Shown: piece after piece, positions 1 to 46,066 of the stretch | Layout of the letters: every line of letters begins with the position of its first letter | Numbering within the stretch: position 1 is the stretch's first letter | Source: a virus | Virus record (IMG/VR): IMGVR_UViG_3300029258_001300 | Location: 1-46,066 of that record | DNA: 46,066 nt | Reading direction: 5' to 3' (one strand) | The notes under the pieces: generated by a model | What the model was told of the DNA's origin: nothing | Database searches by the model: none | What the model saw: the letters and a program-made list of their open reading frames with translations, nothing else | Translations under genes and position numbers: made by a program

Positions 1-144
1 ATCTGAAAAGCCTTTCAAAACTGGAAACGAGGAACCAAAGGAAAACGAAGCGCATTTTTACATTAACGAAATGGGCGGCGTAATGGTGAAAGATTGCGAT
101 TTGATTGAGATAAAATAAATAGCATTTTTTGCTTGACAAATTTG
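1..144. repeat. Terminal direct repeat, left copy
   Basis: The first 144 bases are identical to the last 144 (45923-46066). The repeat covers the 3' end of an 83-codon gene, its stop codon and the start of promoter P1. Either the molecule is circular or permuted and the overlap comes from assembly, or the virion DNA has short direct terminal repeats. Because it cuts a gene and is completed at the other end, circular closure is the simpler reading. Confidence 0.97.
2..118 (+). CDS. 3' fragment of the 83-residue early protein (duplicate of 45789-46040)
   Basis: This in-frame fragment starts at the contig edge and ends with TAA at 116-118. It encodes the last 38 residues of the gene seen whole at 45789-46040. 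It is not a separate gene but the terminal overlap of the contig. No function is recognised. Confidence 0.9.
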   Translation, partial: SEKPFKTGNEEPKENEAHFYINEMGGVMVKDCDLIEIK

Positions 145-161
145 CATAATAATAATAATCA
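133..161 (+). promoter_or_regulatory. Promoter P1 (TTGACA / TAATCA)
   Basis: TTGACA at 133-138 is followed 17 bases later by TAATCA at 156-161 inside a CATAATAATAA-type tract. It belongs to the repeated early promoter family of this genome (P1-P7). Unusually, no gene follows directly: a hairpin with a T-run lies at 174-215, before the next promoter at 237. Confidence 0.7.
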
Positions 162-173
162 TAAGGACAATGG

Positions 174-215
174 AAAAGGCGCGTTCCTTAAAAATATAGG
201 GGGCGCGTTTTTTTT
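174..215 (+). terminator. Rho-independent terminator-like hairpin just after P1
   Basis: AAAAGGCGCG at 174-183 can pair with CGCGTTTTTT starting at 204, giving about 10 pairs including two G-U, followed by a run of eight T. If P1 starts near 168, the RNA would be only about 50 nt long. It may be a short RNA, an attenuator, or the remnant of a cassette that lost its gene. Confidence 0.6.
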
Positions 216-236
216 CGATTTGGTACGTTTTTTCTC

Positions 237-265
237 TTGACTTCTAATAATAATCATAATAAACA
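237..265 (+). promoter_or_regulatory. Promoter P2 (TTGACT / TAAACA)
   Basis: TTGACT at 237-242 and TAAACA at 260-265 have a 17-base spacer in an AT-repeat tract. The -10 element is identical in sequence and spacing to those of P3 and P6. It is followed by the conserved leader and the CACGAAAGGAAA ribosome binding site of the gene at 315. Confidence 0.75.
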
Positions 266-314
266 TACAGACAATGAAGGAACGGGCAAGACGCCAAACA
301 CGAAAGGAAAGAAA

Positions 315-692
315 ATGAAGAAGCAATACAAAATCCAAGACAACAGAATTTTAGTACACGCCGACTACCACGAAGACCACAACAAAGACGACAACGCATA
401 TTGCAACCGAATTACAAAAAGCGGCGTTATGCAATTTATCAAAGACGAAACCGAGCGACTTTACGGACGCGGAAAAAATATCGTTTACTCAATAGCGACA
501 AGCAAGGGCCACACGCTAGATATTACAAAAAAGCAATTTATCGAAATGCTAGACCAAATGAATCGATGCGGGAAAGATTGCGATTGCGATTACTTGCGAC
601 CATATTACGACGACAACGACGAAGGCGTTTATATTTATGTACGCATGGACGAAAGCAAAATGAAAAAAACACGAATCGAAATTTCTTGCTAA
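315..692 (+). CDS. Early hypothetical protein, acidic, 125 aa
   Basis: I do not recognise the family. The protein is rich in Asp, Asn, Lys and Tyr, with a Cys-containing CGKDCDCDY stretch at about residues 86-94 and an acidic tract just after it. The start at 315 is chosen because it sits behind CACGAAAGGAAAGAAA, the ribosome binding site used by most early genes here. The frame stays open upstream only because the promoter and leader happen to lack stops. It is the first gene after P2 and is followed at once by P3, so it is probably its own transcription unit. Host takeover is a guess from position only. Confidence 0.8.
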   Translation: MKKQYKIQDNRILVHADYHEDHNKDDNAYCNRITKSGVMQFIKDETERLYGRGKNIVYSIATSKGHTLDITKKQFIEMLDQMNRCGKDCDCDYLRPYYDDNDEGVYIYVRMDESKMKKTRIEISC

Positions 693-700
693 TTTTTTGC

Positions 701-729
701 TTGACATATCATAATAATCATAATAAACA
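701..729 (+). promoter_or_regulatory. Promoter P3 (TTGACA / TAAACA)
   Basis: TTGACA at 701-706 and TAAACA at 724-729 have a 17-base spacer. CATAATAATCATAATAA lies between them, as in P2. It serves the gene starting at 774. Confidence 0.75.
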
Positions 730-773
730 TATTGACAGTGAACGAACGAACGAAACACACGAAAGGAAATAAA

Positions 774-1445
774 ATGAAAATTTACAAAGGAATCCACGGA
801 CGAAACGCAATCAAAGAATTAAATTTAACATCATTGGACTTTGACGTAGAAACAAAATTACGCTTTGACGGGCCGACAGAATACCGCAAGGGTAGCGATT
901 ACGTTTTGACAGTAACGGCAACATTGAAACCAGAATTGAAGGAAAAACTTGGCCAAGAATTTCAGCATATCAATACGCACCTTGATAAATATTGGTACAC
1001 GGAATCAAACTATAGGAGTTATAAAGTTGATTTGAAGGGTTGCAGAAAGAAAGAAACAATCGAAGCGAAGAAAGCAGAAAGAAAAGCGCAAATTGAAGAC
1101 AGGTTAATCGACCGCGTGGAATACAAAACAATAATCGACCTACTCTATAGAATCCAACGTAAAATCGACCGAATCAACGACGAATATCAAGAACACATGA
1201 CAAGCGCAGTTGCAACCGTTGACGTTAGCGACGAAGTAATTGAAGCAAAAAAGGAAATGATTGAAACGCTAAAAGCGCAAATCGAAAAACTGCGAAACGA
1301 AGTACAGGAAAGAAAACTTTCAAACCTATCGAAGAAATTGCCCGAAATTTATGGCGCGTATGAATTTACTCAGCAAGCAAAAGACGAAATCGCAAGACGA
1401 ATCGAAGCGAAAGAATATTACACAACGCGGCGGCGTTTTCTTTAG
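774..1445 (+). CDS. Early hypothetical protein with C-terminal coiled coil, 223 aa
   Basis: No family is recognised. Residues from about 90 onward are rich in Lys, Glu, Arg and Ile, and a strong heptad-like coiled coil (EVIEAKKEMIETLKAQIEKL) lies near residues 155-175. The ATG at 774 is used because CACGAAAGGAAATAAA precedes it. An upstream in-frame GTG at 738 lies in the leader and is less likely. P3 drives it, and the zinc-ribbon gene follows 9 bases later, so they are probably co-transcribed. Confidence 0.8.
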   Translation: MKIYKGIHGRNAIKELNLTSLDFDVETKLRFDGPTEYRKGSDYVLTVTATLKPELKEKLGQEFQHINTHLDKYWYTESNYRSYKVDLKGCRKKETIEAKKAERKAQIEDRLIDRVEYKTIIDLLYRIQRKIDRINDEYQEHMTSAVATVDVSDEVIEAKKEMIETLKAQIEKLRNEVQERKLSNLSKKLPEIYGAYEFTQQAKDEIARRIEAKEYYTTRRRFL

Positions 1446-1454
1446 GGGTTCAAA

Positions 1455-1643
1455 GTGAAAGTAGGTAGCAAATGCCCGCATTGCGGGCGCACCATAACAA
1501 TCGAAGCGGGAAAGGTAGCGACTGAAATTAGGCGAAGGAAATGCCAAAAATGCGGTTCACGTTGGCAGATAAAAGCGGAACCGAAGAAGGCAACAAACCA
1601 ATACACAATACACGTTTTAACTTTTAGGGAGATCACAAAATGA
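1455..1643 (+). CDS. Small zinc-ribbon protein, 62 aa
   Basis: Two CxxC pairs are visible, CPHC at about residues 7-10 and CQKC at about 30-33, a four-cysteine zinc ribbon like those of small nucleic-acid-binding or transcription-associated proteins. The start is GTG at 1455 with a weak AGGGG upstream. The 3' end overlaps the next gene's ATG by 4 bases, and the next gene's AGGGAGATCACA ribosome binding site lies inside this frame, which suggests translational coupling. The target is unknown. Confidence 0.75.
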   Translation: MKVGSKCPHCGRTITIEAGKVATEIRRRKCQKCGSRWQIKAEPKKATNQYTIHVLTFREITK

Positions 1644-2134
1644 AACTTGACAATTTGAAAGTAACGAAAATTTACAAGACAAAAACGAAAGAAGAAATCA
1701 AAGCGAAATGCGAATGTAATGGGAAAACGTTTTTTTACCCGTATGAAATCCCAAACTACCTATGGGGCGAAAACGATTTAATCGAAGCGCACATAAAAGC
1801 GAAAATGAAAGACAAGCGAATCGGCTATAGCGTTCTTGATAAGAGTGATTACAAAGGGCCAGTGAATTTCAAAGAAGCGAAATTTATAAAGCGATTTTAC
1901 GGCAAAGATTGGCGCGATAGATTCGTTATGGACACGCCGCAAGCGGCTTGGAATGAATACGTCAAAGAGGAAAAAGAAGCGTTGGAAAGCGAATTGGAAA
2001 CGCTTGATTATGACATTGAATACGCGGAAGAAAACATAAAAAGAGAAAAAGAGCAAATCGCAAAATTCAAAAAGCAACAACGCGAATACAAAGCCAGAAT
2101 GTTGAAACTTAAACTTGTTAGGAATAGGAAATAA
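1640..2134 (+). CDS. Hypothetical protein with C-terminal coiled coil, 164 aa
   Basis: No known family is recognised. Residues 1-90 look like a small folded domain beginning MKLDNLKVTKIY, with a CEC motif at about 24-26. Residues 110-160 form a charged coiled coil rich in Glu and Lys. Translation starts at ATG 1640, eight bases after GGGAG of the GGGAGATCACA ribosome binding site. The gene overlaps the zinc-ribbon gene and is followed 1 base later by the next ATG, so it is part of one operon from P3. Confidence 0.8.
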   Translation: MKLDNLKVTKIYKTKTKEEIKAKCECNGKTFFYPYEIPNYLWGENDLIEAHIKAKMKDKRIGYSVLDKSDYKGPVNFKEAKFIKRFYGKDWRDRFVMDTPQAAWNEYVKEEKEALESELETLDYDIEYAEENIKREKEQIAKFKKQQREYKARMLKLKLVRNRK

Positions 2135-2135
2135 A

Positions 2136-2324
2136 ATGAACAAAAAAGAAATCGACGCAATCCCACATTTTAGATTGATTGAAGAAACATTAACGGACGG
2201 TTCGAAGGCTTACAACATAGAAGTATTGGACGATATGGGCCGTTGTGTCGTTCAATCTTGCGACAACGAGAAAAAAACGATGTTTATTTGGGAGTGTATC
2301 AAAAAATTCCAGTGGGATTATTGA
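2136..2324 (+). CDS. Early hypothetical protein, 62 aa
   Basis: A small acidic protein with two Cys near the middle (CVVQSC) and a Trp-rich end (FIWECIKKFQWDY). No family is recognised. The start at ATG 2136 is preceded by TTAGGAATAGGAAATAAA, two purine-rich ribosome binding sites. The stop codon TGA overlaps the -35 box of P4, so the next gene is both in the same operon and under its own promoter. Confidence 0.7.
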   Translation: MNKKEIDAIPHFRLIEETLTDGSKAYNIEVLDDMGRCVVQSCDNEKKTMFIWECIKKFQWDY

Positions 2325-2349
2325 CAACGAATAATAATCATATTAATAA
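2321..2349 (+). promoter_or_regulatory. Promoter P4 (TTGACA / TAATAA)
   Basis: TTGACA at 2321-2326 and TAATAA at 2344-2349 have a 17-base spacer. The -35 box overlaps the stop codon of the preceding gene. The conserved leader seen after P2, P3, P5, P6 and P7 is missing here and is replaced by AACAAACAAACAT before the ribosome binding site GAAAGGGGAAA. Confidence 0.65.
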
Positions 2350-2379
2350 ACAAACAAACATATTTTGAAAGGGGAAAAA

Positions 2380-2601
2380 ATGACGAATCAAACAAGAGGG
2401 GCCGAATTAAAAAAACTTCTAACCGCTAAGAAAATACGCCAACACGAATTGGCGGCGGCGACGGGGCTTGCGTCTTCGCAGGTTTCAAGACTTGTCGGCG
2501 GATATGAATGTTTTGGGCCAAGCACACGAACAAAGTTAGAAGAAGGATTAAAAAAACTTGGTTGCAAAGTGAAGGAAATAAAACCAATCATTGCAGATTA
2601 A
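2380..2601 (+). CDS. XRE-family helix-turn-helix regulator (Cro/CI-like), 73 aa
   Basis: The small protein carries a clear XRE-type helix-turn-helix at about residues 10-45: RGAELKKLLTAKKIRQHEL, then AAATGLASSQVSRLVGG, with the usual Q-x-x-L-A-x-x-x-G-x-x-x-S-x-I/V spacing. It should bind DNA as a repressor or Cro-like switch for the early promoters. ATG 2380 is preceded by AAAGGGG. No partner repressor or integrase was found, so it is more likely a timing regulator than a lysogeny switch. The ribosome binding site of the next gene follows the stop directly. Confidence 0.88.
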   Translation: MTNQTRGAELKKLLTAKKIRQHELAAATGLASSQVSRLVGGYECFGPSTRTKLEEGLKKLGCKVKEIKPIIAD

Positions 2602-2619
2602 AAAAAAGGAGATCACAGC

Positions 2620-3021
2620 ATGGCGGCTACAAAAAAAACAGTGAAGAAAAAAACAGTGAGGAAAAAAACAGTGAAGAAACCAAGGGGGGCGGACGAAGTA
2701 CCGAACGGCAAAATAAAAATTACCGAAGAAGGTAAAAAACAAATCGCGAACGTTGTAAAAAATCTTGAAACAAAAAAACCAAAACGCAAACGCAGAAAAA
2801 AAACAACGCGAAGAAAAGCGCAACCGATTTCAACGCAACAACAACTATTAAAACTTTTTGCTTCCAATAGCTCATTGGCTTGGGGGCGATATTCAAAGGC
2901 AGCAAAGAAAGCCTTAACAACGGGAACGCCGGAAGAATTGGCCACGGCGAAAGACATGCAAGGCCAAGCGAAAGCATGGGAAGAAGCGGCGAAATTATAC
3001 AAGGAAACGTTTCGTTTGTAG
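2620..3021 (+). CDS. Lysine-rich histone H1-like protein, 133 aa
   Basis: The N-terminus (residues 5-19) is three tandem copies of KKTVK/R, encoded by three 15-bp DNA repeats. A second basic cluster KRKRRKKTTRRK lies at about residues 55-66. The C-terminal half is helical and Ala-rich. The composition resembles histone H1-like and AlgP-like tails, so non-specific DNA or RNA binding is the likely activity (inference). Translation starts 8 bases after AGGAG of AGGAGATCACA. A strong terminator at 3048-3079 closes the unit. Confidence 0.8.
   Translation: MAATKKTVKKKTVRKKTVKKPRGADEVPNGKIKITEEGKKQIANVVKNLETKKPKRKRRKKTTRRKAQPISTQQQLLKLFASNSSLAWGRYSKAAKKALTTGTPEELATAKDMQGQAKAWEEAAKLYKETFRL
2632..2676 (+). 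repeat. Three 15-bp tandem repeats coding KKTV(K/R)
   Basis: Copies at 2632-2646, 2647-2661 and 2662-2676 share AAAAAAACAGTGAAG with a single A/G change in the middle copy. The unit is a multiple of three, so gain or loss of a copy keeps the frame and changes only the length of the basic tail. Confidence 0.9.
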
Positions 3022-3047
3022 AAAAAATCCCAGTGTTTTCAACTAGG

Positions 3048-3079
3048 AACCCCTATTTTTTAGGGGTTTCTTTTTTTTT
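3048..3079 (+). terminator. Rho-independent terminator after the lysine-rich gene
   Basis: AACCCCTA at 3048-3055 pairs with TAGGGGTT at 3061-3068 around a short T loop, followed by TC and nine T. It ends the P3/P4 operon just upstream of P5. Confidence 0.9.
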
Positions 3080-3090
3080 GCATTTTTTAC

Positions 3091-3119
3091 TTGACTCATA
3101 ATAATAATAATAATATAAC
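3091..3119 (+). promoter_or_regulatory. Promoter P5 (TTGACT / TATAAC)
   Basis: TTGACT at 3091-3096, then a 17-base spacer and TATAAC at 3114-3119. This is the best -10 match of the family. The CATAATAATAA tract starts immediately after the -35 box. Confidence 0.78.
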
Positions 3120-3159
3120 TATTCTCAGTGAAGGGAACGAACAAACGAAAGGAAAGAAA

Positions 3160-3348
3160 ATGAAATACGATTACGAAATCAAAGTTGGAAGAATATTAAA
3201 AGACGGAACGAAAATTTGGGTAATTGTGTGGCATCTTCCCAACGGCAAAACGGAAAAAGATTTCGGCGGCGACGACAAAGCATTTTTAAGCGAAGCACAC
3301 GCAGAAGCGGTTATCCCTTTTTACACAAACGCTGGCAAAAGAATTTAA
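3160..3348 (+). CDS. Early hypothetical protein, 62 aa
   Basis: A small basic protein beginning MKYDYEIKVGRILKDGTKIW, with beta-strand-like alternation in the first half and an acidic turn FGGDDKAFL in the middle. No family is recognised. The ATG at 3160 follows ACGAAAGGAAAGAAA. A GTG in the leader opens a short reading frame whose TGA overlaps this ATG. First gene after P5. Confidence 0.75.
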   Translation: MKYDYEIKVGRILKDGTKIWVIVWHLPNGKTEKDFGGDDKAFLSEAHAEAVIPFYTNAGKRI

Positions 3349-3373
3349 TTTTTTACACGAAAGGAAAAAAACA

Positions 3374-3742
3374 ATGCCATACACGAAAGAAGAAAGAAAC
3401 GAAATCAGCAAGAAACTTTACGGAATGGATTTAGAAGAAGCGAAAGAAATGGAAGCAAGCATTTTGAAAAGAAACACCGATGATATTTACCCCGACTTTG
3501 CACCCGATAGAATCGGCGCAGCGTTTTCGATCTTGTCGGACGTTCAACACATTAACGAATATTCGAACGCGAACGAATCAATAACAAAACAAATTCGCGA
3601 ACGAATCAATTGGGCGAAGCGTTTAATGTCAACTTTGAAACATTCGCACCCATGCAGCAAAGAACACTTGTTAGAGGAACGCGCAAAATTGATGGAACGC
3701 GTAAACGATATTGACACACTTTTGAAAAACATTAGCAAATAA
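3374..3742 (+). CDS. Hypothetical protein, mostly helical, 122 aa
   Basis: No recognised family. The sequence is Glu/Lys/Arg-rich and predicted helical: MPYTKEERNEISKKLYG at the N-terminus and LLEERAKLMERVNDIDTLL near the C-terminus, which suggests a helical bundle or coiled coil. The start is behind CACGAAAGGAAAAAA. It lies between a small P5 gene and the DUF932 gene and is probably transcribed with both. Confidence 0.75.
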   Translation: MPYTKEERNEISKKLYGMDLEEAKEMEASILKRNTDDIYPDFAPDRIGAAFSILSDVQHINEYSNANESITKQIRERINWAKRLMSTLKHSHPCSKEHLLEERAKLMERVNDIDTLLKNISK

Positions 3743-3752
3743 TTTTTAACAC

Positions 3753-3769
3753 GGGGGCGCGAAGCCCCC
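3753..3769 (+). other. Intergenic GC hairpin (GGGGGC-GCGAA-GCCCCC)
   Basis: Six perfect G-C pairs at 3753-3758 and 3764-3769 with a GCGAA loop lie between two genes, just before the CGAAAGGAAA ribosome binding site at about 3771. There is no T-run, so this is not a terminator. It is one of a set of similar elements in this genome. Confidence 0.75.
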
Positions 3770-3787
3770 AACGAAAGGAAACGAAAA

Positions 3788-4855
3788 ATGTATCAAGGAA
3801 TCACACTAGAACAATTGGCGCAAGATTTGAAAACCGTATCAGCAAACAAAAAAGATTTTGTCGCACCCGTTGGACAAATCAATTTTACACCCGACAACAC
3901 AATTAAGCTTGGGCCGACAAAAGAATTTGAATTGAATGATTGGGCAAACCGACAAGTTGCACAATGGGCGGGAATCCCATACGCGTATTATCGGCGATTG
4001 GCGGAAGAAAATTCCGAATTAAAAGCCCGTTGCGCTAATCACGCGGTTGCACAATCGCAAGTTTTGAACAAGCAAGAAAGGCGTTTGGTTCGAACCGTTG
4101 GCGATACGACTAGGGGTTTTCTATCCAATCGTTATCGTATGCTTGACAACGACGCATTGGTTGAAAATGTTTTTTCATACTTGCACGAAGCGGGATTGGA
4201 AATCAATTCTTGCAACTTGGACGACCGACACATGACATTGAAATTAACAAGCCCGCGTTTTGAGGGCGAAGTAAAAAAGGGCCAAGTCATTCGGTACGGA
4301 ATCGCGTTGCGAAATAGCGACGTTGGTTCAAGTACATTAACGATTGATCCTTTTGTTCAAGTCTTGTCGTGTACGAACGGTTGTTATTTTACTGATATGC
4401 TTGACGCGGTTTCAATGCGGCGCGTTCACTTGGGCGGACAAATTGCGGCCAAAGAATTGTCGGAAATTATCAGCCCCGCAAGTCGCGAGCAAGCCGACCA
4501 AGCATTTTGGAGTGAAACACGCGATGTTGTGGCGGCGATTTGTGGAAACGATGTTTTTGGTAGCGTATTAGGAAAAATGCGGGATTCGGTGGACGTTCAA
4601 ATTACTGGCAAGAATTTGGAAACCGTTGTCGAAAAGACCGCGAAGACAGTGGGATTAAATATCTCAGAAGAGGGGCGAGGTTCGATTTTGACGCATTTAG
4701 CGCAGGGGGGCGATATGTCACAATGGGGCATTTCAAACGCTTTCACACGCTATTCTCAGGACGTTGACGGCTACGAAAACGCAACCGACTTGGAAAAAGC
4801 GGGCGGAAAAATCATTAATTTGACTTCAAACCAATGGCGGGCTATAAACGACTAA
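3788..4855 (+). CDS. DUF932 family phage/plasmid protein, 355 aa
   Basis: The protein matches the DUF932 pattern: an N-terminal helical part (WANRQVAQWAGIPYAYYRRL at 52-71), a block around RYRMLDNDALVENVF (115-129), a conserved Asn-Ser region, and LSCTNG at 193-198. The family is common in phages and plasmids and has no settled biochemical role, so none is claimed. ATG 3788 follows AACGAAAGGAAACGAAA. It is the largest gene of the early block and ends at a strong terminator, which marks it as the last gene of the P5 unit. Confidence 0.85.
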   Translation: MYQGITLEQLAQDLKTVSANKKDFVAPVGQINFTPDNTIKLGPTKEFELNDWANRQVAQWAGIPYAYYRRLAEENSELKARCANHAVAQSQVLNKQERRLVRTVGDTTRGFLSNRYRMLDNDALVENVFSYLHEAGLEINSCNLDDRHMTLKLTSPRFEGEVKKGQVIRYGIALRNSDVGSSTLTIDPFVQVLSCTNGCYFTDMLDAVSMRRVHLGGQIAAKELSEIISPASREQADQAFWSETRDVVAAICGNDVFGSVLGKMRDSVDVQITGKNLETVVEKTAKTVGLNISEEGRGSILTHLAQGGDMSQWGISNAFTRYSQDVDGYENATDLEKAGGKIINLTSNQWRAIND

Positions 4856-4874
4856 TATAACAAACCTTTCGTGG

Positions 4875-4907
4875 GGGGGCCGTTTTTTTAAGCGGTTCCC
4901 TTTTTTT
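4875..4907 (+). terminator. Rho-independent terminator after the DUF932 gene
   Basis: GGGGGCCG at 4875-4882 pairs with CGGTTCCC at 4893-4900 (two G-U pairs), followed by seven T. A very similar hairpin recurs at 44292-44328, suggesting a duplicated terminator cassette. Confidence 0.85.
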
Positions 4908-4920
4908 GTGCTTTTTTTTG

Positions 4921-4949
4921 TTGACAAACCATAATAATAATAATAAACA
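4921..4949 (+). promoter_or_regulatory. Promoter P6 (TTGACA / TAAACA)
   Basis: TTGACA at 4921-4926 and TAAACA at 4944-4949 have a 17-base spacer, with CATAATAATAATAATAA between and after. The leader GACAGTTGAGGAACGAAC and the CACGAAAGGAAA site follow. Confidence 0.78.
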
Positions 4950-4988
4950 TAAAGACAGTTGAGGAACGAACACACGAAAGGAAAGAAA

Positions 4989-5210
4989 ATGAAATATAAA
5001 AAAGTACAAGACGAAATGAGCGGCGACGAAAGAACAAGACGTTGGGAAAACGGAAAATTTATTATTTATAGGGTTGAACGTTGGGATACAAGTTTATTCA
5101 ACGGACGTTCAAAAGTTTACGATTCGCTTTATGAAGTCTTTGAAAAAATTGGCGACCCAAAGCCATTAGCAAGATATTCGACTTTAGCAGAAGCAAAAAA
5201 ATATATTTAA
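4989..5210 (+). CDS. Early hypothetical protein, 73 aa
   Basis: A small basic protein with many aromatic residues (WENGKFIIYRVERWD in the first half, ending ARYSTLAEAKKYI). The C-terminal L-A-E-A-K-x-Y/x-I pattern is common in small phage proteins of unknown role, but I cannot name a family. ATG 4989 is used, behind CACGAAAGGAAAGAAA. First gene of the P6 unit. Confidence 0.75.
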   Translation: MKYKKVQDEMSGDERTRRWENGKFIIYRVERWDTSLFNGRSKVYDSLYEVFEKIGDPKPLARYSTLAEAKKYI

Positions 5211-5218
5211 AAAACTAT

Positions 5219-5232
5219 GGGGCGAAAGCCCC
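5219..5232 (+). other. Intergenic GC hairpin with GAAA loop
   Basis: GGGGC at 5219-5223 and GCCCC at 5228-5232 close on GAAA, a GNRA tetraloop closed by C-G. It lies between two genes and directly before the CACGAAAGGAAA ribosome binding site. There is no T-run. Confidence 0.75.
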
Positions 5233-5253
5233 CGACACACGAAAGGAAACGAA

Positions 5254-5565
5254 ATGAAAGCCATGAGAGAAATCGAAAAAGCGAAAGCGTACACGTTCAC
5301 GCCAAGACCAACGGAAAAGGAACAAGCTATTTACGCAGCAAAAAGAGCAATCGAAAAAAATTTAGACGGGCTTTTTAAAATTGAATATTACGAAGACAAA
5401 CACGACGTTGGTTTTATTCTGACACGAAAACATACAGTAAGAACGCACAACGGTTATCATGTTAGAGCAGAATTAGAACGGGTTTTTGATTTAACAAAGC
5501 CTTTTGAAAACGAAATGAAAGAAGCGATTGCATGGTTCGCCGACATAACAAGAGAATGTTACTAA
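5254..5565 (+). CDS. Early hypothetical protein, 103 aa
   Basis: No family is recognised. The N-terminus is basic and helical (MKAMREIEKAKAYTF); the middle alternates in a beta-like way (FKIEYYEDKHDVGFILTRKH), and the C-terminus is again helical. The start follows CACGAAAGGAAACGAA. It is the last gene of the P6 unit. A further CACGAAAGGAAA site follows the stop but leads to no gene. Confidence 0.75.
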   Translation: MKAMREIEKAKAYTFTPRPTEKEQAIYAAKRAIEKNLDGLFKIEYYEDKHDVGFILTRKHTVRTHNGYHVRAELERVFDLTKPFENEMKEAIAWFADITRECY

Positions 5566-5604
5566 ACACGAAAGGAAAAAAATTTGGAGGAAAATTTAGG
5601 CTAG
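5566..5604 (+). other. Orphan early-type ribosome binding site without a gene
   Basis: The early-type CACGAAAGGAAAAAA site follows the stop codon of the 103-aa gene, but downstream only a 6-codon TTG frame ending in TAG is open. It looks like the remnant of an early gene that was deleted between its ribosome binding site and the terminator at 5632. Confidence 0.5.
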
Positions 5605-5715
5605 TTATTCACAACCAAAACGAAAACCCCGAACCCGCTAGTTGCAAGGCTTGGCGGGTTTTTTCTTTCGCGTTTTCCACAAGTCAATAACTTTTTATCC
5701 CCAAGTTTATACACA
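5605..5715 (+). other. DnaA-box cluster, candidate replication origin
   Basis: Four DnaA-box-like 9-mers lie in the same direction: TTATTCACA at 5605-5613, TTTTCCACA at 5673-5681, TTATCCCCA at 5695-5703 and TTATACACA at 5707-5715. The first and last fit TTATNCACA exactly; the middle two have one mismatch. The flank to about 5790 is AT-rich. The cluster lies between the early and the recombination/replication genes. The terminator at 5632-5668 is inside the span. It could also be a DnaA-regulated promoter. Confidence 0.6.
5632..5668 (+). terminator. Rho-independent terminator ending the early region
   Basis: AACCCGC at 5632-5638 pairs with GCGGGTT at 5654-5660, followed by TTTTCTTT. It separates the P6 unit from the recombination genes and lies between the first and second DnaA-like boxes. 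Confidence 0.8.
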
Positions 5716-5811
5716 AGAAACAAGCGTTTTTTGTGAAAAAAACTATTGCGGAAGTCATAATAATCAAATACGTTCAATTGCTATCAAAAATTTAACTTAG
5801 GAGATCACAGA

Positions 5812-6711
5812 ATGGCGGAAAAAAATGTTATTGGTTTAACAATTCAAGACTTGAAACCAAGCGAAGCCCCAACGGATTACCCCCCGAACGGGCTTTATTT
5901 TGTGGAGGAAAGCGAATATCACGGCGGTTATGGTATATCGAAATCAAACCTTGATAAATTCAACATATCAGGCGCGGCGTACAAATACGCGGAGGAATAC
6001 GGCAACGAACAAACTGCCCCCATGCTATTTGGTTCGGCGTACCATTGCGCGGTGTTGGAAATGGAACGCTTCAAAGAAGCATACACCGACGACAAAACAA
6101 AAGCGTTCGACAGGCGAACAACCAAAGGGAAAGAAGCGTTCGCGACATGGCAGAAAACACTAGCGGGCAAACAAATTTTACCGTTGGGTTCAACCAAGTT
6201 GATTGAAGACATGCAACGCGCATTGTACGAAAACGAAACCGCAAAACTTTTGTTAAGCGAAGGCGTTGCGGAAGTTGCTTGTTATTGGCGACATTCGGAA
6301 CGTTTTAAAAATTGCTTGGGCCGTTGCAAAATAGACTATATACGCAGGGGTTTAGTCGATAAAGATAAATACATTTTGATCGACTTAAAAACAACGAAGG
6401 ATTGCGGCGAAAAAGATTTCGTTAGAAGCGTTGAAAATTTTCGTTACGACGTACAGCAAGCCTATTACATTGACGGTTTTAAACAAGCGACCGGAAAAGA
6501 AGTCGAAGCGTTTATAATTATCGCGGAAGAAAAAACCGAGCCTTTCCATATCAACATATTTTCTTTCGACGAAGAATATTATAAATTGGGCCGATTGGCA
6601 TACGAAGAAAATTTGGCGTATGCGGTTGAATGTTTTTCAAGCGGCGTTTTCCCAAAGCATAGCGAAGACATTAAAAATTTAACCCCGCCACGTTGGCGAT
6701 TTAAAAAGTAA
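5812..6711 (+). CDS. RecE/exonuclease VIII-like PD-(D/E)XK nuclease, 299 aa
   Basis: The motifs are those of the RecE C-terminal/DUF3799 exonuclease group: GSAYHCAVLE with His78, R-C-K-I-D with Asp175, the catalytic DLKTTK with Asp191 and Lys193, and QQAYY at 215-219. It should degrade the 5' strand at double-strand ends to make 3' tails for annealing. Length fits the isolated catalytic domain. Translation starts 8 bases after AGGAG of AGGAGATCACA. The probable annealing protein follows after 14 bases, forming a recET-like pair. Confidence 0.88.
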   Translation: MAEKNVIGLTIQDLKPSEAPTDYPPNGLYFVEESEYHGGYGISKSNLDKFNISGAAYKYAEEYGNEQTAPMLFGSAYHCAVLEMERFKEAYTDDKTKAFDRRTTKGKEAFATWQKTLAGKQILPLGSTKLIEDMQRALYENETAKLLLSEGVAEVACYWRHSERFKNCLGRCKIDYIRRGLVDKDKYILIDLKTTKDCGEKDFVRSVENFRYDVQQAYYIDGFKQATGKEVEAFIIIAEEKTEPFHINIFSFDEEYYKLGRLAYEENLAYAVECFSSGVFPKHSEDIKNLTPPRWRFKK

Positions 6712-6725
6712 TAGGAGATCACAAG

Positions 6726-7667
6726 ATGGAAAAAAATTTACCTGCAAACTATGAAAAAAACGAACACGGTTATTTGCAGCAAACACAAAGAAAAGAAACC
6801 AGTTTGGTTACGGCAGAAGCCGACAAAGCCGTAGCAGAAATCAAAGCGGCGTATGTAATGGCAGCAAGTAAACCCCGCGACGAAGAAAGCGCATACCTTA
6901 AAATTATGAACGCATGTAAACGCAAGACATTAGCGGAATCGGCTTTATATGTGTACAGAAGGGGCGGGCAAAAAGTAACAGGGCCAAGCATTAGACTAGC
7001 CGAAACGGTTGCGCGGGCTTGGGGAAATTTGCGTTGCGGCGTTCAAGAAATTAACAGGGGCGCATTAGAAACAACAATGAGGGCGTATTGTACCGACTTG
7101 GAAACAAACTTTGCGGACGAAAAAACGTTTACTATTGAACACGTTCGCGACACAAGACAGGGCCGAAAAGAATTGGAAGACCAACGCGACATTTACGAGA
7201 ATAATGCAAACTTCGCAGCAAGGCGAAAGCGGGCTTGTATTCTTGCGGTAATCCCTTCGGACATTGTGGAAGACGCTATCAAACAATGCGAACAAACATT
7301 GGCGGGCGACGGTAGCGAGCCGATCAAAGACAGAGTTAAAAAAATGCTTTTGGCTTTCAACGACAAATTTGGAGTTACAAAAGAGCAAATCATTGAACGA
7401 CTCGGACACAACTTAGACAACACGAACCCCGCCGAATTGGTTGAGCTACAAAAAATTTATACTTCGATCAAAGATGGAATGGCCAAGCGCGAAGATTATT
7501 TCAATTTTGCAGCAAGTGAAACGGGCAAAGCGAAAGACTTGAACGAAGCGTTAAAGGCGAACAAAGTCGAAGAAAAACCCAGTGGAAAAAATGTTGATAA
7601 CGTTGTGGATAAAGACGGCGACGAAGGGCGATTGGAAAACCCGTTCGAAGACGAACAAAATGGTTGA
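6726..7667 (+). CDS. Probable single-strand annealing recombinase partner of the exonuclease, 313 aa
   Basis: The sequence contains a conserved block often found next to phage exonucleases: VTGPSIRLAE at 84-93, a D-x-E-T-N stretch at 124-128, and RDIYEN followed by an AARRKRACILAVIP-type segment at 154-177. The C-terminus (from about 285) is acidic and disordered, as in annealing proteins that contact SSB. The function is inferred from this pattern and from the exonuclease just upstream; direct homology to RecT or Red-beta is not obvious. AGGAGATCACA drives translation. A perfect DnaA box in reverse orientation (7604-7612) lies inside the 3' end. Confidence 0.68.
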   Translation: MEKNLPANYEKNEHGYLQQTQRKETSLVTAEADKAVAEIKAAYVMAASKPRDEESAYLKIMNACKRKTLAESALYVYRRGGQKVTGPSIRLAETVARAWGNLRCGVQEINRGALETTMRAYCTDLETNFADEKTFTIEHVRDTRQGRKELEDQRDIYENNANFAARRKRACILAVIPSDIVEDAIKQCEQTLAGDGSEPIKDRVKKMLLAFNDKFGVTKEQIIERLGHNLDNTNPAELVELQKIYTSIKDGMAKREDYFNFAASETGKAKDLNEALKANKVEEKPSGKNVDNVVDKDGDEGRLENPFEDEQNG

Positions 7668-7858
7668 ATATTTGAAACCGAAACGATACTTTAAATTTTC
7701 AAAACTTCTTCACAGCAACCGGATTTATCTTGGGCATTGACTTTGAAAAAACGAACGTAAAAAAATTTCGCTTTGATTAGCGAAAGCGGGGCCGTAGGGG
7801 GCGCATCTTTTCCGGTTGCTTAACCCCCTACCCCCGCACCTTAAACGTGGTGGCGGGC
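7668..7858. other. Intergenic region with two perfect hairpins before the initiator gene
   Basis: This 191-base gap has no gene. It contains a weak promoter-like TTGACT at 7737-7742 with no good -10, a perfect 7-bp hairpin TTTCGCT/AGCGAAA at 7766-7785, and a perfect 8-bp stem GTAGGGGG/CCCCCTAC at 7794-7831. Neither has a T-run. Location just upstream of the replication initiator, between DnaA boxes at 7604 and 8176, makes attenuation or an origin structure possible. Confidence 0.55.
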
Positions 7859-9001
7859 ATGTATGTAACGATTGAAGATAAATTTTTAGGTTCGAACGCT
7901 TTAGCGATAATTCAACACATTTTAGATTGCGACTACCATCAAGCCTTGGGGCTTGTCGTTTCCCTTTGGTATTCTTCCCTAGAATCCAAGCGGGCATATT
8001 TCAGAGAAGACGAAATACAATTGGTAACAAGAGGGTTCAAGTATCAGCAAGAACAATTGATAACCGCATTGAGCCAATCAAGCCTTATTCGCCGACCGAC
8101 TCCCGAAGACATGCAAGACATATCAGAAGAATTTTTAGAAAATGGCGACCGTAACAGTCAACTATTCTCTAAATCTGTGGATAACGTTATTTCTCTAAAC
8201 AATGCTAATGGCTTGACGGTTTTTGTAATCCGTGGCGCAAAAAAGCGTTTGGACAGAGTAACGCAATGGTCAAAAAAGTGTCAGTTGGGCGGAAGGCGCA
8301 GCGCAAAAGTTAGACAGCAACAACGTAAACAGCAATCAACACCTACAGCCCCAACGGTTGACGGCGGGCAAGTAAATAGCAACTATCGGGCAACTAAAGG
8401 GCAAGTAGATAGAGATAGAGATAGAGATAGAGATAGAGATAGAGATAGAGATAGAGATATAAAACATATCCCTAACGGGATATTGTCGGCAAACGCCGAC
8501 GTAAGCGCACCAATTCAAGCCGATCATTCCAATGAACCAAAACAAGACCAGATTAATGAACCCAAAGAAGACAAGAAAGAAGCGAAGACAATCCCAAAAA
8601 GCGATTGCGAAAAACTTGTGGACGTTTGGAACGAAACGGCGACGTTAATGCCAAAGGCGCGAAAAGAAATTTCAGAAACCAGATTGGCAAAAATTCGAGC
8701 GCGATTAAAACACAACCCCGACTTGGAATATTGGCGCGGCGTTTTCGAGCGAATGGAAAACAGCGACTTTTTAACGGGGCAAAAAACAAACTGGAAAGCA
8801 GATTTTACTTGGATTTTAAAAAACGACGAAAATCATAGCAAAGTTTTAGAGGGTATTTACGACAACAGGAAACCGAGAAACATTAACGCTTGGCAAAGCA
8901 AGGCAAGCACAAAGCGAAGCGACAACGAATTTAGTTTTCGCAAAGCAGGTTTAAGCGGAGATCACAAAAACAATGGCGGCGAAGAAAAAAAGCGAATGTA
9001 A
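7859..9001 (+). CDS. Replication initiator / primosome organiser, 380 aa
   Basis: The N-terminal 150 residues look like a helix-rich DNA-binding domain. Residues 184-200 are an Asp-Arg run (eight DR plus D), followed by a charged linker. The C-terminus carries the pattern typical of phage replisome organisers: W-N-E at about 258, then NSDFLTG, NWKADFTWILK and N-H-S-K-V-L-E-G-I-Y. It should bind the origin and recruit the helicase loader encoded next. ATG 7859 is preferred over GTG at 7847 and 7850, although no strong ribosome binding site is visible. It overlaps the loader gene by 29 bases. Confidence 0.75.
   Translation: MYVTIEDKFLGSNALAIIQHILDCDYHQALGLVVSLWYSSLESKRAYFREDEIQLVTRGFKYQQEQLITALSQSSLIRRPTPEDMQDISEEFLENGDRNSQLFSKSVDNVISLNNANGLTVFVIRGAKKRLDRVTQWSKKCQLGGRRSAKVRQQQRKQQSTPTAPTVDGGQVNSNYRATKGQVDRDRDRDRDRDRDRDRDIKHIPNGILSANADVSAPIQADHSNEPKQDQINEPKEDKKEAKTIPKSDCEKLVDVWNETATLMPKARKEISETRLAKIRARLKHNPDLEYWRGVFERMENSDFLTGQKTNWKADFTWILKNDENHSKVLEGIYDNRKPRNINAWQSKASTKRSDNEFSFRKAGLSGDHKNNGGEEKKRM
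8408..8458 (+). repeat. GATAGA hexanucleotide microsatellite (8 copies)
   Basis: Eight tandem GATAGA units plus a final GAT encode the (Asp-Arg)n linker of the initiator protein. Being a multiple of three, copy-number changes alter linker length without a frameshift. Confidence 0.95.
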
Positions 9002-9731
9002 AATTTGCGGGAAAGAAATCGAATTATTTTTTATTGGCGTTGACACCGACCCAGATTGGCTAAAGCAAAGCGAATTGTCTTGGCGTAAAGATTGGACGGG
9101 CCACGAAGAATGTAAAATCGAATTTCAAAAGCGCATCGAAAAAACATACGGCAAACGCGAAGGGGAAATTTCGAACGAAGAAATTTTACGCTTCGAACGA
9201 CTTTCAAACATTCCGCGAAAAATTCTAATCGAAAACACTTTTCAAAATTTTAAAACTAGCCAAGAAAACGAAAGCGTTTTTTACACGGTCAAAAATTGGA
9301 GCGAAGACAGCGCAACCGGATTGCTTTTGCTTGGGCCGACCGGAACGGGTAAAACGCATTTGATTACAGCGTTAGGGCGTAGCTTGTTACGGCGCGGCGT
9401 TCGCGTTTTGTTTTGGAACGCAACGCGGTTGTTTGATTTTCTTCGCAGTTGTGAGGGGCGAGACTTAGAAAGCGCAATGCAGCAAGTCGAAAAAGCGAAG
9501 ATTTTATTTTTGGACGACTTAGGCGCGGAAAAAATGACCGAGTTTAGCGAAAGCAAACTGGAAAGAATTTTTTCGTACAGGCTAGATAACCGATTGCCGT
9601 TGATTGCGACCACGAATTTAACCGAAGGCGATTTGGTGCAAACTTTTAGCGACCGTGTAATTAGTCGGCTAATTGCTCTTGTCACGGTTTTAGAATTAAC
9701 GGGCAACGACAAGCGGGTAGCGGGCGCATAG
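8973..9731 (+). CDS. DnaC/IstB-like helicase loader ATPase, 252 aa
   Basis: An AAA+ domain is clear: Walker A GPTGTGKT at 121-128, Walker B ILFLDDLG at 177-184, sensor-1 ATTN at 212-215 and an arginine-finger-like SDRVISRL at 226-233. It should load host replicative helicase at the phage origin. The N-terminus has C9-x2-C12 and H44-x2-C47, a possible zinc knuckle. The start ATG 8973 is 12 bases after CGGAG of CGGAGATCACA and lies inside the initiator frame, so the two are translationally coupled. The size matches DnaC. Confidence 0.9.
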   Translation: MAAKKKSECKICGKEIELFFIGVDTDPDWLKQSELSWRKDWTGHEECKIEFQKRIEKTYGKREGEISNEEILRFERLSNIPRKILIENTFQNFKTSQENESVFYTVKNWSEDSATGLLLLGPTGTGKTHLITALGRSLLRRGVRVLFWNATRLFDFLRSCEGRDLESAMQQVEKAKILFLDDLGAEKMTEFSESKLERIFSYRLDNRLPLIATTNLTEGDLVQTFSDRVISRLIALVTVLELTGNDKRVAGA

Positions 9732-9855
9732 CGCGAACGGAAACGGGCCTAGAATCAATTTTACGGGCCAAAGTAGGGGCAATATACCCCAAGACTACGA
9801 AAAATCGATTGTGGCTTAAATTTGCAATCCTGATAGAAAGGATAGAATTTTTAAA
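9732..9855. other. Short intergenic region between loader and nuclease genes
   Basis: This 124-base gap holds no gene. A weak hairpin GGGG/CCCC around CAATATA is visible near 9775-9790, and ATCC/GGAT can pair just before the ribosome binding site AAAGGATAG. No convincing promoter or terminator is seen. Confidence 0.5.
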
Positions 9856-10269
9856 ATGGCCAATAGAAAGAAAAAGGTAATTAAAAAAATCCCTAATCAT
9901 TTCAAGACAGAGGGCCAAATCCAAAACGAAATCATTCGGGCATTATATGATAATGGATACCGACCAAAGCGAATGTATCTTGGGCCAGTGATTATGAAGG
10001 GCGGAGCGCAAAGAAAAAACCCGTTAAAGGGGTTCCCTGATTTGTTCGGTTGGTTCCTTGCGGGCCAAGGGCGCATGTGGGTAATCGAAGTCAAGAAAGA
10101 CAACAAGGCAGCAAAGACAAGCGAAGACCAAGAAAAATGGATTGAATTACTTTCGGGGCTTGGCGTTTTTTGCCTTGTCGCAAGATCGGCGGATTTTGCT
10201 TTAGAGAAAATAATGGAACGCGACGAATTTTACAGACAGTGGGATTTAAACCACGGCGAAAACTTTTAG
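9856..10269 (+). CDS. VRR-NUC domain nuclease, 137 aa
   Basis: The protein fits the VRR-NUC branch of PD-(D/E)XK nucleases, common in phages as stand-alone Holliday-junction-type or structure-specific nucleases: E19 with Q21 in the first helix, K-G-F-P-D at 58-62, IEVK at 77-80 and Q92 after it. These residues would bind the metal and cleave branched DNA during recombination or before packaging. ATG 9856 follows AAAGGATAGAATTTTTAAA. It lies between the replication genes and the SMC-like ATPase. Confidence 0.88.
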   Translation: MANRKKKVIKKIPNHFKTEGQIQNEIIRALYDNGYRPKRMYLGPVIMKGGAQRKNPLKGFPDLFGWFLAGQGRMWVIEVKKDNKAAKTSEDQEKWIELLSGLGVFCLVARSADFALEKIMERDEFYRQWDLNHGENF

Positions 10270-10282
10270 GAGATCACAGGAA

Positions 10283-11674
10283 ATGAAAATCAAAAAATTG
10301 TTGGCGGAAAATGTGTTGAAAATTAAAGTTGTCGAAATTACACCCGATGAGAATAACAATCTAGTCGTTATCGGTGGAAAGAATGGCAACGGCAAAACTT
10401 CGGTTTTGCGTTCTATCGAAATGGCATTGGACGGCAAGAAATCGCAAGCCAAAAAAACCGTTCGCAATGGAGAAGACAACGCCCAAATTGTGTTGGACTT
10501 GGGCGACATAATAATTACCCGCCAAATATCTACAACGGGCGCGAGTAAGTTGATTGTAAAAAACGCAAAGGGGCTTACCTATCCAACACCGCAAAGCCTA
10601 CTTTCCTCTTTGTTTAATCGGCTTACTTTCGACCCCCTTTCCTTTATGCGACAAGGAAACAAAGAACAGCTAAACACGTTGAAAGAATTAGTCGGGGTTT
10701 CTACCGACGAAATCGACGAACAACGCGCAAAGGTTTACGCCGATAGAACAGAAGTAAATTCGAGAATCAAAAACGGGAAAGCCTACATTGAAAGTTTACC
10801 GGAAATCGACGACGAAACGCCAAGCGAATATTTAGTTTACAACGACATTGACGAAAAATTGGCAAGCATTAACGGAATGGCGGAAGCTAAAGCAAAGGTA
10901 AAAGATTCGATAAATGAAAACTCCAGAATTGTATCAGACATTAAAGGCGAAATTGTAACAGAAGAAAAGAGAATTACAGACAACGAAAAACGAATCGAAG
11001 AATTGAAAATTCAAATTCAAAACTGCGAACAAAACATTCAAAATTCAAAACAAGAAATTTCACAATTAAACGCGTTGGCTAAAAAGTCGATGGAAGCGCA
11101 AGACGAATACGAACAAGCATACGCGCAAATGATAATACCCGACGCAACCGAATTGCTCGCCGAGAAAAAAAGGCGCGAGGAAATCAACAAAAAAGTTTTG
11201 GATAGGGAACGCTTTGAAAAGTACACGAAGGAATTGGAAGCGTTGAAACTTGAAGCGCAAAATTTAACCGATACCATTGCACAACTTGACAGAGAAAAAG
11301 CCGACAAGTTAGGCGCGGCCAAATGGCCAGTTGACGGGCTTGGATACGACGAAGACGGCGTGACATTTAACGGGGTTCCTTTTCCAGAATGTTCAAGCGC
11401 GGAGCAATTGCGCGTTTCTTGTGGCATGGGTTTAGCGGCGAATCCTGATTTGAATATCATGTTAATTCGCGACGGTTCATTACTTGACGACGACAGTTTG
11501 AAATTGGTTGGCGAAGTTGCAGAAAAATACAATTCGCAAGTTTGGATTGAGCGCGTAAGTGAAGGCGAAGAAGTAAACGTTTTGATTGAAGATGGTTCGG
11601 TAAAAACAGAGCAATACAACGGCCAAATTGTTGAGCCGAGAATTGATAGCAATGGGATAGAAACAATTCAATAG
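10283..11674 (+). CDS. SMC/Rad50-like AAA ATPase, 463 aa
   Basis: The N-terminal Walker A is GKNGNGKTS (32-40), preceded by a beta hairpin as in RecF/SbcC/Rad50 proteins. Residues about 225-345 form a long coiled coil rich in Glu, Lys and Gln. The C-terminal lobe has MLIRDGSLLDDDSL and then QVWIERV, consistent with a Walker B/D-loop half-site. Such short Rad50-like ATPases sit in phage recombination modules; a nuclease partner could be the VRR-NUC protein directly upstream (inference). It starts behind AGGAGATCACA. Confidence 0.82.
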   Translation: MKIKKLLAENVLKIKVVEITPDENNNLVVIGGKNGNGKTSVLRSIEMALDGKKSQAKKTVRNGEDNAQIVLDLGDIIITRQISTTGASKLIVKNAKGLTYPTPQSLLSSLFNRLTFDPLSFMRQGNKEQLNTLKELVGVSTDEIDEQRAKVYADRTEVNSRIKNGKAYIESLPEIDDETPSEYLVYNDIDEKLASINGMAEAKAKVKDSINENSRIVSDIKGEIVTEEKRITDNEKRIEELKIQIQNCEQNIQNSKQEISQLNALAKKSMEAQDEYEQAYAQMIIPDATELLAEKKRREEINKKVLDRERFEKYTKELEALKLEAQNLTDTIAQLDREKADKLGAAKWPVDGLGYDEDGVTFNGVPFPECSSAEQLRVSCGMGLAANPDLNIMLIRDGSLLDDDSLKLVGEVAEKYNSQVWIERVSEGEEVNVLIEDGSVKTEQYNGQIVEPRIDSNGIETIQ

Positions 11675-11685
11675 GAGAAAGAACG

Positions 11686-12177
11686 ATGGAAGAAAAGAAA
11701 GAACAGCACAGAGTTAAATTAGCACATGCAACAATTGACGTTGATTTAACAGAGGAACAAGTCAGGAATTACCAAAACGAATTGGTAAAACTTCACAGCG
11801 CAATCGAAGAAGCCAAGGAAGAATTGGCGAGCATTAAGAAACAACACCAAACCGAAATCAATCGGCTTGAAAGTCAGCAATCAAGATTGTATCGGGCTTG
11901 TGTTTCTAAAAAGGAAACGCAAACCGTTCATGGTGCAATTCATGTAATGGATTTAAACACCAAAACAAAATGGATTGAGTACAACGGCAAAAAATACGAA
12001 TTGCGCGACTTATCACCCGAAGAAATTTTACATTGCAAAAATCGACCATTGTTTGACGAAGAAGGAAAAGCGAATCAAGCCGTTTCGGAAAACAAAGCGG
12101 GCGTTGACCCGAACGTGGCGAACGTTGTCAGAGAAGAAACAAAAGTGAAAGAAAAAGTTGACCATGTTGCACACTAA
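11686..12177 (+). CDS. Coiled-coil hypothetical protein, 163 aa
   Basis: Residues 20-65 form a coiled coil (LTEEQVRNYQNELVKLHSAI onward). Residues 75-120 are a small domain with TKWIEYNGKKYELRDLSPEEIL. The C-terminus is disordered and charged. No family is named. It starts 11 bases after the ATPase gene behind TAGGAGAAAGAACG, so it is probably its operon partner and may be a subunit or accessory factor of that ATPase (inference from position). Confidence 0.75.
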   Translation: MEEKKEQHRVKLAHATIDVDLTEEQVRNYQNELVKLHSAIEEAKEELASIKKQHQTEINRLESQQSRLYRACVSKKETQTVHGAIHVMDLNTKTKWIEYNGKKYELRDLSPEEILHCKNRPLFDEEGKANQAVSENKAGVDPNVANVVREETKVKEKVDHVAH

Positions 12178-12237
12178 TTTAAAGGCGTTATAACTTTTTC
12201 GAAAATACTTGCTTTGTTAGAAATGGGGGCGGAGAAA

Positions 12238-12501
12238 ATGACTTTTACATTAACATGGTTGACTTTGAAAGTTTTCGTTGCGGTTTCGATTATCATTGCC
12301 TTGCTAATATGTTTAATCAAACCGTTGAACGGAAAAAAAACAGTGGGCATTTACTTCGCTTTCATTTCTTTAGCCCCGTTCGTTGTGTTTACTTATATGA
12401 TTGCATCACCATTATTTTTAATCGACGAAATGTTTGATGTTTGGGAAAAGTTGAAACGACGACAGGAATCAAAAGATTTATTCGGAGGAATTAGAAAATG
12501 A
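12238..12501 (+). CDS. Small membrane protein with two transmembrane segments, 87 aa
   Basis: Hydrophobic segments lie at about residues 10-29 (VFVAVSIIIALLICLI) and 37-60 (VGIYFAFISLAPFVVFTYMI), with a basic loop between them and a charged C-terminal tail. The start ATG 12238 is favoured over ATG 12223 and TTG 12214 because GGCGGAG precedes it. The topology would fit a holin or host-membrane modifier, but the gene is far from the amidase, so no role is assigned. It overlaps the next gene by 4 bases. Confidence 0.72.
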   Translation: MTFTLTWLTLKVFVAVSIIIALLICLIKPLNGKKTVGIYFAFISLAPFVVFTYMIASPLFLIDEMFDVWEKLKRRQESKDLFGGIRK

Positions 12502-12770
12502 AGCGGGCGGCGATACTGGAAATTGATACATCATTGTTAAGCGGAATTTTGAAATTACCAAAGGGCGTCAAGGTTCAACACGTTGGCGTTGATTATTCGC
12601 GTTATAATTGGCCAATGCTTGAAATACACGTTTTAGACGAGCGCGGGTTGAATTTGCCCGTTGGTTGTGAAATCGAAGAAGGTGAACGGTTAAAGCGTTG
12701 TCTCATTAATTTGCGGCGAGATCACAACGGCGCGGAATATTTCGAGGGGTTTAGTCTCAATGAGTATTAA
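12498..12770 (+). CDS. Hypothetical protein, 90 aa
   Basis: A compact alternating sequence with likely beta structure (VKVQHVGVDYSRYNWPMLEI, VLDERGLNLPVGCEIEEGERL). No family is recognised. ATG 12498 follows CGGAGGAATTAGAAA, a strong ribosome binding site, and overlaps the membrane-protein gene by ATGA. Its 3' end overlaps the next small gene by 11 bases. Confidence 0.75.
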   Translation: MKRAAILEIDTSLLSGILKLPKGVKVQHVGVDYSRYNWPMLEIHVLDERGLNLPVGCEIEEGERLKRCLINLRRDHNGAEYFEGFSLNEY

Positions 12771-12939
12771 AGGCGACGTAAACAAAAAATGGGTTTCTAA
12801 TTCGAAGTATCGAAGCAATTACGACAGGGCGTTTAAAAAGAAATCCAAAGCAATCGGTTTTTTCAAATGGTTGTTTTCTTGGTTTAGCGTTGAACGTTGG
12901 CGGAACGGTTTGAAGGTTACATTTACAAAACGATTTTAG
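12760..12939 (+). CDS. Small basic Trp-rich protein, 59 aa
   Basis: A 59-residue frame opens at ATG 12760, inside the end of the previous gene, behind GAGGGGTTTAGTCTCA. The product is strongly basic with aromatic residues near the middle (FFKWLFSWFSVERW) that could form an amphipathic or membrane-associated helix. It ends at TAG 12937-12939, which overlaps the next AGGAGATCACA site. The tight packing supports it as a real gene. Function unknown. Confidence 0.65.
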   Translation: MSIKGDVNKKWVSNSKYRSNYDRAFKKKSKAIGFFKWLFSWFSVERWRNGLKVTFTKRF

Positions 12940-12947
12940 GAGATCAC

Positions 12948-13055
12948 ATGAAAATGATTTATTGGCGGATAAAATTTACCATTGAAATTATTTTAGCAAT
13001 GGCGGCGTTGGTTGCTTTCATAACCTTTTTGAAATTGACAGGGGGGCAACCATGA
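12948..13055 (+). CDS. 35-aa single-pass membrane peptide
   Basis: A very short gene opens behind AGGAGATCACA, either at ATG 12948 or ATG 12954. The peptide has a basic N-terminus followed by one hydrophobic segment (FTIEIILAMAALVAFITFL). Its TGA overlaps the ATG of the following gene. Small holin, spanin component or host-inhibitor are possible; none can be chosen. The dedicated ribosome binding site and the stop-start overlap argue that it is expressed. Confidence 0.65.
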   Translation: MKMIYWRIKFTIEIILAMAALVAFITFLKLTGGQP

Positions 13056-13375
13056 CAAACGCAGAAAAAAAATTGGTGGAAGACTTGGCGCACGAATTGA
13101 CGAAATTTTACAATCTATATTGGGGCGGGTTTTCCGACATTGATTCAACGGAAATTATGCAACGGGTTTATTCAGTGTTGGACGTTCCAAGCAATATGCG
13201 AATTGGAACCAAAAGAAATTGGATTGAACGCGTTTCGAGGGCGTACATAAACGACAAAAAATTATCGGCGGAAGCCGTTACAAATATGCGAAATAGACAA
13301 CGACGAAAGGGGGCTTGTGTTAATGGTACAAGAGACACGAACCCCGTTTTCATTTCGCAAAGCAAAATATTTTGA
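13052..13375 (+). CDS. Hypothetical protein, 107 aa
   Basis: The N-terminal two thirds are helical and acidic (KKLVEDLAHELTKFYNLYW), and residues 68-95 are basic. No family is recognised. ATG 13052 follows CAGGGGGGCAACC and overlaps the membrane peptide's stop. It lies directly before the probable small terminase subunit. Confidence 0.7.
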   Translation: MTNAEKKLVEDLAHELTKFYNLYWGGFSDIDSTEIMQRVYSVLDVPSNMRIGTKRNWIERVSRAYINDKKLSAEAVTNMRNRQRRKGACVNGTRDTNPVFISQSKIF

Positions 13376-13398
13376 GATTGCAAAGGAATCAATAAGTT

Positions 13399-14154
13399 AT
13401 GACAAATGAAATCAGCCCCACGGTAAACGATGCAAAACAAGCAAGCGAAAATGATGGAAATGCAGCGCAAGCGCATACACCCGAACCGGAAAAAATAAGC
13501 GGCCAAGAATTTTTAGACGACTATCGGGAACGGCGCGACAAGCAATTAGAAGAAGAAAGAAAGGCAGCATTGCGCGAGCGAGTTAAACGCGAGGAAGAAG
13601 AAAAAATTATCGACAAAGAGTGTGCGATAATTCGCAAATATGAATTGGATAGATTGGACGCGCTAATGTTGAAATACTTGATTGAATTTCCAAGCGCGAC
13701 ATTGAAGGAATTAGCGAAATTAACGGGGCTTCATTTGTCAACTTGTGGGCGTAGGATTTCAAGAGATACATTTCAAGACGCATTGGCAGAACAGCAAGGA
13801 ACCACAATCAAAATGATTGAGAAAGCGCAAAGGGTTTCCGCGTTGCGAATGATTAGACTAGCGAACGCCGACAACGACCAAACCGCATTGGAAGCGGGAA
13901 AGTTATTGCTTAAACCTATGCTTGGTGAGAATCTAAATGTAAACATGAATCAGCGAATGATATTTTCGACGCAGATTGGCGAAGGCGGACGCATTAACAC
14001 CGAAACCACAATGAAGGAATTGGAAGACGAACACCGCAAGAAACTAGCGGAAGCGGAAAGGGGCGAAGATGCAACAAATGGCGAGCGACCCACAAGTGAT
14101 TTGGGCAATGAAGAAAATGGGGAAAGCGATAAAAGCGGGGTTGATAAAAGTTGA
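13399..14154 (+). CDS. Probable terminase small subunit (helix-turn-helix), 251 aa
   Basis: The N-terminus is charged and disordered to about residue 70. Residues 85-130 form a helix-turn-helix (LMLKYLIEFPSATLKELAKL, then TGLHLSTCGRRISRD), and residues 138-180 carry the helical pattern EKAQRVSALRMIRLANADND followed by ALEAGKLLLKPMLG, typical of small terminase oligomerisation regions in which each subunit binds packaging sites. The C-terminus is acidic. It lies 5 kb upstream of the large terminase rather than next to it, so a transcription regulator is the alternative. Confidence 0.6.
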   Translation: MTNEISPTVNDAKQASENDGNAAQAHTPEPEKISGQEFLDDYRERRDKQLEEERKAALRERVKREEEEKIIDKECAIIRKYELDRLDALMLKYLIEFPSATLKELAKLTGLHLSTCGRRISRDTFQDALAEQQGTTIKMIEKAQRVSALRMIRLANADNDQTALEAGKLLLKPMLGENLNVNMNQRMIFSTQIGEGGRINTETTMKELEDEHRKKLAEAERGEDATNGERPTSDLGNEENGESDKSGVDKS

Positions 14155-14368
14155 GGGGCCGACAAAGTACCGACTCACAGAGAAGGGCCAGAAATTTCTA
14201 ATCGGCGTTCACGACTTTTGGTTTGAAGAAGCGAAATTGGAATACGACATAAAAGACAAGGAAGAATATTCGCGGCGTTTCATGAGCCAATTTAACAACC
14301 CTATAACGGCTTGCGCGTTGCTTTACGATACACAACGAATCGAATCAGAACAGGAAAAGAAACATTGA
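14069..14368 (+). CDS. Hypothetical protein, winged-helix-like segment, 99 aa
   Basis: The start at ATG 14069 behind GGAAAGGGGCGAAG lies inside the terminase-like gene, with an 86-base overlap in another frame. Residues 22-45 (KAGLIKVEGPTKYRLTEKGQ) resemble the wing of a winged helix. The rest is acidic and helical. No family is assigned. It overlaps the next gene's TTG start by 4 bases (TTGA). Confidence 0.65.
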   Translation: MQQMASDPQVIWAMKKMGKAIKAGLIKVEGPTKYRLTEKGQKFLIGVHDFWFEEAKLEYDIKDKEEYSRRFMSQFNNPITACALLYDTQRIESEQEKKH

Positions 14369-14757
14369 TAATTGCAAAATGTAAATATCGCCATTGGTTG
14401 CCAAGGCTAATTGGATACGCGGGAATAACGCTAGGGCGCACAATCTATTTCGCGGGCGAAGAAGGAACGATAAGCAGCAAACTATACAAACACGAATTGC
14501 AACACGTTCGAGATATAAGGGCCGATGGATTGATAAAATTCTATTGGCTTTATTTATTTTGGTTCGCGAGATTGCTTTGTAAGCTACGCAATTGGGGTAA
14601 GGCATACCGAGCTATACCCTACGAAAAGAGGGCGCAGAAGGCAGAACAGCGCACCATGCAACCGGAAGACTTAGAAGCCTTGGGCCTGTATGGTTACAGA
14701 CACGGGCTTAAATTAGTTTTAAGACATACACCAAAAAAGAAAGGAAAAAAGAAATGA
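14365..14757 (+). CDS. Small HExxH metallopeptidase-like protein, 130 aa
   Basis: The motif HELQHVRDIRADG starting at about residue 37 is a clear HExxH zinc site. It is followed by an aromatic, possibly membrane-embedded stretch (FYWLYLFWFARLLCKL), then AIPYEKRAQKAEQ, whose Glu could be the third metal ligand, as in small minigluzincin-like proteins. The start is taken as TTG 14365, overlapping the preceding stop and preceded by AGGAAAAGAAACA. A proteolytic role is inferred from the motif; substrate unknown. The C-terminus is Lys-rich. Confidence 0.72.
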   Translation: MIIAKCKYRHWLPRLIGYAGITLGRTIYFAGEEGTISSKLYKHELQHVRDIRADGLIKFYWLYLFWFARLLCKLRNWGKAYRAIPYEKRAQKAEQRTMQPEDLEALGLYGYRHGLKLVLRHTPKKKGKKK

Positions 14758-14957
14758 ATGACGAAATGAAAATTAAGCCGGAAGCAAAAGAGAAATTCGA
14801 ATTTGTAAAACGGTATCGGGAACGTTGCGAAAAAATAGAAGGGTTCGCAAAAAAATTTACAGAGAGAAGAAAAGAAGAAAAAGACGTTGCAAAACTTGAA
14901 ACGCTTTCTTTGGAAATAATTAGCGAATTGGGCGCGGTTGACCCATGCAAGGAATAA
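14754..14957 (+). CDS. Hypothetical coiled-coil protein, 67 aa
   Basis: A highly charged helical protein (KPEAKEKFEFVKRYRERCEK and KKFTERRKEEKDVAKLETL). ATG 14754 follows AAAGGAAAAAAGAA and overlaps the stop of the HExxH gene. No family is recognised. Confidence 0.7.
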   Translation: MNDEMKIKPEAKEKFEFVKRYRERCEKIEGFAKKFTERRKEEKDVAKLETLSLEIISELGAVDPCKE

Positions 14958-14966
14958 GGGGGCTAA

Positions 14967-15287
14967 ATGTTGGCGGACGAATTAGCAAATGAATTGTTTG
15001 GGAAGATTGGACACGAACGCTTAACCGAGTTTAAGAAATATCACGCGGACAACCCGCACGTTTATTCGGAGTTTAAAAAATTGGCGTACCGAATGAAATC
15101 AACGGGGCGAAAAAGATATTCGGCGAGCGCGATTATAAACGTTTTGCGTTGGCATAAAGATTTAGAAACCACGGGCGACACGTTCAAGTTGAACAACAAC
15201 TATACGGCGTTGTATTCGCGGCTTTTGGTTTATCATCATTACGACGATTTTAAAGACTTCTTTTCTATGAGAGAGAAACATGATTGA
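14967..15287 (+). CDS. Conserved phage protein of unknown function, 106 aa
   Basis: The pattern F-K-K-Y-H-A-D-N-P-H-V-Y followed by FKKLAYRMKSTGRKRYSAS and INVLRW, then F-K-L-N-N-N-Y-T-A-L-Y-S-R and D-F-F-S-M-R, resembles a short protein seen in many phages and prophages whose function is unknown. The Y-S-A-x-x-I-I-N-V-L-R-W stretch could be a DNA-contacting helix. ATG 14967 follows AAGGAATAAGGGGGCTAA. It overlaps the next gene by 8 bases. Confidence 0.78.
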   Translation: MLADELANELFGKIGHERLTEFKKYHADNPHVYSEFKKLAYRMKSTGRKRYSASAIINVLRWHKDLETTGDTFKLNNNYTALYSRLLVYHHYDDFKDFFSMREKHD

Positions 15288-15648
15288 GCGAAGCCTAGCA
15301 GAATTAATAGGAACGAACGCGGCGGCGGTTTTGGTTACTGTCATTATTTTGGTTGCGCTATTCAAGCGGGAATTAAGACGGTTCGACGAAGCCATTAAAG
15401 CAATATCAGCTTTAAAGGATAGGGTTTTGATAATCGAAAACAAATTACCCGACATTGCAGCGTTGCGGGCTTCTATCATTTCAGAGAAAGAAGGGAAAGC
15501 GATTTGGAAGCGCGTTGACGAAATCAAAGACACAATGAAGGAAATGATTTCCAAGATTGAAGTAATGGGCGAAAGATTAATTCGATTAGAAAACCGTTAC
15601 GATATGATTGAATGGCACGAAGAAGACAAACGAAAGGGGAACCAATGA
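15280..15648 (+). CDS. Membrane-anchored coiled-coil protein, 122 aa
   Basis: One transmembrane segment at about residues 12-28 (NAAAVLVTVIILVALF) is followed by a long charged coiled coil (residues 30-115). The topology resembles XhlA-like or tail-anchored helper proteins of lysis cassettes, with the membrane segment at the other end. It starts three overlapping genes (15280-16114), two of which have membrane segments, so a membrane complex is plausible. Role unproven. Confidence 0.68.
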   Translation: MIERSLAELIGTNAAAVLVTVIILVALFKRELRRFDEAIKAISALKDRVLIIENKLPDIAALRASIISEKEGKAIWKRVDEIKDTMKEMISKIEVMGERLIRLENRYDMIEWHEEDKRKGNQ

Positions 15649-15836
15649 GCGCAGCAACAAAGCAACATTTGGATTTAATCGACCGATTGCGTATGCGGGT
15701 TTCACAACTTGAACGGCGTAATTACGAATTAAAGCAAGAATTGGAAGCGGAAAAACAAAAAAAGAAATGCCAATGCAACCCCAAAGATAAAACGTTGTGG
15801 GATTTGTTCGGCGACGAAAAGGAGAAACCAGAATGA
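15645..15836 (+). CDS. Small coiled-coil protein with Cys pair, 63 aa
   Basis: A heptad-rich helix (LDLIDRLRMRVSQLERRNYE onward) ends in a KKKCQCN motif, so the protein may form disulfide-linked or metal-binding dimers. ATG 15645 follows AAAGGGGAACCA and overlaps the preceding TGA. Its own TGA overlaps the next ATG. The strict overlaps indicate coupling of the three genes. Confidence 0.68.
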   Translation: MSAATKQHLDLIDRLRMRVSQLERRNYELKQELEAEKQKKKCQCNPKDKTLWDLFGDEKEKPE

Positions 15837-16114
15837 CAAGCGCATATATAGTTATGGCGTTGCTTGCGTTAATTGCTTTGTTCACTTGGCTTTCGATTCG
15901 CGCATACAATCGCGACAAGTGGGAACGCGAAGACACGAAGCAAAAGCAAGAACAAACCGAGCAACGAAACAAGCGACAAGACGAACGAACGAAACGACTT
16001 TCGAAGTGGTTCGAATTTAGGAAATGGCGGCGCGAGAATGGCGGGCTATTCGGTTGGAGAAAAAACAAACATTGGAAACGGGCGAGCGAATTAGAAGACG
16101 GTAAAGAAAATTGA
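15833..16114 (+). CDS. Single-pass membrane protein with basic charged tail, 93 aa
   Basis: An N-terminal transmembrane segment (MTSAYIVMALLALIALFTWL) is followed by a very basic and charged helix. This is the architecture of an inner-membrane spanin (Rz) or a small membrane anchor, but no outer-membrane partner with a lipobox was found, and the amidase is elsewhere on the other strand. ATG 15833 follows AAGGAGAAACCAGA. Confidence 0.68.
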   Translation: MTSAYIVMALLALIALFTWLSIRAYNRDKWEREDTKQKQEQTEQRNKRQDERTKRLSKWFEFRKWRRENGGLFGWRKNKHWKRASELEDGKEN

Positions 16115-16178
16115 CCGACTTACACGGGTTTCGTTTTTGTTGTAGGATTGCCCAACATTTTGAATAGGAGAAAATAAA

Positions 16179-16367
16179 ATGTTGGAAGAAAAAAATTTTT
16201 ACGACTTGTTAGAAGACTTCGAATGTGCAGCCCAAATGGTAATGAAAACGAACCCCGAAACCAACGGCGAATTAGTTAAGGAATTGGCAGAAATAGCAAT
16301 GTTGAAAGCGGAAAAATTTGGAAACTACGCAAAACAGTATTGGAGTAAAAGGGAAAATGAAGAATGA
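16179..16367 (+). CDS. Hypothetical acidic helical protein, 62 aa
   Basis: A small Glu-rich helical protein (FYDLLEDFECAAQMVM, GELVKELAEIAMLKAEKF). ATG 16179 follows AATAGGAGAAAATAAA. No family is recognised. The next gene starts inside its 3' end. Confidence 0.7.
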   Translation: MLEEKNFYDLLEDFECAAQMVMKTNPETNGELVKELAEIAMLKAEKFGNYAKQYWSKRENEE

Positions 16368-16671
16368 TTATTGTAAACATGCAAGGCTTGGAGTAAACGC
16401 GCAAGACGGGCGCATTTACCTTTTCGAGCCAAACCGGAACGACGTTACCAAGTCAAAGCAACGGCGACATATCACGAACGAATTTGTTTGGACGTTTTGC
16501 CAATTCTTAGAGATCAAAGACAAACCGTTTAAAGTGATAACGGACGACGAAGTTATTACGATTGAATACAACAAAAGGAAACTGACAGAGGAAGAAAAGG
16601 GGGCTATGCTTTCACACATGCAATTTCCAAACGTTCAAAGGAAATTACAGGGGGCGACGGCGGGGAAATGA
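16357..16671 (+). CDS. Hypothetical protein, 104 aa
   Basis: Mixed alpha/beta composition with an NAQDGRIYLFEP strand-rich start and VITDDEVITIEYNKR in the middle. No family is recognised. ATG 16357 follows AAAGGGAAA and overlaps the previous gene by 11 bases. Confidence 0.7.
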   Translation: MKNDYCKHARLGVNAQDGRIYLFEPNRNDVTKSKQRRHITNEFVWTFCQFLEIKDKPFKVITDDEVITIEYNKRKLTEEEKGAMLSHMQFPNVQRKLQGATAGK

Positions 16672-16757
16672 CCGAGATCGGCGAAAGGAAAACCGACCAC
16701 GGCCAAATCAACAAGGGTTTATGCAATTCCACTACACAAATTAATTTTATCATATAG
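16668..16757 (+). CDS. Possible 29-aa peptide
   Basis: ATG 16668 follows GGCGGGGAA and overlaps the preceding stop codon. The frame runs 29 codons to TAG at 16755-16757. It fills a 96-base gap that otherwise contains no gene. The peptide has no recognisable domain, so the call rests only on spacing and the start-stop overlap; it could be chance. Confidence 0.3.
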   Translation: MTEIGERKTDHGQINKGLCNSTTQINFII

Positions 16758-16767
16758 GGCGGACGAA

Positions 16768-17115
16768 ATGAGACACGCAGGAAAATATTTAGAGCAATTC
16801 AGAGTTACAGAGGGGCGCGGGGCCAGTAAGTCAGCAAGCGGAATCGAGGGCCGTTACCTTATAAAGATTGATAAACATTCGACCATTGAATTATGGATAG
16901 TTGCCAAAGAACATTGGACGGTTGCTCTTGTTCGAAGGAAAGACAGAAAGCCAAGCGATTTGGAAATGGAAACAATGAAATCGTTGGCGTTTGGCGGCGC
17001 AGCATGTAGGGAAATATTGCCGAGCGAACAAAGGGCCGTTGATTTTGCAAGTCGTTGGCTTGCATCGGGCGAAGTAGACGAAACACAACAACATTTTTTT
17101 ACAATGTTTGATTAA
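16768..17115 (+). CDS. Hypothetical protein, 115 aa
   Basis: The protein has an IELWIVAKEHWTVALVRRKD core with basic and aromatic residues, then PSDLEMETMKSLAF, a pattern similar to small phage proteins of unknown function. The C-terminus is FFTMFD. It starts at ATG 16768 behind AGGGCGGACGAA. The next ATG overlaps its stop codon. Confidence 0.7.
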   Translation: MRHAGKYLEQFRVTEGRGASKSASGIEGRYLIKIDKHSTIELWIVAKEHWTVALVRRKDRKPSDLEMETMKSLAFGGAACREILPSEQRAVDFASRWLASGEVDETQQHFFTMFD

Positions 17116-17411
17116 TGCAAATAGTATCAATGAACAATCGAATATCCTTTTCCATTCCCGCCAAGTTGTTTTGGCTTGGTGTTTGTTTCTTTTCTTTGGG
17201 GGCGGGCGTCTTGTCGGGGCTTGTCTTTATTGTCTGTTTTGAAGTTGGTTTGGTTTTATCGGCCAATGAACAGAACAAGGCAAGACTTGACGAATTAAAT
17301 AAATTACAATTAAAGTCAGAGCAACAATTGACCGAATTACTTTCATATTACGGATTCAATAAATTGGCCAAAACTGGAAAGGCAAACAACCATGTTAGAG
17401 ACAATAATTAG
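17115..17411 (+). CDS. Membrane protein with one or two transmembrane segments, 98 aa
   Basis: Residues 17-48 form a long hydrophobic stretch (LFWLGVCFFSLGAGVLSGLV onward), likely a membrane hairpin. The rest is a charged coiled coil (KARLDELNKLQLKSEQQLTE). ATG 17115 overlaps the preceding stop as TAATG, with no clear ribosome binding site; ATG 17130 is an alternative. It is a further holin or signal-anchor candidate. It overlaps the following structural gene by 20 bases. Confidence 0.65.
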   Translation: MQIVSMNNRISFSIPAKLFWLGVCFFSLGAGVLSGLVFIVCFEVGLVLSANEQNKARLDELNKLQLKSEQQLTELLSYYGFNKLAKTGKANNHVRDNN

Positions 17412-19209
17412 TTATGATAACGCATCAAATTTTGTTTTCGATTCAAACCTAATCGAAATCGACACCGATCACGCGCAATTGCTTTTGGTTGGCAATGCGG
17501 GCAATACGTTCGACGAAGATTTCGCCGACGATACCGACTTTGTATATGACAACGCGAAAGCCGAATTTGTTGGGGGCGTTGCGCGTTCAAAAATGTTGAC
17601 AATGGCGAACGAACAATTATTAGTTTCGCCAGTAACGACGGCGGACGCAAGCCGATCAATCGCAGACGGAACCGCAACGGCGCAAAACGGCGCAACGATT
17701 ACAGAATACAACAGCAAAAATTATCTTGATATTTCGGGCGGCGTTGTTGGGCGTTGCTTTCAATACAATCCATCAAATTGTGATTTCGGAAGCGTTGGAA
17801 CGATTTCGTTTAAAGTAGTACCACAATACACAGGCGCACCCGCTAGTAATCAATATTTCTTTACCGTTTCGGGCGACGCAAACGCGCATAGGCTTTCATT
17901 GTGGCACCAATCAGACGGGAATATATGGCTAGTAATAAAAAGGGGCGACGGCGGAACAAGATCACAACCAAACATGGGGGCGTTTAGTCCGGTAGCAGGA
18001 ACGGAATACGATATAGAAATTGTTTTTGGTTTAGATGGAACCGGAACGAAACTTTATGTTGACGGGATAGAAATAGGAACGTCAGCATCGGCGGAAAATA
18101 GGGTTTCGCCAATGACAGAGTTTTCTATAGGTAATATTGTCGGACAAGCAGATTTTCTAATAAGAGACTTCCAAGTTTTTACAGACAAACAACACACGGC
18201 AAATTTTGACGGCGATTTACCGCGAACAATTAACCTTTATGAAGAATCAATGATGCAATTACCCGCTATGAATTATAGCGGAATCGGCGAAATTCTTAGC
18301 TATGAATCTTTAACTTGTACCGAAGTAGGAACCCCGCGTTATATTTTTAACGGCGAATATTGGAACGGCGCAGCATGGGCAGCAAGCGACGACAGTTACG
18401 CACAAGCCAACACATTAGTCGATATTAACGCGCATCTTGGAAGCAAGACGCCAAGCGACAACAACACAATTAAAGTTGTTTTTCCAAGCGGCTTAATTCT
18501 TTCTAGCGTTGACGATTTGAGTTTGGAATATACCGACGAAGGATACAGCAAAGCCAATCCAACAATCGAAACGGGTTCAACGGTTGACGCCGACGAATTG
18601 CAAAACTTTCTCGCAACAACCGTTGTTGTTGGAAGCGATAGCGTTACATTTTATTTAGTCGTTAATGGCGTTGCGACTTGGTTTAATGGCGCGGCGTGGG
18701 TTGCTTCTGACAAGTCGTTAGCACAATCAAACACGGCGGCGGATATTTTGGCGAACATGGCAAGCCTTGACATTACGGCGGGCGCGACGTTGACAGTGGG
18801 CGCAATACTTCACAGCGACGACGGTTCAACAACGCCGGAATTGTATTCGCACACATTGGGCTATAGCTATTGGTTGCAAGACCCGACCGAACCAAACGAA
18901 GCCTATTTACATGGGCATTTCAAAGACATTTTAGGCGACAACGAAGACAACCCCGTAACACTGATAATTGAAAACAAGGAACCGATTCAACACGGCGGTT
19001 ATATTATTAGACCGACAAAAGTTGAAATCGAAAGCGATAGCGAGGGGCGTTTTGAATTTCCATTAGTCGAAACCGAAACAATAAGTAAAAAATATTTGTT
19101 CAAATTCAAATATACAAACATCGACGGCGTGGAAAAAACCGCAACGTTAGGAGAAGCGACAATACCAAATCAACCCATTGTGAATTTATCCGACTTGACT
19201 TTTAGTTAG
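17392..19209 (+). CDS. LamG-like structural protein with internal repeat, 605 aa
   Basis: The middle part (about residues 100-260) has the beta-sandwich signature of LamG/concanavalin-like domains: FSPVAGTEYDIEIVFGLDGT, TKLYVDGIEIG, and a following F-S-I-G-N strand. Such domains sit in phage virion decorations and tail fibres and bind glycans. A repeat follows: NGAAWAASDDSYAQANT at about 325-341 and NGAAWVASDKSLAQSNT at about 432-448. The position just before terminase and away from the other tail genes is odd. A host-binding virion protein is the best guess. Confidence 0.65.
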   Translation: MLETIISYDNASNFVFDSNLIEIDTDHAQLLLVGNAGNTFDEDFADDTDFVYDNAKAEFVGGVARSKMLTMANEQLLVSPVTTADASRSIADGTATAQNGATITEYNSKNYLDISGGVVGRCFQYNPSNCDFGSVGTISFKVVPQYTGAPASNQYFFTVSGDANAHRLSLWHQSDGNIWLVIKRGDGGTRSQPNMGAFSPVAGTEYDIEIVFGLDGTGTKLYVDGIEIGTSASAENRVSPMTEFSIGNIVGQADFLIRDFQVFTDKQHTANFDGDLPRTINLYEESMMQLPAMNYSGIGEILSYESLTCTEVGTPRYIFNGEYWNGAAWAASDDSYAQANTLVDINAHLGSKTPSDNNTIKVVFPSGLILSSVDDLSLEYTDEGYSKANPTIETGSTVDADELQNFLATTVVVGSDSVTFYLVVNGVATWFNGAAWVASDKSLAQSNTAADILANMASLDITAGATLTVGAILHSDDGSTTPELYSHTLGYSYWLQDPTEPNEAYLHGHFKDILGDNEDNPVTLIIENKEPIQHGGYIIRPTKVEIESDSEGRFEFPLVETETISKKYLFKFKYTNIDGVEKTATLGEATIPNQPIVNLSDLTFS

Positions 19210-19219
19210 GGGAATTGAA

Positions 19220-19251
19220 AGCCCCCTTTGTATGGCGGTACATCGGGGGCT
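19220..19251 (+). other. Hairpin between the LamG gene and terL
   Basis: AGCCCCC at 19220-19226 pairs with GGGGGCT at 19245-19251, with a second small stem TGTA/TACA (19229-19232 and 19239-19242) inside. There is no T-run. It lies directly before an AGGAGATCACA site and belongs to the wider group of G/C hairpins in gaps, although its loop is much longer. Confidence 0.65.
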
Positions 19252-19262
19252 AGGAGATCACA
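19252..19262 (+). promoter_or_regulatory. AGGAGATCACA site upstream of terL without an ATG
   Basis: A perfect copy of the genome's standard ribosome binding site is followed by no ATG, GTG or TTG at usable distance. The terL frame is open from here, with ATT at 19269 (12 bases downstream) as the only weak start option. The usual start for terL would be ATG 19347, preceded by GTAGGA. Confidence 0.6.
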
Positions 19263-19346
19263 GCGCAGATTAAAAAAATCGGCGAATGTGAAAACCAAAT
19301 AATAGAACAAGTTGAACATAGTTTGCTAGTTGAAAAAGTAGGAAAT

Positions 19347-20735
19347 ATGCAAACACAAAAACCCGCCGAAATTCTAATCAAGACGCCAACACCGCATGGC
19401 ACATTACAGAACATAATTTTTAACGCTTTCTTAACCGCAGGATTGACAAGTTTGTGGGTTGCTTGTGGAACCAAATTTGGCAAAACGCTTGCGGGTTCCA
19501 GCGCGATTGCGGCGAAAGCCCCCATTGCCCCCGATTCGATCTTTCGTTGGGTTGCGCCATATCAAAGACAAGCCGACATAGGCGCAAGAATTGTGCGCAA
19601 GATTTTACCCCCCGAACCGTTCACGACATTTGACAAGCAACAAAAGATTTTGAAGATACCGCAGCAAGATTGCCAAATAGAATTTTGGAACGGCAACGAC
19701 CCCGAAGCGTTGGAAGGCGAAGGCGTGAACGGCGGTTATGTTTTGGACGAAGCAAGCAAATTGAAACGCCAAGTTTTCGATTCAGCCAGAACGACAACGA
19801 CATTAACCCGCGCACCTTTTGTCATTATCTCAACACCGCGAGGAAAGAATTGGTTTTGGCGCGGTTGCATGGACGCGTTGGAAGAAATGGAACGGGCGAG
19901 ACATGAGGGCCGACCCCCACGACACATTTTCATTACAGCCCCCACAAGCGCGAATCCATTCGTTCCAAGGGAATCAATCGCGGAAGCAAAGTTGGTTTTG
20001 CCCGACAGATTGTTTAGGCAATATTACCTTGCGGAATTTCTGGACGACGGGGCCGTATTTCGCTTTCTAGCGGACGCAATGGGCGGGGTTAATACTGAGT
20101 ATCAAAATAATCAAAAGTCGATTGTAAGCGAACATAGAAGCCGAGACATATACATAGGCGCGGATTGGGCGAAACAACACGACTCGACCGTATTTTACGC
20201 AATCAACGACAGGGGCGAAAATATCGGCTATGAGCGATTTAATAAAATACCCTATACCGAACAAGTCGGAAGGCTAATAGCGTTTTGTGACGACGTACAG
20301 GGCGGTTCAACGGCGGACGAATGTAACTGCTACGTCTTGCACGACCAAACGGGCGTTGGCGAAGCAATTGAAGATATTATCGACGCGGTTGATTGCCACG
20401 GCCATAGTATCGACGGGATTCGGTGGAATAACTACAACAAAGAGCAAATTGTAAACGAGTTTATTTTGTCTCTTGAGGAACGTTGCTTAAAACTTCTTCC
20501 GTGGCTGACTTTGAAGAATGAAGGCGAAGCGTTCGAATTGAATACAACGCTATCAGGAAAGGCGACGTTTAGCGCACCGATTGGCGAACATGACGACGCA
20601 GTTATGGCGGCGATTTGTGCAAATCATTTGTATCGAGAAAACAGGGGCGATAATTACAGCGTTGCAGTTGTTGACCAAATAAAAAACCAAGTGAACAAGA
20701 TTCAATTTTCGACGGGATTGGATGATTTCTTTTAA
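19347..20735 (+). CDS. terL: Terminase large subunit (DNA packaging ATPase-nuclease), 462 aa
   Basis: ATPase motifs: Walker A CGTKFGKT at 40-47, Walker B GYVLDEA at 130-136, coupling motif STPRG at 162-166. RNase H-like nuclease motifs: D273 in GADWAK, D333 in LHDQTG, and H415-D416-D417 in GEHDDAV. It would cut concatemers and pump DNA into the prohead through the portal. Start chosen at ATG 19347 with GTAGGA upstream; TTG 19323 and an ATT start at 19269 are alternatives that would add 8 or 26 residues. Length is normal for the family. Confidence 0.93.
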   Translation: MQTQKPAEILIKTPTPHGTLQNIIFNAFLTAGLTSLWVACGTKFGKTLAGSSAIAAKAPIAPDSIFRWVAPYQRQADIGARIVRKILPPEPFTTFDKQQKILKIPQQDCQIEFWNGNDPEALEGEGVNGGYVLDEASKLKRQVFDSARTTTTLTRAPFVIISTPRGKNWFWRGCMDALEEMERARHEGRPPRHIFITAPTSANPFVPRESIAEAKLVLPDRLFRQYYLAEFLDDGAVFRFLADAMGGVNTEYQNNQKSIVSEHRSRDIYIGADWAKQHDSTVFYAINDRGENIGYERFNKIPYTEQVGRLIAFCDDVQGGSTADECNCYVLHDQTGVGEAIEDIIDAVDCHGHSIDGIRWNNYNKEQIVNEFILSLEERCLKLLPWLTLKNEGEAFELNTTLSGKATFSAPIGEHDDAVMAAICANHLYRENRGDNYSVAVVDQIKNQVNKIQFSTGLDDFF

Positions 20736-20745
20736 AGGGGAAAAA

Positions 20746-20979
20746 ATGCTTTACGACGTAAGGAACCAACGCGGAATTAAGCTAGGCAAATTTGATTTAC
20801 CGGACGCAACCAAAGAGGGTTCGGTTATCATGATTGCAGGGGAAAGATTTAAAGTTGTTGCGTTTGTTAAAGAAGACAAGCGTTTGTATATCAAACCGTT
20901 TACTAAAGAACGTCAACCCGTGAGGGGTTGGCATCAAACGGAAATCGTAAAAAAAGGAGATCGGACACATGGCTATTAA
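20746..20979 (+). CDS. Hypothetical protein between terL and the tail chaperones, 77 aa
   Basis: A small basic beta-rich protein (MLYDVRNQRGIKLGKFDLPD, VIMIAGERFKVVAFVKEDKR). No family is recognised. ATG 20746 follows AAAGGGGAAAA. It overlaps the next gene by 11 bases. Confidence 0.7.
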   Translation: MLYDVRNQRGIKLGKFDLPDATKEGSVIMIAGERFKVVAFVKEDKRLYIKPFTKERQPVRGWHQTEIVKKGDRTHGY

Positions 20980-21535
20980 ACTAGCAGCAAAAACGGAAGC
21001 GGGCCAATTGCTTAAATTGGTAATGTCAACAGACAGCGCGATAGATTGGGAAAAGACTTACCCAAACTTCGAAGAAGAATTGGCGGAAGAAGCCCCCGAC
21101 GAATACGACGACGAAGAAGCGGAAACGTTGACGTTGACCGAGCGCAAAATTGAACACTACAAGAAAAGCCACGACGCAACAAAATTGGTTTTCAAAGAAG
21201 CGGGCGAAGGCGAAGAAATCGACGAACCAACGTTTTTCGTTTTCAAACACCCAAGCAGGGCGGAAGTCGCAAGAACACTCAGGGCCATGTATTCGAAAAT
21301 GTTCGGCGGAAAGAAGGGCGGCGGCGATATGTACACCGAAACTTTCCACCTAACATATTTGGGAACGCAAGAGGGAATACACGGGGCCATTGAAGACGCG
21401 CCGCGAGTAGGGGGCAAGATCACAAACAAATACTTTCAAATGCTTGAAGACGCCAATGTAATTGAAGAAATTGGAACGGCATACATGAAAGTATTAAACA
21501 AAAAGACCGAAGACGCCGACAAGCGAAAAAAGTAA
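20969..21535 (+). CDS. Tail assembly chaperone, short form (gpG-like), 188 aa
   Basis: Position and organisation identify it: it lies two frames upstream of the tape measure gene and ends with an A AAA AAG slip site directly before TAA, as in the lambda G/GT system. The protein is very acidic in the first third (EEELAEEAPDEYDDEEAE), as in many tail chaperones. Chaperones of this type coat the tape measure protein while the tube is built. ATG 20969 follows AAAAAGGAGATCGGACAC, a variant of the standard site. Sequence homology itself is not obvious. Confidence 0.78.
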   Translation: MAIKLAAKTEAGQLLKLVMSTDSAIDWEKTYPNFEEELAEEAPDEYDDEEAETLTLTERKIEHYKKSHDATKLVFKEAGEGEEIDEPTFFVFKHPSRAEVARTLRAMYSKMFGGKKGGGDMYTETFHLTYLGTQEGIHGAIEDAPRVGGKITNKYFQMLEDANVIEEIGTAYMKVLNKKTEDADKRKK

Positions 21536-22002
21536 AGGCTTTTGTCGAATGGAATTTTTGCGACTTTGGCGCATTGAAGAAGAAGGGGCGGCGTTTTGAA
21601 TGTACGACGATTGACAAAGACACGGGAAAAGAAATCGAGCTTTGCAAGCCAGAAGTACAGAAACGCCGACGTTGCCACGAAGACCGTTGGAATTTTGGGC
21701 CAGAAGACGGGGCCACGTTCCCGATTTACTTGGGCCAAGGTTCCAGTGGTTTTGGTTTTTGTCCTGCAAAGTTATTCCGCGACGACGTTCCGTTTGTTAT
21801 GCTATTAAAAGATTTAATAGTTAAATGGAAATGCGGCGGGTTGAATGTTGACGACATGCAATTAGAGGAATACGAAATTTTGTACGATTTAATTATCATG
21901 TGGGAACAAGAACAACGGGCGCAAGACTTTAAAGTATTAGGTTCAATGTTGGGCGGCAAAAGCGAAGGTAAAGGCCAAAACAATTCAAGAGTACAAAGGT
22001 AA
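20969..22002 (+). CDS. Tail assembly chaperone, -1 frameshift form (gpGT-like), 344 aa
   Basis: Ribosomes slipping back one base at 21526-21532 would join 20969-21532 to 21532-22002. The downstream frame is open without a stop from the slip site to 22002, has no ATG or ribosome binding site of its own near its start, and is followed 3 bases later by the tape measure gene. The extension (156 residues) holds several Cys and Trp and a charged C-terminus. In known systems the fusion is made at a few percent and links tape measure protein to tube subunits. Confidence 0.82.
21526..21532 (+). promoter_or_regulatory. Programmed -1 frameshift slippery heptamer A AAA AAG
   Basis: In the zero frame the codons are CGA-AAA-AAG-TAA, so the heptamer is in the exact X-XXY-YYZ phase and the stop codon follows it directly. 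Slipping leads into the open T frame. No downstream pseudoknot was obvious by eye. Confidence 0.88.
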
Positions 22003-22005
22003 ATC

Positions 22006-25000
22006 ATGGCTACAAAATTAACCGCTAGAATTTCAGTGGACGGCAAAGACAAAGCAAGCAAGGGTTTCGATAGCGCAACCAAAGCGGCGAAGCGTTTCGA
22101 CAAACAAGCGAGCGTTACAAAAGCAAGTTGGGCGCAAACGTTTACCGCGTTATCTACTGGCTATCTTGCAATGAAAGCGGCGTTCGGTGATTTGACGCGG
22201 GCGTTAATGGCACCTTTGAAACTTGCAGCCATGAATGAAACAAGTAGCTTTCGATTAAAAGCGGCGTTGGAAGGTTTGGGCGAAACAACGAAAGGCGTTT
22301 TCGAAGACTTGACAAATTACGCGGGCCAATTAGAAATCGCAAGCGGATTCGCGGGCGAAGCGGTTGAACAAACTATAGTGTTGGGCAAAGCCTATGGAAT
22401 GACAGGCGACCAAGTTAAAAGTTTTACAAGAGCGAGCGCGGCGTTGGCAAACTTGACGGGTAAAGACTTGGCGACCACAACGGAGATGTTGAAAATGTCA
22501 TTAATGGGCCAAGCCCGAACACTAAAGACAATCATTCCCGCAGTTGGAAACTTGACGGCGGAAGAATTGCGACAAGGCAAAGCCATTGCAGCCGTCAATA
22601 AACATTTAGATCATTTTGTTACGGCGACCGCATACACAATGCAGGGCGCATTAACTCGCATGACAACGCTATGGGAAAACTACCAGAAAGCGGCGGGGCG
22701 GGCTTTCTTCCAAGGAATGAAACTAGAAAAATCTTTACCGCGACTTTTAAACGCGTTCCAACGTTTCCTTGATGTTTTGATGGACGGTAACGGGGGCTTG
22801 GAAGAATTTGGCGAAACGGTTGCAAACAAAATTGTTGGGGGTATGGAAGCATTAGCCGACGCGGCGGAAAAGACGGCGCGTTATTGGGCGGCTTGGTCTA
22901 GCGCAGCAACGGCAGTTGATTGGCAAGCGTGGGGCGTTATTGTTTCGACCGCGATTATTTCAGTTTACACCGCGTTAAATTCGGGCGCGTTGGTTACGGG
23001 CGCGACTCAGTTTATTGGGTTCCTTACAAACTTTTCAATGATCGTTCCGAAAATTGTCGTTGGCGTTAAGGCAATGGGCGCAGCATTAGCGGCGGCGGCA
23101 ATTCCGGCGGCATTGATAGCGGCCAAGATTGCGTTGATTGTGGGCGCAGTTGCGGCGGCGTATCTAGCTTTTCAGAATTGGGAAAAGATAGTTAAAGTTA
23201 TGCGGGGCGGTTTAATTAAATTTGGCGCGTGGACAATGAAAGCTATGGTTGCAATGCAAGAATTTGCGGCCAAAGGTTTCGACCTAATCGGTATGCAAGA
23301 ACAAGCCGACAAAATGGCAGAAAAAGCGGCGAAGACTCAAGAGAATGTTGTTAAGTGGACGAAAGAAGGAAACGACCTTTTAAAAGAAGGTAAACAAATG
23401 GCGTTCGATTGGGGCTTGATTGGCGACGCGTTCAACAGTGTTGGAAATGCGGTTGATAGATTCAATAGCAAATTGAGAGACACGGGAACCGCAGCAAGGA
23501 ACGCGAAGGGCGACGTTTTAGGAATGGCAAACGCGCAAACAAAAGCGGGCGAATTTAGCGGGCCAATTAAGGGCGTGCAAACGGGGGGCGAAGACGGCGC
23601 AGCAAAAAAGAAATTCGGAGTTAAAGAATGGGAAGACATGCAAAACGAAGTAAACAAATCGTTGGAAGGTGTCGCGCCACAACCAAAAGTTGACGCACCC
23701 GAAATCGCAAAATACATGACCGACCTTAAAAAAATTCAAGAAATGCGAAAAGGCTTTGATGAAAAGGTAAAGGAATTTGACACAAACGAAATTGAAAGCG
23801 CAAGGCGCGTTTCGGATGCAAAGAAATTTATTAACAAGCGTTTCGGTTATGCGGTTGGCGAAGCTAGAAAACAAATTACAAAAGACTTAATCGCAAACAT
23901 GGAAAAAGAAGCGACCGCGAACGCAATGGTTGAACAAGGGAAAGTTGATAAAGCAAAAGCGGCGGCGGCGTTAGTAGTTGGTTGGTGGAAGTGGGCTTTT
24001 CAAAACGGCTTAGTAAGTCAGCAAGAATATGAAATCGCAAAGAACAAAACAGAAGCCGACTTTTTAGAGAAGGGAACGCGGGCATTAGGCGAAGTTATTA
24101 AGCAACGTAATGATATGTACACGGCGGACGTTGAAGACATAATCAAAACGGCGGAAGACGCAAGCCAAGAAATAAACGAAATTTATGCGAGAGACTTGGA
24201 AGCGTTGAAGAAAAGAACGAAGGAAGAAAATTTAACATACCAAGCGCAAATGGCGGCGCGGGTTGAATTGGCGGAAGTTGCAGCAAAGCAGGAGCAAAAC
24301 GCATGGCAAGCGGCGGCGAATGAAATGCAAAACTTTTCGCCGACAGCAAAGACCGACAAAATTTTAAGAACAACGCGAACCGCATTTGACGCAATGGAAA
24401 ACGGCGTTAATAGTTTGCTTAAATCAATTGGCAGCATGGGCGACGTTTACATGAGAGCCATAATGGATATTATGGTTTTTTTGAACCGTTCACCGGAAGA
24501 AATGCGGGCCATGATTTTAGGATTGATTGAAGGCGTGGCGGATTTATTTAACAACATTGCCGACAATATCCCGTTAATTTTTAGAACAATTATTGATAAC
24601 ATTCCGCGTTTTATTGACATAATTTTAACCGACCTTATTGCAAACGTACCAATCTTGATTATGAATTTTTTTAGTGAAGTAATCATGGGAATTGCGGGCT
24701 TGGTTGATACGCTTTTTAGCCTAGACTTTTGGCGAAAGATATTTACGCGATTCATTAACGCGTTGGTTGAAGCGGGCGCAAACCTTTGGAATATCCTGTT
24801 ACACGGCAAGCCATTAACGCCATTGGTTTCGGACGAATTGGCGCAAGCCGAAACCGCAGCAAGAAAAGCGGCGGACTTTGGCGACGCGGAGGGCGGCGAC
24901 CAAGAATTTAAAATCAAGGAAATGGAAATCAAAGGCGTTCGTAAAGCGCAAGATACAGTTTTGGAGCAAGGCAAGAAAGCAACCGAAGAAGGAATGACCG

Positions 25001-26613
25001 ACGCAATACGAATGTTGTCGGAATGGTGGAGCCACGTTGCGACGCAGTTAAACAAATTTTGGGAACCGTTCGAACGCTTTGCGGCGTGGGTTGAAGGCGT
25101 TTGGAAAAATCTTTGGAATAACATTAAGAACATTGTAAAGGTTCCATCGGTTGAAACGTTCGGCAAGCTATTCGAGGATTTATGGAAAGATATTATTTGG
25201 AATCCAATAATGAATCTTTGGAACGACAGAGGAAATATTGGCGACGTTTTAAATGAATTTTTTGAAAGCGTTTTCGGTATTGGTTTAACTGGCTGGTACG
25301 AAAAGATACAAGCGGGCGGCGACAAAATGAAAGAAGGGTTTAGAAAAATGGGAACCCTAATTTCGAATTGGTGGAAACGTTTTACAAAGATCGACATAAA
25401 CGCGGGCAAAGCAGCAATGAACCCCGACACAATTAAAAACGCATTGAACCAAGGCAGCGCAAACCTTGACAACGTATTTAGTGACCAAGGCAATTTCAAT
25501 GCAAGGCTTGGCGACTTTGACGACCTTTCAAGCGACGTTTTCGACGACGGCGGAAAGGTAACGGAAGCGTTCGACAAAGTGGGCGAAATGTTTTCATTAT
25601 CAACCGACAACATGACAATGGGCCTTGATAATTCTTTCTTGCTTGGCGGCGAAAAACTTTCAATGGCTTCATTCGATTTACAAAATGTTTTTACAAACGC
25701 ATGGACAAGTTTTACAGGCGCAATAACAAAACTTGGCGAAGTCTTTGGCGGATTCGATAAAATGCAAGCGGCGTTTGACGGCTTTCTATCAATGTTCGCT
25801 TTGATTGATTGGGGCGGACTTGGAAAACAAATTGTTGATGGAATAAAAAGAAGTTTGGTTGATTTGTACGAAACGCTAAAAAGTTTGGGCGGGAAAATCT
25901 TTACAGGCTTGTGGGAATCACTAAGCAAGAATTGGGAAAAATTTACAAAAAACTTTTCGACAATGGGCCGTAAAATATTCTTTGGACTATGGAACGCATT
26001 AAGCGGAAGTTGGGCGAAGTTTACAAAGAATTTTACAACAATGGGTAAAAAAATAATGTATGGGTTTTGGAACGGCATTGTTTCCTTTTGGGATAAATTG
26101 AAAGACATTTTCACAACATTAGGCGAAAAAGTTTTGGACGGTTTGGGAGTATCGACAGGCGGCGACGGTGGAACGACGGGGCAAATTGCGAGCGCGTTGG
26201 GAATGAGCGAGGGGGGTTGGGTTGGAAATTCAGCAAAGAACAAAGCAAACGGCGACACCGAATTACGTTGGCTAAATCCAAACGAGTATGTTTTACCTGT
26301 CAGCATGACAAGCAACGGCGATTTAATGGCAATCGTCGAAGCGTTCGCCAAGGGCGGAATGGTTGGCGTTGCAAGTTTAGCCAGTGGAACGGGCGGCGCA
26401 TCGGGCGCAATTCCATCGGCAACCAACACAACCAACACAACCAACAACACGACAACGGGCGGAACGAATACCGTAAACCTAAACTTCAATGTTGCGGCGG
26501 GCGCAGTATTTGACAAAGCGGCGGTTAGGAAAGCAATGCCCGCGATTATCGAGCAATTAAAAGGGCGTTCACGAAACGGCGAACGAATTATTTTTTCAAG
26601 CGGGGTTTATTAA
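22006..26613 (+). CDS. Tape measure protein, 1535 aa
   Basis: The gene is the longest in the genome. N-terminus (LTARISVDGKDKASKGFDSA) and Ala/Lys-rich helices match tape measure proteins. Hydrophobic segments lie at about residues 345-390 and 825-915. Three 25-26-residue repeats with Trp (GLWESLSKNWEKFTKNF, GLWNALSGSWAKFTKNF, GFWNGIVSFWDKLKDIF) lie at about 1301-1379. The length predicts a tail of roughly 230 nm at 0.15 nm per residue. It starts 3 bases after the chaperone frame. Confidence 0.95.
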   Translation: MATKLTARISVDGKDKASKGFDSATKAAKRFDKQASVTKASWAQTFTALSTGYLAMKAAFGDLTRALMAPLKLAAMNETSSFRLKAALEGLGETTKGVFEDLTNYAGQLEIASGFAGEAVEQTIVLGKAYGMTGDQVKSFTRASAALANLTGKDLATTTEMLKMSLMGQARTLKTIIPAVGNLTAEELRQGKAIAAVNKHLDHFVTATAYTMQGALTRMTTLWENYQKAAGRAFFQGMKLEKSLPRLLNAFQRFLDVLMDGNGGLEEFGETVANKIVGGMEALADAAEKTARYWAAWSSAATAVDWQAWGVIVSTAIISVYTALNSGALVTGATQFIGFLTNFSMIVPKIVVGVKAMGAALAAAAIPAALIAAKIALIVGAVAAAYLAFQNWEKIVKVMRGGLIKFGAWTMKAMVAMQEFAAKGFDLIGMQEQADKMAEKAAKTQENVVKWTKEGNDLLKEGKQMAFDWGLIGDAFNSVGNAVDRFNSKLRDTGTAARNAKGDVLGMANAQTKAGEFSGPIKGVQTGGEDGAAKKKFGVKEWEDMQNEVNKSLEGVAPQPKVDAPEIAKYMTDLKKIQEMRKGFDEKVKEFDTNEIESARRVSDAKKFINKRFGYAVGEARKQITKDLIANMEKEATANAMVEQGKVDKAKAAAALVVGWWKWAFQNGLVSQQEYEIAKNKTEADFLEKGTRALGEVIKQRNDMYTADVEDIIKTAEDASQEINEIYARDLEALKKRTKEENLTYQAQMAARVELAEVAAKQEQNAWQAAANEMQNFSPTAKTDKILRTTRTAFDAMENGVNSLLKSIGSMGDVYMRAIMDIMVFLNRSPEEMRAMILGLIEGVADLFNNIADNIPLIFRTIIDNIPRFIDIILTDLIANVPILIMNFFSEVIMGIAGLVDTLFSLDFWRKIFTRFINALVEAGANLWNILLHGKPLTPLVSDELAQAETAARKAADFGDAEGGDQEFKIKEMEIKGVRKAQDTVLEQGKKATEEGMTDAIRMLSEWWSHVATQLNKFWEPFERFAAWVEGVWKNLWNNIKNIVKVPSVETFGKLFEDLWKDIIWNPIMNLWNDRGNIGDVLNEFFESVFGIGLTGWYEKIQAGGDKMKEGFRKMGTLISNWWKRFTKIDINAGKAAMNPDTIKNALNQGSANLDNVFSDQGNFNARLGDFDDLSSDVFDDGGKVTEAFDKVGEMFSLSTDNMTMGLDNSFLLGGEKLSMASFDLQNVFTNAWTSFTGAITKLGEVFGGFDKMQAAFDGFLSMFALIDWGGLGKQIVDGIKRSLVDLYETLKSLGGKIFTGLWESLSKNWEKFTKNFSTMGRKIFFGLWNALSGSWAKFTKNFTTMGKKIMYGFWNGIVSFWDKLKDIFTTLGEKVLDGLGVSTGGDGGTTGQIASALGMSEGGWVGNSAKNKANGDTELRWLNPNEYVLPVSMTSNGDLMAIVEAFAKGGMVGVASLASGTGGASGAIPSATNTTNTTNNTTTGGTNTVNLNFNVAAGAVFDKAAVRKAMPAIIEQLKGRSRNGERIIFSSGVY

Positions 26614-26616
26614 AAA

Positions 26617-28362
26617 ATGGCAGTTAATAACTATGTAATTTTTGACGGCGTAAACGAATACGCGAAAAATCCAAATGAAGTTTTTGATTTTAAAAATGAT
26701 AATTCGTTTTCCATTTCGTTGTGGGCTAAAACTTCGATTGCATCGTTTCAAGGTGTTGTTGATTTTCGTCAATACGATAGCGGTTCCAGTTACGGGCGCG
26801 GAGTTAAAATTGACTTGAGCGCAAACGGCGGCGGAAATTATTTGTGTCGTGCCTACGTTCAATCCCTGCAATACGAAGGCAACGGACAAGAACGAATCCA
26901 ATGCGACACGGGAGTTAATGACGCGGGTTGGATTCACATAGCTTTAGTTGTAAACGCGGGCTTGATTTCGGCAATGTATTTTAATGGCGTGAACGTTGGC
27001 GGCGGCGTTCCATCGGAAGCATTAACACCGAACATTGAAGAAACTTTATTAGGTCAATCGGCTTGGGTTCCCGCAAGCTATTTCAATGGCAACGTTTCTG
27101 AAGTCGCGGTTTGGGATAGGGTTTTAAGCGGCGCGGAAGTTACAGAAATTTACAACGCAGGAACCCCGCTAGACTTGGGCGGCGTTACCTATTACGACGA
27201 CCTACAACATTGGTGGCGTTGCGGAATACTTGACGCGCACCCATATTTGAGCGACTACAAAGGCAACCGATCACTACAAATGTATAACATGGAAGCGGGC
27301 GACATTATCGGCGGCGTTGGCGACCAATCGAATTTCGTTGCGGGCGCATGGGCCGAATCGGCTTGGACAATTTACGCATACACGGCCAGAACAATAGGGG
27401 CCGGAATCCATGTAATGAATTACCACAAACTTTTATCAACGCTTCGGTTGCCATACATGCAAACCAATCAAGCGTTGGGCCGTTTGTTTCTTCCCTTTGG
27501 TATGCGGTTCCCAATTTACAACACAACACAAGCGCGGTTTTTGTGGCAGATAGCAAGCGACGGGCAAGCCTTAAATAACTTCACAGCGGAAAGCGAAAAG
27601 AGTACAGACAAAGGCGTTTTAAATTTAAAGTCGGACATTATCGAAAAGTATTGGCAAAGCGACGACACGGTTGAAACTTGGTTTCAATTTGACGCGGGCG
27701 AAAACAATACAATTTCAATCGACACGGCGGCGTTGCTAGATCACAATTTATCATCAAGCGCGTATGTTACAATTCAAGCCTATGGGGGCGGAAGTGACAG
27801 CGCACCCGCAGACGACGAAGAATGGTCAATCGTTCCAATTTACGGCACTATGGAAATGCCCAACGACCCGTTAGAAACAAACTTGATTTGGGTTGCACCC
27901 GAATTGCCGTTGGTTTCATATCGACATTGGCGCGTTACAATTAGCGACCCCGTAAACGTTGACGGCTTTATAAAAATTGGGCGGTTCCTTGGCGGCGCGG
28001 CTTTAATCTTTGACCAAAAAGAAAACTTGATTGCTGATTTTAATTTGGATTGGGAAAACTACAAAGACGAAATCGAATTGGCGGGCTTCTACAACATAGC
28101 AAACAATAGGGCGTTGCGTAAAACGTTGACCGTAAACTTTAACAAACTTGACACAAAGGGAAATGAAAACTTTGCGCGTATGCGGCGCATGTTGAAATAT
28201 GTTCGCGACACGTTAAAAGTTTTGGTAATACCCGACCCCGTGGAACCCTACAATTTCGCGGTATATGGAAAACTTGAAGACATGCCAAGCGAAAGTCATA
28301 GCTATGTTGACGAAGACGCGCAATACGCAAGCCTATCATTGAAGTTTAACGAAGGGCGTTAA
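26617..28362 (+). CDS. Distal tail protein with N-terminal LamG domain, 581 aa
   Basis: Residues about 1-190 are a LamG/Laminin-G3-like domain: FSISLWAKTS, AGWIHIALVVN and the C-terminal hallmark VSEVAVWDRVLSGAEV. This would bind sugars on the host surface or within the tail tip. The C-terminal part (from about 215) resembles distal-tail/baseplate hub proteins by position between tape measure and the hub gene. It starts 3 bases after the tape measure stop, without a clear ribosome binding site, so translation is probably coupled. Confidence 0.7.
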   Translation: MAVNNYVIFDGVNEYAKNPNEVFDFKNDNSFSISLWAKTSIASFQGVVDFRQYDSGSSYGRGVKIDLSANGGGNYLCRAYVQSLQYEGNGQERIQCDTGVNDAGWIHIALVVNAGLISAMYFNGVNVGGGVPSEALTPNIEETLLGQSAWVPASYFNGNVSEVAVWDRVLSGAEVTEIYNAGTPLDLGGVTYYDDLQHWWRCGILDAHPYLSDYKGNRSLQMYNMEAGDIIGGVGDQSNFVAGAWAESAWTIYAYTARTIGAGIHVMNYHKLLSTLRLPYMQTNQALGRLFLPFGMRFPIYNTTQARFLWQIASDGQALNNFTAESEKSTDKGVLNLKSDIIEKYWQSDDTVETWFQFDAGENNTISIDTAALLDHNLSSSAYVTIQAYGGGSDSAPADDEEWSIVPIYGTMEMPNDPLETNLIWVAPELPLVSYRHWRVTISDPVNVDGFIKIGRFLGGAALIFDQKENLIADFNLDWENYKDEIELAGFYNIANNRALRKTLTVNFNKLDTKGNENFARMRRMLKYVRDTLKVLVIPDPVEPYNFAVYGKLEDMPSESHSYVDEDAQYASLSLKFNEGR

Positions 28363-28364
28363 TC

Positions 28365-30179
28365 ATGGCCGAATTTGTTTACGACAGAAGAAAAAACGCC
28401 TATCTACAGGCGACCGAATTAAGTAACGCGCAATTGCAAGAAACTTTTGATTATGGCGAAAACATGATTGAAGCGGTTGCCACAATTACAAAGACAGTTG
28501 ACGAAGGTTTACCAAGCGAGGAAACTTTTGTGTTACGCATTGCCGACAGGCCGAAATACAGGGGCGATGTTTTTTATGAAGGGCGTTGCGAATTTCCAAA
28601 AATAACGCGAACTCTTGGGGAATTGCAAAGCCCCAATTTCAAGTTTTCGGAAGCGGAGCTAAAATTAAATAATGTTGACGGCTTTTTTAATGAGTACATG
28701 GCGGGCGGCGAAAATTATATTTCGTTTGTTGGCGCGAAAATGGATATTGATATTGGTTTACGCGACGTTGATTCTAGCTTTATCCGTGTGTACCGTGGAA
28801 TATGCCCTAGCGGCGACGCAGTAGACAGGCAAATAAAAGAAGTCACAATACGCGCTAGAGATTCGGCGGAAGAATTAAACACAAAAATACCACTACCGAC
28901 AATCAACACGACAGATTTTCCAAGCGCACCGGAGGAATCTATCGGGCAAACAATCCCTATGGTGTTGGGCGATTTCAACGAAGGGTTTAATTACGACACG
29001 CTACAAGACGGCAATACAAGCGTTCCCGATGGACTTGGTGGAACGCGACCAGCGAAAACGAGAAACGTCGCGAATTTTTACGGGGGTTGCAAAGGTATAA
29101 ATGTAGGGGGCGGCGTTTTTGTTTTTTCCATCGGCGGCGGACACAATGCAAACTATATACCGCAAACAATCAACGACGTAATTTTAAGGCGCGGAAACGA
29201 AGCGGTTCAAGTTACTTTTAATTCAAGCGCAGCAAGCGCGGCGGGATATTGGGCCGTGGAAGTTACAAGCATTGTACCGGACGACGCAGGGGGGCCGATA
29301 CCTTACGAATACAGGGCGGGCGATACCGTAGCAATATCAACCCAAATAAATTACGAGACAACAAAATTTTACAACATTATCGAACAAGCGAAACATATCC
29401 TTTACACTTGCGGGCGCATGTCAGAAAGCGACTTGGACATTGCAGCATGGAACGCATTAGCGGCGAACAATAGCCCCGCGTCTTCTGATTTTACTAGCAT
29501 ACGTTCGCGTATATCAATCGACGAAAAAATGAAGACGCCATTAAACGCGGCGGCGCAATTGCTTGAACAGGTTCGTTGTGAATTGTTTTTTAACATCGAA
29601 GGAAAGTTGACGGTTTCCAGTTTGAACCCGACGACTTTCCCCGACCCAACGACAACCGAGCATATTAGGCAATACGAAACAAGCGAAGACAGTTTACGCA
29701 TACGATACGACGACCGATTGTTTTTCAATATTGCGAATTGCAATTACGCATACGTTCCAGTAACAGGCAAAACGTTTTTACAAACCGACCCATTGAAAAA
29801 TCAAAATTCAATTGACAAGACAGGTTTAGAAGTTGCGAAATCCGTGGACTTGCCCGCATTGTATCGCGAAGCCGACGCGTTGTTACAGCTAGAAGAATTG
29901 ATACGCTTCTATTCAAACGGAATTGAAATTATTGAAGTCGATTGCGCATGGACGCGTTTAAATGTTGAGCTAGGGGAATTTATTTCGTTGTCGTATGATG
30001 TTGGGGGCGTAAAGTTTGACACCGCGCCAATGCAGGTTCGCGAAATCGAATACGACTTAAACAGTGGGGCCGTTAGCTTACAAATGCTTTCGTTGGCAAA
30101 TTTCAAGACGCCAAATTATACCCCGCCACAAGAGCCAAGAACGTTATCAGGATACGACACATTAATAGAGGAATATTAA
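28365..30179 (+). CDS. Tail tip/hub protein, 604 aa
   Basis: The protein follows the distal tail gene and precedes the fibre genes, the usual place of the tail hub or tip connector. Motifs include FVLRIADRPKYRGDVFYEGR and a beta-rich middle, then TIRARDSAEELNTKIPLP, a common tail-hub-like sequence (long beta domain followed by helical linker). No peptidase or lysozyme motif was seen. It starts 2 bases after the previous stop. Confidence 0.65.
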   Translation: MAEFVYDRRKNAYLQATELSNAQLQETFDYGENMIEAVATITKTVDEGLPSEETFVLRIADRPKYRGDVFYEGRCEFPKITRTLGELQSPNFKFSEAELKLNNVDGFFNEYMAGGENYISFVGAKMDIDIGLRDVDSSFIRVYRGICPSGDAVDRQIKEVTIRARDSAEELNTKIPLPTINTTDFPSAPEESIGQTIPMVLGDFNEGFNYDTLQDGNTSVPDGLGGTRPAKTRNVANFYGGCKGINVGGGVFVFSIGGGHNANYIPQTINDVILRRGNEAVQVTFNSSAASAAGYWAVEVTSIVPDDAGGPIPYEYRAGDTVAISTQINYETTKFYNIIEQAKHILYTCGRMSESDLDIAAWNALAANNSPASSDFTSIRSRISIDEKMKTPLNAAAQLLEQVRCELFFNIEGKLTVSSLNPTTFPDPTTTEHIRQYETSEDSLRIRYDDRLFFNIANCNYAYVPVTGKTFLQTDPLKNQNSIDKTGLEVAKSVDLPALYREADALLQLEELIRFYSNGIEIIEVDCAWTRLNVELGEFISLSYDVGGVKFDTAPMQVREIEYDLNSGAVSLQMLSLANFKTPNYTPPQEPRTLSGYDTLIEEY

Positions 30180-30182
30180 ACA

Positions 30183-30755
30183 ATGGCACAAATCAACGCA
30201 TCGAGATTATATTATGGTTCACAAGTCGCGGAAGACTTGGGCGGCGGCGAAGTGGGTTTAAATATGTTTACAAGCGAAGCAGGAATTTCAGCCCCGCAAT
30301 ACCATACTTTGTATTTATGGATTACAGGATTGATAAACCCCGCGACTTCTTTCGCGTTCAACATTGCGCCATATACGGGAGTTTATGCGGGCGACGGCGG
30401 CGGCGTAGGGGCCGACTATTTAAAATGCTTATCACATGGCGATTTGGGTTATGGCTTGCAAGTCGATATGAAATGGAATGACTCAGCATTTAACCCCGTG
30501 AACGTTTACACGGTACAAACCGGAGTAATGGACGCATACGAAACGCGCCAAGTCATTAAGGGCGATGCAATGGTTTATTTTGACGGGCAAGAAAAAGACG
30601 CGATAGCCCCCGCCAATGGAACGATTGCAACGCAACCAAATTCAAACTATGGCGACGCGGCGCATTTACGTTATCGTTGGGCGGTTCCACCAAACGAATT
30701 GGTTGGCGGAAATTGTCAAGTTGATTTTGTCTTTTCATTTAATTATACGACATAA
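30183..30755 (+). CDS. Tail or decoration protein, paralogue A, 190 aa
   Basis: Beta-rich, Gly- and Tyr-rich protein ending in FNYTT. It is related to the next gene: both have a G-x-G-L/N block near the N-terminus, a Y-x-G-x-Y-A-G-D block, an E-T-R followed by M-x-Y/I-D region, an A-P-x-x-G-(S/T)-I segment and the same -YNYTT end. The two are a tandem duplication. They are probably tail tip or fibre components, judged from position. Confidence 0.7.
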   Translation: MAQINASRLYYGSQVAEDLGGGEVGLNMFTSEAGISAPQYHTLYLWITGLINPATSFAFNIAPYTGVYAGDGGGVGADYLKCLSHGDLGYGLQVDMKWNDSAFNPVNVYTVQTGVMDAYETRQVIKGDAMVYFDGQEKDAIAPANGTIATQPNSNYGDAAHLRYRWAVPPNELVGGNCQVDFVFSFNYTT

Positions 30756-30767
30756 AGGGGTTTAACT

Positions 30768-31310
30768 ATGTTATACGCAAGCGGTTCATACAGGGGGCCA
30801 AATTTTACCGACTCACTAGGTAGCGGCGTTTTTGGTTTAAATTACGGCGTTGTTGCGGCGGGCAACGCGAACCCCGATTGGCTTGGAATAAATATTTTCC
30901 ACACATTCATTAACGCAATCACAAACGTTGCTTTTTATATTAGCTCATATCAAGGCAGTTACGCGGGCGATTATTCAGCAAGCGGCGATTACACAAAAGT
31001 TTTGCAACATGGCGCGGCGGGTTTCGGTTTGCAAATTGCGGGGGCCGATCTTTCGCCTATCTCTGTTTTTTCTGGGCAAGGCGACGGTTTCGAAACAAGA
31101 ATTATTTTACCTTCCAATATGATGATTTATGACATTGGGGGCGGAACGCAGGAACCAAGCGCACCCGTTGACGGTAGCATAGGGGCGGACAACGACACGA
31201 CGTTGGGCGACAATGCTTTAGTTTTGACACGCTACATTTTACCGGACACGGAAACGCAGGGCGGACGACGCCAAATTGATTTGGTTTACAGTTACAACTA
31301 TACAACTTAG
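30768..31310 (+). CDS. Tail or decoration protein, paralogue B, 180 aa
   Basis: Paralogue of the preceding gene: shared segments include YQGSYAGDY (vs YTGVYAGDG), GFETRIILPSNMMIYDIGG (vs AYETRQVIKGDAMVYFDGQ), APVDGSIGA (vs APANGTIAT) and the shared YNYTT/FNYTT end. Divergence is high, so the duplication is old or under diversifying pressure. ATG 30768 follows AAAGGGGTTTAACT. Confidence 0.7.
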   Translation: MLYASGSYRGPNFTDSLGSGVFGLNYGVVAAGNANPDWLGINIFHTFINAITNVAFYISSYQGSYAGDYSASGDYTKVLQHGAAGFGLQIAGADLSPISVFSGQGDGFETRIILPSNMMIYDIGGGTQEPSAPVDGSIGADNDTTLGDNALVLTRYILPDTETQGGRRQIDLVYSYNYTT

Positions 31311-31321
31311 GAGATCACATA

Positions 31322-31711
31322 ATGAGACTTAATAGAACATTGGAAGCAATGAACGCTTGGGATAAAGCAAGCATACCAACGAACCGATATTTTTTGCAGT
31401 TGCAAGGATACCACGGCGCGACGTTGGAAGTGGGGCCGACCATACCGACAGGATTAAACGGGCTTAAAGGTTTCTTTGATGCAATGAAAGAAAAAGGCGC
31501 GACGTTGATTGTAAAAGCGAAAGACGTTAGCGGCGGAATCAAAGCGGAAGTTTTCACGGCACCCGTTGAAGAAATCGAAAGCGTTATGTTCAAAGCAATG
31601 GCGAACGGTTCGAACCCAATGGGCGAAACGGTTGGTTTTGTTTTTACTTTGGTTGATGGAAAAGTAATTAACATTTTTAGAAATGGCCACATTATAGAAG
31701 AAGGGGTTTAA
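31322..31711 (+). CDS. Hypothetical protein in the fibre region, 129 aa
   Basis: Mixed alpha/beta protein with VEVGPTIPTGLNGLKGFFDA-type sequence near residues 36-60 and FVFTLVDGKVINIFRNGHII at the C-terminus. Translation starts 8 bases after AGGAG of AGGAGATCACA. It lies between the paralogue pair and the large fibre gene, so it may be a fibre chaperone or virion protein. No family is recognised. Confidence 0.65.
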   Translation: MRLNRTLEAMNAWDKASIPTNRYFLQLQGYHGATLEVGPTIPTGLNGLKGFFDAMKEKGATLIVKAKDVSGGIKAEVFTAPVEEIESVMFKAMANGSNPMGETVGFVFTLVDGKVINIFRNGHIIEEGV

Positions 31712-31713
31712 TC

Positions 31714-34623
31714 ATGGCTCAGACAACAACAGAATTAGGGCGTATCAAAGTTTTGAACCCCGACAAAGGTTACGACACCGAAGACGGCGGCGACGCGTTA
31801 CACGCAGTTTTGACCGCATTGTATAAGACTTTTTCAGACAATTGCGGATTGCGCTACACGGGCGAAGTTGTTTTGGCAGATACCGCGACCGTTCAAATCG
31901 AACATAATTTCGGAATGTCACTAGCACAAATGAAAGTCTTGTTTTTCGATGCAAGTCTTGAAGCCAAAAAAATATCGGTTTGGAATACGCAATTCACAAT
32001 TACCGAGATCGACGGCGACACAATCGAAATTGAAAACGTTTCGGGTTCAAGCCAAACCTTTTACATGGTGATACTTCCATACAAGCCAAATATTTTGTGG
32101 GATGATTACGACAAAAGCGCGGCGTATGTTGAAAGCGTTTCGGCGGCGATAGATATTAGCGGGGCCGCATCTAATTACGTTGAAAATGTAAAATATACAG
32201 GTTCGGCGGCGGGCGTTTGTACAATTCCATCGGCGGCGGGAATGAAGGGGCGCGAAATAACTTTTTTGAACCAAGCGAGTGTTAATGAACAGCTTACTAT
32301 AACCGTTTCGGGCGGAAGCGATTTAGCGGCAGTTGACCAAGGAGGAACGCTTATAGTTGAAAGCGACGGAACAAATTGGCTAATTAAAACTAATGCCGTT
32401 GCGCCTAGCGGGTTGGTTCCGGTTGACAATGTTCGCAGTTATGTTCTTGGTATTGATACCCCCGCCAACGCTTGCCCGCCAGTTGGCATCGACGCAATAA
32501 CGCCAACGTCAGCATTTTGTAAGGGCGAAAAAGTTACCTTATTCGATGATATGGGAACCCCTAGAGTTTTCCCAAGAACGGAAGCGGGGCAAGACGAACC
32601 CGTTTTTATTCAGGGCGACCCTACAGCAAGTAATTATGTTGACATTGCAGACACAGCGACTTCGGGTTGTACATATTTAGGGGGTTGCCAAGTCGGAGAA
32701 TTTTTAATCGCAGCATATAAATCAGAAGACACGCAGGAATCTTTTGTAAAAACTTTTGGACGCGAACCGAACAACGTGGAACCAAGCCTATTAGATACAG
32801 AAATATTTGCGACTATGTGGGCGGTTCCGACGTATGCACCATATAACTTAGGTGTATTTTTTCACGAAGCCGACGAAGACGAAACATATAATTATTTTAT
32901 TCTAGGCTTTCAAAGAAACGACGGGGCAACGAATACGCTTTTACAATACGGTAGAATCAACAAAGCTACAGGCGCGACAGATATTCAAACGATAAGCACA
33001 GACATAGGTTATCAGTTTGACGATAGCGGATGGGGAAGTTACACCGGAAACAAACGCGGTATTTTATTATGGGATGATGTCGCAAACGAAGGGCGTTTTA
33101 TATGGTGCGACGGATTTTATACATACTTCGATGAAATTACAAAAACAGGAACGACTTGGGGTTCAATTGTTTTGTCTTACAATTCGACTGGCGATTACTA
33201 TGCAAGCGGCGACGGCGCAAGCGGGTTTGAATTGTTCGACGGTTGTTTGCTTGGGCTAGATGGTAATGGTAACAGAATAATTTGCTTGTTTGGTTTAGAA
33301 TATTCGGGCATTGCTGGCCATTTAGCGTTATTTTCTCCCAATAATTATAATTCTGTAATTGATTACATAGATATGAATTACGGGGCCATGATGTCGGCGG
33401 GGGCGATAGAGCCGTTTTATAAAGATGCAGGGGAAACAACAGACGTAAATCATCCGTTTATGATTGCGGCGATAGAAGGCGCAGACTTTTCTGGTTTGAT
33501 TTTCAATGTTCAAAATTCAACTATTGAACACGCGGGCGGAACCGCAAACTTTACGTCTTATAACCAAAACAGAATTGGGTTAAAAGGGCCGACTACAGGC
33601 GGAACAAGTAAATTTATGCTAAAGCGGATAAACAATCACGAAATGGCTTGGAGTTTTAGATCGACATTTAACGGGGGTTCAAACCAATTTCTTTCTAACG
33701 TTGTTGTGCGTAATGGTTTATATGGACTAAAATTGAAAACGCCTATTTTTGGAAGGCGTATGTTTTTCGACGGCGGATATGGTTCATTAATGGGCGTTTC
33801 AAATAATTCAATTGTCGGGATTAATATTGATAAGTCGGCTTCTTCAAAATTTTATTATGGCGCAGTATTGAACGCAATGAACAAAGGCGACGCATACATA
33901 GGGCGATTAATGAACGACGCAGTTTGGGGCGACACGGTACAAGTAAAATTAAGGGGGCAAGACTTTACGGACGGCGGAGCGTTTCACCAAATTGGAGCAT
34001 GTTATCATGACGAAATAAATATGAACCATAGAGCAATGGAATTATCTAGCGAATCAATTAACCGACTTGTAACGGCGAACGCCGCGCCAAACGGACACGG
34101 CGGCGTAATTTGTTTAGAGGACAAAAGACTAAGGCAAGTCGAATCGGTTCCGGTTCACAGAGGGCCAAGGGTTGATTATTATTTGACCGTTGGAGGGGTC
34201 GACGATATGACGGGCTTAATGTGGGCAAGCGACGGAACGGACGCAATGTGGTACACGGTAGTTGGGGGCGTTTGTACGCTAGTTGTCGATTTTGCGAGGG
34301 TTTCAAGCGGTTCGCACACAAGAGAATTACTTGTAGGTATGCCAGTACCGGACGAACGTTTTGCACCAAAAAATATTGGGGGCCGTTACTACAATATTAA
34401 AAATTCGACTTCAAACCGTGGGCAAACGACTTATGGTTGTGGTGCAACAATTTATGTGCATGGAACCAATACACCAACAACCCCCGCAAACACATACGAT
34501 ATTATCGGTTGGCTTTATCGTTCGGAAGCGACTGGTTTTTGGTATTTAAAAATAGATAACAATACGGAAGCGACAGCCAAGAATGTTACAGCGACTTTTG
34601 TTTACCCATGCCTGATTTATTAG
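31714..34623 (+). CDS. Probable receptor-binding tail fibre, 969 aa
   Basis: The N-terminus looks like an attachment domain (LGRIKVLNPDKGYDTEDGGDAL), followed by a beta-rich linker (about 60-240) with repeated Thr/Ser/Gly and then a long beta-helix- or beta-propeller-like body. Length and its place as the last structural gene before the lysis block suggest a receptor-binding fibre. No enzymatic motif was seen. It ends 50-85 bases before a bidirectional terminator. Confidence 0.68.
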   Translation: MAQTTTELGRIKVLNPDKGYDTEDGGDALHAVLTALYKTFSDNCGLRYTGEVVLADTATVQIEHNFGMSLAQMKVLFFDASLEAKKISVWNTQFTITEIDGDTIEIENVSGSSQTFYMVILPYKPNILWDDYDKSAAYVESVSAAIDISGAASNYVENVKYTGSAAGVCTIPSAAGMKGREITFLNQASVNEQLTITVSGGSDLAAVDQGGTLIVESDGTNWLIKTNAVAPSGLVPVDNVRSYVLGIDTPANACPPVGIDAITPTSAFCKGEKVTLFDDMGTPRVFPRTEAGQDEPVFIQGDPTASNYVDIADTATSGCTYLGGCQVGEFLIAAYKSEDTQESFVKTFGREPNNVEPSLLDTEIFATMWAVPTYAPYNLGVFFHEADEDETYNYFILGFQRNDGATNTLLQYGRINKATGATDIQTISTDIGYQFDDSGWGSYTGNKRGILLWDDVANEGRFIWCDGFYTYFDEITKTGTTWGSIVLSYNSTGDYYASGDGASGFELFDGCLLGLDGNGNRIICLFGLEYSGIAGHLALFSPNNYNSVIDYIDMNYGAMMSAGAIEPFYKDAGETTDVNHPFMIAAIEGADFSGLIFNVQNSTIEHAGGTANFTSYNQNRIGLKGPTTGGTSKFMLKRINNHEMAWSFRSTFNGGSNQFLSNVVVRNGLYGLKLKTPIFGRRMFFDGGYGSLMGVSNNSIVGINIDKSASSKFYYGAVLNAMNKGDAYIGRLMNDAVWGDTVQVKLRGQDFTDGGAFHQIGACYHDEINMNHRAMELSSESINRLVTANAAPNGHGGVICLEDKRLRQVESVPVHRGPRVDYYLTVGGVDDMTGLMWASDGTDAMWYTVVGGVCTLVVDFARVSSGSHTRELLVGMPVPDERFAPKNIGGRYYNIKNSTSNRGQTTYGCGATIYVHGTNTPTTPANTYDIIGWLYRSEATGFWYLKIDNNTEATAKNVTATFVYPCLIY

Positions 34624-34684
34624 CAACAAAAAGCCCCCTAGAATTGATTTCGGGGGGCCGACCAATGCCATTGCATACCAGAAA

Positions 34685-34709
34685 AAAACGGCTCTTGTAG
34701 GGCCGTTTT
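34685..34709. terminator. Bidirectional terminator between fibre gene and lysis genes
   Basis: AAAACGGC at 34685-34692 pairs with GCCGTTTT at 34702-34709. On the plus strand the T-run is only four bases, while on the minus strand seven T follow the stem, so it is stronger for the lysis transcript. A second G/C stem (CCCCC at 34634-34638 with the G-run near 34652-34657) lies just upstream. Confidence 0.8.
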
Positions 34710-34752
34710 GACGTTCTGAGAAGATATTTAGAATGGTGTTGAAATCATTAGA

Positions 34753-35325
34753 TTATTCGGGGCATACCTGCAAAACGGCGCGAAGTTGGTTCCCTGAGTA
34801 TTGGATTGACCCGCCAACGTCAACTTTTCGACCCGCAGGAATCGCACATTCGGCGTGTGTACAAACTTCGGACGGTTTGAACCCCATAACACTAACCAGA
34901 AATCGAAGCACATAGAACATACTAGAGACTTGTGAGGGCGTGGCGTCTTGCCAGTATTGACCGCGACGGAAGGCAACCCGTTCGGGTTCGATTATCCGAC
35001 CCGACCACGTTATAAAATGGTTGTCTTTTTCTTGGAGCAATCCCCAATTACAAATCGCAATCCCAACGTGCGAACGGTTCGGGCTTTGACCGTTCCAAAC
35101 GGCTTTACCCGCATGATAAACGCGACGGTTCAATGGGGCCAGTTGTAGAATGGTTCCATTTTCTTCGATCAAAAAATGATAACCAAGCCCCGAAGATTTT
35201 AGCGCGTCAATTATTCGGCTTGATTTTGTATCGGCGGCGTAGTGAACGGTTGCGCCGGAAAGACGACCAATTAACGGTTGTGTATCTACTTCGAAACATT
35301 CAAGCGTATTCGGTAATCTTTCCAT
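34753..35325 (-). CDS. N-acetylmuramoyl-L-alanine amidase (endolysin), 190 aa
   Basis: The protein fits the zinc amidase (Amidase_2/PGRP, T7-lysozyme-like) fold: H28 in ATVHYAA, YHFLI at 49-53, H71 in VYHAGKA, SHVGIAI at 85-91, and THAECAIPAGRKVDVGG at 156-172 with H157 and D169 as further metal site residues. It would cut the amide bond between muramic acid and the stem peptide to lyse the host. Start at ATG (complement of 35325); longer in-frame upstream reading is less likely. It is transcribed with the small gene upstream. Confidence 0.88.
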   Translation of the reverse strand: MERLPNTLECFEVDTQPLIGRLSGATVHYAADTKSSRIIDALKSSGLGYHFLIEENGTILQLAPLNRRVYHAGKAVWNGQSPNRSHVGIAICNWGLLQEKDNHFITWSGRIIEPERVAFRRGQYWQDATPSQVSSMFYVLRFLVSVMGFKPSEVCTHAECAIPAGRKVDVGGSIQYSGNQLRAVLQVCPE

Positions 35326-35347
35326 TGCAACCAAGCCCCCCTTGACT

Positions 35348-35689
35348 CTATTTAGTTTTAAAAAAATCTTTGACAAATTGATATAAGGAAATTCCAACGA
35401 CCAAGGCGCGTTCGATAATTTCTTCGATCTTGTCTTGGGGAATGTCAAATTCTTTGATTACAAATTGCTTGATTTCCTCTTGTTCGGACTTGTCTAAGTC
35501 TTTCCATTCTGAGGGAATGGCGGACAATCCATCAAAAGCGGGGCCAGCGTCAGCAAAAACGCCGATCAAAAAGCGAATATCCGCGAGCGTTACTTGTCCA
35601 TCTTCTAAAGCCTTTCCGGTTGCATTGGCAAGCCCCAAGACGAACCCCAAAAATTCTTTCGTTTCCTTAATCCCTAGTTTCTTTTCCAT
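35348..35689 (-). CDS. Small conserved lysis-block protein, 113 aa
   Basis: A helical, acidic protein (MEKKLGIKETKEFLGFVLGL, DGQVTLADIRFLIG, SEQEEIKQFVIKEF) of a kind often seen beside endolysins in phages. It has no clear transmembrane span, so it is not an obvious holin. Start is ATG at the complement of 35689, preceded on the minus strand by AAAAGGGGTTTTACA. It is the first gene of the two-gene minus-strand unit. Function unknown. Confidence 0.75.
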   Translation of the reverse strand: MEKKLGIKETKEFLGFVLGLANATGKALEDGQVTLADIRFLIGVFADAGPAFDGLSAIPSEWKDLDKSEQEEIKQFVIKEFDIPQDKIEEIIERALVVGISLYQFVKDFFKTK

Positions 35690-35720
35690 TGTAAAACCCC
35701 TTTTGCAAAAGTTTGGTTCC

Positions 35721-35743
35721 CAAGCATTGTCAAAAAATGCTTG
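35721..35743. promoter_or_regulatory. Perfect 8-bp inverted repeat in the lysis/portal divergent region
   Basis: CAAGCATT at 35721-35728 and AATGCTTG at 35736-35743 are perfect inverse complements around a 7-base loop. Together with the neighbouring dyad it could be an operator or a leader hairpin of the lysis transcript. Confidence 0.65.
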
Positions 35744-35769
35744 TATTGTGATAAGATTATACATAATAC
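35743..35769. promoter_or_regulatory. Second dyad overlapping the minus-strand -10 box
   Basis: GTATTGTG at 35743-35750 and CATAATAC at 35762-35769 are inverse complements with one mismatch. The minus-strand -10 TATAAT (complement of 35761-35756) lies inside, so a protein bound to the dyad would block lysis transcription and possibly affect the portal side. Confidence 0.6.
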
Positions 35770-35784
35770 TTGAAACTATTCGAA
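35756..35784 (-). promoter_or_regulatory. Candidate promoter of the lysis genes (minus strand)
   Basis: On the minus strand TTCGAA is followed after 17 bases by a perfect TATAAT at 35761-35756. The -35 match is weak. It faces the lysis genes and lies in the only divergent gap of the genome. Confidence 0.55.
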
Positions 35785-35842
35785 GCAGTTGAACATAAAA
35801 CCGCACCTAACGACTTATCACCAACGAAAATTCGGGGTTGAA

Positions 35843-38002
35843 ATGCGACTTTTTTCTAAAAAGAACGATAAAAATATTGCGCCAATTATTGAAACCAAAG
35901 ACGAGGAAGACGACGGCGGTTTTATAATGAACGTTGGCGACAATTTTGTGGAAACAATCAAGGGTTTTGATTGGCAGCATTTCAGCGCATTGGGCGGGGG
36001 CGACGCGTACCAAGGCGAATATGATTTTCATTTAACATCGGCAATCATAAAAAAACTTTATCGTTCCGAACCGTGGCTAGGCTTGGCGGTTAATGCGATT
36101 GCTCGACAATTTTTTAAATCAAAGTTTGAATTGGTTCGGGCCGTGGACGACGAAGGCAACGCGGACGTTGTAAAAAACCACGGGATTTTAACTTTTCTTC
36201 ACAACGCAGGGAAAGAAAATCGCGGCTTCTTTTATTCCAATTTGATTTTGGATTTATTTTTAACTGGCAACGCATACTTTCATATTGACATGAAAGAAAA
36301 CGATAAAAAGAGACTTCCAAGCGAGGGCGTAAAGCCGAACGTTAGCAAAAACGAAATCGTTGGATACAAACTTGGAACGGGAAACAAAGAAGTTACTTTG
36401 GCACCCGAAGAAGTTGTACAGATTGCAATGCCGAACCCGTTTTCTCAACACGTTGGATTAAGCCCCCTAGTTGCTTTGAATTTGCCCGTATTGATCGACA
36501 AGTATGGGCGCGAGTACATTGTCGGGTTTTTCCTCAGGGGCGGAAACACAAGCGGGATTATGGAAACCGACGCAAAGAACGCCGATCAATTAATGAGATT
36601 CGCACGTTCAATCATGCAAGCCTTTGGAAGTCGGCGCAATATGCATAGCGACAAGATTTTACCGAAGGGCGCAAAGTTTGTCGGCAACGCTTCGAAGTTT
36701 AGCGAAATCCAATTGGTTGAATTGCTCAAGTCGAATCAAACATTATTTAGGGCGGCGACGGGCGCAACCAATACCGTTTTGGGAATCGCGGAAAATGTAA
36801 ACAGGGCGACCGCGTTCGCCGAGCTAGAACATTTTTGGCGAATGACAATTGAACCCCTGCAATTCATTGTGTCGGCTTGTATAAAGCAATCTGATTTGTG
36901 GCGTTACTATGGATTGACCGAGCGCGACGAAATTCGTTTCGACAATTCCGACGTTGAATTTTTGGACAATTTCGACAGATTGTTAGACCAAGACACAAAG
37001 TTAAAAGAAACTTGGACGGTAAACGAACGACGGGAACGACTCGGAAAAGACCCGATGGAAGGTTACGACAAACTATCAAGCGAGATCGGAACGCCACAAT
37101 CTAGCCCGTTGTTTTTCTCAATGGACGAAACGAAAAGCATAGCGGGGCAAACCGAAGAAGACGACGGCAAAAGCGACCGACAAAAATTTTTTGAATGTTG
37201 CCAAAAAGAACACGCGCAAATGCTAAAGCCAACGGACAAAACAACCGAAGCGTTTCAAAGAGAATTTAAACGTTGGGAAATGATTGTTCGGGATAATCCA
37301 AAAGACCGACAAAAAGCCGAAAAGAAAATCAAAAAAGAAGCGAAAGAATTTATCGAGGAAATCACAAAAAGCTATATGCCAACGCTAATGAAAAATTACG
37401 AAAGAAAAATCAATCAAGTTTTAAATTCCAAATCCGTTCGAGGGAAAGTCAAAGCTGAGGAATTAGAACAAGACCGCAGGGCGCGACTTGAACAATTGAA
37501 GGAACGGGCGCAACGCGTAATTTACGACGGCGTTTTTGATAACGGCGAAAAATCTTTTCTCGGTTATTTAGAAAGCGAAATGACACGCGCATATAAAACA
37601 ATCGACGAAGGATTCAAAGAGGGCGAAAACTTGGACGATATAGCCAAGCGGATTCGTGATAAATTCGGAGACTTCTACAACGGCCAAGCTAAAACAATTG
37701 TACGCACAGAATTTGCCAACGCGGTTTCTACAGGGAACCAACAATTTTCAAAAGACTTGGCAACCGTTACAACCAAAATGCGAAAAACTTGGATTGCAGC
37801 AAACGACGGCGACACACGGCCAGAACATGCAGCGTTGCATCTTGTTAGTGTTGAAGGGCCAGCCGACGAAGTGCCAAACAAATATTTTCAAATCGGCGGC
37901 GAAGATTATTTACGTTATCCATTGGACGAAAGCGGCGCGGCGGGCGACGTTATAAACTGCCGTTGCGAATTAATACACGAAGTAATTGAATGGAAGGAAT
38001 GA
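35843..38002 (+). CDS. Portal protein fused to MuF head-morphogenesis domain, 719 aa
   Basis: Residues about 30-440 form a portal protein with typical features: R-S-E-P-W-L-G-L-A-V-N-A-I-A-R after 70, LILDLFLTGNAYFHI, and PFSQHVGLSPLVALNLPVLI. Residues about 480-560 are a charged coiled coil. The C-terminal part from about 610 has the MuF signature: VRTEFANAVSTGN, W-I-A-A-N-D-G-D-T-R-P-E-H, and C-R-C near the end. MuF proteins are usually separate genes after the portal. Start chosen at ATG 35843 behind CGGGGTTGAA; a TTG at 35789 would lie in the leader. Confidence 0.9.
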   Translation: MRLFSKKNDKNIAPIIETKDEEDDGGFIMNVGDNFVETIKGFDWQHFSALGGGDAYQGEYDFHLTSAIIKKLYRSEPWLGLAVNAIARQFFKSKFELVRAVDDEGNADVVKNHGILTFLHNAGKENRGFFYSNLILDLFLTGNAYFHIDMKENDKKRLPSEGVKPNVSKNEIVGYKLGTGNKEVTLAPEEVVQIAMPNPFSQHVGLSPLVALNLPVLIDKYGREYIVGFFLRGGNTSGIMETDAKNADQLMRFARSIMQAFGSRRNMHSDKILPKGAKFVGNASKFSEIQLVELLKSNQTLFRAATGATNTVLGIAENVNRATAFAELEHFWRMTIEPLQFIVSACIKQSDLWRYYGLTERDEIRFDNSDVEFLDNFDRLLDQDTKLKETWTVNERRERLGKDPMEGYDKLSSEIGTPQSSPLFFSMDETKSIAGQTEEDDGKSDRQKFFECCQKEHAQMLKPTDKTTEAFQREFKRWEMIVRDNPKDRQKAEKKIKKEAKEFIEEITKSYMPTLMKNYERKINQVLNSKSVRGKVKAEELEQDRRARLEQLKERAQRVIYDGVFDNGEKSFLGYLESEMTRAYKTIDEGFKEGENLDDIAKRIRDKFGDFYNGQAKTIVRTEFANAVSTGNQQFSKDLATVTTKMRKTWIAANDGDTRPEHAALHLVSVEGPADEVPNKYFQIGGEDYLRYPLDESGAAGDVINCRCELIHEVIEWKE

Positions 38003-38006
38003 AAGA

Positions 38007-38963
38007 ATGATTTTCAAATCAACGCAAGAAAAAAAGAAATTGCCCGCTATGGTTCATAAACTTTTTAGCGAGCGCATGGGGAACGTTTTAGCCTTGTCCG
38101 GTGAATGTACATTGGTACAAAAAGAAGCGGGCAAAGACAAAGACGGCGAAGACAAAAAAATCGAAATCATGGGCGTTGCAAATGCAGCAAGCCCCGACCG
38201 CGTGGACGAATTGATAAACCCAAAGGGTTGGCAACTTGAAAACTATTTGGCCAATCCTGTTATTCTTCGAAACCACGACCACGGTTTAATTGTTGGACGC
38301 GCTACCGAAGTTGACCCAAAAGACGACGGGCTTTATTATTCCGCGATTATCGGCGAACCCGAAAAGGCGCGAGAATTAACGCCAATGCAAAGAGAAACGC
38401 GAAGTCTTTTAGCGCAAGACATTTTGAAAACATCAAGCGTTGGTTTCCTTCCGTTCGTTATGGAATACGACGAAGAAAACGACGTATTAACCTATATGAA
38501 AAACGAATTGCTTGAAATCAGTTTGGTAGCGGTTCCAATGCAACCCCAATCCATCTTAACTTCGGTCAAAAACATGGCCGAGTTTGGCTCATATCGGCAT
38601 TTACCAATTATCAGAGGAGTTAATGAAATGAAGAAACCAAAGACAAAGACCGAAGAAACAACACCGAACGCAGAAGAAAAAGCGGAAGGCGAAGAAGCAA
38701 TGGCGGAAATCATGGCGCGTTTTGACAGCATAGACGAAAAGCTAGGCAAGATTTACGACATGATTGAGAGCATGGGCGAAGAAGGAACCGACGACGGCGA
38801 AGGCGACGAAGGAAACGACGGCGCAGCAACCGAAGAAAGTTTACGCGAAGAAATCGCGAAGCTAAAAGAAGAAAAAGAAGCGGCGGAAAAAGCCGTTAAT
38901 GAAACGAACGATAAAGTTGAAAAACTTATGACTTCACTTAGAGAGAAAGGATTAATCAAGTAG
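38007..38963 (+). CDS. HK97-family prohead protease fused to scaffold, 318 aa
   Basis: Protease domain: NPVILRNHDHG with H90/H92, DILKTSSVGF with S143/S144, and ELLEISLVAVP with E170 match the herpesvirus-like serine protease fold of HK97 gp4. Residues 208-318 are a Glu-rich, helical scaffold-like region ending in a coiled coil. It would degrade scaffold and trim the capsid. ATG 38007 follows GGAAGGAATGAAAGA. A strong internal start lies at 38628. Confidence 0.9.
   Translation: MIFKSTQEKKKLPAMVHKLFSERMGNVLALSGECTLVQKEAGKDKDGEDKKIEIMGVANAASPDRVDELINPKGWQLENYLANPVILRNHDHGLIVGRATEVDPKDDGLYYSAIIGEPEKARELTPMQRETRSLLAQDILKTSSVGFLPFVMEYDEENDVLTYMKNELLEISLVAVPMQPQSILTSVKNMAEFGSYRHLPIIRGVNEMKKPKTKTEETTPNAEEKAEGEEAMAEIMARFDSIDEKLGKIYDMIESMGEEGTDDGEGDEGNDGAATEESLREEIAKLKEEKEAAEKAVNETNDKVEKLMTSLREKGLIK
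38628..38963 (+). CDS. Nested scaffolding protein (internal in-frame start), 111 aa
   Basis: Within the protease gene, AGAGGAG (38613-38619) lies 8 bases before an in-frame ATG at 38628. The product would be the acidic, coiled-coil C-terminus only, as with lambda Nu3 inside C, and could act as the scaffold in excess over the protease. The residue pattern AEEKAEGEEAMAEIMARFDS supports a scaffold. Confidence 0.7.
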   Translation: MKKPKTKTEETTPNAEEKAEGEEAMAEIMARFDSIDEKLGKIYDMIESMGEEGTDDGEGDEGNDGAATEESLREEIAKLKEEKEAAEKAVNETNDKVEKLMTSLREKGLIK

Positions 38964-39025
38964 ACTTTGCGCCAAGCTAAAAGGCGTTTTATCTATTACT
39001 TTCCATTTATATAGGAGTTTAAAAA

Positions 39026-40423
39026 ATGGGAAACAAGACAGCAATCGACGAAGCTATCGACCAAGTTAGCGGCGCAAACAACGACGGCGACGCAACAAAC
39101 AAAGGCGCACCCGCAATCGTTCACGGGCTTGCTAAACACATTCAAAGCGTTCCAAGTCTTTATGGACGAACACACGTTAAGGAAATTCTTGGCGTTGGCG
39201 AGGAACCCAAAGACGGCAAAAGCGGAAATCATGTTTTTGTGTCCGAAAACTTTGCAAGTAAATCAATGCGAACAAAGCACATTTCGGAAGAATTGAAAGC
39301 GGCAATGTTGCAACTCAAAAAAGAATTGCACAACGCACAATTGCAGCAACAAATTCTTGCACACAAAAGCAAAATGCCAATGGCGGTTCACGAAACACCT
39401 TATTTTAAGGCAATTGTTGAGCCAAAATTGAAGGCGTTTAACCTAACCGATTTCAGCGATTGGGTTCCTACACTCAACACGCGTTTTTTCTTTGAAGAAT
39501 TGGAAATCGAACCCGCATTGGAAAAGTTTTTCGAAACCGTTCCTATGGCTTCTTCTACCGAAAAAATCCCAATGGCAATCAATCGACTTAAGGGCCGACT
39601 TGAATCTGATTCGGCAACGTTCGGAAGCCAAGCAAACGCGCAAGCAAACGTTACCTATACGGCGCAAGATTGTGTTTGCCATACCGACATTACCGAAGAC
39701 TTAATGGCCGATCTTGTGCCACAAGAGGGCGGTTTTGATCGACTCAGAAAAGAAGTTATGTTGGGCGTTCAACGTTCAAAAGAAGACGCCATGATAAACG
39801 GCGACGACACAATTACAACGGCGGTTCAGGGCGACGGCCACATGGATAGCGACATTGCGGGCGGCGCGGCTACACTTTTCAACAAAGCCTTTAAAGGTTT
39901 CAGAAAAGTTGCATTAGCGGCGGGTAACACTTACGACAACGCGGGCGGCGTAGCAATCGCAACGGCATTGTTCACGGGCTTGCTTTTGAAAATGGGCAAG
40001 GCAGCAAAAGATAAGGGCGACCTTCTTTTTATCCTTTCACCAATCGTTGACACAATGATTGCAACGGGCAAGGTTCCAGAAATTCTAACAGCCGACAAGT
40101 ATGGGCAACTTGCAACAATCTTTTCCGGCCAATTGCCAAGAATTTTCGGAATTGAACCATACACAAGCGAATGGGTAAGGGAAGACGTAAACGACTTGGG
40201 CGTTTATGCGGCGGCTTCTTCACAGACAACAATTCTTTGTGTCAAGAAATCCCGTTTCGTAATTGGGCAACGCGCACCAATTAAGATTTGGGCAACCCCT
40301 TCACTTGCAAACCAAGACAAAATGTTGTTAACAGCGAAAGAACGTTTCACGTTCGGCGCGGTAAATACCGCAATCGCAGATGACAAGTCTTGTGCAATTG
40401 CTCTCGACGTTCCTACTAGCTAA
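39026..40423 (+). CDS. Major capsid protein, HK97 fold, 465 aa
   Basis: The gene lies just after the protease/scaffold and has the expected size. The N-terminal region (to about 120) contains a helical coiled-coil segment (SEELKAAMLQLKKELHNAQL) that could be the delta domain removed at maturation. Residues 150-460 contain HK97-type features such as NTRFFFEELEIEPALEKFFE, EDAMINGDD and FILSPIVDTMIATGKVPEI. ATG 39026 follows ATAGGAGTTTAAAAA, a site shared only with the tail tube gene. Confidence 0.88.
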   Translation: MGNKTAIDEAIDQVSGANNDGDATNKGAPAIVHGLAKHIQSVPSLYGRTHVKEILGVGEEPKDGKSGNHVFVSENFASKSMRTKHISEELKAAMLQLKKELHNAQLQQQILAHKSKMPMAVHETPYFKAIVEPKLKAFNLTDFSDWVPTLNTRFFFEELEIEPALEKFFETVPMASSTEKIPMAINRLKGRLESDSATFGSQANAQANVTYTAQDCVCHTDITEDLMADLVPQEGGFDRLRKEVMLGVQRSKEDAMINGDDTITTAVQGDGHMDSDIAGGAATLFNKAFKGFRKVALAAGNTYDNAGGVAIATALFTGLLLKMGKAAKDKGDLLFILSPIVDTMIATGKVPEILTADKYGQLATIFSGQLPRIFGIEPYTSEWVREDVNDLGVYAAASSQTTILCVKKSRFVIGQRAPIKIWATPSLANQDKMLLTAKERFTFGAVNTAIADDKSCAIALDVPTS

Positions 40424-40439
40424 TTAAGCAACTAACCAC

Positions 40440-40457
40440 GGGGGGCGAAAGCCCCCC
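40440..40457 (+). other. Intergenic 7-bp GC hairpin with GAAA loop after the capsid gene
   Basis: GGGGGGC and GCCCCCC are perfect complements around GAAA, the strongest of the set. It lies between the capsid and the next gene, without a T-run. It would be suited to protecting the 3' end of the capsid mRNA. Confidence 0.8.
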
Positions 40458-40477
40458 AACACCTAACAAAAATGTTT

Positions 40478-40488
40478 AGGAGATCGCA
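40478..40488 (+). promoter_or_regulatory. AGGAGATCGCA ribosome binding site before a TTG start
   Basis: A one-base variant of AGGAGATCACA lies 8 bases before TTG 40491. This spacing matches the other copies and supports TTG as the real start. CCTAAC at 40462-40467 could pair with GTTTAGG at 40474-40480, partly covering the site. Confidence 0.7.
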
Positions 40489-40490
40489 CC

Positions 40491-40787
40491 TTGAATTACA
40501 AAGTTAAAACACCAAATGGAAAAATGATTGTTACAGAAATTAGAAGAGACAACCGACCGTTGATTGTAAAAAATGGCGACGTTGTGGAATTGACGAAAGA
40601 TGAATTTGATTGCTACCAAAGAGCAAATTACAGAATGAATTTAATTTTCGAACCCGTTGCGGACGTTAAACCGGAAATTAAAAAAGAGACTATAACGGCG
40701 ACAGCCGACGAAATAACCGAAGATTTGGAAACGGTTTACGAAGACGGCAAATTAAAACCCGCGAAGTCAAAGCGAGGGCGTAAATAA
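40491..40787 (+). CDS. Hypothetical head-region protein, 98 aa
   Basis: A TTG start (see the ribosome binding site at 40478) opens a mixed protein with KNGDVVELTKDEFDCYQRAN in the middle and a basic end KPAKSKRGRK. Between capsid and connector genes, it could be a head decoration or a connector accessory. Its stop overlaps the next ATG by one base. Confidence 0.7.
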   Translation: MNYKVKTPNGKMIVTEIRRDNRPLIVKNGDVVELTKDEFDCYQRANYRMNLIFEPVADVKPEIKKETITATADEITEDLETVYEDGKLKPAKSKRGRK

Positions 40788-41437
40788 TGGCATTGCTATT
40801 GAATGACGAAAGCCTTGTCGAAAGTCGTACAGTTTGCCGATTTGTTTTTGGCGAAGACGACATAACATCGAACACAAAATATTCGACGCAAGATATTGCG
40901 GCGATTATCTTAGCAATTGACGCAGCAAGCGCACAAATAAAACGGTATTGCGATTTTAATTTTTTCCAAGCGCAATATTCAGAAGTTTGGGATTCGCAAG
41001 CGAGCGACGAAATTATCCCGCGAGAAATTCCAATCGTTTCGATTTCTTCTTTGAAGATTTCAGCAAACGGCGACTTTTCCGACGCGCAAGAAGTATCAAC
41101 CGAATTGTATGGCCACAACGGAAAGGTAATTAATTTTCGCAATGGATACCGACCCCCGCGAGGGCGCGGAGCAATCCAAGTTATTTATCGGGCGGGATTC
41201 GACCCAATACCCGCAGATATTCAAATGGCAACGCTTTTGCAATTTCAATACCTGTATAAAAAACTTGGTACAGGCGACGAAATGGTAGGTTTGAAATCGG
41301 CGGCGAAAATGGGCGAGAATCAAAGCGTTGACGATAACGTAAAAGAAAGCGGTTTACTTTCCAACGTTGAAGGAATGTTAAAACCATACGTTCGATTTGA
41401 AGCCCCGCAATCAATCATGTTTAACAGAGTAAGTTAA
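40787..41437 (+). CDS. Head-tail connector (gp6/adaptor-like), 216 aa
   Basis: The pattern fits phage head-tail adaptors: helical N-terminus (DIAAIILAIDAASAQIKRYC), a beta region (EVWDSQASDEIIPREIPIVS, S-I-S-S-L-K-I), then GAIQVIYRAGFDPIPADIQM and a helical end. It should form a ring below the portal. ATG 40787 directly follows the previous gene, and it overlaps the next ATG. Confidence 0.78.
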   Translation: MALLLNDESLVESRTVCRFVFGEDDITSNTKYSTQDIAAIILAIDAASAQIKRYCDFNFFQAQYSEVWDSQASDEIIPREIPIVSISSLKISANGDFSDAQEVSTELYGHNGKVINFRNGYRPPRGRGAIQVIYRAGFDPIPADIQMATLLQFQYLYKKLGTGDEMVGLKSAAKMGENQSVDDNVKESGLLSNVEGMLKPYVRFEAPQSIMFNRVS

Positions 41438-42045
41438 TGGCCGACAAAGAATTAACAATCAACCAATTCATTAAGGCAATTGCCGACGAAAAAGATTTGT
41501 TCGAAAAACGAATGAAGCAATTACAATTTGAATTGGGAACCGAAGTTTTAAAAGAAGCGAAGAAAAACGCAAACGAAAACTTTGGGCGTGGTACAGGCGA
41601 TAGCGCACGAACGAAGGGAAGAAGCGGCGCGTTAAGACGTTCGGGAACGCTTGCATACGACGGCGAAGACTTATTGATTACATTCGGCGGCGGGGGCGTT
41701 CCATACGCGCAAATTCATGAACACGGAACGCGTGGCAAGGGCGGAACCATGCCCCCAATCGTTCCAAAAAAAGCGCAATGGTTGACCATACCGCAAAAAG
41801 AGCCATATTTCGGAAGGCGCGGGCGCGAGTTTGATTTGTTTTTTCGTTTAATAAGCGACACGAAAGCGGCGTTATTCGAAAAATTTGGCGGGCGTGATAT
41901 GGCTTATTACCTTGTAAAAAAAGTTGACATTGAAGCAAGGCCATATTTAAGCCCCGCAATGGAAGACATTTTAACGCAAGCGCGTATGAAAAAGAAAATT
42001 CAAGACGCGTTCGGCGGTTCACAAATTGATTGGGAAGTAAGATAA
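41437..42045 (+). CDS. Tail completion protein (HK97 gp10/virion-morphogenesis-like), 202 aa
   Basis: The block YAQIHEHGTRGKGGTMPPIV followed by KKAQWLTIPQKEP and the C-terminal RPYLSPAMED are typical of HK97 gp10 and Mu gpG-like joining proteins that seal heads to tails. Neighbour connector genes on both sides support it. Its stop overlaps the next ATG as TAATG. Confidence 0.82.
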   Translation: MADKELTINQFIKAIADEKDLFEKRMKQLQFELGTEVLKEAKKNANENFGRGTGDSARTKGRSGALRRSGTLAYDGEDLLITFGGGGVPYAQIHEHGTRGKGGTMPPIVPKKAQWLTIPQKEPYFGRRGREFDLFFRLISDTKAALFEKFGGRDMAYYLVKKVDIEARPYLSPAMEDILTQARMKKKIQDAFGGSQIDWEVR

Positions 42046-42506
42046 TGAGCGGACGCAGTTTATTAGAAGCATTAAAGGCAAGGCTTGAAACGATTTCGGT
42101 TGCGAACGGATACAATACCAATTTTAAATCGGTTGAATTGTCCGACCCGAAACCAGTTTTAAGTCGCGGGCGCGTTAGCTTGCCATTACTCCAAATCATT
42201 CAAACAAAAATCAGAAACGAACACGGTTCAAGCGCACACGTTAAAATTACAACGCGGTTTGCAATCGTTTTAGTACACGACAAGACACAAGACGACTTGA
42301 CAATGGAAGACATGCAACAAGATGTTTTACGTTGCCTATATGGCAATTCTGCGAACCCTACAGGAAACACCGGAATAAACTTAGGGGGCGAATGTCAAAA
42401 CATTCTTTACATCGAAACGGATACCGACGTAAACGCGTTTGAAATGAACCGAGTTTATACAATGTGGTTCGACATTGTTCGCCACGGTAAAACTTACGAA
42501 GGATAA
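42045..42506 (+). CDS. Probable tail terminator protein, 153 aa
   Basis: The place between the joining protein and the tail tube gene is where tail terminators lie. The sequence is mixed (LLEALKARLETISVANGY, SAHVKITTRFAIVLVHDKTQ, FEMNRVYTMWFDIVRHGKTY), with the final strand typical of such ring proteins. Start ATG 42045 is preceded by GGGAAGTAAGATA. No strong homology is visible. Confidence 0.65.
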   Translation: MSGRSLLEALKARLETISVANGYNTNFKSVELSDPKPVLSRGRVSLPLLQIIQTKIRNEHGSSAHVKITTRFAIVLVHDKTQDDLTMEDMQQDVLRCLYGNSANPTGNTGINLGGECQNILYIETDTDVNAFEMNRVYTMWFDIVRHGKTYEG

Positions 42507-42567
42507 CCAAAGGGCGGCGAAAGCCTTGCGGTATTTTTGCAACAACATTTTTTTAGGAGTTTGAAAA

Positions 42568-44181
42568 ATGAAACTTAGAAGTAGTCAAGATTTTGCCGCT
42601 ACCTACAACGGAAACAAAAAAGGTATTGGTATCGGAATTGAAAACTATGTTCACGTTCGCGAAGAAGCCACGGCGGGAACGTTTCTACCCCCGCGAGTAG
42701 GAACGGCGGGTTATTCCGAATCAGACGACACGCCAAGCGAAGACATTAGCGCAGGGCCAGCCGATACGCTAGGAATCACAGTTGACGGCGGTTCGTTGCT
42801 TGACGTTACATTGTCATTAGTCGGAACGAACACGGGCGATTTAATCGCGGCGGAAATTGTGGACAAAGTAAACGCGGCGTTGGCATTGGCAGGAAGTGAT
42901 TCGAGAATTGACGCCGATTGGGATACAACAGTTGCGGGCCATTACTATATCGCAAGCCAAAAGACAGGGCCAAATTCAAGCGTTGTTATCACGGCGGGCG
43001 TTGGCGGCGGCGGCGACGTTACCCCCGCGTTGAAAATTGGCGTTGCAAATACAGGAACCGAAGACGTTGGAACCAAGGGCGGCGATTTTCTTTATATGAC
43101 AAAAGCAAGTCTAAAAGTCGATCAGCCTTTTGAACCAAGCGAACACAGAACGGGCCGACAGGCGTCAAGTATTATCAAGAAAAAAATCATGTCTGAAGGC
43201 GATTTGGAAATGTATTTTAACTTGAACACTGACACGGGCGACGCAATCGACCCCGCAGTTGATTTGCTTTTACAATCTGTTTTCGGCAACAAAGAAGAAA
43301 CCGCAAGCTATATCCGTTACAATTCGAAGCAAGCCCAAAACAAATTTATGTCATTTACCCAAGCGAACAACGCTTTCGTTCGCGCAATGAATGGCGTTTA
43401 CACCAAATCACTTTCAATAAGTCTTGTCGGCGACGGCGAAGCTAAGTTGACAATGCCATTAAAAGCGCGTGACGGGCTTTACGCTTCGATTGCAAAACTA
43501 TCGGCGGGCGCAACGGCGGAAGCGGAATTAAGCCTTGAAGCGGGCGAAGAATGGAATTTCGACATTGGCGCGTATGTAATGGTAGTTGATACCGACGGAC
43601 GAACGGTTTTGGCGGGGGCCGATGGAACGCTTCGCGTATTGTCTCGAAACACAACAACCAACACCGCAACGCTTTCAAGCCCCGTAACGGCTTCGCTTGG
43701 CGCGTTTATCGTTCCCTATGCCCCGCATGTATTCGACCAAGCTGGAATCGACAACCCAATTACGGGCTTGCAAGGTTACGTTTCGTTTGACAATGGAGCG
43801 ACACAAGTCGAAGAAATTCGAAGTTGCGAAATTACATTCGACCCCGTTCTTGAAGACCAAGACAACTATTACGGGGCCGATGGAAACCGTGGCTTTGTTG
43901 TCGGCGGACGAAGCGACATTAAAATTTCTCTTGACGTTATGCTTTCCGTTTCTCAACTTTCAACGGTAATGAAGACACGCGGCGACGCGACTTTTGCAAT
44001 GAAAATTGTACTAGGCGACGACACGGGCCGACATTTCATTTTTAAAGCCCCCAAAGTTAAATATGCGGTTCCACCTATCGAAATGCCCGACAGTGGTTCA
44101 ATCGCAATCCAACTAGAGGGAACGTGCTTACAATCCGAAACCGGAGCATTGGACGCGTTCGAAATGGAAATCGTAAAATAA
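42568..44181 (+). CDS. Major tail tube protein with inserted domain, 537 aa
   Basis: The gene has the tail-tube position and a conserved end (VPPIEMPDSGSIAIQLEGTC). At 537 residues it is longer than most tube proteins. Residues about 55-165 (SEDISAGPADTLGITVDGGS, AEIVDKVNAALALAGSDS, YYIASQKTGPNSS) look like an inserted beta domain like those on virion surfaces. It should form the tube lumen around the tape measure. TTAGGAGTTTGAAAA drives it, the same strong site as the capsid. Confidence 0.83.
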   Translation: MKLRSSQDFAATYNGNKKGIGIGIENYVHVREEATAGTFLPPRVGTAGYSESDDTPSEDISAGPADTLGITVDGGSLLDVTLSLVGTNTGDLIAAEIVDKVNAALALAGSDSRIDADWDTTVAGHYYIASQKTGPNSSVVITAGVGGGGDVTPALKIGVANTGTEDVGTKGGDFLYMTKASLKVDQPFEPSEHRTGRQASSIIKKKIMSEGDLEMYFNLNTDTGDAIDPAVDLLLQSVFGNKEETASYIRYNSKQAQNKFMSFTQANNAFVRAMNGVYTKSLSISLVGDGEAKLTMPLKARDGLYASIAKLSAGATAEAELSLEAGEEWNFDIGAYVMVVDTDGRTVLAGADGTLRVLSRNTTTNTATLSSPVTASLGAFIVPYAPHVFDQAGIDNPITGLQGYVSFDNGATQVEEIRSCEITFDPVLEDQDNYYGADGNRGFVVGGRSDIKISLDVMLSVSQLSTVMKTRGDATFAMKIVLGDDTGRHFIFKAPKVKYAVPPIEMPDSGSIAIQLEGTCLQSETGALDAFEMEIVK

Positions 44182-44202
44182 AAAATAGGCAGAAATAAAA
44201 TG

Positions 44203-44235
44203 AAACGGCTTGAAGAAATTCGGGCCGTTTTTTTT
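44203..44235 (+). terminator. Strong rho-independent terminator after the tail tube gene
   Basis: A 12-bp stem AAACGGCTTGAA/TTCGGGCCGTTT (two G-U pairs) closes on a GAAA loop, followed by eight T. It ends the late transcript from the portal side. Confidence 0.92.
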
Positions 44236-44291
44236 GCGCCATGTTAAAATAAAAATATCTCCGAAAACGTTTTTCGTTTTTTCCCGTTGTT

Positions 44292-44328
44292 GGGGCCGTT
44301 CGATCATTCGGGCGGTTCCTTTTTTTTT
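44292..44328 (+). terminator. Second terminator, similar to the one at 4875
   Basis: GGGGCCG at 44292-44298 pairs with CGGTTCC at 44313-44319, followed by nine T. The core (GGGGCCG / CGGTTCC and T-run) matches the terminator of the DUF932 gene. A smaller CGAAAA/TTTTCG stem with T-run lies at about 44268-44286. Confidence 0.8.
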
Positions 44329-44356
44329 AACCCCGCACCCCCCCTGATTAGGGTAT

Positions 44357-44370
44357 CATAATAATAATAA
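44357..44370 (+). promoter_or_regulatory. Promoter-like AT tract P8 lacking a -35 box
   Basis: CATAATAATAATAA, the core of the early promoter family, occurs here with TTAGGG instead of TTGAC at the expected upstream position. It is followed 10 bases later by a terminator hairpin. It is either a degenerate copy or a protein-binding site. Confidence 0.4.
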
Positions 44371-44379
44371 AGATGCAAG

Positions 44380-44420
44380 CCCCAAATGCAACGAAATCAT
44401 TGGGGAATTTTTTTTATTTT
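44380..44420 (+). terminator. Third terminator, directly before promoter P7
   Basis: CCCCAAATG at 44380-44388 pairs with CATTGGGG at 44398-44405 with one bulged A, followed by a T-rich tail broken by A. It insulates P7 from upstream transcripts. Confidence 0.8.
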
Positions 44421-44434
44421 TTTTCTTTTTTCCC

Positions 44435-44463
44435 TTGACTTCTCATAATAATAATAATAAAAC
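44435..44463 (+). promoter_or_regulatory. Promoter P7 (TTGACT / TAAAAC)
   Basis: TTGACT at 44435-44440 and TAAAAC at 44458-44463 have a 17-base spacer, with the CATAATAATAA tract between. It drives the gene at 44511 through the usual leader. Confidence 0.72.
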
Positions 44464-44510
44464 AGTAACCAATGGAGGGGAACGAACCCCACGACACGAA
44501 AGGAAACAAA

Positions 44511-44756
44511 ATGAACAACATCGAACGAAAAAAAGTTTTAGAAGTCTTCGCAAACGCCGACCTAAGATCAGCCAGAAAACACGGAAAAGTTGCAATCTGT
44601 AACACTCTCAAGGGAACGTTAGAAGTATCTTACGACTACGAAAATAAAACTTACACAATCCAAGCCTATCATTGCGGCGTTGTTCTTTCGAACGGCAAAG
44701 CAAAAGCAGCAAAAGAAATTTTGGTTTCCAATTACTCAGTAACAGAAGCGGACTAA
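44511..44756 (+). CDS. Early hypothetical protein, 81 aa
   Basis: A small protein with basic N-terminus (MNNIERKKVLEVFANADLRS) and a beta-rich middle (LEVSYDYENKTYTIQAY). No family is recognised. ATG 44511 follows CACGAAAGGAAACAAA; an in-frame ATG at 44472 lies in the leader and is less likely. First gene after P7 and after three terminators. Confidence 0.75.
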   Translation: MNNIERKKVLEVFANADLRSARKHGKVAICNTLKGTLEVSYDYENKTYTIQAYHCGVVLSNGKAKAAKEILVSNYSVTEAD

Positions 44757-44765
44757 AACACAAAC

Positions 44766-44781
44766 GGGGGCGAAAGCCCCC
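44766..44781 (+). other. Intergenic GC hairpin with GAAA loop
   Basis: GGGGGC at 44766-44771 and GCCCCC at 44776-44781 close on GAAA. It lies between two early genes, directly before a CACGAAAGGG ribosome binding site. Confidence 0.78.
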
Positions 44782-44799
44782 ACACGAAAGGGTAAAAAA

Positions 44800-45087
44800 A
44801 TGATGATAGCAAAAGAAATCGCAAACCAAATCGGAAACAAAGCCTTGTATATGATTGGCGCAAAACAATTAGTTGCGGGCGAAAATTTCTTAATGTTCAA
44901 GATTGGCCGAAATGCCAAGGGCGTGAACAAGGTAAAAATTACGCTCAATTCAATGGACACATACGACGTTGAATTTTTGAGCGTTCGCGGCGTGAATTGC
45001 AAACTGAAAAGCGAGGAACGCGGCATTTATAACGACATGCTAAGGGGCGCAATCGAACGCAATACCGGACTATACACAAGCCTATAA
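44800..45087 (+). CDS. Conserved phage protein of unknown function, 95 aa
   Basis: The pattern I-A-N-Q-I-G-N-K-A-L-Y-M-I-G-A-K, FKIGRNAKGVNKVKITLNSM and DTYDVEF, ending TGLYTSL, matches a small protein seen in many phages and mobile elements; its function is not known. ATG 44800 or 44803 follows CACGAAAGGGTAAAAAA. Part of the P7 unit. Confidence 0.8.
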   Translation: MMIAKEIANQIGNKALYMIGAKQLVAGENFLMFKIGRNAKGVNKVKITLNSMDTYDVEFLSVRGVNCKLKSEERGIYNDMLRGAIERNTGLYTSL

Positions 45088-45098
45088 ACGACTAACAG

Positions 45099-45115
45099 GG
45101 GGGCAATTAGCCCCC
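45099..45115 (+). other. Intergenic GC hairpin with AATTA loop
   Basis: GGGGGC at 45099-45104 and GCCCCC at 45110-45115 are perfect complements around AATTA. It precedes the GAAAGGAAAGACA site of the next gene. It is a loop variant of the same set. Confidence 0.75.
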
Positions 45116-45130
45116 TAGAAAGGAAAGACA

Positions 45131-45280
45131 ATGAAATACAAAATAACAAAATTCAACGCAACAACAAAAACATGGGAAACAATTAGAAGCGGACTATTTA
45201 GAAAAGACGCAAGAAATGAAGTTAAGGACATTGCTAAAAGCGACCGCGAAAACAAGTACAGAATTGAAATCGAAGACTAA
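45131..45280 (+). CDS. Early hypothetical protein, 49 aa
   Basis: A short basic protein (MKYKITKFNATTKTWETIRS, then LFRKDARNEVKDIAK). It opens behind GAAAGGAAAGACA, the standard early site. The frame is 49 codons and ends at TAA 45278-45280. Function unknown. Confidence 0.72.
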   Translation: MKYKITKFNATTKTWETIRSGLFRKDARNEVKDIAKSDRENKYRIEIED

Positions 45281-45304
45281 ACCGAACACACGAAAGGAAA
45301 GACA

Positions 45305-45694
45305 ATGAACAATTTACAGCGAGCAAACTTGAACGGAACATTCAACGCGATAAAACGCGAAAGCAATTTCGACGCGGCTTGTATTGGTTACGGTTTGATT
45401 AAAACAGCGTTTTGCAGTTTTCCCGATGGAACCCCACAAGACGAATACACCGAAAAAGTTTTGGAATGTTTCGAAGCAATCAAAGGATACAAAGAGGAAT
45501 ATTTCGCACACGCCAGAAAGGTATTAATGAGCGATGCAATTTTTTGGTTGCTGAAACTTCGAACCCATTATGAAGAAATCGCGATTGCTGAAAACGTAGC
45601 GCGGGCCAATGAATTGTTGGACGAACAACCAAGCGCGAACCCCGTGGCGGTTTTCGATTGGCAAGACGATAGCCGATATTACACAAGGGCGTGA
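45305..45694 (+). CDS. Early hypothetical protein, helical, 129 aa
   Basis: Helical protein with three Cys in the first 50 residues (AACIGYGLIKTAFCSF) and a YEEIAIAENVARANELL helix near the C-terminus. No family is recognised. ATG 45305 follows CACGAAAGGAAAGACA. It is the fourth gene after P7. Confidence 0.75.
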   Translation: MNNLQRANLNGTFNAIKRESNFDAACIGYGLIKTAFCSFPDGTPQDEYTEKVLECFEAIKGYKEEYFAHARKVLMSDAIFWLLKLRTHYEEIAIAENVARANELLDEQPSANPVAVFDWQDDSRYYTRA

Positions 45695-45748
45695 AAGCCC
45701 CGATTTTGGGGAATACTACAGCATAGGCAAGGGCCGAAACGTTGAACA

Positions 45749-45767
45749 GGGGGCGAATTTAGCCCCC
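45749..45767 (+). other. Intergenic GC hairpin with GAATTTA loop
   Basis: GGGGGC at 45749-45754 and GCCCCC at 45762-45767 are perfect complements around a 7-base loop. It lies directly before AGGAGATCACA of the next gene. A CCCC/GGGG stem is also possible near 45698. Confidence 0.75.
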
Positions 45768-45788
45768 GAATTTTAGGAGATCACAGAA

Positions 45789-46040
45789 ATGACACAATTT
45801 TACCACAAGTTTTTAGTCGTTGGGGGCTATTGTTGGGGCGCGGCCAAGACTTTAAAAGAAGCTAAGGCCAATTATCGAAATGAGGGCGGGAAAATGAAGG
45901 GCGTTCGAACGTTCATTGGCGTATCTGAAAAGCCTTTCAAAACTGGAAACGAGGAACCAAAGGAAAACGAAGCGCATTTTTACATTAACGAAATGGGCGG
46001 CGTAATGGTGAAAGATTGCGATTTGATTGAGATAAAATAA
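45789..46040 (+). CDS. Early hypothetical protein, 83 aa (crosses the contig junction)
   Basis: The protein begins MTQFYHKFLVVGGYCWGAAK and continues with a WGAAKTLKEAKANYR-type helix; the C-terminal half is acidic (EEPKENEAHFYINEMGGVMV). No family is recognised. Translation starts behind AGGAGATCACA. The last 38 residues are repeated at the start of the window, which shows where the genome circle was opened. Confidence 0.8.
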   Translation: MTQFYHKFLVVGGYCWGAAKTLKEAKANYRNEGGKMKGVRTFIGVSEKPFKTGNEEPKENEAHFYINEMGGVMVKDCDLIEIK

Positions 46041-46066
46041 ATAGCATTTTTTGCTTGACAAATTTG
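45923..46066. repeat. Terminal direct repeat, right copy
   Basis: Identical to bases 1-144. See the left copy. Confidence 0.97.

Follow-up and report, generated by a model that had tools for sequence, protein, structure and literature searches.

A very probable lambda-type G/GT tail assembly chaperone cassette with -1 ribosomal frameshifting in the genome of an unclassified phage

The DNA analysed here (referred to as the window) comprises the 46,066 bases of the IMG/VR virus record IMGVR_UViG_3300029258_001300, a metagenomic contig. An exact direct terminal repeat of 144 bases (1-144 and 45923-46066) makes it most likely that the contig is the closed and complete genome of a phage. The nearest annotated phages are distant (about 30% terminase identity with Tunturiibacter phage Tunturi_4); judged by its sequence, the phage appears unlike any in the annotated phage collection. 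The features considered below are the following:

20969..21535, plus strand: G, predicted tail assembly chaperone, short zero-frame product of 188 aa (21.3 kDa); ORF with a strong Shine-Dalgarno sequence, AAGGAG.
21526..21532, plus strand: A_AAA_AAG, predicted -1 slip heptamer, directly followed by the stop codon TAA (21533-21535); read from the sequence and supported by relatives.
21532..22002, plus strand: T, predicted -1 frame extension of 156 aa; open frame, matched by the profile of the relatives' T proteins (1.9e-23).
22006..26613, plus strand: tail tape measure protein, 1535 aa; profile from the downstream proteins of 11 relatives (5.6e-43), position and size.
42568..44181, plus strand: major tail protein, the expected partner of T; profile from the relatives' genes directly upstream of G (2.4e-55).

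The profiles made from the relatives confirm the tape measure protein, the major tail protein and G of the window. The product of 42568-44181 also matches a PHROG minor tail protein (1.3e-15). Genes in the window are ordered terminase, an 85-aa ORF, G, T, tape measure, tail genes, portal and head genes, and major tail protein. This order is rearranged across 19323-44181, the terminase adjoining G, T and the tape measure gene and the portal, head and major tail genes lying some 15-24 kb downstream. In the relatives described below, a large ORF occupies the portal position after the terminase, and the major tail protein gene, which in the window lies away from the G/T cassette, is directly upstream of G. 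Lambda-type cassettes usually have the major tail protein gene directly before G, but this position does not define them. Other large ORFs were noted in passing: 35789-38002 encodes a single protein of 737 aa that matches PHROG families for the portal as well as for head morphogenesis (minor head protein), an apparent fusion, and matches to Concanavalin A-like (Laminin_G_3) domains occur in two large proteins (17392-19209 and 26617-28362) whose genes neighbour those of the terminase and the tape measure protein.

The 3' end of G reads GAC AAG CGA AAA AAG TAA, with the heptamer in X_XXY_YYZ phase. Behind TGA 21463 the -1 frame has no stop until TAA 22000-22002 (156 codons past the slip site), the tape measure ATG follows at 22006, and the predicted GT fusion has 344 aa (39.3 kDa). 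These readings bear out the initial annotation, made from the letters and open reading frames, which had placed A AAA AAG in exact slip phase before TAA, described the -1 frame as open through to the tape measure gene and given the fusion 344 residues. It had also stated that the second frame lacks an ATG or a ribosome binding site near its start, which is right (GTG is likewise missing there) but needs one precision: a TTG at 21574, 42 nt into T and inside the domain, is the earliest possible start and the sole start codon ahead of the conserved core. No Shine-Dalgarno-like element precedes this TTG, in contrast to the clear AAGGAG of G. T is apparently reached only by frameshifting.

In an approximate gene set of the window, in-phase A_AAA_AA[AG] occurs 18 times in 12,677 codons, which corresponds to an expectation of about 0.4% for the final three codons of any one gene. 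The heptamer at 21526-21532 lies right at the 3' end of its gene and opens into a longer -1 frame than any other in-phase slip-type heptamer counted in this set; under a dinucleotide Markov model, 156 codons without a stop have a probability of about 0.001. A second frameshift candidate at 14733/14745, where the ORF 14311-14757 contains two in-phase A_AAA_AAG, was rejected: the ORF that follows overlaps it and possesses an ATG of its own at 14754, and ordinary translational coupling is therefore likely at this place.

Comparisons with annotated sequences yielded no homologues of the cassette. G, T and the tape measure protein found no match among annotated phages by tblastn, nor did the T proteins of two relatives, and neither G nor T matched a Pfam, PHROG or PDB family, which fits the earlier view that these chaperones look unrelated in sequence to those of lambda. 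Pattern searches of IMG/VR with the single G, T and TerL proteins found nothing, and a scan of the GTDB genome collection with the T alignment found no homologue. An alignment of terminases was needed to retrieve relatives from IMG/VR (about 40% terminase identity); two of the records so obtained encode T homologues, and the T alignment then gave 15 loci, which together with the earlier two represent 11 distinct relatives after removal of identical copies (L090=L100=L101, L091=L103, L092=L093=L094 and L105=L106). Their T proteins are 26-35% identical to that of the window, and the profile of their G proteins matches window G at 2.6e-9 (the next best ORF of the window scores 0.42).

In all 11 distinct relatives, T lies in the -1 frame of the upstream G ORF and an in-phase A_AAA_AAA is present at the G terminus; a stop at most about 65 nt before the slip site closes the T frame on its upstream side. 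Depending on start choice, their G ORFs have 145-197 aa, and they end in xxA AAA AAA AGY STOP, GCA AAA AAA AAT CCA STOP or AAA AAA AAA STOP, the A runs being 8 or 9 A's long compared to 6 A's followed by G in the window. In close pairs the codons just 5' of the run vary while the run itself is constant, and the tape measure gene follows T in every relative whose contig reaches far enough. Because the loci (L090-L106) were picked by similarity of the T protein and not by the heptamer, finding the slip run conserved in them is independent of how they were selected, and its retention in 11 distant relatives makes the frameshift call solid. An alignment of homologues had been proposed at the outset, with related phages lacking the heptamer or carrying stops in the -1 frame as evidence against a shift; no such phage occurs among the 11. 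The reading of the locus in terms of the G/GT logic of lambda is strongly supported by the relatives, the synteny and the profile matches, from which we infer the shift itself.

Three other explanations of the frame break were weighed against ribosomal slippage. T might be a gene in its own right, with translation initiated at TTG 21574 and coupled to the termination of G, and an early TTG is indeed found not only in the window but also in 3 of the 11 relatives (L102, L104 and L105). In the remaining eight, no start codon occurs before a point 123-246 nt into T, well within the conserved domain, and the TTG of the window has no ribosome binding site. Furthermore, the part of T that precedes TTG 21574 behaves as protein: it contains the invariant residues A3 and E6 of the alignment, and including it raises the profile match by about 12 bits (from 1.3e-19 to 1.9e-23). 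In the T frame, differences between close pairs fall mostly at third codon positions (3, 1 and 11 at positions 1, 2 and 3 in L093/L095, and 10, 3 and 34 in L090/L099, i.e., third-position shares of 11/15 and 34/47). The loss of about 12 bits and the third-position pattern together indicate protein-level constraint on T upstream of any possible start. Translation from an own start would also leave the invariant in-phase A run unexplained, and we regard it as very unlikely. Two predicted peptides fall in the region in question: AFVEWNFCDFGALK, a tryptic peptide of T that starts 5' of TTG 21574 and covers residues before L15, and DADKRKKVKAFVE, a Glu-C peptide across the G-T junction of the GT fusion.

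Transcriptional slippage, by which an extra A in the mRNA rather than a shift of the ribosome would produce the fusion, gains some plausibility from the runs of 8 or 9 A's in the relatives, since bacterial transcription slippage occurs on 9 A's (PMC5009743). The run of the window, however, has only 6 A's before the G and yet forms an exact A_AAA_AAG ribosomal heptamer, and what all members have in common is the in-phase heptamer, not the length of the run. As the general explanation it seems to us very unlikely, although it may make some contribution in the relatives with 8-9 A's. For a homopolymer run in a metagenomic contig it would be natural to suspect that one intact fusion gene was split by an error of sequencing or assembly, but all 11 distinct relatives, which come from several separate samples, show this break at the corresponding position, each time with a stop just after the run; since it recurs in independent contigs, error is practically excluded. 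Ribosomal slippage at the heptamer is retained as the explanation.

No Shine-Dalgarno-like stimulator was found upstream of the slip site in the window, or at a consistent position in the relatives, and no significant hairpin was found just after the slip site in the window. A downstream hairpin was rejected as a stimulator: significant hairpins exist in some relatives, mostly far from the slip site, and are absent from the window. Stable hairpins within the T coding sequence were observed at L091:1207-1243 and, about 30-35 nt past the G stop, in L093, L095 and L104; some of them are terminator-like, being followed by runs of thymines. None of these hairpins is present in the window. The AlphaFold models of G and T are of low confidence (pLDDT 52 and 60). 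Among viral structure predictions, several proteins named as chaperones of tail assembly or of the tape measure are weak neighbours of the G model, with no neighbour at E<=0.001, which is weakly consistent with a chaperone role without being proof of it; the T model was uninformative in this respect.

The T protein has a conserved pattern of cysteines. Cys24, Cys38, Cys48 and Cys77 of window T are invariant in all 12 distinct members (the window and 11 relatives), and the relatives' T proteins contain hardly any cysteines besides these four, which are arranged there as C-x2-C-x(7-9)-C-x(26-29)-C; the window has an insertion of 11 residues between the first two. Going by this pattern, the fold of the T domain is probably organised around a Cys4 metal site, likely for zinc. 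The chances seem to us evenly balanced that the T part represents a new zinc-binding chaperone domain, the frameshift adding a metal-stabilised module that would recruit the tail tube protein. No zinc-type tail chaperone like T turned up among the families and papers searched.

Taken together, 20969-22002 is very probably a lambda-type G/GT tail assembly chaperone cassette with a -1 ribosomal frameshift. The assignment of G and GT to the tail chaperones is supported by the synteny (G, T, tape measure) and the profile matches. Most ribosomes would translate G and terminate at TAA 21533, and a small fraction would slip back by one base with tRNA-Lys on AAA AAG at 21526-21532 and read on in the -1 frame, yielding the 344-aa GT as a minor product. 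In the lambda model, many gpG and few gpGT bind along the tape measure protein and T recruits the tail tube protein (PMC5009743). By analogy, G and the G part of GT may coat the tape measure protein, and the T part may recruit the major tail protein (42568-44181), upon which the tail tube would polymerise round the tape measure.

The frameshift of E. coli dnaX involves a Shine-Dalgarno-like element before the slip site and a hairpin after it, neither of which is evident in the window, and its function is unrelated. The heptamer of dnaX, A_AAA_AAG, is identical to that of the window, and in E. coli it is reported to be much more shift-prone than A_AAA_AAA (PMC5009743). The IMG/VR relatives (L090-L106) share homologous G, T and tape measure proteins and a slip run at the same place, and they differ from the window in having A_AAA_AAA as the run, the major tail protein gene directly 5' of G, and a CxxC in T. 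Among known systems, gpG and gpGT of lambda likewise have overlapping frames just before the tape measure gene, a -1 heptamer ending the first frame, and a long form made only by shifting. The lambda heptamer is G_GGA_AAG, whereas that of the window is A_AAA_AAG, and the proteins show no detectable common sequence family; in addition, window T has the Cys4 motif, and the major tail protein gene of the window lies elsewhere in the genome. Proteins of this class (the G/T chaperones) diverge widely, and homology of sequence or fold is not required of its members. The -1 programmed frameshift of lambda gpG/gpGT is conserved in long-tailed phages. The PRFect study (PMC10885494) gives a count of 2397 joined genes for tail assembly chaperones in a single phage database. 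The present locus adds to the keepers of the G/GT frameshift a group of unclassified phages with chaperones outside the curated families, which lends further weight to the idea of a conserved mechanism whose chaperone proteins diverge past recognition, and it gives an annotation to an otherwise unnamed protein pair, together with a Cys4 T domain open to testing. The mechanism is already known, lambda-type frameshifting being widespread; what is new are the G and T protein families and the cysteines of T.
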